From: Gluconobacter sp. P1C6_b
GTDB taxonomy: Bacteria > Pseudomonadota > Alphaproteobacteria > Acetobacterales > Acetobacteraceae
DNA length: 64,000 bases
Assembly: GCF_018811945.1 (NCBI RefSeq)
Contig: NZ_JACRVU010000007.1
Span: 70,198 to 134,197 of the forward strand
Reading direction: 5' to 3'
In this document: in pieces, positions 1 to 64,000 of the stretch
Position numbering within the stretch: the stretch's first letter is position 1
Layout of the letters: each line of letters starts with the position of its first letter
Notes under the pieces: model-generated
What the model saw: the letters and a program-made list of their open reading frames with translations, nothing else
The model's database searches: none
What the model was told of the DNA's origin: nothing
Translations under genes and position numbers: made by a program

Positions 1-371
1 ACGCCCATTCCATCGAGGTCTGGGACGGCGAAAAGCTGGTGGGCGGCCTGTATGGCGTGTCGCTGCGCGGGGGTTTTTTCGGCGAGAGCATGTTTTCGCG
101 CGAACGTGATGCTTCTAAGGTGGCTCTGGTTCATCTTGTCGCAGGGTTGCGCAAGGGGCGGTTCACGCTGCTGGATACGCAATACACCACGCCTCATCTG
201 ACGCGGCTTGGCGGTATCGGGATTCCGGCGGCGGATTATCAGTCCCTGCTTCATCAGGCGCTGACCGTGCACGCGGTCTGGCCTGACGATTTCAGCCTTC
301 AGGCCCTGCGGGAATCCATTGCGTCCCTGCGTGTGCCTGCCGGGTGCGCGCCTGCCGGAGATCCGCCATGA
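1..371 (+). CDS. aat: Leucyl/phenylalanyl-tRNA--protein transferase, 3' part
   Basis: Only the C-terminal part is present; the reading frame is open from base 3 at the window edge, so the gene starts upstream. The enzyme moves Leu or Phe from charged tRNA to the N-terminal Arg or Lys of cytosolic proteins, marking them for ClpAP (N-end rule). The core signature is visible as [14 protein letters not shown] followed by [10 protein letters not shown], then a conserved [14 protein letters not shown] segment near the C-terminus. The stop TGA overlaps the ATG of the next gene, so translation is probably coupled to the secreted protein downstream, though no functional link is obvious. Family assignment is secure. 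Confidence 0.93.
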
Positions 372-1285
372 CTGTTTTCACGCGCCCCGCCCTCATGTCT
401 GCCGCGCCATTCGGGCTGCTGGCCGTCGGGCTGTGTCTGGTGACGCCGGCCCGTGCGGAGGATCATCCCCGCCTGACGCCGACGCGCGACGTCACGGTTG
501 TCTACGAACTCACCACGCCATCCGCGCCGCCCAAAGCTGGGCCTAATACCGTCAAGGTGGCGTTCTCGGGTGCGGGCGATCTGCTGCGGATTGATTCGCA
601 GGACGGCAATGGTGTGACGATTCTCGACCGGCCGGCGCAGCAGGTGACGCTCGTGATGATGAAGCAGCAGGTCTATACGCGCCTGCATCCCACCCATGGT
701 CTGCATAATCCGTTCATGCTCGATCTGGACATGCAGTACACACCGGCAGGGCATGAAACCGTGGCGGGCGTGGCCTGTGAGCGCTGGGATATCCAGAGCA
801 GCCATGGCAAGGCCAGCGCCTGCGTGACGGAGGACGGTGTCATTCTGGCTGAGAATGGCGTGGATGCGGATGGGGTGGAAGGATCGATCAAAGCCCTTTC
901 GGTATCCTATCAGGATATTCCGTCCTCGACGTTCGAGCCGCCGGCGGGATTCCATGTTCTCGAGCCGAAGGCCCGGCCGGCCCATCAGAGCCAGGCGGGA
1001 AGTGCGACGCCGTCTCCCGTGCCGGAAACTTCAGGCAGCGACATGAAGACGACAATGCCTGAGGCAGCGTCTCCCGAGACGTCCGATTCCGATAGTCCCG
1101 TGATTGGCAGCCAGGACAGTCCGGCCCCGGCGACGACAACGCCTGGTCCTGACGCGCCCTTGCCGGGGCAGTCTTCCCAGCCTGATACGACCCAGCCTTC
1201 CGTTTCCAATGATTCTTCGGGGGATGGCTCGGTGTCTGCTCCGGATCAGCCGCCCAGCGGTCCTGCTGATGGAAATCACAAATGA
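368..1285 (+). CDS. Secreted protein of unknown function with Pro/Ser-rich tail (paralogue 1)
   Basis: 305 residues. I chose the ATG at 368, which overlaps the aat stop (ATGA), over an in-frame ATG at 344 because it places a normal signal peptide at the N-terminus, with predicted cleavage after ARA at residue 30. Residues 31-200 form one domain holding two cysteines (C137 and C152) that could make a disulfide in the periplasm. Residues from about 203 to the end are low-complexity Pro/Ser/Thr/Asp, like a linker or wall-spanning tail. The next gene encodes a clear paralogue without the tail: both share a G-x-x-C-x-x-W motif, a second Cys about 15 residues later before T-x-DG, and an F-x-PP-x-G-x-H end. 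It loosely recalls DUF4412-type exported proteins. Function unknown. Confidence 0.75.
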
Positions 1286-1902
1286 GGCTGACGTTCTGGC
1301 ACGCCGCAGGTGGCGCGGCCTGTGTTCTGATGGCGGCGGTATGCGCTTTTCCGGCGAGGGCAGATGTGCCGTCTGCTCCGGTTCCGGCACCTGCGCCTGA
1401 GCCGGGTTCGGCCCCGCTGGTGACGCCCCTGCATGACGCCGATATCGATTACGTCCTGACCGGCCCCTCCGGGCAGCGCCTGCACCAGCGCATGCGCTGG
1501 ACGTCCGCGCTGTGGCGGCAGCGGGTTGAGCCGGAGGGCTCTGCTACGATCATGCTGACGGATTACCGCACGCATACGCTGATGGTGCTGGATGGCACGA
1601 ACCGCACGGCGACTGTCATGTCCGCGCCGGGGGAGGGCTTGTCCGCGCCCGGGACACCGGCATCCGGATCATGGCGCAGGCTGGGGCAGGGCAGGATCGC
1701 GGGGGAAGCCTGCACGATCTGGGAAAGTGCGGACAGCGACCGTCATCCGACCACATTCTGTTACACGGATGACGGTCTGATGCTCGGGGCGGTCCATGAT
1801 GGAAAGCCGGTCGTGGAAGCAGTTTCCGTCAGCCATGCCCCGCAGCCCGTCGAGATTTTTGACCCGCCGCCGGGCTATCACCGCGTCGATCCCGCGCACT
1901 GA
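1282..1902 (+). CDS. Secreted protein of unknown function (paralogue 2)
   Basis: 206 residues. The start ATG overlaps the preceding stop (ATGA). The signal peptide ends about residue 27 (PARA), followed by a short Pro/Ala-rich stretch. The mature domain matches the upstream protein: GEACTIW with a second Cys in FCYTDDG, and the terminal FDPPPGYH motif against FEPPAGFH upstream. The pair therefore arose by tandem duplication and diverged, and this copy lacks the long Pro/Ser tail. Translational coupling suggests the two are made together. No catalytic motif is visible; a periplasmic binding or chaperone role is possible but unproven. Confidence 0.75.
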   Translation: MRLTFWHAAGGAACVLMAAVCAFPARADVPSAPVPAPAPEPGSAPLVTPLHDADIDYVLTGPSGQRLHQRMRWTSALWRQRVEPEGSATIMLTDYRTHTLMVLDGTNRTATVMSAPGEGLSAPGTPASGSWRRLGQGRIAGEACTIWESADSDRHPTTFCYTDDGLMLGAVHDGKPVVEAVSVSHAPQPVEIFDPPPGYHRVDPAH

Positions 1903-2068
1903 GGTCGTGGGGTCTGAGGCGGGCAGGGCGCTGTTACAATTTGTCCGCCTCCTGCCATGATTGGCGCCTCTTGCTGCCATTTTCAGCGGGCATGATCTTT
2001 CTCATGGACGGAAAAGACCCCTTTCATCCGGGGATTTCCGGTCCACGTGTTTCGAGGAGAAAGATGCC

Positions 2069-2449
2069 ATGCGTCGCATCACACGTGCAGTTTTTATGGC
2101 CGCTCCCCTGCTGATCGGTTCTGCCATTGTCCCGAATGTTCTGGTGCCGCAGGCCCAGGCTCACTGGCATGGTGGCGGTCGCGGTCCTGGTCCCGGTTAT
2201 GGCGGCCCGCGTGGCGGCTGGCACGGGGGTTACCGCGATCACTCTGGCGCTATTGTGGGCGGGATCCTTGGCGGTTTGGCTCTGGGTGCCGTGGGTGGCG
2301 CGCTTCTGGCGCAGCCTTATGCACCTCCGCCGCCGCCTCCGCCGCAGGTTGTTTACGCTCCGCCGGCAGTCGTTTATGCCCCGCAGCCGCAGGTTGTTTA
2401 CGGACCGCCGCCGGGTCCGGCCTATCCGGGGATGTATCGGGGTTACTGA
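2069..2449 (+). CDS. Exported Gly/Pro-rich small protein
   Basis: 126 residues. I start at the ATG at 2069 because a strong GAGGAGA ribosome site lies 8-14 bases upstream; the open frame runs further back to 1961 without such a site. A signal peptide (charged MRRITR, hydrophobic core, AQA about residue 31) is followed by a Gly/His/Trp-rich segment, a glycine-zipper-like hydrophobic stretch (IVGGILGGLALGAVGGALLA, about residues 60-80) and a Pro/Tyr/Val-rich repeat tail built on QVVYAPP units. This layout resembles small envelope proteins with glycine zippers that sit in or on the outer membrane. No enzyme motif is seen and the function is unknown. Confidence 0.7.
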   Translation: MRRITRAVFMAAPLLIGSAIVPNVLVPQAQAHWHGGGRGPGPGYGGPRGGWHGGYRDHSGAIVGGILGGLALGAVGGALLAQPYAPPPPPPPQVVYAPPAVVYAPQPQVVYGPPPGPAYPGMYRGY

Positions 2450-2512
2450 TCTCGGCAAACTGAACGCTTTGTGTCCACTTTGCCTTGATCGGACCGGAAG
2501 GGTGAGGCAATC

Positions 2513-3019
2513 ATGCCCGTCATGACAGCTTCTTCCTCCAAAACGGACCTTCAGCCGGGTGACCGGGCGCCGGATTTCACGCTTTCCGCCTCGGGTGGAC
2601 GCACGGTCAGCAGTGCGGAGCTGAAGGGGAAGCCCTATCTGCTCTATTTCTATCCGAAGGCCGATACACCGGGCTGCACCACGCAGGCCTGTGGTCTTCA
2701 GGAAGTCCTGCCGAAGTTTGAGGCCGATGGCCTGACCATCATTGGCGTCAGTCCCGATCCGGTGGCGAAAATTGAAAAATTCGCCACCAAATACGGGCTC
2801 CAGTTTCCGCTGGCCTCGGATGAGGATCATGCCGTCGCCGAGGCTTATGGAACATGGGTTGAGAAATCCATGTATGGCCGGACCTATATGGGAATGGAGC
2901 GCAGCTCCTTCCTGGTGGACGGGCAGGGCATCATCCGGAACGTGTGGCGCAAGGTGAAGCCTGCGGCCCATGCGGCTCTGGTGGCTGAAGCGTTCCGGGA
3001 TCTCTCTTCGGGAGCCTGA
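2513..3019 (+). CDS. bcp: Peroxiredoxin, BCP type (thioredoxin-dependent thiol peroxidase)
   Basis: 168 residues, normal family length. It reduces hydrogen peroxide and organic hydroperoxides using thioredoxin. The peroxidatic Cys is in the PKADTPGCTTQAC motif (C55), with the resolving Cys five residues later (C60), the 1-Cys/atypical 2-Cys layout of the BCP/PrxQ group. GDRAPDFTL near the N-terminus is the usual first strand of the fold. The gene stands between an exported small protein and a large AsmA-type gene, with short gaps on both sides. An oxidative bacterium carrying membrane dehydrogenases would need such a cytosolic peroxidase. An ATG four codons in is an alternative start. Confidence 0.93.
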   Translation: MPVMTASSSKTDLQPGDRAPDFTLSASGGRTVSSAELKGKPYLLYFYPKADTPGCTTQACGLQEVLPKFEADGLTIIGVSPDPVAKIEKFATKYGLQFPLASDEDHAVAEAYGTWVEKSMYGRTYMGMERSSFLVDGQGIIRNVWRKVKPAAHAALVAEAFRDLSSGA

Positions 3020-3078
3020 GGGCTTTCCCCACAAACTTTTACGAGGGAGACAGGCCGGAAACGCGCCGATGACCGTCT

Positions 3079-6000
3079 ATGGCCGTCCCCGACTTCCCGC
3101 GCCCTCCCCGCAGGCGTTTCCATCCTTTCTGCCCGGGGCCGCATTTCCCCCGGCATCTGCATATCGCACGCTGGGCGGCGCTGGCCTGTGTCACGCCGAT
3201 TGCGCTTTTTGCCGCTGCGGGAAGTGTCTTCCTGTGGGAGCTGGCGCATGGTCCGGTGGACATCACGCGCGTCTCGCATCTCGTGGAGCCTGTCTCCATC
3301 GCGGCGGGCAAGCGTCCCGGACATCCGGCCGGCCGTCTGAGCTGGGATACGCTGCGCATCCAGTGGCAGCCGGCCGCGGGCGGCGTTCCCGCCGGGCTTG
3401 TGCTGATGGCGCGGGGGCTGAAGGTCACCCGCTTCGATAATCTGATCGCTGAACGTGCCGACGAGGCCGATGCCGTCCTGTCGCTGAGCGCCCTGTTCGA
3501 GGGTGTGATCGCGCCGCGGACCCTGCGGCTTGAGAACGCTACGCTGGCCCTGCGCCGTCTGCCTGATGGCGATGTGGACATGGATCTGCCAAACCAGAAG
3601 CGCGGCGGTCGGGGTGTGCCGACGCGGCTGGACCGGCTGCGGGCCATTGATGTCCACAATGTTTCCATCACCCTTGCCGGACTGCCGCAGGACCGGACCG
3701 CCGTGATCGGGCCGGTCGAGATGCAGGCGCGCCGCATCCGGGAGGCGCCGCATTCGCCGGATTTCGTCTGGACGGGAACGGCCCGGACGATGGTCATGCT
3801 CGACGGGTTGCGTACGACCCTGACCGCGCAGGCCAGACAGGTCGGGAATACGGGCAGGCTGCATCTGGACAGCACGCCGTTCGAGCCTGCGGAGCTTGGT
3901 GTTTTCAGCCCGCTGGCGGCGGACTGGCATGTTCCGGTGTCGGTCGGCGCTGATGCGGTTTTTGTGCCGCATGGCATGGATGAGCAGCCGTCGGAGCTGA
4001 CGCTGAACCTGACGCTGGGCGATGGGCAGGTTTTCCAGAAAACGGTCGAGCCGATTCATCTTCATGCCGGACAGGCGAGCGTGCATCTGCGGATGGATCG
4101 CCCGGGTCTGGACGGGGGAGCCACGGTTTCGGTGCCGTCTGCCGGGCTGGATGTGGCGGATAACGCGGGTGCGCTGACGCATGTGCATGCCTCGGCCAGT
4201 CTGAGACTGGATAGTCTGCGCCAGCCACGGGTGATGGATGGGGACGCGGAAGCCGGGCTGGACGGGGTGCGCTTTGCGACGCTGGGTTCCATCTGGCCGG
4301 CGAGCATCATCAAGGGCGGGCGGCGCTGGATTTCCCGGAACATCACCGACGGCACGGGACGGGATCTTGAGGTCAGGGCCCATCTGCATGGCGAGCACGG
4401 GCCGGACAGCATCCTGCCGGTCTCGGTTCAGGGGCAGTTGACGGGGCGCGGGCTGACGGTGAACTGGCTGCGGCCGGTTCCGCCAGCGACGGGCCTGGAT
4501 GCATCCCTGCATTTCGACGGGCCGGAGACGCTCGTGATTGATCTGAGCCGGGGTGTTCAGCCCACGGGCGTGAAGGAGAACGTGCTTCTTCCCGACGGGG
4601 AGATCCGGATTGGCGATCTGTATGCCAAGGATCAGACCGGCGATATTTCCACGCATCTGACGGGGCCTCTTGCGGGGTTCATGTCCGCGCTGGCGCACCC
4701 GCGGCTGCATCTTCTGGCGCGGCATCCGCTGCCGTTCACGCATCCGGAAGGGATGGTGGACGCGCATGTGCGTCTGACGCTGCCGCTTGTCGCGCACATT
4801 CCGGACGGGGCGCTTCATGTCTGGACACAGGCCACGTTCTCCGGCGTGCATCTGGGCAATGTGCTGATGGGGCAGCCGGTGGACGGGGCGTCGGGGAAGA
4901 TGTCCGCGACCGAGGATGGGCTGGACCTGACGGGGGACGGACGGCTTGCGGGGATTCCCACGCATGTCGTGCTGCATGAGAACTTTCAGGGCGGGGCGCC
5001 GTCGCGGGTGTTGCAGACGATTGATGCGCGGTCGGTTCTGGACCCGCAGTCCACCGCGAAGGCCCGGATTGCGCCGGGGGGGCTGTTTGACGGGCATGCG
5101 GTTCTGAATGCACATTTCGTGCAGCAGGCCAATGAGATGTCCGATCTGAAGCTGTCGCTGGACATGGCGCAGGCGGCGCTGACAGTGCCGATCTGGGCCA
5201 AGCCGATGGGTGAGCCTGCGACGGCCATGGTGCATATCGGGTTCCAGAAAGGGCGGATGTCGGTTCTGGATGGATTGCAGGCGCATGGGACCGGGCTTTC
5301 CGTAGCGGGGCGCGGCGTGACCCGGGCAGGCAAGCTGACGGGGATCGTGCTTGAGGGCTTCAGGATCGGCCGGACGGAGGGCGATGCGCGCATTGCCCTG
5401 CCGCAGGCCGTGGATCAGCCGATCGGCGTGACGGTCGATGCGGATCCGCTGGATCTGGCGCCGATGTTCGCGCCCCATCCGCCGACAGCGGCGGCGCCTG
5501 CATCGCAGGGCAGCTCGGGGGCGAAGGGTGCCTCCATGGGAGACAACTGGTCCATCAGCCTGAATGCGCCGCATGTTTATTACGGGCCGAAGGCACAGGT
5601 AGGTGGTGTCGTCTCGCAGATCGAACTGCGGAACGGGCATCTGACATCAGGGCGGTTTGCGCTCGATGCGCCGACGCGGGTCCGGGCGGTTCTGGCCGAT
5701 ACGGGGCGCGAGCATCCGTTTGTGCTGGATATCGACAATCTGGGGACGCTGCTTGAGGGCCTGGGGTTGTATGACCGTATCCGGGGTGGGCAGACGCATC
5801 TGGACGGGGTGTTTACGCCCGACGAGACGACAGTGCGGAAGGTGCCGGAAGGTCGGAATACGAAATCGGCCGGGCTGTGGGGCGGGCTGCCGCCTTTCCG
5901 CGGGCATGTGGAAATGGGGCCATCGCAGTTTCTGCGGCCGCCTCTGACGCTGACGGCGGTATCGGACCTGTCTCCGCTGCACTGGCTGACCAATCATCTG

Positions 6001-6345
6001 GACCGCTTCGAGATCAGCCATCTGGCCACGCGCCTGAGCCTGGCAGGGAACCTGCTGGTGCTGCATGACGGCGTGATCGGCAATCAGGCGCTGGGGGCCA
6101 CGATGGAAGGGCCGATTGACCTGACGACATCCACGCTGAATCTGAACGGGACGATCGTCCCGCTGTTCGGGCTCAATGCGCTTCCGGGGCGGCTGCCGGT
6201 GCTGGGGCATCTGCTGTCTCCCGAGAAGGGGGGCGGGCTGCTGGCGGCGACGTTCGATCTGCATGGGACGGTCGAGAAGCCGGATCTGTCGATCAATCCG
6301 CTGTCGATGCTGCTGCCGGGCGTGATGCGGCGCATCCTTCATTAA
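3079..6345 (+). CDS. Large AsmA-like / YhdP-type envelope protein
   Basis: 1088 residues. The N-terminus is positively charged and Pro-rich, followed by one transmembrane helix (about residues 30-55), then a very long periplasmic region of beta-rich repeats. The C-terminal third carries the AsmA-like C-terminal pattern (TSTLNLNGTIVPLFGLNALPG followed by LFDLHGTVEKPDLSINPLS-type strands), as in YhdP and other AsmA-clan proteins. Members of this clan are thought to bridge the inner and outer membranes and move phospholipid. The in-frame codon three before the ATG is a stop region, so 3079 is the earliest start. A second AsmA gene lies 2.5 kb downstream on the same strand. Exact substrate unknown. 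Confidence 0.82.
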   Translation: MAVPDFPRPPRRRFHPFCPGPHFPRHLHIARWAALACVTPIALFAAAGSVFLWELAHGPVDITRVSHLVEPVSIAAGKRPGHPAGRLSWDTLRIQWQPAAGGVPAGLVLMARGLKVTRFDNLIAERADEADAVLSLSALFEGVIAPRTLRLENATLALRRLPDGDVDMDLPNQKRGGRGVPTRLDRLRAIDVHNVSITLAGLPQDRTAVIGPVEMQARRIREAPHSPDFVWTGTARTMVMLDGLRTTLTAQARQVGNTGRLHLDSTPFEPAELGVFSPLAADWHVPVSVGADAVFVPHGMDEQPSELTLNLTLGDGQVFQKTVEPIHLHAGQASVHLRMDRPGLDGGATVSVPSAGLDVADNAGALTHVHASASLRLDSLRQPRVMDGDAEAGLDGVRFATLGSIWPASIIKGGRRWISRNITDGTGRDLEVRAHLHGEHGPDSILPVSVQGQLTGRGLTVNWLRPVPPATGLDASLHFDGPETLVIDLSRGVQPTGVKENVLLPDGEIRIGDLYAKDQTGDISTHLTGPLAGFMSALAHPRLHLLARHPLPFTHPEGMVDAHVRLTLPLVAHIPDGALHVWTQATFSGVHLGNVLMGQPVDGASGKMSATEDGLDLTGDGRLAGIPTHVVLHENFQGGAPSRVLQTIDARSVLDPQSTAKARIAPGGLFDGHAVLNAHFVQQANEMSDLKLSLDMAQAALTVPIWAKPMGEPATAMVHIGFQKGRMSVLDGLQAHGTGLSVAGRGVTRAGKLTGIVLEGFRIGRTEGDARIALPQAVDQPIGVTVDADPLDLAPMFAPHPPTAAAPASQGSSGAKGASMGDNWSISLNAPHVYYGPKAQVGGVVSQIELRNGHLTSGRFALDAPTRVRAVLADTGREHPFVLDIDNLGTLLEGLGLYDRIRGGQTHLDGVFTPDETTVRKVPEGRNTKSAGLWGGLPPFRGHVEMGPSQFLRPPLTLTAVSDLSPLHWLTNHLDRFEISHLATRLSLAGNLLVLHDGVIGNQALGATMEGPIDLTTSTLNLNGTIVPLFGLNALPGRLPVLGHLLSPEKGGGLLAATFDLHGTVEKPDLSINPLSMLLPGVMRRILH

Positions 6346-6462
6346 GTCGGCGGCCGGGGTTATGCTCCGGTAACGTGAGGCCGGGGATTTTCCTGAGCGG
6401 TCGGGCTTCCCATATCCGGGGAGCAGGCCTTCTGACGGGGCTTCGGGGAGCGGGAGACGCCA

Positions 6463-7881
6463 GTGACCGACATGACAGATCTTTTCGGCGGTGCTCCGGA
6501 AGCGAACCGTGCTCCGGGACATGCCGCAGCCCGTGGGCCGTCCCGTGCGCCGGAGAAGATGCGGCCGCAACGCCCCATCGAGGCGCCGCAGGTTCAGCGT
6601 CGGCCGCCGTCACGCACCCAGCCTCTGGCGGACCGTCTGCGGCCGAAGCGGCTGGAGGATGTGCGGGGGCAGGATCATCTGCTTGGGCCTGAGGGCACGC
6701 TCACGCGGATGCTGGAACGGGGTACGCTGTCCAGCCTGATTCTGTGGGGCGGTCCGGGATGTGGCAAGACGACGATCGCGCGGCTTCTCGCAGGGCGTGC
6801 TGGACTGTTTTATTCCCAGATTTCGGCTGTGTTTTCCGGGGTGGCGGATCTGCGGCGGGCGTTTGAGGAAGCGGATCAGAAACAGGCGGCGACCGGCAAG
6901 GGGACGCTGCTGTTCGTTGACGAGATCCATCGCTTCAACCGGGCCCAGCAGGATGGGTTTCTGCCTTATGTGGAGCGCGGGACGGTGGTTCTGGTGGGCG
7001 CGACCACGGAGAATCCGTCTTTTGCGCTGAATGCGGCGCTGCTCTCGCGATGTCAGGTTCTGGTGCTCAACCGGCTGGATGATGCGAGCCTTGAGAGCCT
7101 GCTGCTGCATGCGGAAGAGGAAGTCGGGCGTCCTCTCCCACTTGATCCGGAAGCGCGGGCCAGTCTGCGGGCCATGGCGGACGGAGACGGGCGGTATCTG
7201 CTGAACATGGTCGAGCAGCTTGTGGCGCTTGATCCGTCGAAAGTTCTGACGCCGCGCGATCTGGCGGCGATCCTGTCGCGCCGGGCCATCCTGTATGACC
7301 GGGATCGGGAAGAGCACTACAATCTCATTTCTGCGTTGCACAAATCGCTGCGGGGCAGTGATCCGGATGCGGCTCTGTACTGGTTTGCGCGGATGCTGGA
7401 GGGCGGGGAGGACCCGCGCTACATCGCCCGGCGCCTGACGCGGTTTGCGGCCGAGGATGTGGGGCAGGCCGATCCTTCCGCGCTGCCGATGGCGGTGGCG
7501 GGGTGGCAGACCTATGAACGGCTGGGATCTCCGGAAGGGGAGCTGGCGCTGGCGCAGGTCGTGGTGCATCTGGCGACCGCGCCGAAATCCAATGCGGTTT
7601 ACACGGCCTATAAGGCGGCCCGTGCCCTGGCGCGCGATACCGGAAGCCTTATGCCGCCGTCGCATATCCTGAACGCGCCGACGAACCTGATGAAGGATAT
7701 CGGGTACGGCAAGGGCTATGAATACGACCACGACAGCGAAGACGCGTTTTCGGGTCAGAACTACTTTCCGGACGGGATGCCCAGAGCGTCCCTTTATCAT
7801 CCCACGGACCGCGGACATGAGGGGCGTATCAGAAAACTTCTGGACATGCGGGCCGCCAAGAGGGCATCCCGCGAACCATGA
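6463..7881 (+). CDS. rarA: Replication-associated recombination protein A (AAA+ ATPase)
   Basis: 472 residues. This clamp-loader-like AAA+ protein (RarA/MgsA, related to eukaryotic WRNIP1) acts at stalled replication forks. Walker A GGPGCGKTT is at about residues 96-104 and Walker B FVDEIHRFN at 151-159; sensor 1 is GATTENPSF, and the C-terminal tetramerisation region contains the conserved HNALKSLRGS-like stretch (SALHKSLRGSD). The GTG at 6463 follows a purine-rich site (GGGGAGCGGGAG); an ATG at 6472 in the same frame is an equally possible start. The gene overlaps the start of the pseudouridine synthase gene by ATGA, so they form one transcription unit. Confidence 0.95.
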   Translation: MTDMTDLFGGAPEANRAPGHAAARGPSRAPEKMRPQRPIEAPQVQRRPPSRTQPLADRLRPKRLEDVRGQDHLLGPEGTLTRMLERGTLSSLILWGGPGCGKTTIARLLAGRAGLFYSQISAVFSGVADLRRAFEEADQKQAATGKGTLLFVDEIHRFNRAQQDGFLPYVERGTVVLVGATTENPSFALNAALLSRCQVLVLNRLDDASLESLLLHAEEEVGRPLPLDPEARASLRAMADGDGRYLLNMVEQLVALDPSKVLTPRDLAAILSRRAILYDRDREEHYNLISALHKSLRGSDPDAALYWFARMLEGGEDPRYIARRLTRFAAEDVGQADPSALPMAVAGWQTYERLGSPEGELALAQVVVHLATAPKSNAVYTAYKAARALARDTGSLMPPSHILNAPTNLMKDIGYGKGYEYDHDSEDAFSGQNYFPDGMPRASLYHPTDRGHEGRIRKLLDMRAAKRASREP

Positions 7882-8885
7882 CAGTTACCAACCGCATCGT
7901 GACCGAGGATGAGGCCGATATTCGCCTCGACCGCTGGTTCAGACGTCACTACCCCAATCTGACGCAGGGCGCGCTCCAGAAACTGTGCCGCAAGGGACAG
8001 ATCCGCGTGGAGGGAGGGCGTGTTCAGACCAATACGCGCCTGATCCCCGGCCAGAGCGTCCGTATCCCGCCGCTTCCGGATGTGGACAAGCCCGCACCTC
8101 TGCCGCCACCGGATCCGATGCTGGCGCGTGAGATCAAAAAGATGGTGATCTATGAGGACGAGCATCTGCTGGTTCTCGACAAGCCATCGGGCCTTGCGAC
8201 GCAGGGTGGACCGGGCATTACCAAACATGTGGACATGATGCTCGACGGTCTGCGCCCTGAAGGCGGGGACCGGCCGCGTCTGGTCCACCGTATTGACCGT
8301 GATACGTCCGGCATCCTGCTGATTGCCCGCACGCCGGGTGTGGCGGCGAAACTTGCGGCGGCGTTCCGTGGGCGCGATGTGGAGAAGACGTACTGGGCCG
8401 TGGTCGTCGGGCGGCCCTCGCCGGAATCCGGCATTATCGACCAGCCGCTGGCGAAGATCGGTGCGGGTGGTGCGGCTCTGGTGATTGCGGCGTCACGCGA
8501 TGAGGAAGACGCGGCTTCGGCCAAGACGGAATATGAAACGCTCGATGCGGCCGGCAAGAAGCTGAGCTGGCTGAAGCTGTCTCCGCTGACCGGGCGGACG
8601 CATCAGCTGCGCGTGCATACCGAATCCATTGGAACACCGATCGTTGGTGATCCGCGCTATGGCGGGAAGGCCGCGCATCCGGAAGGGTTCATCGACCGGC
8701 TGCATCTGCATGCGCGCCAGCTCGATATTCCGCATCCGGCCGGGGGGCGTCTGATCGTGACGGCACCTCTGCCGCCGCATATGCGCGAAACATTCCGCAC
8801 GCTGGGATTCGTGCCGGGTGAGACGCCCGCGCCCAAGCGTGTCCGGGGCGGGAACAGCAGCAAGGGCCGGGGGCCTGCGAAATGA
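7878..8885 (+). CDS. rluC: RluA-family 23S rRNA pseudouridine synthase (RluC-like)
   Basis: 335 residues. It has an N-terminal S4 RNA-binding domain (about residues 12-75) and a pseudouridine synthase domain from about residue 88. The catalytic motif HRIDRDTSG is at residues 137-145, with the nucleophilic Asp at 140. LTGRTHQLRVH near residue 237 is the second family signature. RluC modifies three uridines of 23S rRNA and RluD three in helix 69; sequence alone cannot settle the exact targets, so RluC is the best guess. The start overlaps the rarA stop, and the stop overlaps the start of the AsmA gene, making a rarA-rluC-asmA-atp12 chain. Confidence 0.9.
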   Translation: MTVTNRIVTEDEADIRLDRWFRRHYPNLTQGALQKLCRKGQIRVEGGRVQTNTRLIPGQSVRIPPLPDVDKPAPLPPPDPMLAREIKKMVIYEDEHLLVLDKPSGLATQGGPGITKHVDMMLDGLRPEGGDRPRLVHRIDRDTSGILLIARTPGVAAKLAAAFRGRDVEKTYWAVVVGRPSPESGIIDQPLAKIGAGGAALVIAASRDEEDAASAKTEYETLDAAGKKLSWLKLSPLTGRTHQLRVHTESIGTPIVGDPRYGGKAAHPEGFIDRLHLHARQLDIPHPAGGRLIVTAPLPPHMRETFRTLGFVPGETPAPKRVRGGNSSKGRGPAK

Positions 8886-11401
8886 AGAAGCTGACCGGCG
8901 CTCTGATTGCCGTCATCGTTGCCATTGTGGGTGTGAGTGTGGCCACGCATGTTCTGATCGATCAGGATGCGCTGCGCGAGCGTGTGGCGGTGGCGCTGAA
9001 GCACCAGACGGGGCTTACGATGCAGGTCCGTCATTCGTCGGTGCAGCTTCTGCCCTGGCCGGCGTTCGAGGCGTCCGACGTCGTGCTGACGCGCGATGGT
9101 CAGACGCCGGTTCTCAAGGCTCATACGATTCATGCGGGTATTGCCGTCTTTGCCCTGCTGCATCGTGAGGTCCGGTTTCAGGACTTCGTGGTTGAGGGCG
9201 CGACGGTCAGTCTCGTTCGCGGTCTGGACGGGCAGGCCAACTGGTCCATGACGCCGGATCGTGAGAACGAGGATGCGTCTCTCCCGGTGCATGGTCAGAG
9301 CGGGCAGCGGATTCAGGCGCACTGGGATCTGTCTCTGGACGGGCTACATGTCGCACAGGCTTCCGTGCTCTGGAATGACCGTCTGACCCGCACGAGCGGT
9401 TCGTTCGGTCTGGATACGCTGGATCTGGCAGGGCTGCGCAGTTCCAGCCCTTGGATCAGCCTTCAGGGGCATCATGCGGGCACGCCGTTCACGCTCAAGG
9501 GGCATGTCGGCAATCTGTCGCAGATCCGGGGGACGCAGCCCTGGGCGTTTAGCATCGGGACGACGCTGGGCGATGGCGAAAAGCGCGACTGGCTTAATCT
9601 GGACGGGCGGATCGGCAATCCGTCCCGGATGGAGAACGTGGTTCTGACGGCACAGGGCGAATGGCCCAATCTTCAGGACGCGCACCGTCTGTTCCCGCAT
9701 GCCAATCTTCCGAATGTCCCGGCCCTTGGCGGGGATGTTGCGGTTCAGGGCAGTCCCGGTCCGCTGACGGATCTGGATGGGGACGCGCTGCTGCATCAGG
9801 TTCTGGCCGGGATGACGCCGACGCGCGTGCATCTGCATGCCGGTTATGTCGCACTGCGGCAGGGCGTGTTGCGGAACCTGCATGTCGACTCCGCCGGGCC
9901 GGATGCGGCGCTGACCGCCACGGCGGATACGCAGTGGCGGGATACGGCCTGGCATGTCGAAGCCGGGGCAGGGACGATGCAGCAGGCGCTTGCGGCCTGG
10001 CGCGACGGGTTGAAGACCGCTGTTCCGCTGACGGTGGAGCTGCGGAGCCAGACGACGCTCCTCTCCGGTGCGCCGGCCGTCACTGCGCCGGACAATGCGC
10101 GCTTCGCTCTTTCGGGAACGATTGGAGCGGAAAATGGACATCTCGTAGCGGAAGGGAGTGGCAAGACGCTCCATCTGCCGGGAGCGGTACTGCATGATGT
10201 CAGTGTGCATGGCACGCTGGACGCGCAGGACCGCGAGAACCTGTCGCTCGATGGACTGACCTTCGGCAGTAAGGAACTCTCCGTGGACGGCGCTCTCAAG
10301 CTGGTTCTGGGGCATGACGTTCCGCCGGTCGCGAGCGGAAACCTGCATGCCGCGAAAATGGATCTGGATGTGCTCAAGGGGCTGTGGCTCCAGTCTGCGC
10401 AACCGGCTGCTCCGGTTGTGGCGCCCGCTGTTCCGGGTGTTGCCGTGCCGCAGCCTGTGGCGCCGCAGAATGAGGGTCCGGTCCCGGCTGTGAGCGATCA
10501 TCCTTCGGCTGAGTCGGCCCCTGCGGACCCGACGCCGTCCTGGGTGAAGCGGTTGCGGGCGCAGGATGTGAACCTGCATCTGACGGCGGATCATGTCGTG
10601 TTTGCGGGGCGGGATTATACAGATCTGGCGACGCGCCTGACGCTTTCTGGTGGCCATCTGCGTCTGGATCCGATTTCCGGTCAGGCCCAGGGACTGCCAC
10701 TTTCGGGAATGGCGGAACTGGATGCCAGTGCGCTTCCGGTGACGGGCAGTGTGACGTTCCAGCCGCTGATGCTGCCGGCCGGTCTGCTGGAGACGCAGCT
10801 TGGGATGCCGCTTCTGCTTCAGGGGCCGGTGCAGGTCGTGGGGCAGCTTTCGGCGAAGGGCAACAGTTCGCAGGAGCTGCGGCAGTCGCTGGACGGGCAT
10901 CTGGGCATCTCCATGGTGGATGGCCAGGTGCAGAGCGAGCTTCTGGGGCAGATGGCAGGGTCGGCGGCCAGTGTCGTGCTCGGGAAAGGGGGGCGTTCGC
11001 TCCGCTGTCTGGGGCTGCACATGAGCATTGCGAACGACGTCGCCCATATCGACACGCTAGGGCTTCAGTCCGGGCGGTTCTCGACGTCGGGCAGCGGGAC
11101 TGTCGGGCTTGGGACGCAGGCGCTGGATCTTCGTCTTCTGCCAGTGGTGGATTTTGAAGGGGCGGGCGCGTCCACACCCGTGGTTCTGACGGGCACGCTG
11201 GGCGCGCCGCATGTCGAGCAGGATCGTGACGCGGGTGGCAATTTCCATGTGACGATTGGCGGGGACAGCAATACAGCCGATCCCTGCACGGCACCGCTGG
11301 CTGCGGCGCGGGAAGGGCAGGCTGGTCCGGCCCCTGCGGCGATCAAGGCCCATCATTCGAAGGCCGGGGATATCCTGCGGGCTCTGGGAGTTCTGCATTG
11401 A
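8882..11401 (+). CDS. AsmA family protein
   Basis: 839 residues. A short cytosolic N-terminus (MKK) precedes one transmembrane helix (residues 5-25), then the AsmA N-terminal domain, with the typical LDQDALRERVAVALKHQTG and LLPWPAFEASDV motifs. A Pro/Ala-rich linker (about residues 510-555) separates it from the C-terminal AsmA repeats, including GSGTVGLGTQALDLRLLPVV. The protein is anchored in the inner membrane and extends through the periplasm, with roles in phospholipid transport or outer-membrane assembly inferred from the clan. It overlaps the rluC stop and its own stop overlaps the TTG start of ATP12. Two AsmA-clan genes in 8 kb are likely to divide labour in lipid transport. Confidence 0.87.
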   Translation: MKKLTGALIAVIVAIVGVSVATHVLIDQDALRERVAVALKHQTGLTMQVRHSSVQLLPWPAFEASDVVLTRDGQTPVLKAHTIHAGIAVFALLHREVRFQDFVVEGATVSLVRGLDGQANWSMTPDRENEDASLPVHGQSGQRIQAHWDLSLDGLHVAQASVLWNDRLTRTSGSFGLDTLDLAGLRSSSPWISLQGHHAGTPFTLKGHVGNLSQIRGTQPWAFSIGTTLGDGEKRDWLNLDGRIGNPSRMENVVLTAQGEWPNLQDAHRLFPHANLPNVPALGGDVAVQGSPGPLTDLDGDALLHQVLAGMTPTRVHLHAGYVALRQGVLRNLHVDSAGPDAALTATADTQWRDTAWHVEAGAGTMQQALAAWRDGLKTAVPLTVELRSQTTLLSGAPAVTAPDNARFALSGTIGAENGHLVAEGSGKTLHLPGAVLHDVSVHGTLDAQDRENLSLDGLTFGSKELSVDGALKLVLGHDVPPVASGNLHAAKMDLDVLKGLWLQSAQPAAPVVAPAVPGVAVPQPVAPQNEGPVPAVSDHPSAESAPADPTPSWVKRLRAQDVNLHLTADHVVFAGRDYTDLATRLTLSGGHLRLDPISGQAQGLPLSGMAELDASALPVTGSVTFQPLMLPAGLLETQLGMPLLLQGPVQVVGQLSAKGNSSQELRQSLDGHLGISMVDGQVQSELLGQMAGSAASVVLGKGGRSLRCLGLHMSIANDVAHIDTLGLQSGRFSTSGSGTVGLGTQALDLRLLPVVDFEGAGASTPVVLTGTLGAPHVEQDRDAGGNFHVTIGGDSNTADPCTAPLAAAREGQAGPAPAAIKAHHSKAGDILRALGVLH

Positions 11402-12093
11402 GCGGGCATAAGCGTTTCTGGAAAGCGGTTTCGGTCGTATCGGAGAACGGGCTGTTCCAGCCACGTCTGGATGGACGGCCGATCCGTCTGCCGCAGGGTC
11501 ATGTTCTGGCTGTGCGTTCGTCTGCGCTGGCTGAGGCCATTGCGGGTGAGTGGGGGCAGATTGCGGAAGGCGCGGCTTTCACGCCGGATTCCCTGCCTTT
11601 GACGCGGATGGCCGGGACGATGATCGAGCGGATTGCGCCCGATTCGCAGGTCGCGCGTGACATGCTGCTCGGACTCGGAGTGGACGACGGACTGTGCTAC
11701 TGCGCAGAGGGGATCGAGCCTGTTGCGGCGCAGGTTTTCGCGTGGCTTTCGGGTTACGGGCTCCACCCGAATGTAACTGATGGTCTCATGCCGGTTGTGC
11801 AGCCCGAGGGCTATCTGGAGGCTCTGGGGCAGCTTCTGGCGCCCCAGGGTGATCTGGAGCTCGCGGTTCTGGGCGTTCTGACGCAGGCGACGGGCAGCCT
11901 GCTTCTGTCACTGGCGGTCGTGGGTGGTGCTGTCAGCCTCGTGGATGCGGTGCTCTGGGCCAATAATGATGAAAAATCCCAGCTTGCGACCTGGGGGCAG
12001 GATGATGAACTCGTCCGCACGATGGAGAACCGCGAGAAGGACATTCTCGATGCGGGCATGTTCCTGACGCTCGGGCGGCAGGTTTCGATCTGA
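11398..12093 (+). CDS. ATP12-type F1-ATPase assembly chaperone
   Basis: 231 residues. ATP12 proteins bind the F1 alpha subunit before it enters the hexamer; alphaproteobacteria share the family with mitochondria. The N-terminal RFWKAVSV...FQPRLDGRPIRLP stretch is typical, and the C-terminal half carries the conserved LSLAVVGGAVSLVDAVLWANNDE region. The only start consistent with the family alignment is TTG at 11398, which overlaps the TGA of the AsmA gene; no ATG or GTG lies close by in frame. This implies translation coupled to the gene upstream and probably a modest level. A short hairpin (12101-12118) without a T tract follows the stop. Confidence 0.87.
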   Translation: MSGHKRFWKAVSVVSENGLFQPRLDGRPIRLPQGHVLAVRSSALAEAIAGEWGQIAEGAAFTPDSLPLTRMAGTMIERIAPDSQVARDMLLGLGVDDGLCYCAEGIEPVAAQVFAWLSGYGLHPNVTDGLMPVVQPEGYLEALGQLLAPQGDLELAVLGVLTQATGSLLLSLAVVGGAVSLVDAVLWANNDEKSQLATWGQDDELVRTMENREKDILDAGMFLTLGRQVSI

Positions 12094-12247
12094 GAGGAAA
12101 ATGCCCTGAATGGGGCATGATCTTGCCATATTCGGGGATCATTGAAGCTCCAGCCATGAGACAGAACGAGATGATTGGTGACTCGCCCCGGGCAGGGATC
12201 GGGCGCTATCTCCGGATCTGTCGAACACTGTGAGATTCGAGGAAGAT

Positions 12248-12379
12248 ATGTCCGTATCCGTTCGTAGGCCCCTGCTGCGCCACATGGGTACCCGTGTTGT
12301 GAAGACCTGTTCCATCGGGGCATGGCTTTTTCTGGCTGCGACGCCGCTGATCGTGGTGGTCTGCGCCATTCACGGCTGA
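12248..12379 (+). CDS. Small single-pass membrane protein candidate (43 residues)
   Basis: A short open frame begins with ATG at 12248, preceded by GAGGAA at 12239-12244, a good ribosome site with slightly tight spacing. The first 20 residues are basic (four Arg in the first 16), followed by a hydrophobic span of about 20 residues (IGAWLFLAATPLIVVVCAI), ending in HG. That is the layout of a single-pass inner-membrane microprotein with its N-terminus inside. It lies alone between the ATP12 gene and a strong bidirectional terminator. I do not recognise a family. Evidence is the ribosome site, the membrane span and the terminator placement; it remains a candidate. Confidence 0.5.
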   Translation: MSVSVRRPLLRHMGTRVVKTCSIGAWLFLAATPLIVVVCAIHG

Positions 12380-12395
12380 GCCTCGGCACCATCAG

Positions 12396-12442
12396 ACACA
12401 AAAAAGCCCGGCCCCTTTTGGGAGTGCCGGGCTTTTTTTGTG
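12396..12442. terminator. Bidirectional intrinsic terminator
   Basis: A stem of GCCCGGC against GCCGGGC with an inner C/G-rich extension is flanked by A6 on the left and T7 on the right (ACAAAAAAGCCCGGC to GCCGGGCTTTTTTTGTG). It works in either direction, ending the plus-strand ATP12/small-protein unit and the minus-strand LprI-like gene. Confidence 0.93.
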
Positions 12443-12460
12443 TCTTCAAAGCTGGAATGT

Positions 12461-12895
12461 TCAGTTCCGGGGGCTGAGTGCGGGTTCGGGAAGGATCGGG
12501 GTTGTCCGATCCGGAAAGGTCAGCCAGTTCTGCCAGAGTTCGTAGGTCCGCTCTTCGGTGAGCTTCAGCCGACAGGACAGTTCCATGGATGTTCTGATCG
12601 TGCTGTCTGACCAGCGGCCCGACACGGCCTTGCATTCTGCCTGACGGAAAGCCCACCAAGCGGATTCGCCTTTGCGGAAATCCGCCTGTGTCCGTGACGC
12701 GATGCCCGGCCCCTGCATCCGCCGGAGCGCTGCTTCCGTGTATCGCTTCAGTTGCGCCTCGGCCTGAGCCAGACGGGAACTGAAGCAGGACTGGATTTCT
12801 GGCGTCGTCCTGCCTGGGCAGACCGGGGCCGCCAGTGCCGGCTGGGCCAGCAGCAGGGCCGTGACGCAACAGACGGGCAGGTGGCGGATCCTCAT
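12461..12895 (-). CDS. LprI-like (DUF1311) exported protein
   Basis: 144 residues. A signal peptide (cleaved about residue 22, ALA) precedes a DUF1311/lysozyme-inhibitor-LprI-type domain: an early Cys in PVCPG, C37 in IQSCFSSRLAQAEAQL, then the WWAFRQAECKAVSG motif and a terminal C in ELSCRLKLTEERTYEL. The four cysteines fit the disulfide pattern of the family. LprI of Mycobacterium inhibits lysozyme, but most DUF1311 proteins are uncharacterised, so lysozyme inhibition is only one possibility here. The gene stands alone between ispDF and a bidirectional terminator. Confidence 0.85.
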   Translation of the reverse strand: MRIRHLPVCCVTALLLAQPALAAPVCPGRTTPEIQSCFSSRLAQAEAQLKRYTEAALRRMQGPGIASRTQADFRKGESAWWAFRQAECKAVSGRWSDSTIRTSMELSCRLKLTEERTYELWQNWLTFPDRTTPILPEPALSPRN

Positions 12896-12929
12896 GGCAG
12901 TGCTCCGTGTACGGACGGTGAAATGAAGG

Positions 12930-14096
12930 TCAGGCTTCTCCGGTATCGGGAACCATAATGCTCACCGTGGCGGTGGCGGCAATCCCTTCTTCACGGCCCG
13001 TGAAGCCCAGACGTTCGGAAGTCGTGGCCTTGACCGAGATGCGGCTGACGCTGACCTTGAGAAGATCAGCCAGGCGGTTGCGCATGGCTTCGGCGTGCGG
13101 GCCGATCTTGGGGCGTTCACAGATCAGCGTGACGTCGGCATTCACGAGAAAGCCGCCGCGCTCGCGGATGCGCTCACCGGCATGGACCAGAAAGCGGGCC
13201 GAATCCATATCCTTCCATTCGTTGTCGGACGGCGGGAAATGGCGGCCGATATCGCCTTCGGCCAGCGCGCCGTAGATGGCGTCGCACAGCGTGTGGATGC
13301 CGACATCGGCGTCGGAATGTCCGGCGAGGCCCTTCGTATGGGGCACCTCAATGCCGCACAGGATCAGCTTGCGGCCTTCCTCGAAGGCATGGACGTCATA
13401 GCCCAGTCCGACGCGGGGCAGCAGGTTCCGGTCAATCACACCTTCAAGACGCATCAGGTCCTCCGCAACAGTCAGTTTGATATTGTTTTCCGACCCTTCG
13501 ACGATCGCGACCGGATGGCCAGCCTGTTCGAGCAGGGCGGCATCATCGGTGCGTGCGTCACGAAGGGTGCGGTGAAGTTCGAGCAGGGTGCCGAAGCGGA
13601 AACCCTGCGGGGTCTGGGCGCGCCACAGCCCGTCCCGCGGGACGGTATCGACGATGATGCCGTCGGCAGCCTTCTTGATCGTGTCGATGACGGCGACGGC
13701 CGGGATCACGCCTTCATGGGTTTTCAGGGCGTTGATGACGTTCTGCACCACTTCTGCCGGGACGCAGGGGCGGGCACCATCATGAACCAGCACCAGATCG
13801 GGTGGCTCGGGCAGTTTCGCCAAAGCCTCAAGGCCGTTGCGCACGCTGTCGTGGCGTTCTGCGCCGCCGCTGACGGGAGGCAAAATATCCAGTCCCTTGA
13901 GGCTGTCGGCCAGCAGGGGATCATCCCCGACCGGCAGGAGCACGTCCACATGTGGCAGGAGGGCTTCGGCGGCTCTGCGGATGACGGGTTTGCCCCGCAG
14001 CATCCGGAACTGCTTGGAAGAATTTTCCTCGCTCTGCGAGGAGGCGTCAAAGCGCCGGCCACGACCGGCGGCAAGAAGGAGGGCAGCGATACGCAT
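12930..14096 (-). CDS. ispDF: Bifunctional IspD/IspF (MEP cytidylyltransferase / MECDP synthase)
   Basis: 388 residues. The N-terminal half is Isp[12 protein letters not shown] nucleotide-binding loop, with KQF, then VHDGARPCV at about residue 110. The C-terminal half, from about residue 228, is Isp[14 protein letters not shown] and [16 protein letters not shown], which hold the zinc ligands (D-x-H and the later H). The two domains catalyse steps 3 and 5 of the methylerythritol phosphate route to isoprenoids; the fusion is common in alphaproteobacteria. I start at the ATG at 14096, giving the standard [14 protein letters not shown]-terminus; the longer open frame adds 26 residues without family support. 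Confidence 0.95.
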
Positions 14097-14180
14097 GGGG
14101 GAGGAATGGGCCGGGATGGCGGGAACGTCAAGCTTGTGTGACTGTTCTCCTGCCTCTCCGTGTGGCCCGCCCACGACCGG

Positions 14181-14654
14181 TCAGTGCACCAGTGTGCTGT
14201 CGTGGGGGCTGTCGAGGCTGAAAACGGGGATGCTGACGTCAAAGCGGTGGCCTGAACGTGGCTCGACCATGTGATAGGTGCCGCGCATGAAGCCGGTCGG
14301 CGTCGTGAGCATGGCGCCGGACGTGTAATCGAACTGTTCGTTAGGCGCGATCACCGGCTGTTCGCCGACAACGCCATCGCCATGGACATGTTCTTTGCGC
14401 CCAAGTCCGTCCACGATTTCCCAGCTCCGCGAAAGGAGCTGGAAGGTGTCTTTCCGCTCGTTCTCGATGCTGATGTGATAGGCCCAGGCGTATTGATGCT
14501 CTTCGGGATGGGACTGGTCGTCCAGCCAGAAGGTCCGGACCGTGACCGTCACGTCGTCCGTGGTTTCGCTGAAGCGGGGAGCGCTTTCCATGGCTTCGGC
14601 GAGTGCCGTCTCGGGATCGGCATGAAGATGGGGGTGGGATGACTTGTCAGGCAT
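14181..14654 (-). CDS. apaG: ApaG protein
   Basis: 157 residues, slightly longer than the usual 125 because of a poorly conserved N-terminal extension (His/Asp/Glu-rich, residues 1-30). The immunoglobulin-like ApaG fold is evident from VTVRTFWLDDQSHPEEHQYAWAYHISIEN, then LLSRSWEIVDGLG, and GVVGEQPVIAPNEQFDYTSG near the C-terminus. ApaG has been linked to magnesium/cobalt resistance and resembles a domain of some F-box proteins, but its biochemical role is not settled. It lies between ispDF and metZ on the same strand with gaps of 40-85 bases. Confidence 0.93.
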   Translation of the reverse strand: MPDKSSHPHLHADPETALAEAMESAPRFSETTDDVTVTVRTFWLDDQSHPEEHQYAWAYHISIENERKDTFQLLSRSWEIVDGLGRKEHVHGDGVVGEQPVIAPNEQFDYTSGAMLTTPTGFMRGTYHMVEPRSGHRFDVSIPVFSLDSPHDSTLVH

Positions 14655-14695
14655 GACGCCATTGTAAAGCCATCCCGGGCATTTGTCAGGAAAAC

Positions 14696-15889
14696 TTATG
14701 CGAGGGCCGCGACAGCCGCCGCACCGCGCTTGAGATCATCGATCAGGTCTGCCGGATCTTCCAGACCGACGGAGAGGCGGATGGCGCCGTCCGTGATGCC
14801 GAGACGGGCACGCTCTTCCTCGCTGACGCGCATATGCGTCGTCGTGGCGGGATGGGTGGCCAGGCTGCGGGCGTCGCCGAGATTATTGGAAATCGCGATG
14901 ACCCTGAAAGCGTTCATGAAGGCGAACGCACCCTCACGGTCCTTGTCCACCACGAACGCGACCATGGACCCGCCATTGCTCATCTGGGCCTTGGCCAGTT
15001 CATGCTGCGGATGGTCGGCGCGGCCCGGATAGCGGACCTGAACGATTCCCGGCAGTTCGGCCAGCGCATCGGCTACGGCGGCGGCGTTGCGGGCCATGGC
15101 ATCCGTACGGAGTTGGAGGGTTTCCAGACCCTTGAGCAGGACCCAGGCATTGAACGGCGACAGGGCGTTGCCCGTGTTGCGGGTGAAAGGCTGGAGTGTC
15201 TCGTTGATCCACTTGCTGGAGCCGAGCACCGCGCCGCCGAGGACGCGGCCCTGACCGTCGATATGTTTCGTACAGGAATAGACGATCACATCCGCGCCAA
15301 GCCTGAGCGGGGACTGGCCGAGCGGGGTGGCGAAGACGTTGTCCACGATCAGCAGGCCGCCTGCCTTGTGCGTCAGCTCCGCGACGCGGGCGATGTCGAG
15401 CACGTCGAGCATCGGGTTGGACGGGCTTTCGATCAGCACGGCGGCTGTTGGCCTGGACAGTGCGCGCTCCCAGGCGTCGTAATCCGTGCCGTCCACCAGT
15501 TCGGTCTCGATGCCGTAGCGGGGCAGGAGGTTGGTTACGATCCAGTAGCAGGAGCCGAATATGGCGCGGGAAGCCACGACACGGTCACCGGCCTTTACAG
15601 TCGACAGGATGGCCGAGGAGACGGCGCCCATGCCGGTGGCGGTGGCAACGCAGGCTTCGGCGCCTTCGAGAAGGGCCAGACGCTCCTGAAGCGTATCGAC
15701 GGTCGGGTTTCCGAAGCGGGAATACTGGAAGTGCTGAACGTCGCCCGTGAAGGTGGCGGCGGCCTGTTCGGCGCTGTCATAGACGAAGCCGGATGTCAGG
15801 AAGAGCGCCTCGGACGTTTCACCGAACTCGGTGCGGTTCGGGGCTTCGTGCAGGAGACGGGTGGCTGTGCGCCAGTTTTCTGAAGACAT
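14696..15889 (-). CDS. metZ: O-succinylhomoserine sulfhydrylase (Cys/Met metabolism PLP enzyme)
   Basis: 397 residues. The enzyme makes homocysteine from O-succinylhomoserine and sulfide in methionine synthesis. It is a PLP-fold type I enzyme of the cystathionine gamma-synthase family; the PLP lysine lies in YSCTKHIDGQG (K208), and YSRFGNPT (about residues 56-63) is the usual cofactor-phosphate contact from the neighbouring subunit. The MetZ subgroup, rather than MetB or MetC, is the best fit. I start at 15889 because GGAGGG lies 8-13 bases upstream; the frame is open to 16099, but that region holds a riboswitch. Regulation by S-adenosylmethionine through the SAM-II element at 15979-16034 supports the methionine role. 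Confidence 0.92.
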   Translation of the reverse strand: MSSENWRTATRLLHEAPNRTEFGETSEALFLTSGFVYDSAEQAAATFTGDVQHFQYSRFGNPTVDTLQERLALLEGAEACVATATGMGAVSSAILSTVKAGDRVVASRAIFGSCYWIVTNLLPRYGIETELVDGTDYDAWERALSRPTAAVLIESPSNPMLDVLDIARVAELTHKAGGLLIVDNVFATPLGQSPLRLGADVIVYSCTKHIDGQGRVLGGAVLGSSKWINETLQPFTRNTGNALSPFNAWVLLKGLETLQLRTDAMARNAAAVADALAELPGIVQVRYPGRADHPQHELAKAQMSNGGSMVAFVVDKDREGAFAFMNAFRVIAISNNLGDARSLATHPATTTHMRVSEEERARLGITDGAIRLSVGLEDPADLIDDLKRGAAAVAALA

Positions 15890-15904
15890 GATGTGTCCCT
15901 CCAT

Positions 15905-15928
15905 AAAACGCCCTGTTTGTGCAGGGCG
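15905..15928 (-). terminator. Hairpin with short U tract between SAM-II aptamer and metZ
   Basis: On the minus strand CGCCCTG, a six-base loop and CAGGGCG form a perfect 7-bp stem followed by TTTT, just before the ribosome site. The 5' arm sequence GCCCTG also occurs immediately after the aptamer (15971-15980). The 3' arm could therefore pair with either copy, giving terminator and antiterminator states. It may be the riboswitch expression platform; the short T tract makes it a weak terminator, so it could instead hide the ribosome site. Confidence 0.6.
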
Positions 15929-15978
15929 CATGTGGCGGGCCGTGGAAGTCCTGGAAATCGTTCGATAACGATGCAGGG

Positions 15979-16034
15979 CCTCTTTAGCGCAGTTCTTTAG
16001 CCTCGCCGCAAGCCGGCCGCTCAAATCACGAGGG
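15979..16034 (-). ncRNA. SAM-II riboswitch aptamer
   Basis: Reading the minus strand, CCUCG is followed by UGAUUUGA, then GGCUUGCGG, CGAGG, CUAAAGAA and GCGCUAAAGAGG. CCUCG (16033-16029) pairs with CGAGG (16005-16001) as P1. The invariant blocks of the SAM-II class, UGAUUU, UUGC and the two UAAA elements including the 3' GCUAAA pseudoknot strand, are present in the right order and spacing. The element lies 90 bases upstream of the metZ start, the usual location in alphaproteobacteria. Binding of S-adenosylmethionine is expected to lower metZ expression. Confidence 0.85.
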
Positions 16035-16151
16035 TCAGGCACGCCATGACGTTTCTGACAGGCAGGACTATGAGCCGTATTTCGGTTTTGCGTCAACACC
16101 TTGAAGGCGGATTGCAGAGGGATCGCAGAGCGGTTATGCTCGGGGTCGTTA

Positions 16152-16225
16152 GCGGGCGTAGTTCAATGGTAGAACGGCAGCTTCCCAAGCTGCATACGGG
16201 GGTTCGATTCCCCTCGCCCGCTCCA
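16152..16225 (+). tRNA. tRNA-Gly (anticodon CCC)
   Basis: A 74-nt cloverleaf: acceptor GCGGGCG pairs with CGCCCGC, the D arm holds TTCAATGGTAGAA, the anticodon stem GCAGC/GCTGC encloses loop TTCCCAA (anticodon CCC, reading GGG), and the T arm contains GGTTCGATTCC. The 3' CCA is encoded. It is the only plus-strand gene in a minus-strand block and runs head-on towards the secreted hypothetical gene with 20 bases between. Confidence 0.96.
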
Positions 16226-16245
16226 GACTTCCTGAAAAACAGTGG

Positions 16246-16785
16246 TTATTTGGGCATCGGCGGTGCGCTGAGCGTGTCCTGATATTCCTTGCCGTTCCAG
16301 ACCCAGCGGTCGTTCGGGCTAACCAGCAGGTCATGCATGCCCTTGTGGCGCGTGGGCAGGACGGAAATATCACCGTTCACGGAGTCCAGAACCGTGTTCC
16401 AGGTGTCGTTGTGCTTCAGATAGACGGAGGTCGTGCAGCCTGCGGAACCGCAGAGGCGGGCGGACTGAAGCTGCACGAACAGGGCTTCGTCATTCTTGCC
16501 CGAGGACAGCGGAGCGGAGCCGACGAGCACGACCGGCTGGTCATGATGTTTGGCCGCGTCCTGAAGATCATCTTCGTTCAGTTTGCGGGCGTCTTCATCC
16601 AGCTTCGTGCCCGGATGGGCCGTGAGGATGACGGGAGCCGCACCGGCGTTGGCGGACTGTGCCGCATGCCGTATGTGATGGCGGGTCTTGCCTGTCGCGG
16701 CATCCGCACAGGACAGGGCTCCGGGGAGCATGAAGGACAGGGCCAGAACCGCCGCGGGGCGGGAAAGAATCTGCTGGATCGACAT
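16246..16785 (-). CDS. Secreted hypothetical protein
   Basis: 179 residues from the ATG at 16785 (a further in-frame ATG lies four codons upstream). A signal peptide with a hydrophobic core (AAVLALSFMLPGALS) and likely cleavage about residue 29 precedes a basic/His-rich stretch (KTRHHIRHAAQ) and a small globular domain. Two close cysteines (LCGSAGC) may form a disulfide. The segment SVYLKHNDTWNTVLDSVNGDISVLPT, then DLLVSPNDRWVWNGKEY reads like an exported stress-response domain that ends in a W-x-W-NG-K-E-Y motif, similar in style to short periplasmic proteins with a repeated beta-strand fold. I recognise no named family. It is divergent from nothing; its ATG lies 50 bases downstream of the dioxygenase stop. 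Confidence 0.72.
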   Translation of the reverse strand: MSIQQILSRPAAVLALSFMLPGALSCADAATGKTRHHIRHAAQSANAGAAPVILTAHPGTKLDEDARKLNEDDLQDAAKHHDQPVVLVGSAPLSSGKNDEALFVQLQSARLCGSAGCTTSVYLKHNDTWNTVLDSVNGDISVLPTRHKGMHDLLVSPNDRWVWNGKEYQDTLSAPPMPK

Positions 16786-16837
16786 GAGACCTGTCATAAC
16801 ACGAAATTGAAGAAGAACATCTGTGAAGCTTCGGGTG

Positions 16838-17587
16838 TCATTCGTGACGGAGCGTCACCACCAGCACGTCCCGATAGGCCGGCTGTGACGGATCGACGGG
16901 CTGGACGGCCGTGACGCCATGATAGACGCGGTGGTCGTCCACGATGGCGGCATCCAGCGGGTTGGTCAGCGTGAAAGAACCGAGCGGTTCCTTGCGCATG
17001 CCGTGGATCGTGGTAACGCCCTGTTCGACGTTGTGGCGGGCGACCATCAGCACGAGAACCCAGTCCACGCCATCGCGATGCAGGCCTTCGGGCGTGGGGC
17101 GCCCTTCATTGTCCGGTCGCGCTTCGATGCGGAACTGGTGGACCTCCACATGCCAGACCGGCGGCTTTTCCGTCGGTGGCGTCAGGGCATCCGCGATCCG
17201 GCTGATCGTGTGGATGGCGGCTGTCATGGCGGGATGGGTGGCGATGGCGTCCGTTACGGCCGGAAACCAGCGTTCGACCCCGCCATTCAGCAGATTGTAG
17301 TCCCGGCTCTGATAGTGGGGCTGGTGCTTCTTGCGGGTGATGATGTCGCCCGAGACGGCGAAAGTCGCATAACGGCGGCGACGGTAACGGCCACCATCCG
17401 CCATGTAGCGGTCAAGACCCAGATGGTTCCAACTCTCGGCGAAACCCTGCCAGTCCTTTAGGCCTTCATGCTCCAGAAGAGGACGCGTAACGTCGGCCTG
17501 CAGGAAGGAAAACCCTTTTTCCAGCAGCGTATCTTCGATGCCGGTCAGAACCCTGTCAAAGGGCGGAGGGAGATCGGTTGGATTCAT
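16838..17587 (-). CDS. 2-oxoglutarate/Fe(II) dioxygenase, IDO-like (2OG-Fe_Oxy_2 family)
   Basis: 249 residues. The iron ligands are visible as H170 and D172 in PEGLHRDGVDWV and H223 in DDHRVYHGVT; the downstream region should hold the 2-oxoglutarate-binding Arg. The EGLH-x-DG motif and overall length match the PF10014-type family that includes the L-isoleucine 4-hydroxylase IDO and BsmA. These enzymes hydroxylate free L-amino acids or act on related small molecules. The substrate here cannot be told from sequence. The gene follows ndh on the same strand after an 80-base gap that holds a 9-bp hairpin (17603-17632), so it may have its own regulation. Confidence 0.82.
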   Translation of the reverse strand: MNPTDLPPPFDRVLTGIEDTLLEKGFSFLQADVTRPLLEHEGLKDWQGFAESWNHLGLDRYMADGGRYRRRRYATFAVSGDIITRKKHQPHYQSRDYNLLNGGVERWFPAVTDAIATHPAMTAAIHTISRIADALTPPTEKPPVWHVEVHQFRIEARPDNEGRPTPEGLHRDGVDWVLVLMVARHNVEQGVTTIHGMRKEPLGSFTLTNPLDAAIVDDHRVYHGVTAVQPVDPSQPAYRDVLVVTLRHE

Positions 17588-17602
17588 GAGTTCTTGGACC
17601 CG

Positions 17603-17632
17603 GGGACGCAGGGTTGGATGATGCTGCGTCCC
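17603..17632 (-). promoter_or_regulatory. Perfect 9-bp inverted repeat in the dioxygenase leader
   Basis: GGGACGCAG and CTGCGTCCC face each other across a 12-base loop, ending 16 bases before the dioxygenase ATG and 35 bases after the ndh stop. There is no T tract in either direction, so it is more likely an operator, mRNA stabiliser or weak attenuator than an intrinsic terminator. Confidence 0.45.
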
Positions 17633-17667
17633 ACATTCCCTCTTTGACGGGCTTCTGAAAAGGGATT

Positions 17668-18897
17668 TCAGGCGCCCAGATCAGGTTTAACCGGCGAAAG
17701 ATGTTCGCGGACCGTGCTACAGGCCGTGGGAGCCACGCCAAGGATGCCTGCGAGGTGCTGACGGTAAAGCCCTTCATGGATCAGACGTGCGGCCAGACCC
17801 GACAGCAGACCGCCACCGAAGCTGCGCTTGGCGTCCAGCATGCCCCAGCCGTTATAGTCACCCAGAGCCACGACAGCGCCGCGGTCGTTATAGGCGAACG
17901 GGGCAGGGGTCTTGCCCGCGATGATGTCCGGCAGGGCGCGGCCGAGATACTGGCCTTCCTGGCGTGCGGCCTGCGCCGTCGGCGCGATCGGAGCTGCGTC
18001 GATGCGGGAGCAGTCGCCAATCGCGAAAACGGCCGGGTCCTGCGTGGTCTGAAGCGTGGTGGTCACGCCGAGTTGACCCGAGCGCCCGCGTTCCAGACCT
18101 TCGAGAAGGTTCGTGGCATCCGAGGCGCGCACGCCGGCGGCCCAGACGCGGAGGCTGGCGGGGATGTGCTCGCCGGATTTGAGGCTGAAACCGGTCTCGT
18201 CCGCGCCGACTACCATGGCTTCGGTCCGCACGGAGATGCCGAGCTTTTCGAGCTGCTGCGTGGCAGCGGAAGACACGGCTTCGGGGAAGGCCGGGAGGAT
18301 ACGCGGGCCGGTTTCGATCAGGACGGCGTTCAGCAGGGATTTGCGAACGGCTGGTCCCAGACCGCGGGCGTCATCGATGGACTTGCACAGTTCGGCAATC
18401 AGCTGGACGCCGGTTGCGCCACCACCCACGATGCCGACCGAGAGCTTCTCGCCAGCGGCACGGGCTTTCTGCACGGCTTCGCGGAAGGTGGCGAAGAGTG
18501 CGTCAGCGTCGTTCAGGCTGTCGATGAACATGCAGTGATCGACGATGCCCGGAATGCCGAAATCGTTCGCGCGCGAGCCGAGAGCGACCACCAGATAATC
18601 GTAAGGCAGTGTCGCGCCGGTATCGAGCGAGACGGTCTTGTTCTCGCGATTGACGGCGACAGGGCTGCCCTGGACGAAGGCGAAGCCGAACTTTGCGGCC
18701 GTGTCGCGGAAGGGGATGCAATTCCCCTGATGCTGCATGGTGCCCGCAGCGAATTCGTGCAGAGCCGGCTTCCAGTAATGGACGGGGCTGCGGTCAACGA
18801 GTGTCAGGGAGATGTTCTGGCGACGGCCCAGCGCTGCAGCGGCTTCAAGCCCCCCAACGCCACCGCCAAGAACAAGCACGCGAGCTCCAGCAGACAT
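17668..18897 (-). CDS. ndh: Type II NADH dehydrogenase (NDH-2)
   Basis: 409 residues. The single-subunit flavoenzyme passes electrons from NADH to ubiquinone on the inner membrane without pumping protons. The FAD-binding GxGxxG is at the N-terminus (LGGGVGGLEAAAALG, about residues 10-24) and the NAD-binding Rossmann motif is VGIVGGGATGVQLIAEL near residue 155. AIGDCSRID, about residue 290, is the second FAD motif. The C-terminal region has the amphipathic membrane-contact segment rather than transmembrane helices. NDH-2 is well known in Gluconobacter as a main NADH-oxidising route. The family is broad and includes sulfide:quinone reductases, but the missing catalytic cysteines favour NDH-2. 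Confidence 0.87.
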   Translation of the reverse strand: MSAGARVLVLGGGVGGLEAAAALGRRQNISLTLVDRSPVHYWKPALHEFAAGTMQHQGNCIPFRDTAAKFGFAFVQGSPVAVNRENKTVSLDTGATLPYDYLVVALGSRANDFGIPGIVDHCMFIDSLNDADALFATFREAVQKARAAGEKLSVGIVGGGATGVQLIAELCKSIDDARGLGPAVRKSLLNAVLIETGPRILPAFPEAVSSAATQQLEKLGISVRTEAMVVGADETGFSLKSGEHIPASLRVWAAGVRASDATNLLEGLERGRSGQLGVTTTLQTTQDPAVFAIGDCSRIDAAPIAPTAQAARQEGQYLGRALPDIIAGKTPAPFAYNDRGAVVALGDYNGWGMLDAKRSFGGGLLSGLAARLIHEGLYRQHLAGILGVAPTACSTVREHLSPVKPDLGA

Positions 18898-18995
18898 GGA
18901 TTTTTCCTCATATCAAGTGCGAAACGGCACCCGGATTTTGCTAACGGCAGAGGCGGGGACGCACAAGCCCCGCTCTCGCTGACGTGTTGGGATGG

Positions 18996-20231
18996 TCAGC
19001 TGCGGTAGGAGCCGTTGATGTCTATGTAGCCATGCGTCAGATCGCAGGTCCAGACGCGGGCCTGTCCGTCGCCCAGGCCGAGATCGACGGCAATCTCGAT
19101 CTCCTGACCCTTCATGTGGGCGACGACCGGGGCTTCATCGTAATTCTCGACGACACCGCCATCTTTCGCGATCCACGTGCCGCCGATAGCGACGGAGAGA
19201 CGGTCGCGGTCTGCGGGTTCACCGCTTTTTCCGACCGCCATGACCACGCGTCCCCAGTTGGCGTCCTCGCCGGCAATGGCGGTTTTGACGAGCGGGGAGT
19301 TGGCGATGCACAGCGCGATGCGGTGGGCGGAGAGGTTGGAATCCGCTCCGGTGACGGCGATACGGACAAGCTTTGTCGCACCTTCGCCATCGCGGACCAC
19401 CATCAGCGCGAGCTCCAGCAGGAGATCATTCAGCGCAAGGGTAAACTCGGCGAGAGCGGGGTCGTTGACGTCATCGACTTCGGGATTGTCGGCCAGTCCG
19501 GTCGCGAAAATCATCAGCATGTCCGAAGTGGACGTGTCCGAATCGACGGTAATGGAATTGAAGCTCTGGGCGCAGCCGGAGGCCAGCAGGGACTGCAGCA
19601 CGTTCTGCGGCAGTCTGGCGTCCGTTGCGACATAGGCCAGCATCGTGGCCATGTCAGGGGCGACCATGCCCGATCCCTTGGCGATGCCCTGGATGCGGAC
19701 AGGAGTGCCGTTGATCTTCACATCGCGACGGGCGGCCTTGGGGAAGGTGTCCGTCGTCATGATGGCGCGCGCGGCATCGGCCCAGCCGTTTTCTTCCAGT
19801 CCCGCCCTGGCGGCAGGAAGCGCAGCGATGATGCGGTCCTGCGGCAGTTTTTCGCCGATCACGCCCGTGGAGGCGAGAAAGACGTCCTGCGGGGGGCAGT
19901 CGAGAAGCTGTGCGGTGGCGTCCGCGCAGTCTTCGCAGGCCTGGATTCCGGCGCGACCGGTAAAGACGTTCGCGTTGCCTGCATTGACGAGCAGGGCGCG
20001 GGCATAGGGGGTCGTCAGGGCCTCGCGGCACCACAGAACCGGGGCGCCCGGGCAGGCATTCTTCGTATAGACGCCCGCGGCGACCGTGCCGGGGACAAAT
20101 TCCGCGAGCATCAGGTCCGTGCGGCCCTGATAGCGGATGCCCGCGGCGACGGCGGAAAGCCGCACGCCCGCAATCGTTGCAAGGTCCGGAAGAGGACGAG
20201 CGAGCGGAGAGACGGGGAGCGGCTTTGCCAT
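18996..20231 (-). CDS. argJ: Bifunctional ornithine acetyltransferase/N-acetylglutamate synthase
   Basis: 411 residues. It transfers the acetyl group from N-acetylornithine to glutamate (and may use acetyl-CoA), closing the cyclic arginine pathway. The self-cleavage site is KGSGMVAPDMATML: cut between A195 and T196 to expose the nucleophilic Thr of the beta chain, an N-terminal-nucleophile hydrolase fold. NAGNAN (about 84-89) and STGVIGE (121-127) line the active site. I start at the ATG at 20231, giving MAKPLPVSPLA; the open frame upstream runs into the parvulin gene. It follows that gene with only 4 bases between, so both are probably co-transcribed. Confidence 0.95.
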   Translation of the reverse strand: MAKPLPVSPLARPLPDLATIAGVRLSAVAAGIRYQGRTDLMLAEFVPGTVAAGVYTKNACPGAPVLWCREALTTPYARALLVNAGNANVFTGRAGIQACEDCADATAQLLDCPPQDVFLASTGVIGEKLPQDRIIAALPAARAGLEENGWADAARAIMTTDTFPKAARRDVKINGTPVRIQGIAKGSGMVAPDMATMLAYVATDARLPQNVLQSLLASGCAQSFNSITVDSDTSTSDMLMIFATGLADNPEVDDVNDPALAEFTLALNDLLLELALMVVRDGEGATKLVRIAVTGADSNLSAHRIALCIANSPLVKTAIAGEDANWGRVVMAVGKSGEPADRDRLSVAIGGTWIAKDGGVVENYDEAPVVAHMKGQEIEIAVDLGLGDGQARVWTCDLTHGYIDINGSYRS

Positions 20232-20235
20232 GGAC

Positions 20236-21162
20236 TTACTTCTTTGCAGGTGCGGCAGCCGGAGCTGCATTCGGGATCGCCTTGCCCTGTGCGTCGTAGT
20301 GAACGACCTTCACCTGGGATTCAGCGGCCTGAACGATGTCACGCACCTTGTCGCGGATCAGCTCCTGACGGACCTGGTCGTGGACCTGGTCGAAGGTCGG
20401 GATCGGGGCCGTACGGGTCGCGAGGACCTGGATTACGTGCCAGCCGTACTGGGTGTGAACCGGGGTCTGGGAGATCGTGTTCGGCTTCATGGCGAAAGCA
20501 GCCGCGGAGAAAGCCGGCAGCATGTCTTCCTTCTTGAACCAGCCAAGATCGCCACCGTTCGCACCAGCGGAACCCTTGTCCTTGGAAAGCTGGGCAGCAA
20601 GCTTGCCGAAATCAGCACCCTTGCCGAGCTGGGCAATGATGTCCTTGGCCTGGGCTTCGCTGTCCACGAGGATGTGGCGGGCGTGGATCTCTTCTTCCGG
20701 CTTCTTGTTGGCGTAATGCGACTGGTAGAAGTCATGCATTGCGGAATCGGTGACCAGCGGGCCGACCTTCTCTTCGAGATAGGCGTTCTGCAGCGCATTC
20801 GCGGCAGCGGCATCCATGGCAGCTTTCACGTCCGGCTTGTGGTTCAGGCCTTCCTTTTCGGCAGCGAACTGCACGGCCTTCTGGTCAACGAGCTGGTTGA
20901 CGATCAGCGGGACCAGGACGGACGGCTGGATCTGGCGGGCCTGCGGCGGGAGGTTGCCCGCTGCGCGCTGCACGTCGCCCAGCGTGATCTTCGCACCATT
21001 GACGGTGGCGATCAGCATGTCGGGGTTGGGGGCAGCGGCCGGAGCGGCTGCTGGTGCTGCGGCGGCAGGGGCTGCTGCGGGAGCGGCGAAAGCCGTCGAT
21101 GCTGCGACCGACGTGCCGGCCAGAAGGGCGGCGAGAGCGAAAGTGGAGCGGGAAAGCCGCAT
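20236..21162 (-). CDS. Periplasmic peptidyl-prolyl isomerase, parvulin type
   Basis: 308 residues from the ATG at 21162. A signal peptide (MRLSRSTFALAALLAG, cut about AFA) is followed by an Ala/Pro-rich linker (AAPAAAP repeats, residues about 30-45), an N-terminal helical chaperone segment and a parvulin rotamase domain at about residues 160-255, with HARHILV, GADFGKLA and GGDLGWF as the standard landmarks. A Lys/Glu-rich tail and a second Ala/Pro stretch end the protein. It probably helps outer-membrane or secreted proteins fold, like PpiD, SurA or PrsA, and stands just ahead of argJ and divergent from secA, the translocase that delivers its clients. Confidence 0.9.
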   Translation of the reverse strand: MRLSRSTFALAALLAGTSVAASTAFAAPAAAPAAAAPAAAPAAAPNPDMLIATVNGAKITLGDVQRAAGNLPPQARQIQPSVLVPLIVNQLVDQKAVQFAAEKEGLNHKPDVKAAMDAAAANALQNAYLEEKVGPLVTDSAMHDFYQSHYANKKPEEEIHARHILVDSEAQAKDIIAQLGKGADFGKLAAQLSKDKGSAGANGGDLGWFKKEDMLPAFSAAAFAMKPNTISQTPVHTQYGWHVIQVLATRTAPIPTFDQVHDQVRQELIRDKVRDIVQAAESQVKVVHYDAQGKAIPNAAPAAAPAKK

Positions 21163-21497
21163 GTGGGGACTACCTCGGATGTAACCTGGAAAAGGATGGC
21201 CTGCACCATGACAAAGGCTGGTCCGCCCTGCAAGGGTGCGGTCCGTTACCATTCATTCACGCGCCCTTCACGCACGCTGCAGGCGGGTGTCGCGCGAGGT
21301 GCGGGGCCGGTCGGGGATGTGACACTGTGATGACAATGAGAACATTTCATCGGGGTTCCGGGCGGGCTCTCCATTGACCCTTTGCGGCCCGGGTCCTATC
21401 TCCAGCAGACGTGAAAATCCTGACGGCCCGGTGTGGCGGGTCTTTCCGATAGTGGAAAGAGCTGGCGCTTCGGGTCTTCGGCATCTCAAGGTTCAGC
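21163..21497. other. 335-base divergent intergenic region between the parvulin gene and secA
   Basis: No convincing gene on either strand. The right half holds a sigma-70-type promoter for secA (21374-21402). The left half should hold the parvulin/argJ promoter on the minus strand, but I cannot place it. There is a GC-rich stretch (21270-21320) with no clear stem. Confidence 0.6.
21374..21402 (+). promoter_or_regulatory. Putative sigma-70 promoter of secA
   Basis: TTGACC (21374-21379), a 17-base spacer and TATCTC (21397-21402) fit a housekeeping promoter and give a leader of about 90 bases before the secA ATG. The match to the -10 consensus is imperfect. Confidence 0.5.
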
Positions 21498-24263
21498 ATG
21501 TTCGCACGCCTCGCCCGCGCCCTTTTCGGTTCTGCCAACGATCGCACGCTCAAGGCGTATCAGCGCCGTGTGCCCGAGATCAATGCACTGGAGCCTGCGG
21601 TCCAGGCCCTGTCTGACGAGCAGCTCCGGCACAAGACGACCGAGTTCAAGGAGCGGCTGGAAAAGGGCGAAACCCTTGATGGTCTGCTGCCGGAAGCCTT
21701 TGCGGTCTGCCGCGAGGCGTCGCGTCGTGTTCTGGGCAAGCGTCACTTTGATGTGCAGCTGATCGGCGGCATGGTCCTCCATGCGGGACGTATTGCCGAG
21801 ATGCGGACTGGTGAGGGCAAGACCCTTGTTGCAACGCTGGCGGTCTATCTGAACGCGCTGAGCGGCAAGGGCGTGCATGTCGTTACGGTGAATGACTATC
21901 TGGCGCGGCGCGATGCGGAAGAAATGTCCATCCTCTACAGCTTCCTCGGGCTGACGACGGGTGTGATCGTGCCGAACCTGTCGGACGGGGAGCGCCGAGA
22001 GGCTTATGCCGCGGACATCACCTACGGCACGAACAACGAGTTCGGCTTCGACTATCTGCGCGACAACATGAAATATTCGCTCGCCGACATGGTGCAGCGT
22101 CCGTTCAACCACGCGATCGTGGATGAGGTGGACAGCATCCTGATCGACGAGGCGCGGACCCCGCTCATCATTTCCGGCCCTGCGGATGACAGCTCCGATC
22201 TGTACCGCTCTGTTGATGATGTGGTTGTGAAGCTGGTGCAGGAGCCTGACGTCTATGACAAGGACGAGAAGCTGCGGTCTGTCACGCTGACCGAGCACGG
22301 CTCGCACCGTGTCGAGGAACTTCTGGCCGAAGCCGGCGTGCTTCAGGAAGGCGGGCTGTACGACATCCATAATGTCGCGGTGGTCCATCATGTCCAGCAG
22401 TCCCTGCGGGCGCATACGCTGTTTACGCGGGATGTGGATTACATCGTGCGTGACGGCAAGGTCGTCATCATCGACGAGTTCACGGGCCGCATGATGGACG
22501 GGCGCCGGTATTCGGATGGCCTGCATCAGGCGCTGGAAGCCAAGGAGCATGTGGAGATCCAGCAGGAGAACCAGACGCTCGCCTCCATCACGTTCCAGAA
22601 CTATTTCCGTCTCTATCCGAAGCTGTCCGGCATGACCGGTACGGCCATGACCGAGGCTGACGAGTTCGCGGAGATCTATCACCTTGACGTGGTGGAAATC
22701 CCGACGAACCTGCCGGTGAAGCGGATCGATACGGATGACGAGGTCTATCTGACAGCGGCCGAGAAGTTCAGCGCCGTGGCCGATCTGATCAAGGAAATCC
22801 ACGAGACTGGCCAGCCCATCCTCGTGGGCACGACGTCGATCGAGAAGAGCGAATATCTCTCCCATATTCTGACGCAGCGCGGCATTCCGCATAATGTCCT
22901 GAATGCGCGTCAGCATGAGAAGGAAGCGATCATCGTGGCGCAGGCGGGGGCGCCGGGAGCCATCACGATCGCCACGAACATGGCGGGCCGCGGGACCGAT
23001 ATCAAGCTCGGCGGCAATATCGAGATGCTGGTCAAGGCCAGCACCGAAGGCGTCGATGACGAGGCGCAGCGTGAGTCCGTCGAGCAGAACATCCGCGCGA
23101 TCGTCGAAGAGCATCACGAGGAAGTTCACAAGGCGGGCGGTCTGTATGTGATCGGCACCGAGCGGCATGAAAGCCGCCGTGTGGACAACCAGCTGCGTGG
23201 CCGTTCGGGGCGTCAGGGTGATCCGGGCAATTCGCGCTTCTTCCTGTCGCTTGAAGACGATCTGATCCGCATTTTTGCCAGCGACCGCATGGGCGCGATG
23301 ATGCAGAAGATGGGGCTCAAGGAAGGTGAGGCGATCGTTCATCCCTGGCTGAACAAGGCTCTGGAAAAAGCGCAGAAACGGGTCGAGGCGCGCAACTTCG
23401 ACATGCGCAAGAACACGCTCAAATATGACGACGTCATGAATGACCAGCGCAAGGAGGTGTATGCCCAGCGCCGGGAATACATGGCGACGGACGACCTGTC
23501 GGGCGTGATCGCCGAGCTGCGCGAGCACACGATCGAGGATCTGGTGCATGCGCATATTCCCGAGAAGTCCTTTGCCGAGGCCTGGGATACGGAAGGGCTG
23601 ACGAAGGAAGTCTCCCGCATTCTGAACCTGGATCTGCCGATTGCGGACTGGGCGAAGGAAGACGGCATGGATTCCGAGGGCGTGATCGAGCGGATCGAAG
23701 CGGAAGCCGCGAAAGCGCAGGCAGCACGGACAGCCAATATGGGCCCCGAGCTGATGCGCCTGATCGAGAAGCAGGTCGTGCTGACGACGTTCGATGCGGT
23801 GTGGAAAGAGCATCTGCACGGGCTGGATCAGCTGCGTCAGGGCATTGGCCTGCGGGCTTATGGTCAGCGTGATCCGCTGAACGAGTACAAGCAGGAAGCC
23901 TTTCAGATGTTCACGGCAATGCTGGATGACATGCGCATCCGCGTGACGGAAACGATGTGCCGCATCCAGGCCGTGTCCGAGCCGCCGCCATTCCCGGTCA
24001 TCAACACCGAGACGTCCGGACCGTCCGAGGAGCCTGCGGGACTGTTTGCGCAGGGTACGACGGGGGGCGACATTCCGGCGCCGCAGCCGATGGCGGGTTT
24101 CCCGTCCGCTGCCCCGATGCCGCCGCGTCCGCAGCCTGTTCCGGCGGGTGCGGAGCCTGATGCGGCAACGCTTCAGCGCTGGTATGCGGAGACGCCGCGC
24201 AACGCCCTTTGCCCGTGCGGATCGGGTCTGAAGTTCAAACACTGTCATGGCAGGCTCGCCTGA
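21498..24263 (+). CDS. secA: Preprotein translocase ATPase SecA
   Basis: 921 residues, full length. SecA drives proteins through SecYEG into the periplasm. Walker A is MRTGEGKT (residues 101-108), [15 protein letters not shown] is the Walker B/DEAD region, and [21 protein letters not shown] and [10 protein letters not shown] belong to the second motor domain. A Pro-rich linker (about 830-890) leads to a C-terminal zinc finger, [14 protein letters not shown], used for SecB and lipid contact. It starts a long plus-strand run with yebC 34 bases downstream. No truncation or frameshift. Confidence 0.98.
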
Positions 24264-24297
24264 GCCTCTGACACGCAGATAGAGGAAGGAGCGACCG

Positions 24298-25047
24298 ATG
24301 GCCGGTCATTCACAGTTTAAAAACATTATGCACCGCAAGGGTGCGCAGGATGCCAAGCGCGCCAAGCAGTTTGCCAAGGTCCTGCGTGAAATCACGGTTG
24401 CGACGCGCTCCGGCCTGCCTGATCCGGCGTCCAACCCGCGTCTGCGTGCCGCGATTTCCATGGCGCGTGAAGTCAACATGCCCAAGGACAATGTCGAGCG
24501 CGCCATCAAGAAGGCGTCCGGCGCTGCGGGTGGCGACGACTATGTGGAAGTGCGCTACGAGGGCTACGGCCCCGCTGGTGTTGCGATCATCGTTGAAGGT
24601 CTGACGGACAATCGCAATCGGACGGCGGGTGAAGTCCGCGCTGCATTCTCCAAGCATGGCGGATCGCTGGGTGAGACGAACTCGGTGTCGTTCATGTTCC
24701 AGCGTCTGGGCGTGATCAGCTATCCGCTGGATGTGGCCTCCGAGGACGAGATGCTGGAAGCGGCGATCGAGGCCGGTGCGGACAATGCAGAGACGACCGA
24801 GGAAGGCCATGAAGTGACCTGCGCGATGGAGAACTTCTTCGCCGTGCGTGACGCGCTTGAAACCCGTTTCGGAGAGCCGCAGTCGGCCAAGCTCGACTGG
24901 CGTCCGGAAAACAGTGTGACGCTGGACGAGGACAAGGCGCGTTCGGTCATGAAGCTGATCGACGTGCTGGAAGACAGCGACGATATTCAGGCCGTCTATG
25001 CGAACTTCGACATTCCCGACGACGTGGCTGAGGCGCTGGCTGCTTGA
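24298..25047 (+). CDS. yebC: YebC/PmpR family (TACO1-like) protein
   Basis: 249 residues. [25 protein letters not shown] is the conserved N-terminus of this family, followed by the [14 protein letters not shown] and [13 protein letters not shown] motifs. Members have been described as transcriptional regulators and, in mitochondria (TACO1), as translation factors; the role in this species is not known. It sits immediately before ruvC, the standard arrangement in proteobacteria, with the stop TGA overlapping the ruvC TTG. Confidence 0.96.
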
Positions 25048-25550
25048 TCCGCCTGATGGGCATTGACCCCGGCCTGCGTTTCATGGGCTGGGGCATCATC
25101 GACGTGAACGGCAATCACCTGAAGCATGTGGCCTCGGGTGTGATCGGGACTGATGGGTCCGAATCCGTGCCGCTGCGTCTTTGTGAACTGCATGGCGCGC
25201 TGAAAAAGCTGATCCGTGAATATGCGCCGGCCGAGGCGGCTGTTGAGGAGACTTACGTTAACCGCAACGGCTCCTCGACGCTCAAGCTCGGCTATGCGCG
25301 TGGGGTGGCTCTGCTGACGCCCGCCTATGAAGGGCTGCCGGTTGCGGAATACGGGGCGATGACGGTCAAGAAGTCCGTGGTCGGGACCGGGTCTGCGACC
25401 AAGGAGCAGGTGACGATGATGGTGAAGCGGCTTCTGCCGGGGGCGGAGATCCGCAAGGCCGACGCCTCCGATGCGCTGGCCGTTGCGATCTGTCATGCCC
25501 ATCATCGTGCGAGTGCGGCGCATGTCGTGGCCGGGAAGCGCATGGCATGA
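25044..25550 (+). CDS. ruvC: Holliday junction resolvase RuvC
   Basis: 168 residues. RuvC cuts Holliday junctions during recombination repair. The acidic active site starts with GIDPGL (Asp at residue 7), then EETYVNRN (Glu about 68) and [14 protein letters not shown] with two Asp near residues 141-145. Translation starts at TTG 25044, overlapping the yebC stop; this gives [11 protein letters not shown], the usual N-terminus. An ATG at 25056 would remove four family residues. The gene overlaps the ruvA ATG at its stop. Confidence 0.95.
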
Positions 25551-26149
25551 TCGGGCAGTTGACGGGACTTGTCGGGCAGATCGAGGGCGAGCGCTGCATC
25601 GTGGACGTCAATGGTGTGGGGTATGTGGTTTCGGCCTCGACCCGCACGCTGGCAGCCCTGCCGCAGCCGCCGTCCGTGGCGCGCGTGCTGATCGAGACGA
25701 TCGTGCGCGAGGATGCGATTCAGCTTTTCGGTTTTGCGACGACGGATGAGCGGGACTGGTTCCGTCTGCTGACGACCGTGCAGGGCGTGGGCGCGAAAGT
25801 GGCGCTGGCGATCCTGTCGGCGAACAGTCCGGGCGAGCTTCTACTGGCCATCAATGCCGGGGACAAGGGCTCGCTGACCCGTGCAGCCGGTGTCGGGCCG
25901 CGTCTGGCGGACCGGATCCTGAGTGAGCTGCGCAACAAGGTCGCCAAGATGCCGGGCGGGGGCGGGACCGTATCTGCACCGGGGATCGTTTCGGGGCCGA
26001 GTGTCGAGAATGATGCGCTGCTGGCGCTGGCGGGGCTCGGATTCCGCCGGGCCGAGGCTTGGCCTGTGCTGAGCAAGGTGCTGGCCGAGAACGAGAATGC
26101 GACGCTTGATCTGGCAATCCGGCTGAGCCTGAAGGATCTCGCGCGATGA
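25547..26149 (+). CDS. ruvA: Holliday junction branch migration protein RuvA
   Basis: 200 residues. RuvA binds four-way junctions as a tetramer and loads RuvB. It has an N-terminal OB-fold ([14 protein letters not shown]), two helix-hairpin-helix elements ([15 protein letters not shown] and [20 protein letters not shown]), a flexible Gly-rich linker (PGGGG, about residues 142-148) and the small C-terminal domain III ([13 protein letters not shown]) that contacts RuvB. The start overlaps ruvC and the stop overlaps ruvB. Confidence 0.97.
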
Positions 26150-27195
26150 GCGACGACTACCGCGAAACCGATCCAGCCCGTCAGCCCGAGGATATGGGCG
26201 AGGGCAGTCTGCGGCCTGAAACGCTTGCGGATTTTACGGGCCAGAAGGCCAGCCGCGAAAATCTGGCGATTTTTATCGAGGCGGCGCGGGCTCGGAATGA
26301 AGCGCTGGATCATGTTCTGCTGCATGGACCTCCGGGTCTGGGCAAGACGACGCTGGCGCAGATCGTGGCGCGGGAACTGGGTGTGGGGTTTCGGGCAACA
26401 TCCGGGCCGGTCATTCAGCGTGCGGGCGATCTGGCGGCAATTCTGACGAATCTCCAGCCGCGTGACGTGCTGTTCATTGACGAAATCCACCGTCTCCAGC
26501 CGGCGATTGAGGAAGTTCTCTATCCGGCGATGGAGGATTTCCAGCTCGATCTGATTATCGGCGAGGGGCCGGCTGCGCGGTCCGTGCGGATTGATCTGGC
26601 GCCGTTTACACTCGTGGCCGCGACGACGCGGGCCGGTCTTCTGGCGACGCCTTTGCGGGACCGGTTCGGAATTCCGCTGCGGCTGGTGTTCTATACGCCG
26701 GAAGAACTCCGGGCGATCGTCTCGCGCGGGGCTCTGAAGCTCGGGATGCGCCTGACGGATGACGGGGCGGAAGAGATCGCCCGACGCTCCCGTGGAACGC
26801 CGCGTATTGCGGGGCGTCTGTTGCGCCGGGTGCGGGATTTTGCTCTTGTCTCGAAGCATGCGGTCGTGGACCGGGCGCTGGCGGATGCGGCTCTGGGACG
26901 GCTTGAGGTTGACGAGCGCGGGCTGGATGCGATGGACCGGCGCTATCTCAAGCGGATTGCCGAACATCATCATGGCGGTCCGGTCGGTGTGGAAACGCTG
27001 GCGGCGGGGCTTGCCGAAGCGCGCGATACGCTGGAAGACGTGATCGAGCCCTACCTGATCCAGGAAGGGCTGGTTCTGAGGACGGCCCGCGGGCGGATGC
27101 TGGGTGAAGCGGGATGGCGTCATCTCGGCCTGACGCCGCCGGCGAGCCAGGTGGACCTGCTTTCCTCGCTGGAGCAGGACGATTCCGCGCCCTGA
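26146..27195 (+). CDS. ruvB: Holliday junction branch migration helicase RuvB
   Basis: 349 residues. This AAA+ motor pumps DNA through the RuvA-junction complex. Walker A is GPPGLGKTT (residues 61-69), Walker B is LFIDEIHRL, sensor 1 is LVAATTRAG, and the Arg finger region is [17 protein letters not shown]. The C-terminal winged helix contains [12 protein letters not shown] and ends with RGRMLG. Translation is coupled to ruvA by ATGA. The segment yebC-ruvCAB-ybgC-tolQRAB is one continuous unit. Confidence 0.97.
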
Positions 27196-27247
27196 AAAGC
27201 CCTGAACATGGTTCGGGGTGCGGGCGCACCATGACTGGAGAAACAGT

Positions 27248-27673
27248 ATGGCCACGCACAAGATCAGGTTCCGGGTTTATTACGAAGACACCGATGCGGG
27301 CGGTATCGTCTATCACGCGCGCTATCTGGGCTTTGCCGAGCGTGCGCGGAGCGAGGCGATGCGGGATGCGGATGCGTCCGTCACCGAGCTTCTGAATGAT
27401 TTCGGACTGGTCTTTGTCGTGCGTCAGGCGGCGATCCGGTACCGCTCACCGCTCCGACTCGATGACGAGATGGAAATCGAGACGGCGCTGGAGGCCATGA
27501 CTCCGACGCGGCTGAAACTTTGTCAGACCGTCCGGAATTATTCCGGGGGTGGCGAAACGGCTACGGTTATCGATGTTGAGCTGGCCTGCCTGAATGCAGC
27601 GGACATGAAACCTGCCAAAATTCCGCCGCGGTGGCGTGATGCAGTAAGAAAACTGGAGGCAGGAGAGGTCTGA
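27248..27673 (+). CDS. ybgC: Acyl-CoA thioesterase YbgC (Tol-Pal associated)
   Basis: 141 residues. A hotdog-fold thioesterase: FRVYYEDTDAGGIVYHARYL contains the catalytic Asp in EDTDA, and the rest shows the typical LRLDDEMEIET strands. The start at 27248 is set by GGAG about seven bases upstream; the frame extends to 27218 without support. YbgC is the first gene of tol-pal clusters in many proteobacteria and associates with acyl carrier or phospholipid synthesis. Confidence 0.93.
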   Translation: MATHKIRFRVYYEDTDAGGIVYHARYLGFAERARSEAMRDADASVTELLNDFGLVFVVRQAAIRYRSPLRLDDEMEIETALEAMTPTRLKLCQTVRNYSGGGETATVIDVELACLNAADMKPAKIPPRWRDAVRKLEAGEV

Positions 27674-27750
27674 CCCACTTTCCTGTTTCGTCATGAAGTG
27701 CAATGGAGAGTCCTGACCCGCAAGGGACAGGATCTGTACAGGAGAGAACA

Positions 27751-28494
27751 GTGGATCATGAGGTAAGTTCGAGTGCGCTTGGGGCGGTCGGTGCGGCCGG
27801 TCTTTCGCCTCTGGACCTGTTCCTGCACGCCTCCATCGTTGTAAAGCTGGTGATGCTGGGTCTGCTGCTGTGCAGCGCCGGCGTATGGGCGATCATTGCG
27901 GAAAAAATCATTCTCATCCGTCGCGTCAACCGTGAAGCGACCGAGTTCGAGGACCGTTTCTGGTCGGGCGGATCGCTCGACGATCTTTACGAATCCGATG
28001 GTGCGCGTCCGACGCATCCGATGGCGGCCGTGTTCGGCGCGGCCATGGGGGAATGGCGCCGTTCCGCACGGATTGGCGGAATCGACCTGTCGCGTGGTGG
28101 CGTGCGCGAGCGCGTGGACCGCGCGATCGACATCACCATCATGCGTGAAAACGACCGCCTGACGCGCCGTCTGATCTTCCTTGCGACGATTGGCCCGGTG
28201 GCACCGTTCGTCGGTCTGTTCGGAACGGTCTGGGGCATCATGCATTCTTTCGCGTCCATCGCGCAGATGCACAACACGAACCTTTCGGTTGTGGCGCCTG
28301 GTATTTCCGAAGCCCTGTTCGCCACGGCGATCGGCCTCGTGACGGCCATTCCGGCCTATATTGCCTATAACGGTCTGAGCAATTCCTTCGAGAAGTTCGC
28401 GGATCGCATGGAAGCCTTCGGCACCGAGTTCGCGGCCATCCTGTCGCGTCAGTCCGAGGAACGTGCGGACGATACGACCGGCGGGAAGGCCTGA
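27751..28494 (+). CDS. tolQ: Tol-Pal system proton channel TolQ
   Basis: 247 residues from the GTG at 27751, which has GGAGAG upstream; an ATG at 27703 is the other choice but would add 16 polar residues. TolQ is the inner-membrane stator with TolR, powering TolA by proton flow. Three transmembrane helices are visible: about residues 24-45, a pair near 140-165 ([22 protein letters not shown]) and 175-200 ([23 protein letters not shown]). The conserved Thr and Pro residues of the pore are present. Confidence 0.95.
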
Positions 28495-28497
28495 ACC

Positions 28498-28938
28498 ATG
28501 GGAATGTCTGCGGGAGGACGGGCTGGAGGTGGCGGACGCCGTAAGCGTCGGCCCGCGTCGGAAATCAACGTCACGCCACTGGTGGACGTCATGCTGGTGC
28601 TGCTCATCATCTTCATGGTGACGGCACCGATGCTGACCAGTGGTGTCAATGTGGATCTGCCGAAGACGGATGCCAGCCCGGTCAATTCGGATTCCAAGCC
28701 GATCACTGTGTCCCTGCGGACGGATGGGTCGCTCTATCTGGGGGACCAGCAGGTGACGTCGGACCAGTTGATCGACCAGCTCAAGGCACAGTCGCAGAAT
28801 GATCCGACCCACCGTATTTTCGTCCGTGCCGATGCGCATATCGACTACGGGCAGGTGATGCAGGTTATGGGTCAGATCACGTCGGGTGGCTTCACGCATG
28901 TTGCGCTTCTCGCGCAGCAGCCCCAGAGCGGCCAGTAA
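28498..28938 (+). CDS. tolR: Tol-Pal system protein TolR
   Basis: 146 residues. A short basic N-terminus ([25 protein letters not shown]) leads into the single transmembrane helix; the Asp in LVDVMLVL is the proton-carrying residue. The periplasmic domain follows, with [13 protein letters not shown] and [15 protein letters not shown]. It starts three bases after tolQ. Confidence 0.96.
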
Positions 28939-28950
28939 GAGGCCGCTGTC

Positions 28951-29946
28951 GTGGTGCGTCCACGCCGCTCTGATAACAGGCGCTTTCGTCATGCGCTTTA
29001 CGGATCAGCCGCCATTCATCTGGGGCTGATCGCGTATCTGCTTGTGCAGATTCCTCCCGAAAAACCGCCCGAGCCACCGGAGCCCCCCACGGTTCAGATG
29101 GAATTCGAGCAGGCAGGACCGCCGACCCACCCGGTCAAGGGCGATCATCCGGCACCTGCACCCGCTCCGGCGCCCGCACCGGTGAAGAACGAGGCACCTC
29201 CCGCCCCGACGCCGCCCCTGAAGGCGCCGACGGAAGAGCCGCCTCCGCCACCACCACCGCCTCAGCCCGTGCCGCCTCCGCCGGAGACGCCGCCGCAGAA
29301 GCTGCCGGACATCAAGCTGCCGCCGAAGATGACGGATGAGTCGCCCGAGCCTGTGCCGGCCTCGCCGCCCAAGCCGTCACCGCCGTCGAAATCGACGATG
29401 GTCGCGCCGCCAAGCCCGCAGACGCAGAAGGCCGACAAGCTGCCGGATATGCCGAAATTTTCGCATATGACGCAGCCGAATGCGGCGAAGAAAACCGAAG
29501 CGGACAGTCATTCGCTGCTGGCGACGCTGGATAATTTCCGGGCGGACCAGAAGCAGACTCACGCGCCGACCGCGAAGGCCAATCCGCCGCAGGGTGGTGC
29601 GCCGAACGGAGGCGGTGTGCCGAATGGTGACATCACGAAGTCGCTGTCCATGGCGGATCAGAAGGCCATCGGTGGCTCCGTGCGCCGCTGCTACACCGAA
29701 GATACCGAAGCGCGGAACTATGCGAGCTTTGTCGCGCATATGGTCGTGACCGTTGATGCGACCGGCGAGGCCCGGATTGTCAAATTTGCGCCTGAAACGG
29801 CTGCGAAGATGGCCGCAGATCCCTCTTACCGCGTTCTGGCGGAGCGGGCGCGGGATGCTGTGCTGAGCCCCACCTGTGCCCATCTGCCCATTCCCTCCAA
29901 GATGCTTGGTCAGACGCATGAGCTGCGTTTTGTCTTCAGGCCGTAA
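28951..29946 (+). CDS. tolA: Tol-Pal system protein TolA (TonB-like C-terminus)
   Basis: 331 residues. The start is GTG at 28951. A transmembrane helix near residues 16-35 anchors it in the inner membrane, followed by a Pro-rich stalk (repeats of PPPPPP and PAPAPAP, residues 35-150) in place of the long Ala-rich helix of the enteric protein. The C-terminal domain (about residues 235-331) carries the ADQKAIGGSVRRCYTED and AIVKFAPETAAKMAAD-like strands of TolA domain III that reaches TolB/Pal. Its strong Pro bias makes the length of the stalk unusual, as is common in alphaproteobacteria. Confidence 0.9.
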   Translation: MVRPRRSDNRRFRHALYGSAAIHLGLIAYLLVQIPPEKPPEPPEPPTVQMEFEQAGPPTHPVKGDHPAPAPAPAPAPVKNEAPPAPTPPLKAPTEEPPPPPPPPQPVPPPPETPPQKLPDIKLPPKMTDESPEPVPASPPKPSPPSKSTMVAPPSPQTQKADKLPDMPKFSHMTQPNAAKKTEADSHSLLATLDNFRADQKQTHAPTAKANPPQGGAPNGGGVPNGDITKSLSMADQKAIGGSVRRCYTEDTEARNYASFVAHMVVTVDATGEARIVKFAPETAAKMAADPSYRVLAERARDAVLSPTCAHLPIPSKMLGQTHELRFVFRP

Positions 29947-29962
29947 TCCACGAGGAAGTCTC

Positions 29963-31324
29963 ATGTCCTTCATTCCCGATACCGAAGCCGAGGCCCTGAG
30001 CGCGCTGTTCTCGCGCCGCTCCGTTCTGGGAGCGACCGCCGCGGGCGGTCTCCTGGCGACGCCTCTGGCGGCTTTTGCCCAGTCAGGGGCGGCCTCCGGC
30101 CCTGGCGAAGCGGAAATTACCGTCGATCAGGCCCGTCAGGAGCCGATCCCCATTGTCATCCCGAATTTTGGTGCGGGACTGGGTGAGCAGATTTCCGGCG
30201 TGATTACATCCGATCTGAACGGAACCGGCCTGTTCAAGGTCATGAGCGGCAGTGTGCCTCCCGGCTCCACGCCGGATTTCAGCGCGCTCAAGGCCCAGGG
30301 CGCCCGTGCGGCCGTGGCCGGTCAGGCCGTTGGTGCGGGGAGTGTGCGCGTCGAGATGCGTCTGTGGGACGTGCTCTCCGGGCAGCAGCTTCAGGGTACA
30401 GCCTATACGGCGTCCAACAGCAACTGGCGGCGGATCGCGCATATCATTGCTGACGTGATCTATGAGCGGATGCTGGGCGAGAAGGGCTATTTCGACACCC
30501 GCATCGCCTATATCGCCCGAACCGGCCCGCGCCATCACCAGATTACCCGTCTGGCTCTGATGGATCAGGATGGTGCGAACGAGCGCATGCTGACGGGGGG
30601 CGAGTGGCTGACGCTGACGCCGCGTTTCAACCCGGTGCGTGACCAGATCGCGTTCATGTCCTACGCCAACAACCGCCCGCGCGTATATCTGTTCGATCTG
30701 GCGTCTGGCCGTCAGCAGATTCTGGGCGAGTTCGCAGGCATTTCCTTTGCTCCGCGCTTCTCGCCGACGGGTGGATCGGTCGTGCTGTCCGCCACGCGCG
30801 GCGGCGGGTCTGACATCTTTGTTGTCGATCTGGCGTCCCGTGCGAAGCGACAGATCACCAATTCCAATGGCGCGATCGACACCAGCCCGTGCTTCAGCCC
30901 GGATGGCAGCCAGATTGTGTTTAACTCGGATCGTGGTGGCAGCCCGCAGCTCTATATCATGAGTGCGTCCGGCGGAGCGGCGAAGCGGATTTCCTATGGT
31001 AGTGGCCAGTATGGTTCGCCGGTCTGGTCCCCGCGTGGAGACCTGATCGCCTTTACCCGGATTGGCAGCGGCGGGTTCTCGCTTGGTGTCATGAATCCGG
31101 ACGGTACGGGCGAGCGTATCCTGACGCAGGGCTTCACGGTTGATGGGGCCACGTTCTGTCCCAATGGCCGTGTGCTGGCGTTCTGCCGCCAGAGCGCGTC
31201 CGGTGCGGGCGGTGCGGGCTTCGCGTCCGGTATTGGTACGATCGATATCACGGGCTTCAACGAGCGTCCGATCCGGATCTCGACGGGTGCGTCCGACCCG
31301 GCCTGGTCTCCGCGGAACAGCTGA
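29963..31324 (+). CDS. tolB: Tol-Pal system beta-propeller protein TolB
   Basis: 453 residues. I start at the ATG at 29963, with GAGGAA upstream, rather than the longer frame. The N-terminus is unusual: SRRSVLGATAAGG is a twin-arginine pattern (R18-R19) with cleavage likely about residue 39 (AFA/QS), so export may go through Tat rather than Sec. The N-terminal domain (residues 45-170, TSDLNGTGLFKVM) is followed by the six-bladed propeller with DxNxxxL-like repeats such as SPDGSQIVFNSDRGG and SPRGDLIAFTRI. TolB bridges Pal and TolA in the periplasm. Two stacked hairpins lie beyond the stop. Confidence 0.94.
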   Translation: MSFIPDTEAEALSALFSRRSVLGATAAGGLLATPLAAFAQSGAASGPGEAEITVDQARQEPIPIVIPNFGAGLGEQISGVITSDLNGTGLFKVMSGSVPPGSTPDFSALKAQGARAAVAGQAVGAGSVRVEMRLWDVLSGQQLQGTAYTASNSNWRRIAHIIADVIYERMLGEKGYFDTRIAYIARTGPRHHQITRLALMDQDGANERMLTGGEWLTLTPRFNPVRDQIAFMSYANNRPRVYLFDLASGRQQILGEFAGISFAPRFSPTGGSVVLSATRGGGSDIFVVDLASRAKRQITNSNGAIDTSPCFSPDGSQIVFNSDRGGSPQLYIMSASGGAAKRISYGSGQYGSPVWSPRGDLIAFTRIGSGGFSLGVMNPDGTGERILTQGFTVDGATFCPNGRVLAFCRQSASGAGGAGFASGIGTIDITGFNERPIRISTGASDPAWSPRNS

Positions 31325-31333
31325 GGTCAGGCT

Positions 31334-31384
31334 CCGCGCTTTCGGTTGGAAAGCGCGGATTTTCAGGGGTGAAAAACCCCGTTT
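31334..31384 (+). terminator. Two tandem intrinsic terminators after tolB
   Basis: Hairpin 1: CCGCGCTTT (31334-31342), a 7-base loop and AAAGCGCGG (31350-31358), then ATTTT. Hairpin 2: GGGGT (31366-31370), GAAAA and ACCCC (31376-31380), then GTTTT. They should separate the tolQRAB unit from pal. Confidence 0.8.
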
Positions 31385-31811
31385 TCCAGAGTCCCATTGC
31401 TGCGTTGATTCGGTCTGTGGCCGTCAGGGCCATGTAGACCGGCTCTCGATGCTACGCCTGCAACGCTGAGCTGCTACGCGGGCAGCGCATGTATTCAAAC
31501 TGCAAAACTGCAATGGTGAGACGAATATGGCGGAATTCTGCCATATTTGTCATAGCTTGTGTGACATTTCTGCCGAGTTTTGTGGTTCCGAAACTGAATC
31601 GAACTTTCCGGCCTCAACCCGCGTTAAGACGACACTTGACCCATGATTTGAGTCATGAGTATGGGCGCTTATGGCCACTGGTTTTCAGGCGCGGCAGACA
31701 GGGATCGAAACCGATTCCTGCTTGTTCCGGTCTGGAAAGAAGTGGTCCGGGATAACGCGGCATTTTCCGCATTCGGTTCCAGATGTGGGGCCGTTCTCAG
31801 GATTGAGACAC
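31385..31811. other. 427-base gene-poor leader of pal
   Basis: No supported gene. A 24-base near-perfect palindrome occurs at 31524-31547. A possible promoter reads TTGACC (31637-31642), an 18-base spacer, then TATGGG, so a leader of some 140 bases precedes the pal ATG. Short repeats ACTGCAAA/ACTGCAAT lie near 31500. The length of this region is unusual for the otherwise packed tol-pal cluster. Confidence 0.55.
31524..31547. promoter_or_regulatory. Interrupted palindrome upstream of pal (candidate operator)
   Basis: AATATGGC (31524-31531) and GCCATATT (31540-31547) are perfect reverse complements around an 8-base centre that itself holds GAATTC. Twenty-two of 24 bases are symmetrical. Its size and symmetry fit a dimeric repressor or activator site; the cognate protein is unknown. 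Confidence 0.45.
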
Positions 31812-32291
31812 ATGAAGTTCAAGGTATTTGGCGCGCTTGGTCTGGCGCTTGTTCTCGCAGCCTGTTCCAACGGCAACACCAACAAGGGTGACAGCACCGG
31901 CGCTGGCGCCGTCGCTCAGGAAGCCGGCCCGACGCCCGGTAGCGAAGCCGATCTGGTCGCCAATGTCGGCGATCGCGTCTTCTATGAGCTGAACCAGTCC
32001 CAGCTTTCTGAAGAAGCCCGCGCAACGCTGGACAAGCAGGTTGCCTGGCTCGCCAAGTACCCGCAGGTCAGCATCCAGGTTGCTGGCAACTGCGATGACC
32101 GCGGCACGGAAGAGTACAACATTGCTCTCGGCCAGCGTCGTGCAAATGCAGCCCGTGACTATCTGGTCGCCAAGGGCGTGAGCGCTTCGCGCATCACCAC
32201 GATCTCCTACGGCAAGGACCGTCCGACCGCCGATGGCGATGACGAGCAGTCCTGGGCCCAGAACCGTAACGCCATCACGTCTGTTCGCTGA
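31812..32291 (+). CDS. pal: Peptidoglycan-associated lipoprotein Pal
   Basis: 159 residues. The lipoprotein signal is MKFKVFGALGLALVLAAC with the lipid-bearing Cys at residue 18, so the mature protein hangs from the outer membrane. The OmpA-like domain (about residues 55-159) binds peptidoglycan: QVAGNCDDRGTEEYNIALG and QRRANAARDYL. One usual His of the family motif (EGHCDERG) is Asn here. I start at 31812 rather than the longer frame, as the lipobox demands it. A strong terminator follows the stop. Confidence 0.96.
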   Translation: MKFKVFGALGLALVLAACSNGNTNKGDSTGAGAVAQEAGPTPGSEADLVANVGDRVFYELNQSQLSEEARATLDKQVAWLAKYPQVSIQVAGNCDDRGTEEYNIALGQRRANAARDYLVAKGVSASRITTISYGKDRPTADGDDEQSWAQNRNAITSVR

Positions 32292-32327
32292 ACCGACGTT
32301 TCAGGCCTGACGGACTGGGATGATGAG

Positions 32328-32355
32328 CGGCCGGGGGATTATCCCCCGGCCGTTT
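32328..32355 (+). terminator. Intrinsic terminator after pal
   Basis: CGGCCGGGGGAT and a matching CCCCCGGCCG around a short loop (32328-32352), then TTTCTGTTTT. A strong GC stem with an interrupted T tract, 36 bases after the pal stop; it insulates cpoB. Confidence 0.85.
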
Positions 32356-32434
32356 CTGTTTTATGACTGGGCCATGTCGCACGCGAGACCTGCCTGCGTG
32401 CCCGTGACCGTGAGTTTGTCTCAGGAGATCCGTT

Positions 32435-33301
32435 ATGGTGCTGTCCCGTTCCCTGCGTGCCGTCTTTCTGGGCACGGCTCTTTCCGTCCTGTTGCCCGTC
32501 GTCCCGGCGCTGGCTCAGGATGCCCCTGACAGCGGGGAAATTTCTTCACGCGAAGCCATTGCCCTGCAGGACCAGATCGCATCTCTGCGGCAGCAGCTCT
32601 CTCAGGTTCAGAACGGTGGGGGTCTCGCTGCGCCAAGCACGACGGCGGCTCCGCAGGTTTCGGCCGCAGACGGCAATCTGACGGCGCAGCTTCTTGAGCG
32701 TGTTTCGGCTCTGGAAGAACAGAACCGCCAGATGCGGGGCGAGCTGGATCAGCTCAGCAATTCCGTCCGGGACAATCAGGCCAGCGTGTCCAAACAGATT
32801 TCGGACATGCAGTTCTCGTCCCAGAATGGCGGTGGATCATCGGGCCCGGTTCCTGCCAAGGCCGCCACTGAGGAAAAGGCATCTGCCCCTGCTGCAGAGG
32901 ACGCCGAGCAGCCGAAGACGGCTCTGGATGCCCTGAAGGCCGGAAACGCCTCCCTGCATTCGGGCAATTACACGGATGCGGAAAGCAATGCCCGTTTCGC
33001 CATCAAGACGGCGCATAGTGTGCCCGGCAAGATGGATGCACAGTTCCTGCTGGCCCAGTCTCTGGCCGGGCAGAAGCAGTACCGTCAGTCCGCCGTTGCC
33101 TATTACGACGCCTATACCAAGGCGCCCAAGTCCCTGAAGGCTCAGGACTCCCTGCTTGGTGTGGCGGCTTCGATGCTGGCGCTCGGGGACAAGGGATCGG
33201 CCTGTCAGGCGCTGGATAAGCTCAAAGCCGAGTTCCCTGCACCCGCGCCGCGTGTGAAGACGGCCGAGACGACGTTCCGGAGCCGCGCCGCCTGTCACTG
33301 A
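32435..33301 (+). CDS. cpoB: Cell division coordinator CpoB (YbgF, Tol-Pal system)
   Basis: 288 residues. Signal peptide with cut at ALA (about residue 27), then a coiled-coil trimerisation segment ([18 protein letters not shown] and a second heptad stretch [22 protein letters not shown]) and, after a Ser/Gly/Ala-rich linker, C-terminal TPR repeats ([42 protein letters not shown]). CpoB couples peptidoglycan synthesis to outer-membrane constriction and binds TolA. Standard place after pal. The next gene begins 24 bases downstream. Confidence 0.93.
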
Positions 33302-33324
33302 GCGATGTCTTTCTGAGTTCGGGG

Positions 33325-34557
33325 ATGGAGCCTCCGGTTGGGGAGCAGGAATTTGCCGACCGGATGGCCAGGCTTGGTCCGTGGCCACCCGATGTTGACG
33401 ACGCACCGGTCGGGCTGGCTGTCTCGGGGGGCGCCGATTCCATGGCGCTCGCGTTTCTGGCCCGGCGCTGGCGGCGGAATGTTGTGGCGTTCGTCGTGGA
33501 TCATGCCTTGCGCCCTGAGTCTGCTGCCGAAGCGCAGCTGACGGTTCGCCGTCTTGCCGGGATGAACGTGAAGGCCCGGCTTCTGACGCTTGCACCGTTT
33601 CCGAAAGGCCGGATGCAGGAGCGCGCACGTCAGGCCCGGTTCGAGGCTCTTGAGGCGGCCTGTGTTGCGGAAGGCTGTCTGGATCTTCTGGTTGCGCATC
33701 ATGCAGGCGATCAGGACGAGACGGTGTGGATGCGGCATCTGCGGGCGAGCGGCCCGCTGGGGCTGAGCGGCATCCAGCCTGTTTCCGTTCGCGGGCGTAT
33801 CCGGCTGGTTCGGCCGCTTCTTGCATTCTCCACAGCGCGTCTGCGCCTGACTTTGCAAGCGGAAAATCTGCTCTGGATTGAGGATCCGTCGAACGCCAAC
33901 CGGCGTTTCGAGCGGGTTCGTCTGCGGCAGGATCTGACGTTGGAGCAGAGACAGGAAGCCCGCGTTCTGCAGCAGATAGCCCTGCAGGAGCGTCAGCGCC
34001 TTGAGGCGGTACTGGGGGGACAGCTTGGTCGCCACGCCGTTTGGTATCCTCAGGGCTGGGCTTTCCTCGGGCGGGAAGGGATAAACGAGGAGACCCTGGC
34101 AGTTCTGATCCGGCTGGTTTCGGGAAGTGCCTATCGTCCGGCGCGTGAGGCTGTGCAGACCCTGATGAAACAGGGCTATGGAACGCTGTCAGGGGTTCAG
34201 GTCCAGCCGGCGGGGCGGTTTGGGGACGGGATCATTCTGATGCGGGAGGAAAGGGCGCTTGGTCCGTTCGTGCCCGCGAAGGCTGGAGCGGTCTGGGATG
34301 GACGCTGGCGCCTTCTGACTCCCGATGTTCCACAGGGAAGCCTGATCGGGCCTCTGGGGGATGCAGTTCATACGATGGATCTGCGCAGGCTGGGCGTGCC
34401 CTATGCGGCTGCCCGATGCCTGCCGGGGATCTGGCATGAGGGGCAATTGGTTTTGTGGCCGCGTCTGGGAACTGCTTTCGGCGAAATGGCCGCTGAAGTT
34501 GACTTTTCCTGGTCGGTTGGCGTGCCTGCGACCGGGGAAAATCATTTCCGGACGTAA
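33325..34557 (+). CDS. tilS: tRNA(Ile)-lysidine synthetase TilS
   Basis: 410 residues. TilS adds lysine to C34 of tRNA-Ile2 so it reads AUA. The PP-loop motif SGGADSMAL is at about residue 34, and [10 protein letters not shown] with an HHAGDQDET segment are the other family hallmarks. The C-terminal region is poorly conserved, as usual in alphaproteobacteria. The ATG at 33325 is the first in frame. It sits between cpoB and ftsH, the common tilS-ftsH arrangement, followed by a hairpin at 34569-34589. Confidence 0.93.
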
Positions 34558-34568
34558 AAAGAGCTTCA

Positions 34569-34589
34569 AAAACGCAAGAAATGCGTTTT
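34569..34589 (+). terminator. Weak hairpin between tilS and ftsH
   Basis: AAAACGCA, a 5-base AGAAA loop and TGCGTTTT are perfect inverted repeats; the 3' arm supplies the T tract. It could be a weak terminator or attenuator ahead of ftsH, whose ATG is 140 bases further on. Confidence 0.55.
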
Positions 34590-34728
34590 CCTGCCCCCGA
34601 TGGGGTAGGATCGTGGACGCGGAGGCTTATGTTATGAAGTCAACGCAGAATGTGACCGGTCGGCCAGTTGTGACGGGGGTTCCCGGACCGCATCTGACGG
34701 AACAGTCTGAAGGACGACAGAGAGCGAG

Positions 34729-36633
<1,905 letters not shown>

Positions 36634-36656
36634 TCAGGCAGCCAATCGCACCAACG

Positions 36657-36695
36657 GGCGCGTCATCGGGAGCTTTCCCGATGCCGCGCCTTTTT
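36657..36695 (+). terminator. Intrinsic terminator after ftsH
   Basis: A long stem, GGCGCG with an inner ATCGGG/CCCGAT pair and CGCGCC (36657-36690), is followed by TTTTT (36691-36695). Confidence 0.87.
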
Positions 36696-36726
36696 CATTT
36701 CTGGCAGACAGGCAGGATTCTTCATT

Positions 36727-38085
36727 ATGGCCACCAAAAGGTCTCTGTTCGGTACTGATGGCATCCGGGGAACGGCCAATACCGCGCCCATGACGGTCGA
36801 GATCGCACAGAGGCTGGGGCAGGCGGCCGGTCTGTATTTCATGCGCAGTCAGAACCGCCGGCACAGCGTCGTGCTCGGCAAGGATACGCGCCTTTCGGGC
36901 TATATGCTGGAATGTGCCCTGGTTGCGGGTTTTCTGTCGGCCGGGATGGACGTCATTCTGGTCGGACCGCTGCCCACGCCTGCCATTGCCATGCTGACGC
37001 GCTCCCTCCGGGCCGATCTGGGTGTGATGGTCTCGGCATCGCATAACCCCTTTACCGACAACGGCATCAAACTGTTCGGACCGGACGGTTTCAAGCTTTC
37101 TGACGAGGTGGAAGGCGAGATCGAGGATCTGATGTCGCAGGATCTGTCCGCGCGGTTGGCGTCACCGGCGCAGATTGGTCGGGCGTCACGTCTGACGGAT
37201 GCGGCCGGGCGCTATATCGAGAATGCGAAGGCCTCTTTTCCGCGTGGCCTGCGTCTGGACGGCCTGAAGATTGTCATCGACTGCGCCAATGGCTCGGCCT
37301 ATCGCGTGGCGCCTACGGCGTTGTGGGAGCTTGGTGCGGAAGTCATCAAGATCGGCTGCTCGCCTGATGGGCTGAACATCAATGACGGCGTTGGATCAAC
37401 GCATCCTGAAACGCTGTGCGCTGCCGTCAGGGAGCATGGGGCGGATTTCGGTATTGCGCTGGATGGTGATGCGGACCGTGTCCTGATTGCGGATGAGAAC
37501 GGTAATCTTGTGGATGGGGACCAGATTATCGGCCTGATCGCAGCCTTCTGGAAGCAGCATGACCGGTTGCGGGGAAATACGGTGGTGACGACCGTCATGT
37601 CCAATATGGGGCTGGAAAAGGCGCTGGCAGAGAATGGTCTCGAACTTCAGCGTACGGCGGTTGGTGATCGTTATGTTGTCGAGCGGATGCGGGAAATCGG
37701 GGCCAATCTGGGCGGCGAGCAGTCCGGTCACATGGTCCTGTCGGACTATGCTACCACCGGCGATGGTCTGATTGCTGCGCTGCAGGTTCTTGCTGTGTCG
37801 GTCGAGACCAAGCGGCCGGCCAGCGAGATCTGTCGCTTCTTCACGCCCTATCCGCAGCTTCTGAAAAATGTCCGTTATTCAGGGACCAGCCCGATGAGCA
37901 GCCCTGATCTCGCAGCGGCAAAGGCCTGGGCAGATGAGCGGTTGGCCGGAAGTGGCCGTCTTGTCCTGCGGGCAAGCGGGACTGAACCGCTGATCCGTGT
38001 CATGGTCGAGGCGCAGGATGAGGCGCTGGTGCATGAGGTTGTGGACCATGTCTGTGATGTCATCCGCGCGATTGCGCACGCCTGA
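36727..38085 (+). CDS. glmM: Phosphoglucosamine mutase GlmM
   Basis: 452 residues. GlmM converts glucosamine-6-phosphate to glucosamine-1-phosphate for peptidoglycan and LPS precursors. The phosphoserine site is VSASHNP with Ser105 as the acceptor; [12 protein letters not shown] is the metal-binding loop, GEQSGH the sugar-binding loop, and [15 protein letters not shown] the C-terminal phosphate-binding loop. GTDGIRG at residues 9-15 is the N-terminal family motif. Upstream the ftsH terminator makes a separate promoter likely. Confidence 0.97.
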
Positions 38086-38115
38086 TTCTGGCAGATTGAC
38101 TGTAAAAAGTGGGAA

Positions 38116-38133
38116 CCTGCCGTGAGCGGCAGG
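38116..38133. terminator. Hairpin between convergent glmM and ctrA
   Basis: CCTGCCG and CGGCAGG around GTGAG-like loop bases form a 7-bp stem between the two stops. On the minus strand a loose TTCCCACTTTTTAC tail follows, so it may weakly end ctrA transcription; no T tract follows on the plus strand. Confidence 0.45.
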
Positions 38134-38155
38134 GGCGCCTGATCTCGAGGGGCGG

Positions 38156-38899
38156 TCAGACGGCCGTGACGGCTGCGGGAACGCTGTTTCTGGAAGTGGC
38201 GTCTGTCGTGACGGGGATTTCCGCGGTGTCGTCTTCGCGCAGGATGTAGCCGCGTCCCCAGACGGTAGCGATCAGGTTTCCGGCGCCAACATTCTGGAGC
38301 TTGCGACGCAGCTTGCAGATGAAGACGTCGATGATCTTCATTTCCGGCTCGTCGATGCCGCCATAGAGGTGGTTGAGAAACGCGTCCTTGGTCAGGACGG
38401 ATCCCTTGCGGATTACCAGCAGTTCCAGAATGGCATATTCCTTGCCCGTCAGGTGCAGCGGTGCACCATCGACCGTGACGTTCTTGCCATTCAGATCCAG
38501 TTCCAGATTGCCGACGCGAAGCTTCGGCTCGGCAAAGCCACGGGAGCGCCGCATGACGGCCTGCAGACGGGCGACCAGTTCGCCTGCGTCGTAAGGCTTG
38601 GTCATGTAGTCGTCTGCACCCATGGAGAAGGCCCGGATTTTCGCCTGGGGGCGCAGCAGGGCGGAGAGGACAAGAATGGGCGTCGTGATACGCGCGGCCC
38701 GGGCACGGCGGATGACTTCGTAGCCCTCAAGGTCGTTCAGCATCAGTTCGAGCACCACCACATCGTAGTCATAGTGACGAAGCATCTCGATGGCCTCTTC
38801 GCCAGACGGCGTGTGGTCCACGGTGAAAGACGCGGTCCGCAGGATCTGGGACAATGTGGTGGCGGCTGACTGATCGCTGTCGACAAGAAGGATACGCAT
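38156..38899 (-). CDS. ctrA: CtrA-type response regulator with Glu at the phospho-acceptor position
   Basis: 247 residues from the ATG at 38899. The receiver (residues 1-115) and winged-helix DNA-binding domain (about 128-232, with LTGKEYAILELL, FLNHLYGG, DVFICKLRRKL and TVWGRGYILR) match the alphaproteobacterial cell-cycle regulator CtrA. The usual phospho-acceptor motif LLDLNLPD reads VVVLELMLND, so Asp51 is Glu51 (codon GAA on the minus strand). In the acid pocket the usual EDD is DSD, so one Asp is Ser; the switch Ser and DDYMTKP Lys are kept. D51E in Caulobacter CtrA is a phosphomimetic mutant, so this protein may be constantly active. The C-terminus ends AVTAV, not the AA degron of Caulobacter. 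It is divergent from fliI. Confidence 0.88.
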   Translation of the reverse strand: MRILLVDSDQSAATTLSQILRTASFTVDHTPSGEEAIEMLRHYDYDVVVLELMLNDLEGYEVIRRARAARITTPILVLSALLRPQAKIRAFSMGADDYMTKPYDAGELVARLQAVMRRSRGFAEPKLRVGNLELDLNGKNVTVDGAPLHLTGKEYAILELLVIRKGSVLTKDAFLNHLYGGIDEPEMKIIDVFICKLRRKLQNVGAGNLIATVWGRGYILREDDTAEIPVTTDATSRNSVPAAVTAV

Positions 38900-38926
38900 G
38901 TTCTCAACTCCCGGCTTGGTGAAGCA

Positions 38927-38934
38927 ATGGTTAC
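38927..38934 (-). promoter_or_regulatory. Possible CtrA half-site close to the ctrA start
   Basis: On the minus strand GTAACCAT matches 7 of 8 bases of the CtrA half-site TTAACCAT, 28-35 bases upstream of the ctrA ATG, where autoregulation in Caulobacter also uses half-sites. A match of this length has a substantial chance of being accidental. Confidence 0.3.
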
Positions 38935-39012
38935 TACCCAAGGTTGTGTGTGTCGATAGACATGGATCAAAAATCGTAAAATTGTCATTATTTTTCCCGT
39001 CAGAGGAGAACG

Positions 39013-39027
39013 TTAGGGTTCTCTTAA
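39013..39027. promoter_or_regulatory. Candidate CtrA box in the ctrA-fliI divergent promoter
   Basis: TTAG (39013-39016), seven bases (GGTTCTC) and TTAA (39024-39027) match the CtrA consensus TTAA-N7-TTAA with one difference. It lies 61 bases before the fliI ATG and 114 before the ctrA ATG, in the one place where CtrA would be expected to act on both genes. Confidence 0.45.
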
Positions 39028-39087
39028 GGGTGTGGTTGTAGGGTTGAAAGATCGGAACAATCCGCGGAAAACGGTCAGAAACTGCCA

Positions 39088-40446
39088 ATGGACGACTACG
39101 ACAGACTGCTTGCAAGGCTTTCGAACCTCACCTGCGACTGGGTTGTAGGGAGCGTTAAAGACGTTATCGGTCTCTGTCTGACCGTCATCGGACTCGAAGG
39201 TTTCATTACGATTGGGGACCGAGTCGCGATAAGGGCGCGTGATGGACGGGTTGTACAATCCGAGGTTGTGGGGTTTCAGGGCGATGTCGCGCGGCTCATG
39301 TCCTTCGGGCCTCTGGACGGAATTGGTCCAGGCTGTGAGGCCAGGATTCCGCTGAACCGCCATGATGGTGGTCTGGGCGTCAATGAAAGCTGGCTGGGCC
39401 GCGTTCTGGATCCGCTGGGACAGCCGATCGACGGGAAGGGGCCTCTGTTTCCGTCGTTTGAGCGGCAGCCGGTCCAGTGTCCTCCGCCCAATGCTGCAAG
39501 CCGGGCGCGGCTTGGCGATCGTATCGACCTCGGGGTTCGGGCGCTTGATACTTTCACGACCTGCCGGCGCGGACAGAGGCTCGGGCTTTTCGCAGGGTCG
39601 GGTGTGGGGAAGTCGACATTGCTGTCCATGCTGGCAAGGGGAGCTGACTGCGATGTCGCCGTGATCTCGCTTGTGGGTGAGCGTGGGCGCGAGGTGCGGG
39701 AGTTCATCGAGGACGATCTCGGGCCGGAAGGGCTGGCGCGTAGTGTGCTGGTGATCGCGACTTCGGATTCACCGCCACTGATGCGTCGTGAAGCGGCCCT
39801 GTCCGCCATGGCCATCGCGGAATATTTCCGGAACCAGGGCAAATCGGTCCTTCTGCTGATGGATAGCGTGACGCGGTTCTGCATGGCGCTGCGTGAAATC
39901 GGTCTGTCGGCCGGAGAGCCGCCGGCGACGCGGGGTTATCCGCCTTCGGTTTTTGCCGAGCTGCCGCGTCTTCTGGAGAGGGCAGGGCCTGGCTATGCCG
40001 ATCAGGGTATGATCACGGCGCTCTTCACGGTTCTCGTGGAAGGAGATGACCAGAATGAGCCGGTTGCGGATGCCGTGCGTGGCATTCTGGACGGGCATAT
40101 CATTCTTGACCGCAAGATCGGCGAGCAGGGGCGTTATCCTGCCATTGATGTTCTGCGTTCCCTGTCGCGTGCGGTTCCGGGATGCAATTCGCCTGAGGAA
40201 AACGCTCTGACGCAACGCGCGCGTGCCGCGATGGCGACCTATCAGCGGATGGCGGACATGATCCGGCTGGGGGCCTACAAGCCCGGAACGGATCGTGAGG
40301 TGGATGAAGCCATCGCCCTGATGCCAAAGCTGAACGAGTTTCTGTCTCAGGGGCGGAACGAACGCACCACGCGCGCCGAGGCTTTTGAACAACTGGCGCA
40401 GATCATGCAGATGCCGCTGAAAAACCTGCCCCCGAATGAATCGTAA
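39088..40446 (+). CDS. fliI: Flagellum-specific ATPase FliI
   Basis: 452 residues. FliI forms the hexameric ATPase of the flagellar type III export apparatus, resembling the F1 beta subunit. Walker A GSGVGKST is at residues 170-177, Walker B follows in VLLLMDSVTRFCMALREIGL, and GEPPATRGYPPSVFAELPRLLERAG is the characteristic C-terminal motif. The N-terminal barrel and the PIDGKGP loop are intact. The gene is transcribed divergently from ctrA with a candidate CtrA box between them; fliJ follows 11 bases downstream. No other flagellar genes are in the window. Confidence 0.96.
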   Translation: MDDYDRLLARLSNLTCDWVVGSVKDVIGLCLTVIGLEGFITIGDRVAIRARDGRVVQSEVVGFQGDVARLMSFGPLDGIGPGCEARIPLNRHDGGLGVNESWLGRVLDPLGQPIDGKGPLFPSFERQPVQCPPPNAASRARLGDRIDLGVRALDTFTTCRRGQRLGLFAGSGVGKSTLLSMLARGADCDVAVISLVGERGREVREFIEDDLGPEGLARSVLVIATSDSPPLMRREAALSAMAIAEYFRNQGKSVLLLMDSVTRFCMALREIGLSAGEPPATRGYPPSVFAELPRLLERAGPGYADQGMITALFTVLVEGDDQNEPVADAVRGILDGHIILDRKIGEQGRYPAIDVLRSLSRAVPGCNSPEENALTQRARAAMATYQRMADMIRLGAYKPGTDREVDEAIALMPKLNEFLSQGRNERTTRAEAFEQLAQIMQMPLKNLPPNES

Positions 40447-40457
40447 AGGACCTCACA

Positions 40458-40883
40458 ATGGAACCCTCACCTCTTGAGACACTGATTACCCTGCGGGAGC
40501 AGGAGCTCGATCTTGTGGAACGCAGCTTTGCAGAGGCCGTGGCGCGGGAAACGGCGGCGGAGGAAAAACTGACTGTGGCGCAGGCGGAGATCCTGAACGA
40601 ACAGCGGATCGCGTCCAGCCCTACAGCGGATGACGGCGCTGTGGAGGCATTCAGTCGGTGGCTTCCCGCGGGGCGGCAGGCGGTCCTGGAAGCGAGGGAG
40701 CGCTGTCGGGAAGCGGCGATGGATCGCGAGGCAGTGCGTTCAGCCCTGATCGCTGCCCGGGCAGCGATGGAGGCTGTCAGGATCTTGCGGAAAGAGCAGA
40801 AGGAAGAAGAGCGGCAGGCAGACCTCAGAAAGGAACAGAATGCTCTGGATGAACTCGCTGTCCGTCAGTTCGGCAGGTCGTGA
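40458..40883 (+). CDS. fliJ: Flagellar export protein FliJ-like coiled coil
   Basis: 141 residues. FliJ is the coiled-coil stalk that fits into the FliI ring and escorts export chaperones. Heptad-like helices run along most of the length (residues 8-55 and 75-130, rich in Glu, Arg, Ala), broken by a Ser/Thr/Ala loop. Sequence identity in this family is poor, so the call rests on length, coiled-coil pattern and position directly after fliI. GGAC precedes the ATG by about seven bases. The 3' end overlaps by 19 bases the convergent hypothetical gene on the minus strand. Confidence 0.78.
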   Translation: MEPSPLETLITLREQELDLVERSFAEAVARETAAEEKLTVAQAEILNEQRIASSPTADDGAVEAFSRWLPAGRQAVLEARERCREAAMDREAVRSALIAARAAMEAVRILRKEQKEEERQADLRKEQNALDELAVRQFGRS

Positions 40884-41296
40884 GAGGGGCCATGCCCGCG
40901 TAGAGCCGTCTCGATCTGGGCAGCGGTGCCAATCAGGGCGCAGGCGACCGGATGGGTGCTGTCGCGGACGAAGGCCAGGACGAGGTCGGGATCGCTCGGG
41001 AAAAGGTCGCTTTGCAGCGTGATGACCGGTGTCATTTCGCCGTTGCGGGATGCTCCTTCTGCTGCATGTGAAAGAAGACGGGCAACAGCTTTTTCCAGTG
41101 CGGGAAGAAGCACCGTGTGGGGGGCGTCATGATGTGCGGTATGGGTCGCAATCAGTTCTTCCCAGCCGCTACGGGTTACGAAAGCGGGGATGCCGTCAGG
41201 CGGCGTATCGCGTTCGGCACGCAGAAGGGCGCCGGACTGGGCCATGCCGAGGATATCCAGGGCTGGGAGAATCGCGGGGTCGAGTTTGATGGACAT
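40865..41296 (-). CDS. Hypothetical protein, convergent with fliJ
   Basis: 143 residues on the minus strand, overlapping the 3' end of fliJ by 19 bases. No signal peptide or transmembrane helix; the sequence is Ala/Leu-rich with several His in a THTAHHDAPHT segment (about residues 51-61), a pattern that could bind metal but is not a known site. I recognise no family. Codon third positions are GC-rich like the neighbours, and the reading frame is open over its whole length, so it is probably real. Its ribosome site is weak. Location next to fliIJ hints at a flagellar link, but that is only context. Confidence 0.55.
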   Translation of the reverse strand: MSIKLDPAILPALDILGMAQSGALLRAERDTPPDGIPAFVTRSGWEELIATHTAHHDAPHTVLLPALEKAVARLLSHAAEGASRNGEMTPVITLQSDLFPSDPDLVLAFVRDSTHPVACALIGTAAQIETALRGHGPSHDLPN

Positions 41297-41364
41297 TCGG
41301 GTCTTTGGTTCGTGAGGGGAAGAGGCCGGCTTATTCCATGGAAGGCGCGGCCTCTGTGCCGTTG

Positions 41365-41919
41365 TCAGTGCGGTGGGTTGCCCATGGCCTGCATCAGGGC
41401 TGTGACCTGTTCGGGCTGGGCCTTGAAGAGGGCGACATTGGACGGGTTGGGACTTGGCATTCCCGTCGGAAGCTGTCCGTTGCTGGCGGCCAGAGTCATG
41501 CCGAATGTGGTCATGCCCATCACAAAGCTCTCGGGAGTGAAGCCGTGGCTTTGCAGGACGGGTGCCAGTCCCGGAACCTGACTGATCTGCCGGATTGTTT
41601 CTGCAAGACCCGTGCCATGAGAGTTGGGGGGCTGGATATTGCGGGCCTGAAGTTCAGCAATCGTTGCTGCGGCGCGGGTCATGAAATCAGGCGGCAGCGG
41701 GTAATGCATGGCCCGCTCCGTATCCGCGCGGACCTGAGGGGGGACCTGCTGGGTCTGCTGCGGCGCGCCCTGAAGGGGGTCGCTTCCGTCAATCTGGGTC
41801 TGGCTCTGGGCGCCGCCCTGATAGGCGGAGGGCGGATAGGACTGTGCCTGTGCGGCCAGAGGCAGCATTGCAACGGAAACGAGAAGGGCCGAGAGCCCTG
41901 TCATGCGGGGAAATGTCAT
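41365..41919 (-). CDS. Secreted Gln/Pro-rich hypothetical protein
   Basis: 184 residues. The ATG at 41919 overlaps the stop of the aminopeptidase gene (ATGA), so the two are co-translated. A signal peptide (LLVSVAMLPLAAQAQ, cut about AQA, residue 25) precedes a Gln/Ser/Pro-rich linker (YPPSAYQGGAQSQTQ) and a helical C-terminal domain with repeated short motifs: FMTRAAATIAELQAR, IRQISQVPGLAPVLQSHG, FVMGMTTFGMTLA. I recognise no family. It may be an exported partner or product tied to the aminopeptidase operon. Confidence 0.7.
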   Translation of the reverse strand: MTFPRMTGLSALLVSVAMLPLAAQAQSYPPSAYQGGAQSQTQIDGSDPLQGAPQQTQQVPPQVRADTERAMHYPLPPDFMTRAAATIAELQARNIQPPNSHGTGLAETIRQISQVPGLAPVLQSHGFTPESFVMGMTTFGMTLAASNGQLPTGMPSPNPSNVALFKAQPEQVTALMQAMGNPPH

Positions 41920-43199
41920 GCCTGCACCCATTCGCCTGCGCGCATCAGTGGCACGCGGTTGCCATTCTTGAGACCATCAAGGTCGATCTTGTCCGAACCG
42001 ATCATCCAGTCAATGTGGATGAGGGAGTCGTTGACGCCTCGCTCCAGCAGTTCTTCCGGCGTCAGACCTTCGATATCGACCATGCACTTCGTATAGGCCT
42101 GACCGAGGGCGATGTGGCTGGACGCGTTTTCGTCGAAGAGCGTGTTGCGATACAGGATTTTGCTGGCCGAGATGGGCGAGGAGTGCGGCACGAGAGCCAC
42201 TTCACCGATCCGGGCCGCGCCTTCATCGGTGCTGAGGATGCGCTTGAGCACGTCTTCGCCATGGCTCGCGGACGCTTCGACGATCCGCCCGTTTTCAAAG
42301 CGGACAGCGATGTTGTCGATCAGCGTGCCCTGATGGAAAAGCGGCTTGGTGCTGCTGACCCGGCCATCGACCCTGCTGCGATGGGGCGTTGTGAAGATTT
42401 CTTCCGTCGGGATATTCGGGTTGCAGACAATGCCGTTGCCCGATTTTTCCGAGCCGCCCGCCCAGAGATGGCCATCCGCGAGGCCAACCGTCAGATCGGT
42501 GCCGGGGCCGTTGAAATGCAGGGCCTCGAAGCGGCTGTCATTCATGTATTTTGCCCGGGCGTGCAGGCGGGCGTTATGGGCTTTCCACTCGGCGACCGGA
42601 TCGGCCACATCGACACGGGAGGCCTTGAAGATTCCTTCCCACAGGGCTGCGAGTGCTTCATCGGCCGGAAGCTCCGGGAAGACCTGTGTGGCCCAGGCCG
42701 GGGTGGCGCAGGCGATGATGTTCCAGTTCACGGCGAACTGGGTGATGATTTCCATTGCCGGGCGGTTGGCCTTGGAATTGGCGCGGTTGGCGCGGGAGAT
42801 ACGCTCGGGGTCCTGGCCCTTCAGAAGGGTCGGATTGGCGCCCGTGATGGCCATGCGGGCTGCGCCTTCACGGAAGGCGCGTGCCATGCCATCGGCCAGC
42901 CATGTGGGTGCGACGTCGAAGGCTTCGTCCGGGGCATGGATGAAGCGGGCCAGCGTGGTCTCGTCATCCGCGTACAGTGTCGTCACAAGGGAAGCGCCAG
43001 CCTTGTAGGCGTGCTCCGTCACGCGGCGAACCAGCGGGACGGCATCCAGCGGTGCTGTGATGAGAAGCTGCTGGCCCGGCGCGATGTTCAGGCCAACGCG
43101 GACGGCAACCTCGCCCAGGCGATCAAGGAGCTGTTCGTGCGAAAAGGTGGAAGGAGCGGACACGTTGGACTCTTTCGCAGTGATCATTCTGTCCGTCAT
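41916..43199 (-). CDS. M29 family aminopeptidase
   Basis: 427 residues from the ATG at 43199, preceded by AGGG eight bases upstream; an ATG at 43187 is the alternative. M29 (AmpS/PepS/AmpT) enzymes are cobalt- or zinc-dependent exopeptidases. The metal-site Glu and Glu/His/Tyr region is visible in CNPNIPTEEIFTTPHRSRVDGRV, and ASSHIALGQAY with a late VDSLIHIDWMIGS-type segment (NDSLIHIDWMIGS) holds the remaining His and Asp ligands. It removes N-terminal residues from peptides in the cytosol. It shares a transcription unit with the secreted hypothetical downstream. Confidence 0.9.
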   Translation of the reverse strand: MTDRMITAKESNVSAPSTFSHEQLLDRLGEVAVRVGLNIAPGQQLLITAPLDAVPLVRRVTEHAYKAGASLVTTLYADDETTLARFIHAPDEAFDVAPTWLADGMARAFREGAARMAITGANPTLLKGQDPERISRANRANSKANRPAMEIITQFAVNWNIIACATPAWATQVFPELPADEALAALWEGIFKASRVDVADPVAEWKAHNARLHARAKYMNDSRFEALHFNGPGTDLTVGLADGHLWAGGSEKSGNGIVCNPNIPTEEIFTTPHRSRVDGRVSSTKPLFHQGTLIDNIAVRFENGRIVEASASHGEDVLKRILSTDEGAARIGEVALVPHSSPISASKILYRNTLFDENASSHIALGQAYTKCMVDIEGLTPEELLERGVNDSLIHIDWMIGSDKIDLDGLKNGNRVPLMRAGEWVQA

Positions 43200-43289
43200 G
43201 GTGTGCCCTGTGACGGCGAAGTGCAAGAGAGCTGCGTGGGATCGGGCTGTGACGTGACAGGTCTGCGGACGCGCAGTATCGTCACGGGC

Positions 43290-44096
43290 ATGCAACCCGG
43301 ACTTCATATTTTTGCCGATGCTGGCGAGCCAGACCAGCGGCCATTCGATGTTGCGGTTGTCATGCCGAGCCTGCTGCGGCCTTCCATCGTCCGGGCGCTC
43401 CAGTCCATTTTTGAGCAGAAGGGTGGATTGCGGGTCCAGATCATGATCGGTCTGGATCGGGCACCAGGCGAGGGTGCGGACGAACTGGTGCGGCAGGCGC
43501 TCGAAGGACGTCCGCCCGGCTGGGTCGTCGAAGTGCTGTGGCCCGGCTATTCCACGTCCCAGAGGCATGGCGGATTTGGCCGTGCAAAGGATGGTGGCGT
43601 GTTGCGCAGTGTGCTCAGCCAGCTCTCGAACGCGCCGCGGATTGCCTATCTTGATGACGACAACTGGTGGGCGCCGGAGCACCTGTCCTCCCTGCTGAAG
43701 GCGATCGAGGGACAGGACTGGGCCTGGGCCGGGCGCTGGTTCGTGCATCCGCGAACACTGATGCCGATCTGCGAAGATCAGTGGGAATCTGTCGGGATTG
43801 GCGGCGGGATTTTCCGGGAAAGCTATGGCGGGTTTGTGGACCCGAACTGCCTGATGATCGACCGGACACGGGTGCCGGAAGCTCTGGACATGTGGAACCA
43901 GCCTCTGGCCGGAGACGGGACACAGATGACGGCGGACCGGAATGTTTTCAGACTTCTGAAGGACAGGCCGGGCAGGCCAACCGGCGAATATACGGCGTAT
44001 TATGTTCTGACAGAGACCGACGGGTTGCACCCGGCCCGGCTGCGGCTGATGGGGGCGCGGGCCTGGGATGCGGCATCCCGGAAAACGGTCGCCTGA
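43290..44096 (+). CDS. GT2-like glycosyltransferase-fold protein
   Basis: 268 residues from the ATG at 43290; the same frame stays open for 1.4 kb upstream, but that part is the antisense of the aminopeptidase gene. The N-terminal VAVVMPSLLRPSIVRALQSI is the start of a GT-A fold, and a DDD motif in RIAYLDDDNWWAPEHL (residues 122-124) would bind the metal-nucleotide sugar. Gly-rich GIGGGIFRESYGGFV and a Trp/Asp-rich C-terminus complete the domain. Sugar donor and acceptor are unknown; membership of the GT2 superfamily is likely. The start codon has no strong ribosome site; a GTG at 43251 is an alternative. A bidirectional terminator follows at once. Confidence 0.75.
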   Translation: MQPGLHIFADAGEPDQRPFDVAVVMPSLLRPSIVRALQSIFEQKGGLRVQIMIGLDRAPGEGADELVRQALEGRPPGWVVEVLWPGYSTSQRHGGFGRAKDGGVLRSVLSQLSNAPRIAYLDDDNWWAPEHLSSLLKAIEGQDWAWAGRWFVHPRTLMPICEDQWESVGIGGGIFRESYGGFVDPNCLMIDRTRVPEALDMWNQPLAGDGTQMTADRNVFRLLKDRPGRPTGEYTAYYVLTETDGLHPARLRLMGARAWDAASRKTVA

Positions 44097-44100
44097 TGCA

Positions 44101-44139
44101 AAACGGCCGGTGCAGAGTTTTCCTCTGCACCGGCCGTTT
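44101..44139. terminator. Bidirectional terminator
   Basis: Seventeen perfectly paired bases, AAACGGCCGGTGCAGAG (44101-44117) and CTCTGCACCGGCCGTTT (44123-44139) around a TTTTC loop, end the glycosyltransferase gene (+) and the small basic protein gene (-). Confidence 0.92.
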
Positions 44140-44148
44140 CAGCCGCCA

Positions 44149-44403
44149 TTACATGGAACGGATCGTGTTGCGACGCGGCGGGCGGCGCTGGCGGTCGGAC
44201 TGGGCGTTCGGATTGGCGGCCTTGGCCGCCTTTTCGCGTGCGATGGTGCGTAGTTCGACCTCCAGTTCGCGGATGCGGCGCTGGATGCTCTCCTTCAGTG
44301 TCGGAGAGGTGTGGGACTTCATGGACGCGATCGTCTCCTTGAGGTCCCGGAGCTGTTTTTCCTTTTCGGCCTGATTGCGGCGAATAGGCTGGTTGTCGGA
44401 CAT
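44149..44403 (-). CDS. Small basic helical protein of unknown function
   Basis: 84 residues from the ATG at 44403, which follows AGGGA; the longer frame to 44442 has no better signal. It is strongly charged (Lys, Arg, Glu), with a predicted coiled-coil helix (QAEKEKQLRDLKETIASM and SIQRRIRELEVELRTIAREK) and an unstructured basic tail (SDRQRRPPRRNTIRSM). No signal peptide or membrane span. Such small basic helical proteins often bind nucleic acid or a partner protein, but I recognise no family. It is convergent with the glycosyltransferase gene across a terminator. Confidence 0.65.
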   Translation of the reverse strand: MSDNQPIRRNQAEKEKQLRDLKETIASMKSHTSPTLKESIQRRIRELEVELRTIAREKAAKAANPNAQSDRQRRPPRRNTIRSM

Positions 44404-44562
44404 CTGTCCCTGAAATGCACGCATGTGTTCGTCTTTCCGCATGAAGCATTCACAGGCCTCCCGCTCATCCGGAGGATGGCGGGATGGAACACGCGAAAGC
44501 GTGCCCGGCTGGCCCTGTCTGGCTCATGATTATGGGGGACGGAGTATTACCGTCCGGTTAAT

Positions 44563-45630
44563 TCAGGATCGGGGAGAGAGGATGTCCCGCAAAGCGTCTG
44601 TCAGGCGTATGCAGGCCTCGTCCGTTCCGATCGAGATGCGCAGCCAGTCCTGGATGCGCGGGGTTGAGAGATGCCGGACCAGAATCGCCCGTTCGCGCAG
44701 TGCGGCGGCGATGTCTCCGGCCCTGTGCTCCGTGTGGTGCACGAGAACAAAGTTGGCACAGGATGGCAGGACTTGGAAGCCAAGATTTTCAAGCTCCGGG
44801 ACCAGCCTGTCACGACTGGCGATAACGCGCGCCGTGATGTCCGCAAGCCAGTCGGTATCCTGGATCGCGGCGATGGCCCCGGCCTGTGCCGGGCGGGAGA
44901 GGGGATAGGAATTGAAGCTGTCCTTGACCCGGATGAGACCTTCGATCAGCTCTGGGGAGCCGATCGCAAAACCCACACGCAGTCCTGCCAGAGCATAGGA
45001 CTTGGACAGCGTCTGGACCACCAGAAGATTGTCATACCGGTGTGTCAGTTCAATGGCGGATTGTGCCCCGAAATCGACATAGGCCTCGTCGATGATGACG
45101 GTGTGGTCCGGATGACGCTTCAGGAGCGTTTCGATCTGCTCCAGCGGCAGGGCGATGCCCGTGTTCGCATTGGGATTGGCGACGATGATGCCGCCGCAAT
45201 CACCCGTATAGGCGTCGATGTCGATCGCAAAATTGTCATTGAGCGGGATGTGGCGGAATGGCTGTTCGAACAGTCCACAATAGACCGGATAGAAGCCGTA
45301 GGTCACATCCGAAAACAGGACCGGTGCGTCATCGTGGAACAGGGCGCGGAAGGCATGGGCCAGCACTTCGTCCGAGCCGTTGCCGACGAAGACGCGGTCC
45401 GACGTTGTGCCGAAGCAGGCCGCAATGGTGTTGCGAAGAACTGTCGCCGTGGGGTCTGGATACAGGCGCAGGTCATCGGATGCGGCGTTCCGGATGGCTG
45501 TCAGCACTTTCGGGCTCGGACCGTATGGAGACTCGTTCGTGTTGAGTTTCAGCAGGTCCGCGACCTTGGGCTGTTCGCCCGGAACATAGGGGTGCAGGTC
45601 ACGGACACGGCGGTTCCAGAAACGGCTCAT
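44563..45630 (-). CDS. hisC: Histidinol-phosphate aminotransferase
   Basis: 355 residues. HisC transaminates imidazole acetol phosphate in histidine synthesis (the family also acts on aromatic 2-oxo acids). It is a PLP type I fold: the Schiff-base Lys210 is in TLSKSYALAGLRVG, the NTNESPYGPSP loop starts the protein, DEAYVDFG and the late RISIG motif are in place. It is coupled by ATGA to the preceding ankyrin gene. No other histidine genes are nearby, so this copy is outside a his operon. Confidence 0.93.
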   Translation of the reverse strand: MSRFWNRRVRDLHPYVPGEQPKVADLLKLNTNESPYGPSPKVLTAIRNAASDDLRLYPDPTATVLRNTIAACFGTTSDRVFVGNGSDEVLAHAFRALFHDDAPVLFSDVTYGFYPVYCGLFEQPFRHIPLNDNFAIDIDAYTGDCGGIIVANPNANTGIALPLEQIETLLKRHPDHTVIIDEAYVDFGAQSAIELTHRYDNLLVVQTLSKSYALAGLRVGFAIGSPELIEGLIRVKDSFNSYPLSRPAQAGAIAAIQDTDWLADITARVIASRDRLVPELENLGFQVLPSCANFVLVHHTEHRAGDIAAALRERAILVRHLSTPRIQDWLRISIGTDEACIRLTDALRDILSPRS

Positions 45631-46127
45631 GCGGGCGTTCCGGTGAACAGGCTGGTCATGAGCTGACGCTCGGCGAGGTCACGGGCGGAGACGCCGTCCG
45701 CGTCCTTCAGGTCCGGGTTTGCTCCGGCCGCCAGAAGCTTTCTGGCCATGTCTTCACGGTTGAACATGATGGAAAACATCAGCGGCGTGCGACCGGCATG
45801 ATTGGCATGATCCACCTGTGCACCGTGATCGAGCAGAAGTGTTGCGATGTTGGTCAGGCCCTTGAAGGCCACACCGGAGAGGGCCGTGGCGCCCTTGAGA
45901 TCGGTGGCTTCCGTATCGGCGCCACGATCCAGCAGCAGGCGCGTGGCGTCGGCGTGGCCGTTATAGGTGGCGACGATCAGCGCGGTGTAGCCGCGGCTGT
46001 CGGGCGTATCGATGGCCATGCCGGCATCCAGAAACTGGGTCAGGAGGTCGGTATCGCCTTCACGGGCCGCGTCAATGAACAGGGCGGTGATCTGGTCTGA
46101 CGTGAAAGTGACGTTCTGGGCGTTCAT
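45627..46127 (-). CDS. Ankyrin repeat protein
   Basis: 166 residues from the ATG at 46127 (GGAA upstream; a GTG at 46139 is possible). It carries four ankyrin repeats from about residue 14 to the end, for example DLLTQFLDAGMAIDTPDSRG with TALIVATYNGHADATRLLLDRG, then TALSGVAFKGLTNIATLLLDHG, and TPLMFSIMFNREDMARKLL. No signal peptide, so a cytosolic protein-protein adaptor is expected; the partner cannot be seen. The stop overlaps the hisC start, yet histidine synthesis needs no ankyrin partner, so the coupling may be only positional. Confidence 0.9.
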   Translation of the reverse strand: MNAQNVTFTSDQITALFIDAAREGDTDLLTQFLDAGMAIDTPDSRGYTALIVATYNGHADATRLLLDRGADTEATDLKGATALSGVAFKGLTNIATLLLDHGAQVDHANHAGRTPLMFSIMFNREDMARKLLAAGANPDLKDADGVSARDLAERQLMTSLFTGTPA

Positions 46128-46178
46128 GACGGTTTCCACATGGCGGTGTCCCCTCGCGGGGTGTTGTCGGAGGAGAGG

Positions 46179-47213
46179 TTAGCTTTTTGTGTCAGCTGGC
46201 GGAAGGGTGAGGCTCTCACCGTTCTCCAGCGCCGCGAAAGGGCGGCTGCCAGGGCGGCTGGCGAATTCCAGACGGGTGGGGGGCTCCAGAATGGCCTCGT
46301 CGGTGAGCTGGAAGGTCCCGAAATGGATGGGCAGCCCCTGTTTTGCCCTGAGTGTATCAAAGGCCATGAGGGCTTCTTCGGGAGACATGTGAACGCGGCG
46401 CATCAGGTCGCGCGGGTCGTAGGCGCCGATGGGCAGGATGGCGAGATTGATGTCCGGCCAGCGGCGGTGAATCGCGTCGAAATGCTTGCCCCAGGCCGTA
46501 TCTCCCGCGAAAAATACCGTGTGGCCATCCGCTTCGATCGTGAACCCGCCCCAGAGCGCACGGTTGGAATCGAACGGCGTGCGGGCGCTTCCATGCAGGG
46601 CCGGGGTGGCCGTGATGCGGGCGCCGTCATCGGTCGTGCTCTCCCACCAGTCCAGCTCCGCAATGCGCGGCAGATCGGCCTTTTCCAGATGGCGGCGATT
46701 GCCGGGCAGCGACAGGCAGAGCGGATCATCACGTTCGGCCAGGGCGCGCAGGCTCGGCAGGTCCAGGTGATCGTAATGGCAATGCGAGACGAGGATGATG
46801 TCGATGCGGGGCAGGGCGTCGAGGGGGATGCCGGGCGGACGGACGCGACGGGGGCCGAAACTGCGGAAGGGGGAGCAGCGTTCGGAGAACACCGGATCAG
46901 TGATGATCCGCAGAGGCGCGCGTCCTGTGCGGCCAAACTGGAGCAGAACGGTCGCATGACCGATGAACGTGACGCAGCATTCTCCCGGAGCGGGCGTGAC
47001 CTGGGGCCAGGATTTCTGTGGCGGAAGGGCATCCGGCCAGCGGGGGCGCAGCCCCATCTGCCAGCGGAAGATATTCCCGATCCGCTGGGACGTTGTGCGG
47101 GCCGTGCGTGTCTCGTCAGGACGCCAGGCTTCTGGGTTTCGGTAATGGCGCCCGTCGAAATGTGGCAGGTTGTCATTAAGCACAAGAGCGTGTTTCACAA
47201 TATGGTTTACCAA
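46179..47213 (-). CDS. MBL-fold metallo-hydrolase (UlaG/NAPE-PLD-like)
   Basis: 344 residues. The zinc-binding motif HCHYDHLD (about residue 144), GDTAWG (Asp ligand) and PIHFGTFQL match the metallo-beta-lactamase fold of the group that includes NAPE-PLD and YtnP/UlaG lactonases. Other landmarks are FIGHATVLLQ near residue 83 and PHFDGRHYRNP at the N-terminus, a feature of the NAPE-PLD-like bacterial branch. Possible substrates are acylated phosphoethanolamines or other phosphodiesters/lactones, but sequence alone cannot decide. The gene stands between the ankyrin gene (-) and tkt (+) and is divergent from tkt. Confidence 0.85.
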   Translation of the reverse strand: MVNHIVKHALVLNDNLPHFDGRHYRNPEAWRPDETRTARTTSQRIGNIFRWQMGLRPRWPDALPPQKSWPQVTPAPGECCVTFIGHATVLLQFGRTGRAPLRIITDPVFSERCSPFRSFGPRRVRPPGIPLDALPRIDIILVSHCHYDHLDLPSLRALAERDDPLCLSLPGNRRHLEKADLPRIAELDWWESTTDDGARITATPALHGSARTPFDSNRALWGGFTIEADGHTVFFAGDTAWGKHFDAIHRRWPDINLAILPIGAYDPRDLMRRVHMSPEEALMAFDTLRAKQGLPIHFGTFQLTDEAILEPPTRLEFASRPGSRPFAALENGESLTLPPADTKS

Positions 47214-47320
47214 TCAGCCATTGCGTCCGGCGCGACTTCGCGTCATGCCGTGGCAGCAGAATGTGCGGGAGATATCGTTGCGTTTCTTCCCGTCAGTCAC
47301 AAGCCGGAGACCCCATTCCG

Positions 47321-49378
47321 ATGAGTACGCTTCCCCAACTCGCCATCAATACGATCCGTACCCTTTCGATGGAAGGTGTCGAACGCGCCAATTCCGGCCA
47401 TCCCGGCACGGCCATGGCCCTTGCCCCCGCAATGTACGCGGTGTGGCAGCATGACCTGAAATACGATCCGGCCGATCCGTGCTGGCCGGCGCGCGACCGC
47501 TTCGTCCTCTCGGTCGGCCATGCCTCGATGCTGCTGTACTCCACCCTGTTCCTGACGGGTGTGAAGGATATCCAGGACGGCAAGGTCGTCGATGCCCCGT
47601 CACTTACCGTCGAGGACCTGTCGCAGTTCCGCCAGCTGAACTCCAAGACGCCAGGCCATCCGGAATACCGCTTTACCGCTGGTGTCGAGACCACGACCGG
47701 TCCGCTCGGGCAGGGCTGCGGCAATTCTGTGGGGATGGCCATCGCGCAGAAATGGATGTCCGCGCGTTATGACCGTCCGGGCTTCAAGCTGTTCGACTAC
47801 CACGTGACGGTGTTCTGTGGTGATGGCGATATGATGGAAGGCGTGGCCTCCGAAGCCGCTTCCACCGCTGGTCATCTGGCACTGGGCAATCTGACCTGGA
47901 TCTATGATTCAAACCAGATTTCCATCGAGGGTTCGACGGATCTGGCTTTCACCGAGAATGTCGGCAAGCGCTTCGAGGCTTATGGCTGGCACGTGCAGAC
48001 GCTGACGGACGGCAATGACGTCGATGCCATTCTTGCTGCGCTGAAGGCGGCGCGTGCGGTAACGGATCGTCCGAGCATGATCGTCCTCAAGACGGTCATC
48101 GGCTATGGTGCGCCCAAGAAGGCCGGCACGGCCTCCGCGCATGGTGAGCCGCTGGGTGCGGACGAGATCAAGGGGGCGAAGCAGGCCTATGGCTGGCCGG
48201 AAGACGCTCCGGATTTCTATGTGCCGGATGGCGTGAAGGAGCACTTTGCCGAAGGTCTTGGCAAGCGTGGCGCGGAAGCTCATGCGGAATGGCGCGAGCT
48301 GTTCTCGGCCTATCGCGAGGCGCATCCGGAACTGGCGGCTGAAATCGACTGCATCCTCGAGCATCGTCTGCCGGAAGGCTGGGACAAGGACATCCCGACC
48401 TTCGACGCCGATGCTAAGGGCATTGCTTCACGCGCAAGCTCGGGTCAGGTGCTGAACGCGGTTGCGAAGAACCTGCCCTGGATGATCGGCGGCTCCGCTG
48501 ACCTGACGCCGTCCACCAAGACGGACATCAAGGGCGGTGGCTCCTTCCAGCCGGAAAAATGGAACGGCAGCTATGGCGGCCGGAACCTGCATTTCGGTGT
48601 GCGCGAACATGCGATGGGCTCCATCTGCAACGGCATCGCGCTGTCGGGCATCCGCGCTTACGGCTCGGGCTTCCTGATCTTCTCCGACTACATGAAGGCG
48701 CCGATCCGTCTGTCGGCCATTATGGAACTGCCGGTTCTGTACATCTTTACGCATGACTCCATCGGCGTGGGTGAAGACGGTCCGACGCATCAGCCGATCG
48801 AGCAGCTTGCCCAGCTTCGTGCAACGCCGGGCATCATGACGATCCGTCCGTCCGACGCCAACGAAGTGGCTGAAGCCTGGCGCACGCTGATCCCGATGAC
48901 GCACAAGCCGGCCGTGCTCGCACTGAGCCGTCAGAACCTGCCGACGATCGACCGCACGAAATATGCGTCCGCTGCCGGTCTGGCGAAGGGTGGCTATGTG
49001 CTGGCGAGCTGTGAGGGCAAACCGGACGTGATCCTGATTGCTTCGGGTTCGGAAGTCAGCCTCGTGGTGGGGGCTTATGAGAAGCTCACGGAAGAGGGCA
49101 TCAAGGCCCGCGTCGTCTCCATGCCGAGCTTCGATCTGTTCGAAGAGCAGAGCGAGGAATACCGCGATTCCGTCCTGCCGCCTGACGTGATCGGTCGCGT
49201 TGCGGTCGAGCAGGCTGCGGCCTTCGGCTGGGATCGCTATGTCGGTCTGGGTGGCGCGATCATTGCCATGAACACGTTCGGTGCGTCGGCTCCGGCCTCG
49301 GCACTGCTTACGAAATTCGGTTTCACGCCCGAGGCGGTCTATGACGCAGCGAAGCGTCAGGCCCTGCGCGGCAAGTAA
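47321..49378 (+). CDS. tkt: Transketolase
   Basis: 685 residues from the ATG at 47321 (GGAGA upstream); the frame extends upstream without support. Transketolase moves two-carbon units between pentose and hexose phosphates with thiamine diphosphate. The TPP motif is GDGDMMEGVASEAASTAGHLALGNL followed by YDSNQISIEG; SGHPGTAMALAP, HGEPLG and the GVREHAMGSICNGIALSG segment are standard. First gene of the pentose phosphate cluster, 13 bases before tal/pgi. It supplies the rearrangements that regenerate hexose phosphates from pentoses. Confidence 0.97.
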   Translation: MSTLPQLAINTIRTLSMEGVERANSGHPGTAMALAPAMYAVWQHDLKYDPADPCWPARDRFVLSVGHASMLLYSTLFLTGVKDIQDGKVVDAPSLTVEDLSQFRQLNSKTPGHPEYRFTAGVETTTGPLGQGCGNSVGMAIAQKWMSARYDRPGFKLFDYHVTVFCGDGDMMEGVASEAASTAGHLALGNLTWIYDSNQISIEGSTDLAFTENVGKRFEAYGWHVQTLTDGNDVDAILAALKAARAVTDRPSMIVLKTVIGYGAPKKAGTASAHGEPLGADEIKGAKQAYGWPEDAPDFYVPDGVKEHFAEGLGKRGAEAHAEWRELFSAYREAHPELAAEIDCILEHRLPEGWDKDIPTFDADAKGIASRASSGQVLNAVAKNLPWMIGGSADLTPSTKTDIKGGGSFQPEKWNGSYGGRNLHFGVREHAMGSICNGIALSGIRAYGSGFLIFSDYMKAPIRLSAIMELPVLYIFTHDSIGVGEDGPTHQPIEQLAQLRATPGIMTIRPSDANEVAEAWRTLIPMTHKPAVLALSRQNLPTIDRTKYASAAGLAKGGYVLASCEGKPDVILIASGSEVSLVVGAYEKLTEEGIKARVVSMPSFDLFEEQSEEYRDSVLPPDVIGRVAVEQAAAFGWDRYVGLGGAIIAMNTFGASAPASALLTKFGFTPEAVYDAAKRQALRGK

Positions 49379-49390
49379 GGGAGAAATCCT

Positions 49391-52264
49391 GTGGCAGACA
49401 CAATCTCCAATACCGGTCTGAACGAAGTCGGCAGCGTGCTGCGCGACCTTGAAAAATACGGTCAGTCTCCGTGGCTGGACTTCATCCAGCGCAGCTTCAC
49501 GGAGGATGGCAGCCTCAGCAAGCTGGTAGAGGAGGACGGCCTGCGGGGCGTGACCTCCAATCCGGCCATCTTCGAGAAGGCCATCGGGCACGGTACGGAA
49601 TACGATCCGCAGATCCGCAAGCTGCTCGAAGGCGAGGGCCTTTCTCCCGGCGAGCTGTACGAGCATCTCGCCATCGACGATATCCGCTCGGCCTGTGCGG
49701 TGCTGGATCCGGTGTTCGAAAAGACCAAGGGGCTGGACGGCTATGTCAGCCTTGAGGTCTCGCCCTATCTGGCCTTCGATGCGCACGGGACCATCACGGA
49801 AGCGCGCCGTCTGTGGAAGGCGGTCGGGCGTCCGAACCTGATGATCAAGATCCCGGGTACGGCAGAAGGTACGGGTGCGATCCGCGAAGCCATTGCGGAC
49901 GGTATCAATGTCAATGTGACGCTGCTGTTTTCGCTGGATGCGTACAAGGCCGTTCTGGAAGCCTATATTTCCGGTCTTGAAGCCCGTGTGGCCCGTGGTG
50001 AAGAAATTTCGCGCATCTCCAGCGTGGCTTCGTTCTTCGTCAGCCGTATCGACGGCAAGATCGACGCGGAAATCGACCGTCGCGTTGCAGCGGGTGATCC
50101 GGAAGCCGAAGCGCTGAAGGCCATCCGCGGCAAGGTCGCGATCGCCAATGCCAAGATGGCGTATCAGTACTACCTGGAAGTCCGTAACAGCCCGCGCTGG
50201 AAGGCGCTGGCCGAGAAGGGCGCCAACCCGCAGCGTCTGCTGTGGGCCAGCACCGGCACCAAGGACAAGGCCTATTCCGACGTCCTGTATGTCGAAGAGC
50301 TGATCGGTCCCGAGACGGTCAATACCATCCCGCCCGCAACATTCGACGCCTATCGCGATCACGGCAAGTCCCGTGCGAGCCTGACGGAGAACGTTGATGA
50401 GGCGCGGCACGTCATGGCAGAGGCCGAGCGTCTGGGACTGGGTCTGGATGCGATCACGGCCAAGCTGGTCAAGGATGGCTGCGCGGCGTTCAGCGTCTCG
50501 TTTGATACGCTGCTGACGGCTGTGGCCACCAAGCGCGAGGCCGTGCTGGGCGATCGTCTTCTGCGGGTCAGCGCGGATCTGCCGCCCGATCTGCGCGATG
50601 ACGTCGCCGCGGCCGAAAAGGACTGGAGCCACAGCGGCGGTCTGCGCCGCATCTGGAAGAAGGACCCGTCCGTCTGGACGAATGGTCCGGAAGCCGGCTG
50701 GCTGAACTGGCTGACGGTCGTGCAGGACCGCCTGTGGCATATCGAGGAGCTGGAAGTCCTGGCCCGCGATGTCCGCAGTCGCGGCTTCAAGGATATCCTG
50801 CTGCTGGGCATGGGCGGTTCAAGCCTCGGCCCTGAGGTTCTGGCCGAGACGTTCGGGCAGCGCGAAGGCTGGCCGAAGCTGCATGTGCTCGACAGCACGG
50901 ACCCGCAGCAGGTCACGGCGTTCGAGAAGGCCATCGATCCGAAGAACACGCTGTTCATCGTGGCCAGCAAGTCCGGCGGTACGCTGGAGCCGAACATCCT
51001 GTTCGCGCATTTCTGGCAGGTTGCGGGGCAGGCTCTGGGCAAGAAGCCGGGTGACAGCTTCATCGCCATCACCGATCCGGGTTCGCACATGCAGAAAGTG
51101 GCCGAGGAAAACGGCTTCTGGCGTGTGTTTTACGGCGATCCGAAAATTGGCGGCCGCTATTCGGTTCTGTCCAACTTCGGGCTCGTCCCGGCTGCGGCGA
51201 GCGGCATTGACGTCCGCAAGCTGCTGACGGTGACGCGCCTGATGGTGGAATCCTGTGATGGAAGCGCTCCGCCGTCGTCCAATCCGGGTGCGGTTCTGGG
51301 TCTGATCCTGGGACATGCCGCGCATTGCTTTAACCGTGACAAGGTTACAATCCTCGCGTCAGAAGGCATTGCCTCGCTTGGGGCCTGGCTGGAACAGCTG
51401 ATCGCCGAGAGCACGGGCAAGAAGGGCCTTGGCCTCATCCCCATCGATGAGGAAGAGCTTGGAACGCCGGATGTCTATGGAACGGACCGCGTCTTCGTGG
51501 ATCTGCTGCTTGGCGATGATGTTCCTGACAGCCGTCTTGGCGCCCTGCGCGCCGCCGGTGCGCCGGTGGTTACCATCCGTCTGGCGGACAAGGCCCAGAT
51601 CGGGCAGGCGTTCTTCCTGTTCGAGTTTGCCACAGCCGTGGCGGGTGCGGTTCTCGGCATCGACCCGTTCGATCAGCCGGATGTGGAGTTCAGCAAGCTC
51701 GAGACGCGCAAGCTGACCTCGGCCTATGCCGAAACGGGTTCGCTGCCGCCGGAAACGCCATTCGCCAAGGATGGTCCGCTGTCCTTCTATGCGGATGCGA
51801 GGAACACGGAAGCCTCTGGAAACAAAGGCGATGCGGTCTCCATCCTCAAGGCGCTCTTTGATCGCGTAAAGCCGGGTGACTACGTCGGGCTGCTCGCCTA
51901 TATCAGGCGCGACCAGCAGACACGGGACTGGGCCCAGTCCGTTCGCATGGAGCTTCGGGATGCTCTGAAGGTGGCGACAGCCGCCGAATTTGGCCCCCGG
52001 TTCCTGCACTCGACGGGCCAGGCCTACAAGGGTGGCCCGGACAGTGGCGTGTTCCTGCAGGTTACGGCGACGGATGCGGCGGATGTGCCGGTTCCGGGCC
52101 ATGGCTTCAGCTTCAGTGTCGTGAAAGCGGCACAGGCGCGAGGCGATTTCGAGGTGCTCGCGGCCCGTGGTCGTCGTGCCCTCCGCGTTCATATCGATGG
52201 ACCGCTGGAGGAGGGGCTGAAGGCTCTGGAAACGGCGATTCACAAAGCACTGGCAGGAGCATAA
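49391..52264 (+). CDS. tal/pgi: Bifunctional transaldolase / glucose-6-phosphate isomerase
   Basis: 957 residues, a natural fusion. Residues 1-370 are a transaldolase: the Schiff-base Lys153 is in NLMIKIPGTAEG, with TSNPAIFEKA and GINVNVTLLFS. Residues about 410-957 are a glucose-6-phosphate isomerase: LGMGGSSLGPEVLAETFG, ASKSGGTLEPN, and a late active-site HSTGQAYKGG. A short helical linker joins the two. The fusion is known from acetic acid bacteria, where it links non-oxidative pentose phosphate flux to hexose phosphate recycling. Starts at GTG 49391 with GGGAGAAAT upstream, 13 bases after tkt. Confidence 0.96.
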   Translation: MADTISNTGLNEVGSVLRDLEKYGQSPWLDFIQRSFTEDGSLSKLVEEDGLRGVTSNPAIFEKAIGHGTEYDPQIRKLLEGEGLSPGELYEHLAIDDIRSACAVLDPVFEKTKGLDGYVSLEVSPYLAFDAHGTITEARRLWKAVGRPNLMIKIPGTAEGTGAIREAIADGINVNVTLLFSLDAYKAVLEAYISGLEARVARGEEISRISSVASFFVSRIDGKIDAEIDRRVAAGDPEAEALKAIRGKVAIANAKMAYQYYLEVRNSPRWKALAEKGANPQRLLWASTGTKDKAYSDVLYVEELIGPETVNTIPPATFDAYRDHGKSRASLTENVDEARHVMAEAERLGLGLDAITAKLVKDGCAAFSVSFDTLLTAVATKREAVLGDRLLRVSADLPPDLRDDVAAAEKDWSHSGGLRRIWKKDPSVWTNGPEAGWLNWLTVVQDRLWHIEELEVLARDVRSRGFKDILLLGMGGSSLGPEVLAETFGQREGWPKLHVLDSTDPQQVTAFEKAIDPKNTLFIVASKSGGTLEPNILFAHFWQVAGQALGKKPGDSFIAITDPGSHMQKVAEENGFWRVFYGDPKIGGRYSVLSNFGLVPAAASGIDVRKLLTVTRLMVESCDGSAPPSSNPGAVLGLILGHAAHCFNRDKVTILASEGIASLGAWLEQLIAESTGKKGLGLIPIDEEELGTPDVYGTDRVFVDLLLGDDVPDSRLGALRAAGAPVVTIRLADKAQIGQAFFLFEFATAVAGAVLGIDPFDQPDVEFSKLETRKLTSAYAETGSLPPETPFAKDGPLSFYADARNTEASGNKGDAVSILKALFDRVKPGDYVGLLAYIRRDQQTRDWAQSVRMELRDALKVATAAEFGPRFLHSTGQAYKGGPDSGVFLQVTATDAADVPVPGHGFSFSVVKAAQARGDFEVLAARGRRALRVHIDGPLEEGLKALETAIHKALAGA

Positions 52265-52267
52265 GTC

Positions 52268-53266
52268 ATGCGGATCGGAATCATCGGACTGGGACGGATG
52301 GGCGGCAACATCGCTGTCCGTCTGACCCGGCATGGGCATGATGTTGTCGTGCATGACCGTACGCCGGAAGTCACCACCTCGGTCGTCGGACGGTGTGAAG
52401 CCGGGCGCGCAACGCCAGCCGATACGCTGGCCGACATGGCGAAGCTTCTTGAAGGTGACGAACACCGTGTGGTGTGGGTCATGCTGCCAGCAGGTCCCAT
52501 TACTGAGGACTGCGTTCAGCAGCTCGGTGGCCTTCTGGGGCGCGGCGATATCATCATCGATGGTGGCAACACCTACTACAAGGACGATGTCCGCCGTTCG
52601 GCTGAACTGGCCGAAAAGGGGATTTCCTACGTCGATGTCGGGACTTCAGGCGGTGTCTGGGGGCTGGAACGGGGGTACTGCATGATGTTCGGCGGCACGA
52701 AAGAGACCGCCGAATACATTGATCCGATCCTCAGCGCGCTGGCGCCGGGTATCGGGGACGTACCGCGTACGCCTGGCCGTGATGGCGAGGGTCATGATCC
52801 GCGCGCTGAACAGGGCTATCTGCATTGTGGTCCCGCCGGTTCGGGCCACTTCGTGAAGATGGTCCATAACGGCATCGAATACGGCATGATGCAGGCCTTT
52901 GCTGAAGGCTTCGACATCATGAAGAGCAAGAATTCCCCGGTTCTTGCGGAAAAGGACCGGTTCGAGCTCAACATGGGTGACATCGCGGAAGTCTGGCGTC
53001 GCGGCAGTGTCGTGTCGTCCTGGCTGCTCGATCTGACGGCCGAGGCCCTGACCCGTTCGGAGACGCTCAACGAATTCTCCGGCGAAGTCGCGGATTCCGG
53101 AGAAGGTCGCTGGACGATCGAAGCCGCCATTGAGGAAGACGTGCCGGCCCCGGTCATGACGGCCGCGCTGTTCACGCGCTTCCGTTCGCGGTCGGGTAAT
53201 AATTTTGCCGAGAAAATTCTCTCGGCACAGCGTTTCGGTTTCGGCGGACACGTCGAAAAGAAATAA
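52268..53266 (+). CDS. gnd: 6-phosphogluconate dehydrogenase, decarboxylating (short type)
   Basis: 332 residues, the short bacterial class as opposed to the 470-residue form. It oxidises 6-phosphogluconate to ribulose-5-phosphate and CO2. The dinucleotide site is [17 protein letters not shown] (residues 3-18), [14 protein letters not shown] and [20 protein letters not shown] hold the catalytic Lys and substrate contacts. Short types often prefer NAD. Three bases after tal/pgi in the same operon. A terminator follows at 53332-53362. Confidence 0.95.
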
Positions 53267-53331
53267 GCCTGCGCCCATCATGGGCAAGGACTGGCTGGCA
53301 GGGTATGGTTTTACCATTGCTGACCAGCCAG

Positions 53332-53362
53332 CCCCCGCAAAGACACTCTGACGGGGGTTTTT
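53332..53362 (+). terminator. Intrinsic terminator after gnd
   Basis: CCCCCG (53332-53337) and CGGGGG (53352-53357) around a 14-base loop, then TTTTT. A second inverted repeat (CTGGCTGG/CCAGCCAG) surrounds the region just upstream. It divides the tkt-tal/pgi-gnd block from the second half of the cluster. Confidence 0.82.
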
Positions 53363-53374
53363 ACAGGGGCTCTT

Positions 53375-54235
53375 ATGTCCGTTGACCTCGACGCCATCCA
53401 TGCGGCTCTGCCGCCGCTGCCACAGACTATCCGGATGGTCGTGTCCGACATGGATGGAACCCTCCTGACGCCAGACAAGACCATCGCGCCTTCGACGCTG
53501 GCCATGGTCAGGGTGCTGCAGGAGCGGGGAATTCCACTCTGTCTGGCCAGTGCGCGACCGCCTGCTGCCATGGTTCCCTATATTGAGCAGCTCGGTCTGA
53601 CCGGGCAGAATGCCGGCTTCAATGGCGGCATCATCTTCAGGCCCGACGGGACCACGTCTGTCAGCCGCGTTCTGTCCCCCGATGTGCTGTCGATCGTCCA
53701 TGACATGCTGCATCTGCACGGGATCGAGACCTGGTTCCTGCGGCAGTCCTACTGGATGGTGAAGGACGCCTATACGCCCTTCGTGCAACACGAACAGGGT
53801 ATCACGGGCCTGACGCCGCATCAGGTTCCCGATCTTCGCAATGAATTCGAGGGGATCGGCAAGGTCATGGGCGTGAGCAGCGATACCAGCCTGCTTCAGG
53901 ACGTTGAGACCGAGCTTGGCGCCATGCTTCAGGGCGATGCGAGCGTGCGCCGTTCTTCCGATATTCTTCTCGACGTGACGCCTGCCCTGGCCAACAAGGG
54001 CGAGGCTGTTCGCGAACTGGCGCTTGCCCACGGTATTGCGCCGCATGAGGTCGCCTGTCTTGGCGATGCCCATAACGATCTGCCGATGTTTTCGGTGGCG
54101 GGACTGGGCATTGCGATGGGACAGGCCGAAGACGATGTGAAAGCCGCCGCGCAGGTTCTCACAGACACCAACGAGCGCGATGGCTGGGCCAAGGCCGTTG
54201 AGCGCTACATCCTGCCGAGAGTTCCCAATCCATGA
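53375..54235 (+). CDS. HAD-superfamily Cof-type phosphatase
   Basis: 286 residues. The nucleophile motif VVSDMDGTLLTPD is at about residues 22-34 (Asp25 and Asp27), the cap is type C2, and motif IV is GDAHNDLPMF near residue 230, with KGEAVRELA Lys upstream. Cof/SupH-type enzymes dephosphorylate sugar phosphates, erythrose 4-phosphate, ribose 5-phosphate or flavin mononucleotide. Placement inside the pentose phosphate cluster, with its stop overlapping pgl, suggests a sugar-phosphate substrate here. Confidence 0.9.
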   Translation: MSVDLDAIHAALPPLPQTIRMVVSDMDGTLLTPDKTIAPSTLAMVRVLQERGIPLCLASARPPAAMVPYIEQLGLTGQNAGFNGGIIFRPDGTTSVSRVLSPDVLSIVHDMLHLHGIETWFLRQSYWMVKDAYTPFVQHEQGITGLTPHQVPDLRNEFEGIGKVMGVSSDTSLLQDVETELGAMLQGDASVRRSSDILLDVTPALANKGEAVRELALAHGIAPHEVACLGDAHNDLPMFSVAGLGIAMGQAEDDVKAAAQVLTDTNERDGWAKAVERYILPRVPNP

Positions 54236-54972
54236 CCATCGACATCCGAGCCGCCACGCTGGAAACCCTTCCTGATTCTGAAGCCGTTGCCTTGCGGATG
54301 GCGGATCTTCTCATTGAAGGGATTCTGGCCAAGACGGATGGCCCTTTCCGCGTCGCACTGTCCGGCGGTTCCACGCCGAAACGCCTGTTCGAGATCCTCG
54401 CCACGCCGTCGCGGGCGAAGCAGATCCCGTGGGAGCGTGTCGAGATTTTCTACGGCGACGAGCGCCACGTCCCGGAAGGCCATGCCGACAGCAATCATAC
54501 GGTCGGCCAGTCCGTCCTGCTGTCCCGTGTTCCGGTGCCGGCGCAGAACATCCACGCTATCCCGACCGCTGGCACGGTGGAAGAGGACGCGAAAACCTAC
54601 GAAAAGACCCTTCAGACCGCCTATGGCGCAACGACGCTTGATCCGAAGCGCCCGCTGTTCGATCTGGTCATGCTGGGGCTGGGCACCGATGGCCATACGG
54701 CCTCGCTGTTTCCGGGACAGTCGGTTCTGAAAGAGCGGGTGGCCTGGGTCGGAACGGCTGCACCGTCCACAGCACCTTACGAGCGCATCACGCTGACCTA
54801 TCCCGCCATCCAGTCCAGCGCACTGGTCGTGTTCCTCGTAACGGGGGCCTCCAAGGTCGAGATGCTGGAGCGTCTGGCCGAGGGCGACAGTTCCATCCCG
54901 TCTGCACGGGTGACAAGCGAAGGACGGATCATCATTCTTGCAGACCGCGCTGCGGTGGGAGAGGGCGCATGA
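54232..54972 (+). CDS. pgl: 6-phosphogluconolactonase
   Basis: 246 residues. It hydrolyses 6-phosphogluconolactone to 6-phosphogluconate, the second oxidative step. VALSGGSTPKRLFEIL (about residues 42-57) binds the phosphate, FYGDERHVPEGHADSNH and LGLGTDGHTASLFPG are the catalytic loops. Overlaps the HAD gene by ATGA and its own stop overlaps rpiA. There is no zwf for the first oxidative step in the window. Confidence 0.95.
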   Translation: MTIDIRAATLETLPDSEAVALRMADLLIEGILAKTDGPFRVALSGGSTPKRLFEILATPSRAKQIPWERVEIFYGDERHVPEGHADSNHTVGQSVLLSRVPVPAQNIHAIPTAGTVEEDAKTYEKTLQTAYGATTLDPKRPLFDLVMLGLGTDGHTASLFPGQSVLKERVAWVGTAAPSTAPYERITLTYPAIQSSALVVFLVTGASKVEMLERLAEGDSSIPSARVTSEGRIIILADRAAVGEGA

Positions 54973-55664
54973 GCGGCACGGACATGAATGTTCACAAGCG
55001 TACGGCTGCTCGTGAGGCTGCCGACATGGTCAAGAGCGGTATGGTCGTGGGGCTCGGCACCGGCAGTACGGCGGCGTACATGATCGAGCGTCTGGGCGAG
55101 CGCGTTGCGGAGGGGCTGGAGATTTTTGGCATCCCAACCTCGGATGACAGCGAGGACAAGGCGCTCAAGGCCGGGATTCCGCTGACGGATTTCAGTGCGC
55201 ATCGCCGGATTGATATCGCCATTGATGGTGCGGATGAGGTCCAGCGTGGTTCGCTCAACCTCATCAAGGGACTGGGCGGGGCGTTGCTGCGGGAGAAGAT
55301 CGTGGCGCAGGCGGCTAAGCGGTTCGTGGTGATCGTAGACGGCACCAAGCCTGTGGACCTGCTGGGCGAACGCGCGCCGGTGCCGGTGGAAGTCATTTCC
55401 TTCGGCTGGGAATGTACGGCGGAACGTCTGGCGGCCTGCGGCGCGCGCGGCGTGAAGCCGAGGACGGACCGGGCCGGATCGCTGTTTGTGACCGATACGG
55501 GTAACATGATTCTGGACTGTCATTTCGGGCCGATCGAGACGCCCGAGGAACTGGCTGAGAAAATGGACCGGATTGTGGGTGTCGTGGAGCACGGCATGTT
55601 TCTCAACATGGCGTCTGAAGTCCTTGTGGCGACGCCGGATGGTGTGGAGCACTGGGAGGCATGA
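54969..55664 (+). CDS. rpiA: Ribose-5-phosphate isomerase A
   Basis: 231 residues. It interconverts ribose 5-phosphate and ribulose 5-phosphate. GLGTGSTAAYMIERLG binds the phosphate, IDGADEVQ carries the catalytic acids, and KGLGGALLREKIVA provides the general base Glu and Lys. Overlaps pgl and gntK by four bases, part of the HAD-pgl-rpiA-gntK block. Confidence 0.95.
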   Translation: MSGTDMNVHKRTAAREAADMVKSGMVVGLGTGSTAAYMIERLGERVAEGLEIFGIPTSDDSEDKALKAGIPLTDFSAHRRIDIAIDGADEVQRGSLNLIKGLGGALLREKIVAQAAKRFVVIVDGTKPVDLLGERAPVPVEVISFGWECTAERLAACGARGVKPRTDRAGSLFVTDTGNMILDCHFGPIETPEELAEKMDRIVGVVEHGMFLNMASEVLVATPDGVEHWEA

Positions 55665-56203
55665 AAATGACGGAAAATGAAACACAGCTGGGTCTGAAAC
55701 CGCATTTTCTCGTGGTCATGGGGGTGTCGGGGACAGGCAAGACGACGGTTGCAAGCGGACTGGCCACGCGTCTGGGCTGGAATTTTCAGGAAGGCGATGC
55801 CCTGCACCCACCAGCCAATGTCGAGAAGATGAGCACTGGCCAGCCGCTGACCGATGCGGACCGGGCGCCCTGGCTTGCGCTCTGTCATGAGTGGCTGCGC
55901 AAGCAGGTGGAGGCCGGGCATGGTGCCGTCCTGACCTGTTCCGCGCTCAAGCGTTCCTATCGTGAGCAGCTTCGCGGTGAGGACCTGCCGATTGAGTTTG
56001 TGCATATCGATACATCTGCCGGGGAACTCGCTGACCGGTTGCAGCGCCGGGAAGGGCATTTCATGCCGGCGAGCCTGCTGCCCAGCCAGCTTGCGACACT
56101 TGAAGTGCCTGGCGACGACGAGCCGGTGATCCGGGTTTCGGGCGAGAAGCACCCCGATGTGGTGCTGGAGGAACTGATCCGTCATTTTCAGGCGGAGGAC
56201 TGA
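55661..56203 (+). CDS. gntK: Gluconokinase
   Basis: 180 residues. It phosphorylates gluconate to 6-phosphogluconate, letting gluconate made in the periplasm enter the pentose phosphate pathway. P-loop GVSGTGKTT is at residues 21-29, and EGDALHPPANVEKMSTGQPLTD is the gluconate-binding loop. ATG at 55661, overlapping rpiA; an in-frame ATG lies two codons on. Its presence fits an organism that oxidises sugars outside the cytosol. Confidence 0.95.
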   Translation: MKMTENETQLGLKPHFLVVMGVSGTGKTTVASGLATRLGWNFQEGDALHPPANVEKMSTGQPLTDADRAPWLALCHEWLRKQVEAGHGAVLTCSALKRSYREQLRGEDLPIEFVHIDTSAGELADRLQRREGHFMPASLLPSQLATLEVPGDDEPVIRVSGEKHPDVVLEELIRHFQAED

Positions 56204-56206
56204 TTC

Positions 56207-56734
56207 ATGGCCGAAACCACCCGGCTTCTGGTGGATGCGGATGCGTGCCCGGTCAAGGATGAGATTTACCGTGTCGGAGCACGTTACAGCCTGAAAACAA
56301 TTATTGTCGCCAATAGCTGGATGAACATTCCACAGTCTCCGCTTATTGAGCGCGTCGTGGTCCCGGAAGGGCCGGACGTGGCCGATGACTGGATTGCGGA
56401 ACAGGTGACGCCTGTGGATATCGTCATCACCAGCGATATTCCGCTCGCGGTGCGCTGTCTGGCGAAACAGGCTTCTGTTCTGCGTCCCAACGGTGAGGAA
56501 ATCGACGAGCGCTCCGTGGGGATGGTCTCGGCCATGCGGGACCTGATGCAGGGGCTGCGCGAGACGGGGGCGGTCACAACCTATAATCCGTCCTTCGGGA
56601 AAGCCGACCGAAGCCGGTTTTTATCCGCACTGGATACACTCATCGTGCGACTCCGCAGGAAAGCTGCCCTGGCGCGATCGGTCCCCAGTTCTTCAGAAAC
56701 AATCCACAGGCCCTTCCCCGGAGATGTTCCCTGA
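56207..56734 (+). CDS. yaiI: YaiI/YqxD (DUF188) family protein
   Basis: 175 residues. The family has a PIN-like fold: LLVDADACPVKDEIYRVGARY at the N-terminus with conserved Asp pair, ADDWIAEQVTPVDIVITSDIPLA in the middle and GGAVTTYNPSF-like (TGAVTTYNPSFGKADRSRFLSALDTLI) at the end. It may be a nuclease, but the function is unproven. Three bases after gntK and probably carried along in the operon rather than linked to sugar metabolism. Confidence 0.9.
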   Translation: MAETTRLLVDADACPVKDEIYRVGARYSLKTIIVANSWMNIPQSPLIERVVVPEGPDVADDWIAEQVTPVDIVITSDIPLAVRCLAKQASVLRPNGEEIDERSVGMVSAMRDLMQGLRETGAVTTYNPSFGKADRSRFLSALDTLIVRLRRKAALARSVPSSSETIHRPFPGDVP

Positions 56735-56790
56735 TTCTGGGGATATCTTCTTCCGGGGGGATAATCCTGTCCCGATGAGGATCTTTTCCC

Positions 56791-57663
56791 ATGAATCCGC
56801 TCCGTCTCGCCCAGATTGAAATGTTCTGTGCTGTCGTGGAGGAGGGAACAGTCATCGCGGCTTCCCGCCGTCTGAACTGCGTGGCATCCAATGTGACGGC
56901 GCGACTCAAAGAGCTGGAACTGCTGGTGGGGCAGGAACTCTTCCTGCGCGAAAAGGGGCGTCTGATCCTCACGCCGGAGGGGCGGCTCTTCTATCAGCAG
57001 GCCACGCCGGTCGTGGCTGGCGCAAGGAGCCTGACGGATCTGTTTTCCGAAGGCACTCCGCGCGGTGTCCTGAATATCGGGGCGCTGGATGTGGCGCTTG
57101 AGGGCTATCTGCCACGGATCGTGCCTGAGTTTCTCAAAGCCTGCCCGGGTGTGGAACTGAAAATGTTTCTACGCCCGACCTATACGCTGGAGCGCATGCT
57201 GGCAGACGGGGAAATCGACCTGGCGCTGACGGACGGTCCTATCGTCCATCCCCTGATGGAAAGCCGCTTTGCCTTTCGCGAGAAACTGGCGCTTGCCATG
57301 CCGGAGGGACAGAAAGGCGCGCGGGACGGCCAGCATGTATTCCTGTTCAATACCGACTGCTTCTATCGTCGCTATTTCGAGACCTGGCTTGAGCGCCATG
57401 GGGTGTCGAACGCGATCATCCACACGGTTGAATCCTATGACGTCATTCTCGCCTGTGTTCAGGCTGGACTGGGTATTTCCTGTGTACCGCGCAGTATCAT
57501 TTCGCAGGTCAAAAGACGGCGTCGTGAAGGAATTTCGTTTACGTATCCCGAAGATCTGAAAGGGAGCGAAGTCTATTTCATCTGGCGTGAGCCGGGACTG
57601 AATGATCTGGGGCGGAGATTTCTGGATTATGCGCCGCCGCATCCGGATGCTCATGAAAAGTGA
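56791..57663 (+). CDS. LysR-family transcriptional regulator
   Basis: 290 residues. The N-terminal winged helix-turn-helix (residues 7-65, MFCAVVEEGTVIAASRRLNCVASNVTARLKELE) and an inducer-binding domain from about residue 90, with LNIGALDVALEGYLPRIVPEF and GLGISCVPRSIISQ, are typical. It lies upstream of the aldehyde dehydrogenase gene in the same direction, so it may control that gene or the sugar cluster; the usual divergent layout is missing. Downstream, a terminator hairpin separates them. Inducer unknown. Confidence 0.92.
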   Translation: MNPLRLAQIEMFCAVVEEGTVIAASRRLNCVASNVTARLKELELLVGQELFLREKGRLILTPEGRLFYQQATPVVAGARSLTDLFSEGTPRGVLNIGALDVALEGYLPRIVPEFLKACPGVELKMFLRPTYTLERMLADGEIDLALTDGPIVHPLMESRFAFREKLALAMPEGQKGARDGQHVFLFNTDCFYRRYFETWLERHGVSNAIIHTVESYDVILACVQAGLGISCVPRSIISQVKRRRREGISFTYPEDLKGSEVYFIWREPGLNDLGRRFLDYAPPHPDAHEK

Positions 57664-57691
57664 TTCCATAGCTCACGAATCATCACTTTTT
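57656..57691 (+). terminator. Intrinsic terminator at the end of the LysR gene
   Basis: AAAAGTGA (57656-57663, overlapping the stop) and TCACTTTT (57683-57690) form the stem, with the 3' arm continuing into a T run. Confidence 0.65.
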
Positions 57692-57802
57692 ATTATCGGT
57701 GAATGCCTGCACCTTACGGTCATCGAATGAACTGCTGGCTGGCTGATGCGTCTGTTTCATCACCAAGCGCATGGTCGCCACACAGAAAATGCAGGAAATT
57801 TC

Positions 57803-59245
57803 ATGACTGAGAAAAGCAATCTTTTCATCAATGGAAGCTGGGTCGCACCGAAGGGTGGCGAGTGGATCACGGTTGAAAACCCGGCCACGAAAGCGGTTGT
57901 GGGCGAAGTGGCCAAGGGTGGTCAGGCCGATGTGGATGCGGCGGTCTCGGCTGCGAAATCGGCCTTTATTGGCTGGAGCCGCCGTACGGCGACCGAGCGT
58001 GCGGATTATATCCATGCGCTCAAGGATCTGGTGAAGCGGGACAAGGAAAAGCTTGCTGCCATCATCACATCAGAAATGGGCAAGCCGCTGAAGGAAGCGC
58101 GGATCGAGGTGGATTTTGCCATAGGCCTGCTGCGCTTTGCAGCCGAGAACGTGCTGCGGCTTCAGGGTGAAATCATCCCGGGCAGCTCCCCGGAAGAGAA
58201 GATACTGATCGACCGTGTGCCGCTTGGTGTTATCGGTGCGATCACGGCCTGGAACTTCCCGCTGGCGCTTTGTGCCCGCAAGATCGGTCCGGCTGTGGCC
58301 GCGGGCAATACGATCGTCGTCAAGCCGCATGAACTGACGCCGCTGGCCTGTCTGCATCTGGCGAAGCTGGTTGAGGAAGCCAAGATTCCGCACGGTGTCA
58401 TTAATGTCGTGACGGGCGACGGCAAGGATGTCGGCGTACCGCTGGTGGCGCACAAAGACATCAAGCTCATCACGATGACGGGCTCGACACCGGCCGGCAA
58501 GAAGATCATGGCTGCTGCGTCCGAGACGCTGAAGGAAGTCCGGCTTGAACTGGGCGGCAAGGCTCCGTTCATGGTCATGGAAGACGCCGATCTGGACAAG
58601 GCCGCTGACGCCGCGGTGGCGTCGCGCTTTGGCAATGCCGGTCAGGTCTGCACCTGCAACGAGCGCACCTATATCCATGAGGCCGTCTACGACAGGTTCG
58701 TCCAGAAGGTCCGCGAGAAGATCGAGGCCCTGAAGGTCGGCCTGCCTACGGACCCGTCCACGGATATGGGGCCGAAGGTGAGCGAGGATGAGCTCAACAA
58801 GGTCCATGAAATGGTCGAACATGCCGTCCGTCAGGGCGCACGTCTCGCCATTGGCGGCAAGCGTCTGACAGGTGGCGTGTATGACAAGGGCTATTTCTAT
58901 GCCCCGACGCTCCTGACGGATGTCACGCAGGACATGGACATCGTGCATAACGAGGTGTTCGGTCCGGTCATGTCACTGATCCGCGTGAAGGACTTCGATC
59001 AGGCGATCGCCTGGGCCAATGACTGCCGCTACGGCCTGTCAGCCTATCTCTTCACCAACGATCTGAGCCGGATCCTGCGTATGACCCGCGATCTGGAATT
59101 CGGTGAGGTCTATGTGAACCGTCCGGGTGGTGAAGCGCCGCAGGGCTTCCACCACGGCTACAAGGAAAGTGGCCTGGGCGGTGAGGACGGACAGCATGGC
59201 ATGGAAGCTTACGTCCAGACGAAGACCATTTACCTCAACGCGTAA
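57803..59245 (+). CDS. NAD(P)-dependent aldehyde dehydrogenase, AldA-like
   Basis: 480 residues from the ATG at 57803 with AGGAAA just upstream. A full aldehyde dehydrogenase fold: nucleotide loop GSTPAGKKI, catalytic Glu249 in LELGGKAP and Cys283 in NAGQVCTCNER, and PWNFPLALCARK. The Cys-x-Cys context, the GFHHGYKESGLGGEDGQHG motif and the C-terminus ending VQTKTIYLNA match E. coli AldA (lactaldehyde/glycolaldehyde dehydrogenase) closely, rather than succinate-semialdehyde dehydrogenase, though that remains possible. It oxidises aldehydes to acids in the cytosol. A LysR gene precedes it. Confidence 0.9.
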   Translation: MTEKSNLFINGSWVAPKGGEWITVENPATKAVVGEVAKGGQADVDAAVSAAKSAFIGWSRRTATERADYIHALKDLVKRDKEKLAAIITSEMGKPLKEARIEVDFAIGLLRFAAENVLRLQGEIIPGSSPEEKILIDRVPLGVIGAITAWNFPLALCARKIGPAVAAGNTIVVKPHELTPLACLHLAKLVEEAKIPHGVINVVTGDGKDVGVPLVAHKDIKLITMTGSTPAGKKIMAAASETLKEVRLELGGKAPFMVMEDADLDKAADAAVASRFGNAGQVCTCNERTYIHEAVYDRFVQKVREKIEALKVGLPTDPSTDMGPKVSEDELNKVHEMVEHAVRQGARLAIGGKRLTGGVYDKGYFYAPTLLTDVTQDMDIVHNEVFGPVMSLIRVKDFDQAIAWANDCRYGLSAYLFTNDLSRILRMTRDLEFGEVYVNRPGGEAPQGFHHGYKESGLGGEDGQHGMEAYVQTKTIYLNA

Positions 59246-59301
59246 CTGTCTGACGGGCGGCGGCATTTCCGTCGCCTACACTCTCTGAAAGGACCGGAAC
59301 C

Positions 59302-59829
59302 ATGGTAAAAGTCGCTGCACTGGCCACTGACGGCCTCGAAGAAATCGAACTGACGGGTCCGCAGGAAGTGCTGGAAAAAGCCGGTGCGACCGTCACGGTC
59401 ATTTCCCTCAAGGCAGGGGAGTTTCAGGCCGTGAACAAGGACATCTATCCATCCAACAAGATCCGGGCCGATCTGGCGATTGCCGATGCAAAGGCCGAGG
59501 ATTACGATGCGCTGCTGCTTCCGGGCGGTCTGGCGTCTCCGGATGCGCTGCGGATGAACAGGGATGTCGTAGCGTTCGCCCGCGCTTTCGTGAAGGCGAA
59601 CAAGCCGATTGCCGCCATCTGCCACGGCGCGCAGACGCTGATTGAGGTGAATGAGCTGAAAGGGCGGACCGTGACGTCCTGGCCGGCCATCCGGACGGAT
59701 CTGGAAAATGCCGGTGCATCCTGGGTGGATAATGAGGTCGTGGTTGATGGACCTTACGTTTTCTCCCGCTGCCCGGATGATATCCCGGCCTTCAACAAGG
59801 CGATGCTCAAGCATTTCAAGCTCGCCTGA
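59302..59829 (+). CDS. DJ-1/PfpI family protein (YhbO/PfpI branch)
   Basis: 175 residues. Nucleophilic Cys107 lies in AAICHGAQTLIE, followed by His108; GLEEIELTGP carries the conserved Glu at about 13-14 and LLLPGGLASPDALR the other side of the pocket. Members act as glyoxalase III/deglycase-like stress proteins or proteases; the function in this gene is not clear. It follows the aldehyde dehydrogenase after 56 bases, consistent with detoxification of reactive aldehydes, and ends in a strong terminator. Confidence 0.92.
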   Translation: MVKVAALATDGLEEIELTGPQEVLEKAGATVTVISLKAGEFQAVNKDIYPSNKIRADLAIADAKAEDYDALLLPGGLASPDALRMNRDVVAFARAFVKANKPIAAICHGAQTLIEVNELKGRTVTSWPAIRTDLENAGASWVDNEVVVDGPYVFSRCPDDIPAFNKAMLKHFKLA

Positions 59830-59846
59830 GACGTCTTTCAGGTCAC

Positions 59847-59887
59847 AAAAAAAGGAGGCTCTCCCGGCCGGGGAGGCCTCCTTTTTT
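59847..59887. terminator. Bidirectional intrinsic terminator
   Basis: A7 GGAGGC with an inner CTCCC/GGGAG pair and GCCTCC T6, forming a long stem between convergent DJ-1 (+) and glpQ (-) genes. Confidence 0.93.
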
Positions 59888-59902
59888 GTAAGGCAATGGC
59901 GT

Positions 59903-61009
59903 TCAGATCGTGCCATCCACGGCAATGCGTCCCAGTGCGGGATCATCCGTGAAGAAGCCGTCGATCCCCATGTCCAGATAGCGGCGGACTTCCGCGATCA
60001 TGCCTTTGGGGTTGCGGGCGGCGTCTCCGGCATCGCTGCGTAGCTGGGCCGGAAGGAAGTGGTTTTCAGGCCGTGCCGTATAGGAATGAACCAAGAGTCC
60101 AGCCTTATGGGCGTCCGTTACGAGCGTGGAGGGCTCAAGCCAGGCGCCTTTGCTGTCACGCGGGATCAGGTCCGTGTTGGATGGACCGATCACATCGGCA
60201 TAGCGGCGAACCTCCTTGAGACCATCGGGCGTCATGAGATCCCCGAATGTCGTGCTCTTGCCCGCTGCCAGAAGATCCGGCGGAATGTCCTTGCGCTCTC
60301 CCATGAGCAGCATCAGACGCGCCTGCGGGTTGATGGACAGGACGTCCGCCCGGATGCGCCCCAGATTGCCGGTCTCGAAGGACTGGAGTTCCAGGGGGGC
60401 CTGCCGGGTGTAGTCGTGCGCGGCGATGGTCCGCAGGAATGCGGATTCGGGGTTCAGGCCCAGGCTGTTGAAATGGGTGGAATGCTTGATTTCCGGCACG
60501 AGGCCAAAGACCTTGCCCGTCGCGGCCGACTGGGCGGCAACCTGTTCGATGACTTCCTCGAAGGTCGGGATTTCGAAATGGTCGTCATAGCGGGTGTTGT
60601 GCACGCGGATTGTGGAGAGACGCTCGCGGGCGCGGAGGGTTTTGAGTTCCGCCAGTGTAAAATCAGTGGTGAACCAGCCGGTCTCGGTCTTTCCGTCGAT
60701 CTTGAGGGAGCGGTGACGGGAGGCGAACTCGGGATGCTCCGCAACATCAGTCGTGCCCGCAATGTTGCTTTCGTGGCGGACGACCAGATGGCCGTCCTTT
60801 GTCATGACGAGATCAGGCTCAATGAAATCCGCACCGTCCATCATGGCGCGGGCATAGGAGGCCAGCGTGTGCTCCGGGCGCAGGGCCGAGGCCCCACGAT
60901 GGGCGAATACGAGGGGCTTCGGCGCCAGTGAGGGCGCGGCTTTCGCCCGCAGGTGCAGGGCGGGAAGCCCCGCTGCGAGCAGGCCGAGGCTCTGGCGACG
61001 TGTCAGCAT
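59903..61009 (-). CDS. glpQ: Periplasmic glycerophosphodiester phosphodiesterase GlpQ
   Basis: 368 residues. It splits glycerophosphodiesters into glycerol-3-phosphate and an alcohol. HRGAS (residues 37-41), EPDLVMT with Glu64 and Asp66, and HESN (His79) are the catalytic and calcium ligands of the GDPD TIM barrel. The N-terminus LTRRQSLGLLAAG is a twin-arginine signal (R4-R5), so export is probably by Tat. The gene follows the TonB receptor by 13 bases on the minus strand and shares its upstream Pho box, which points to phosphate scavenging. Confidence 0.94.
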   Translation of the reverse strand: MLTRRQSLGLLAAGLPALHLRAKAAPSLAPKPLVFAHRGASALRPEHTLASYARAMMDGADFIEPDLVMTKDGHLVVRHESNIAGTTDVAEHPEFASRHRSLKIDGKTETGWFTTDFTLAELKTLRARERLSTIRVHNTRYDDHFEIPTFEEVIEQVAAQSAATGKVFGLVPEIKHSTHFNSLGLNPESAFLRTIAAHDYTRQAPLELQSFETGNLGRIRADVLSINPQARLMLLMGERKDIPPDLLAAGKSTTFGDLMTPDGLKEVRRYADVIGPSNTDLIPRDSKGAWLEPSTLVTDAHKAGLLVHSYTARPENHFLPAQLRSDAGDAARNPKGMIAEVRRYLDMGIDGFFTDDPALGRIAVDGTI

Positions 61010-61022
61010 GGGGCAGTATTCC

Positions 61023-63404
61023 TTACAGGGCTGCGCTGAGGCTCAGGAAGAACATGCGCGGCGCGATGGGGTAGGCCGAGAACTGACCCGAAGTCTGGGT
61101 CGCGTTGATCGTGGACCATCCCTTGGTGTTTGTCAGGTTGGTGATGTTGCCCTGGACTTTCAGAGACGCCAGATGCGGGATGTTGTGGAAGGTGTAACCC
61201 GCGTTCAGGTTGAACTGCGCGTAGGGCGCGGCCCACATGTCGTTGGTGTAGGTCGCATAGCGCTTTCCGATGACGTCACCGGTAAACTGGCCATAGGCGT
61301 TGCCCCAGTTGGTGGTGAAGACGAACTTCTCCGACCAGTCCGGCATGCCGACGACGTTCTTGCCAGCCGTATGGATGATGCTGGAGCCCGTGCTGTAGTT
61401 ATCGTTGTAGGTAGACTTGTTGTAGGACAGCGCGTTGTACAGCGAGAAATGCGGGCCGAAATGGGTGGTGAAGGAGAAGTCCATACCATCCGTCGTGACC
61501 GAGCCCACGTTTGCAAGCGTGGTGGCCGAGCCGATGATGGATGACAGGGTCTGCGTCGTCGCAACAGCCAGAAGGCGGTTCGAGAAGTGAACGTGATAGT
61601 ACTCGACCTGACCTTCGATCGCCGTCAGCGGGCCAAGATGGATCTGGCGGTGCTCACGCAGACCGGTCTCATACGTCCATGAGGTTTCGGGCTTGCCGTT
61701 CTTCTTGAACTCTTCGAAGGCCGCCTGGCTGGTGGCGCCCCAGGGTGTGGCGTTGCCGTAACCTGCGTCCTGATAGGAGCGCATGTTTTCCTGGATGTTG
61801 GCGAACCATTGCTCGTGCTTCGTGATGTCCCACACCGCGCCGAAAGCGGGCAGGAACGGCTTGGCGGCGTCGATCTCGCCACCGGGTGCCGTCACGGCAT
61901 AGGACGGGGAGAGCGAGCCCGGCTTCGCGGCGACCGGCAGGGTGCCGTTCGTATAGACCAGCTCGGACTTGAAGCCCGCCATCAGGGAGAAGTTCTTCGA
62001 GATCTGCCAGTTGTCCTGCAGATGCGTGACGAATGTGTTGGTGTAGAAATTGTTGGTGTACTGGTCGATCAGGGCGTTCTGCTGGCGCTCGTAAGGCGTG
62101 GTCGGGTTGTTGGCGTCCAGCGGATACCAGCGACGGGCCTGCGTGTTGTTGTTGCGCTCATACCAGCCACCGACTTCGATCGAGTGCTTGCCGAGATGGT
62201 AGCGCAGCGTGGACATCAGACCACCGCGATTGTCCCAGTATTCGGTGGTCCGCGTGGCATAGCCCGAGCCACCGAAGACGGTGTTCAGATCCTGACCCGG
62301 ATAATAGGCGGCGAACAGCGTCGGCAGACCGGCAGCCGAGATCGGACCGGCCACAACACCTTCACCCAGATCATGGTGATAATAGATGCTGTTATCCCAG
62401 TGCAGGTTCTCGGTGAAATCATGCGTCCATTTGGAATAGGCGAGGAAATCCTCGCGCTGGGCCGCTGAATAATAATTGCGGTAGTTCAGGCCGACGGCGT
62501 TGGCATTGGCCTTGGCATAGCTGAAATTCGGATAGGTGAACGGGCGGACATAAAGACCATAACCGCTCGGCAGTGTGATGCTGTCCTCGTTCGGCTCGAC
62601 CTTCTGGGACCAGTCGAAGAAGGTCGAGAAGTGATCATGCTCGCTGTTGTGCACGAACTTCGCATTGACCTGATAGCCGCCCTGATGACCGGCGAAGTCC
62701 CAGGCGCGGGCATCCTGACGGGAGAAGGAGACATAGGCCGAGTTGCCATTGCCGAACTCACCCGTATCGAGACGGGCGAAGGTGCGGAACGTGGACCAGC
62801 TTCCGAAAACCTGTTCAATCTGCGCCCCGCGCTTTTTCAGCGGGTCCTGCGTCGTGAACTGGAGCGTACCACCAAGGTTGGATGTGGACGCCGTGCCAAG
62901 CGCACCTGCACCCGAGGAGACCGACGCCGAGCCGATGTTCTCGCTGATGGCCGCGCGCTGCGGGGAGAGGCCGTTGTAGTTGCCATAGGCCTGGTCGCCG
63001 AGCGGAATGCCGTCGAGCGTATAGCCGAGCTGGTTCTGGTTGAAGCCATGGACGTAGAGCGAAGAGTTCTGCTCGTTATTGCCCCAGGGATCGGCATTGT
63101 TGAACACGACGCCCGGCAGCATTTCCAGCGCCTTGATCGGGTTCACGCCCGGAAGGATCCGCTGGATCTGGACGTGGCTCAGCCCCTGTTCGGAGCGGGT
63201 GCGGCGTGCGGTGATGACGAGCTGTTCCGTACCGCCGGCCACGGCGTCAACCTTGGCCTTGTGTTTGGTGTCATGTCTGGCGGTGGTGGCTTTTTTCGTT
63301 CCTGTCGTTGCTGCCTCGACAGGATGGGGAAGGGCTGCAGCCAGCGCAAATGGCGAGCAGAAAATGGTCAGAAGCAGGCGGGAACGCAGCAGGTTGCGCG
63401 GCAT
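61023..63404 (-). CDS. TonB-dependent outer-membrane receptor, phosphate-linked
   Basis: 793 residues. Signal peptide to about residue 31, then a Thr/Lys-rich spacer, a TonB-box region near EQLVITARR (about 59-67) and the plug domain (about 68-200, IKALEMLPGVVFNNADPW, LDGIPLGDQAYGNYNG). A 22-strand barrel follows, rich in Tyr, Asn and Gly, ending in a aromatic/Leu-type C-terminus (SPRMFFLSLSAAL). The substrate is not evident, but a Pho box lies 80 bases upstream and glpQ lies 13 bases downstream, so a phosphate-containing compound such as a glycerophosphodiester or phytate is a good guess. GGAAAG precedes the ATG. Confidence 0.9.
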   Translation of the reverse strand: MPRNLLRSRLLLTIFCSPFALAAALPHPVEAATTGTKKATTARHDTKHKAKVDAVAGGTEQLVITARRTRSEQGLSHVQIQRILPGVNPIKALEMLPGVVFNNADPWGNNEQNSSLYVHGFNQNQLGYTLDGIPLGDQAYGNYNGLSPQRAAISENIGSASVSSGAGALGTASTSNLGGTLQFTTQDPLKKRGAQIEQVFGSWSTFRTFARLDTGEFGNGNSAYVSFSRQDARAWDFAGHQGGYQVNAKFVHNSEHDHFSTFFDWSQKVEPNEDSITLPSGYGLYVRPFTYPNFSYAKANANAVGLNYRNYYSAAQREDFLAYSKWTHDFTENLHWDNSIYYHHDLGEGVVAGPISAAGLPTLFAAYYPGQDLNTVFGGSGYATRTTEYWDNRGGLMSTLRYHLGKHSIEVGGWYERNNNTQARRWYPLDANNPTTPYERQQNALIDQYTNNFYTNTFVTHLQDNWQISKNFSLMAGFKSELVYTNGTLPVAAKPGSLSPSYAVTAPGGEIDAAKPFLPAFGAVWDITKHEQWFANIQENMRSYQDAGYGNATPWGATSQAAFEEFKKNGKPETSWTYETGLREHRQIHLGPLTAIEGQVEYYHVHFSNRLLAVATTQTLSSIIGSATTLANVGSVTTDGMDFSFTTHFGPHFSLYNALSYNKSTYNDNYSTGSSIIHTAGKNVVGMPDWSEKFVFTTNWGNAYGQFTGDVIGKRYATYTNDMWAAPYAQFNLNAGYTFHNIPHLASLKVQGNITNLTNTKGWSTINATQTSGQFSAYPIAPRMFFLSLSAAL

Positions 63405-63483
63405 TGAAAGTCTTTCCGGATGGAGAAGAGATCGAATGCGGCGGAAACTAATCTTTCCTTAAAGAACTGCGTGTGAAGCTCCT

Positions 63484-63512
63484 GTGAACGTGTTGTGACA
63501 GAACTGTGACAG
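63484..63512 (-). promoter_or_regulatory. Pho box of the TonB receptor-glpQ operon
   Basis: On the minus strand CTGTCAC (63512-63506), AGTT, CTGTCAC (63501-63495), AACA and CGTTCAC (63490-63484) form three direct repeats with an 11-bp period. Two are identical and match the PhoB half-site CTGTCAT at six of seven bases; the third is degenerate. It lies 80 bases upstream of the receptor ATG, a normal PhoB distance. The promoter's -10 cannot be placed with confidence. Confidence 0.75.
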
Positions 63513-63515
63513 CCC

Positions 63516-64000
63516 TCAGGCGGTCTGCCAGCCCAGTCCGACGATGGCGACGCGACGGCCCAGCGGGGTCTCCTGAAGGACGATGACCTCGCGCTCTTCC
63601 AGGTAGTTCAGCTGCCGACGGGCACGGCCCAGAGAGTGCGTTCCATAGGCGCGGGCCAGGGCTTCGTCGCCCGGGCAGGTTTCGCCGTCGAGTGCCGTGC
63701 GGGCGAGGAGCAGGAAGACGCCCTGCACGTCTTCGGGCAGGGTCGCGGCGATGGCCTGGGCCTGTTTCCAGTCCTCGCTTTCGGAACGCTCGCGGTCCAG
63801 TCCGGCGCGGATGGTGGCCAGCATCCGGTGGAAAGGTCCCAGCTCCAGTACATTGCGTGACAGACCCTGAATCCGCGCCCGGAGCTGGAAGTCCTGATAC
63901 AGGGTGGCCAGCGGCTTGTAGTCCGAGCCTTCCCCGGCCACGACTTCGGCCACCAGCGACCAGAGCTGGTCGGGATCGGCTTCGACGACGACGGCTGCCG
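63516..64000 (-). CDS. Unknown protein, 3' part; winged-helix-like C-terminus
   Basis: The frame is open to the right window edge (minus strand, the readable residues before a possible GTG at 63953 are AVVVEADPDQLWSL), so the start lies outside and the protein is truncated by the window. About 160 residues are visible. They are helical with an Arg/Leu-rich last third (ALARAYGTHSLGRARRQLNYLEEREVIVL) that reads like a winged helix-turn-helix and could be a DNA-binding or ATPase C-terminal domain. I cannot name the family. The Pho box lies 4 bases beyond its stop and points away from it. Confidence 0.5.
   Translation of the reverse strand, partial: AAVVVEADPDQLWSLVAEVVAGEGSDYKPLATLYQDFQLRARIQGLSRNVLELGPFHRMLATIRAGLDRERSESEDWKQAQAIAATLPEDVQGVFLLLARTALDGETCPGDEALARAYGTHSLGRARRQLNYLEEREVIVLQETPLGRRVAIVGLGWQTA

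Follow-up and report, generated by a model that had tools for sequence, protein, structure and literature searches.

The 64,000-nucleotide stretch of Gluconobacter sp. P1C6_b DNA analysed here (the window) carries, in front of a TonB-dependent receptor gene, a short series of CTGTCAC-like direct repeats. The locus raises the question of whether these repeats form a binding site for the phosphate regulator PhoB and, if so, what the receptor and the phosphodiesterase gene that follows it might contribute to the cell when phosphate is scarce.

The preliminary description of the locus reported two CTGTCAC copies and a degenerate third one, spaced 11 bp apart and facing the receptor gene, and the coordinates that it gave, 63484-63512, are exact. 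Its term "triple" box is right as far as these three units go, and it missed a fourth one in the same register, GCTTCAC (63473-63479). The array thus consists, on the minus strand, of four head-to-tail units in an 11-bp register, 69-108 nt upstream of the receptor ATG at 63404 (Table 1). Read in this direction, the order is CTGTCAC AGTT CTGTCAC AACA CGTTCAC AGGA GCTTCAC ACGC AGTTCTT TAAGGAAAGA TTAGTTT. AGTTCTT occupies a possible fifth register, which is half-site-like in the relatives L024, L026 and L028. TTAGTTT, a candidate -10 region whose TAG is invariant in 22 aligned sequences, is found 10 nt past this degenerate fifth register and 21 nt past R4, the usual spacing between a Pho box and the -10 element downstream of it being about 10 bp. 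Past the putative -10 region, between positions 63425 and 63450, the string TAG..T.C.CC...T.CGA is nearly invariant in 22 Gluconobacter and Brytella leaders.

Table 1. Coordinates of the repeat units, of the genes around them and of the comparison loci. Positions are those of the window unless a locus is given.
Feature	Sequence or product	Coordinates	Strand	Score or domain	Remark
Half-site R1	CTGTCAC	63506..63512	-	9.6 bits (genus matrix)	putative PhoB half-site
Half-site R2	CTGTCAC	63495..63501	-	9.6 bits (genus matrix)	putative PhoB half-site
Half-site R3	CGTTCAC	63484..63490	-	1.4 bits	putative PhoB half-site, weak
Half-site R4	GCTTCAC	63473..63479	-	5.5 bits	putative PhoB half-site
Fifth register	AGTTCTT	63462..63468	-	-4.5 bits	possible, degenerate; low confidence
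-10 region	TTAGTTT	63445..63451	-		possible; low confidence
TonB-dependent receptor gene	793 aa, plug and barrel	61023..63404	-	PF07715 and PF00593, above cut-off	
GlpQ-like glycerophosphodiester phosphodiesterase gene	368 aa	59903..61009	-	PF03009, 134.7 bits	
HerA/DUF87-like ATPase gene, 3' end	479 aa in full	63516..63998	-		upstream gene
Divergent pstS and PF07396 porin genes		L098 (C29:11000-20000), 4376-4404 and 4522-4550	- and +		phased Pho units at each
Second pstS, beside an OprB-family porin gene		L099 (C78:50000-62000), 2988-5545	-		without Pho box

A Pho box is defined as at least two direct 11-nt units, each made of seven conserved and four variable bases (PMC4415409). The array fits this definition, with four 11-nt units in which the half-site columns are on average 93% conserved in the 22 aligned sequences and the spacer columns 77%. 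In all Gluconobacter orthologs R3 ends in TTCAC, which is replaced by TTCAT in Brytella, while the TTCAC of R4 is common to 22 of 22 aligned sequences.

A lone CTGTCAC is no evidence of such a site, because the heptamer is common (11 copies in the window, against 7.6 expected). The phased arrangement is rare. CTGTCAC-N4-CTGTCAC has exactly one copy in the 3.39-Mb genome (contig C67), where about 0.03 would be expected. For the three-unit pattern, TGTCAY-N5-TGTCAY-N6-KTCAY, the same 3.39 Mb contain two perfect matches, against about 0.002 expected, and none with exactly one mismatch. One is the receptor site; the other lies on contig C29 between pstS and the porin gene, on the porin side. Scoring the site with a PhoB matrix, a check proposed in the preliminary description, places it first in the window both with a matrix built from 82 half-sites of Gluconobacter porin and pstS promoters, which holds no receptor half-sites (the genus matrix), and with a small matrix derived from E. 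coli promoters. With the genus matrix, the four-unit array reaches 26.0 bits, compared with 18.3 bits for the best of 40 shuffled windows and 7.2 bits for the highest-scoring unrelated array of the window. Taken by themselves, two or three units stay below what shuffling yields (19.1 against 19.7 bits and 20.5 against 22.1 bits, respectively, each time for the best of 40 shuffled windows). Among 1.6 million positions around 80 related receptors, 27 arrays score within 4 bits of the site. All 27 precede a receptor; two lie on the other strand.

The array is also kept across the genus while its spacers drift, so that the loss of the repeats in close relatives, named earlier as a possible refutation, was not observed. 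When 26 genus genomes were searched for the four-unit pattern, allowing up to one mismatch, 37 matches were obtained. Their coordinates place 20 of them at the receptor gene and 15 at the porin gene; the reversed pattern, used as a control, gave none. Outside Gluconobacter and Brytella, a two-unit box (p<0.05, within 250 bp upstream) precedes 27 of 39 testable orthologous receptors, against about 2 expected; these relatives do not count as independent cases, and p was calibrated on random stretches taken from the loci themselves. A typical box from Komagataeibacter is CTGTCATGAAACCTTCAC at -79. In that genus and in Novacetimonas, the receptor and its box are mostly kept and the adjacent phosphodiesterase gene mostly is not. 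Among receptor orthologs that are linked to this gene, several from Acetobacter, those from Neokomagataea and that of L067 have a weak box or none. No box was found, scanning from the true start, before the distant receptors that have no such neighbour (L070-L086 and L088). These are 53-55% identical to the studied receptor and carry an STN domain, and in Gluconobacter they are located behind sigma-factor/FecR genes. Strong four-unit arrays in reverse orientation occur in two Acetobacteraceae, L068 (3881-3920, minus strand) and L069 (3758-3797, minus strand), about 80-120 bp upstream of phosphodiesterase-linked receptors; no divergent gene was noticed next to the reversed array of L068.

The genome encodes the expected regulatory system in one run on contig C1, pstC-pstA-pstB-phoU-phoB-phoR. 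The PhoB protein scores 285.8 against TIGR02154, just below the cut-off of 296.2. Since this cut-off is narrowly missed, the name rests on the score, the gene location and the recognition residues together: at each of the 11 DNA-contact positions compared, the protein has the residue of E. coli PhoB. No strong Pho box precedes pstCAB-phoU-phoBR, though the operon encodes the regulator itself; the best pair upstream of position 7595 (minus strand) in this region (L097, C1:132000-146000) is ATGACATAAATCTTTCAT, with p about 0.06. The comparison promoters belong to pstS (TIGR00975) and a phosphate-selective porin (PF07396), both typical Pho genes, which argues for PhoB as the regulator. In the porin array the units follow one another as strong, strong, medium and weak, as they do in front of the receptor. 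The boxes of E. coli pstS, phoB, phoA and ugpB score 18-22 bits with the Gluconobacter-trained matrix. At E. coli yjdN no box was recognised, and including this promoter only made the small E. coli matrix noisier. The assignment to PhoB made in the preliminary description is therefore supported by the array at the pstS/porin promoter, the agreement with the E. coli boxes, the retained recognition residues and the genus-wide conservation.

The GlpQ-like glycerophosphodiester phosphodiesterase (GDPD) gene begins 13 bp after the receptor gene and is the sole GDPD gene of the genome. The N-terminus of its product resembles a signal peptide and contains RR. Its closest solved relative is E. coli GlpQ (1ydy, E=9.5e-33, residues 24-316), and it reaches 167.9 bits against PRK11143.1, the NCBIfam equivalog model for the E. 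coli type, whose cut-off is 254. Because this cut-off is missed, the product is termed a GlpQ-like GDPD rather than GlpQ proper, so that the earlier label "glpQ" stands for the enzyme family and the nearest relative, but not as an equivalog assignment. Receptor and GDPD genes adjoin each other in all Gluconobacter loci; the pairing extends to Asaia, Neokomagataea, most Acetobacter and several Gluconacetobacter, among others. In three loci, the GDPD frame is split into two overlapping frames (L015:6130-7499, L029:6511-7631 and L064:6467-7259), which suggests a frameshift or an assembly error in those genomes. Neither GlpT, nor a PhoA-family phosphatase, nor a convincing UgpB was found in the genome. 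On the other side of the array, the stop codon of the HerA-like ATPase gene lies 3 nt before R1, and this gene is outside the regulated unit. In the G. frateurii group (L021, L023, L025, L026 and L028, near 3890), the ATPase stop codon lies inside the first Pho unit.

The receptor shares 98% identity with its counterpart in G. oxydans NBRC 14819. It has the plug and barrel domains of a TonB-dependent receptor, a class with a 22-strand barrel, and no sequence match among solved structures. The structure model is mediocre (pLDDT 61) and matches TonB receptors as a fold class only, with PqqU as the nearest by Foldseek; the predicted fold is that of an ordinary TonB receptor and says nothing firm about the substrate. 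The gene context is the main argument for an organic phosphate: besides the adjacent GDPD gene, a phospholipase C gene adjoins a relative of the receptor in L086 (6365-8899, plus strand), and a PhnD/PhnE-like phosphonate ABC transporter is encoded near another in L084 (7271-8985, plus strand). Judged by this context, the receptor probably takes up phosphate in organic form, with phosphodiesters, for instance the glycerophosphodiesters derived from phospholipids, as the likeliest substrates.

Considered jointly, these features suggest, with a probability of about 0.88, that the repeats are a compound Pho box which makes the receptor and the GlpQ-like enzyme a PhoB-activated operon for the import and hydrolysis of organic phosphodiesters; we infer the binding, the induction, the co-transcription, the substrate and the fate of the product. 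The box would comprise two strong and two weaker head-to-tail PhoB half-sites. At low phosphate, PhoR would phosphorylate PhoB, and phosphorylated PhoB would fill the four half-sites in tandem and bring in RNA polymerase at a promoter some 20 bp further on, the -10 region of which may fall within TTAGTTT. A single transcript would then encode both proteins, the receptor importing the phosphodiester and the GlpQ-like enzyme cleaving it in the periplasm.

One alternative reading grants PhoB its binding site and holds that binding hardly affects transcription, or that the receptor responds mainly to another signal such as iron. The solved TonB receptors that match the predicted fold are mostly iron receptors, some confirmed Pho boxes are without clear phosphate control (PMC4415409), and numerous PhoB sites of E. 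coli leave transcription unaffected (PMC10294691). The inert E. coli sites are, however, mostly intragenic, whereas the Gluconobacter array is intergenic and promoter-proximal, lies at a fixed distance from the receptor gene in 22 sequences and stands beside a phosphodiesterase gene, and this alternative appears improbable. Slightly less probable again is that another regulator of the OmpR/PhoB family occupies the array and responds to a signal other than phosphate. Related regulators of this family bind tandem repeats too, and the genome has about ten full-length response regulators with a PhoB-like domain build. Yet the sole other perfect match to the three-unit pattern in the genome is at pstS/porin, and the E. 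coli PhoB boxes score like the window array. ChvI was considered as a binder and rejected, its published motif, TTGC-N3-GCAA, being different (PMC9731502).

That the repeats arose as a chance string, or reflect the way the coding sequence of the upstream gene ends, could be proposed from their closeness to the ATPase stop codon, which in the G. frateurii group even falls within R1. Against it, the half-sites are conserved while the spacers drift, the reversed pattern is absent from the 26 genomes, and boxes are present in Komagataeibacter and Asaia too, where the surrounding sequence is different. The whole proposal is thus extremely improbable, chance being ruled out by the four-unit score, the rarity in the genome and the lack of reversed matches. 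The compound Pho box remains the preferred reading, and it can be compared with known systems.

Like the Pho boxes of E. coli pstS, phoA, phoB and ugpB, of which that of pstS is multi-unit, the array has 11-bp tandem units with a CTGTCAY core; it differs in its gene-proximal units, which are of the CTTCAC/GTTCAC type, and in what it would control, the genes of a TonB receptor and of a GlpQ-like enzyme. In Alphaproteobacteria, TonB receptors under PhoB control are known from Caulobacter crescentus, where they are thought to import alternative phosphate donors, as stated in an excerpt of PMC11208175. Caulobacter belongs to another bacterial family, and the excerpt makes no mention of a receptor/GDPD pairing. 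The Pus system of Flavobacterium is a phosphate-depletion-induced TonB transporter adjoining periplasmic phosphodiesterases (PMC8115612). The gene order in Gluconobacter is similar and its induction is predicted, but Pus is a SusCD-type system of Bacteroidetes with a SusD lipoprotein, while in Gluconobacter a single TonB receptor accompanies the GlpQ-like enzyme. In P. aeruginosa vreAIR, PhoB binds a Pho box before a receptor-like gene (PMC4971064), as it presumably does in Gluconobacter; VreA, in contrast, has no barrel and is part of a system for sigma-factor signalling and not of a scavenging operon. The literature searched holds no description of the receptor/GDPD pair in Gluconobacter. 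Judged from its sequence, the site is almost certainly a textbook Pho box, a known type of switch, with the receptor/GDPD pair as a new example of a target.

More tentatively, and with somewhat less than even odds, acetic acid bacteria may possess a dedicated, PhoB-switched TonB receptor that actively imports phosphodiesters such as lipid head groups and is paired with the sole GDPD; with no GlpT, no PhoA-family phosphatase and no convincing UgpB found, glycerol-3-phosphate would then be handled differently from E. coli. If this is true, the pair would be the proteobacterial counterpart of the Flavobacterium Pus systems, and a receptor carrying phosphodiesters would add an organic-phosphorus substrate to those of the TonB receptors of Proteobacteria, which are commonly taken for iron receptors. 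For the Pho regulon of an industrially used genus, the analysis also yields a four-unit consensus, together with pstS/porin and receptor-glpQ as two well-marked targets. In G. oxydans, disruption of the phosphate genes pstS and pstC alters mineral bioleaching (PMC12041372). The studied gene could be GO_19, the TonB receptor gene of G. oxydans B58 whose disruption alters bioleaching.
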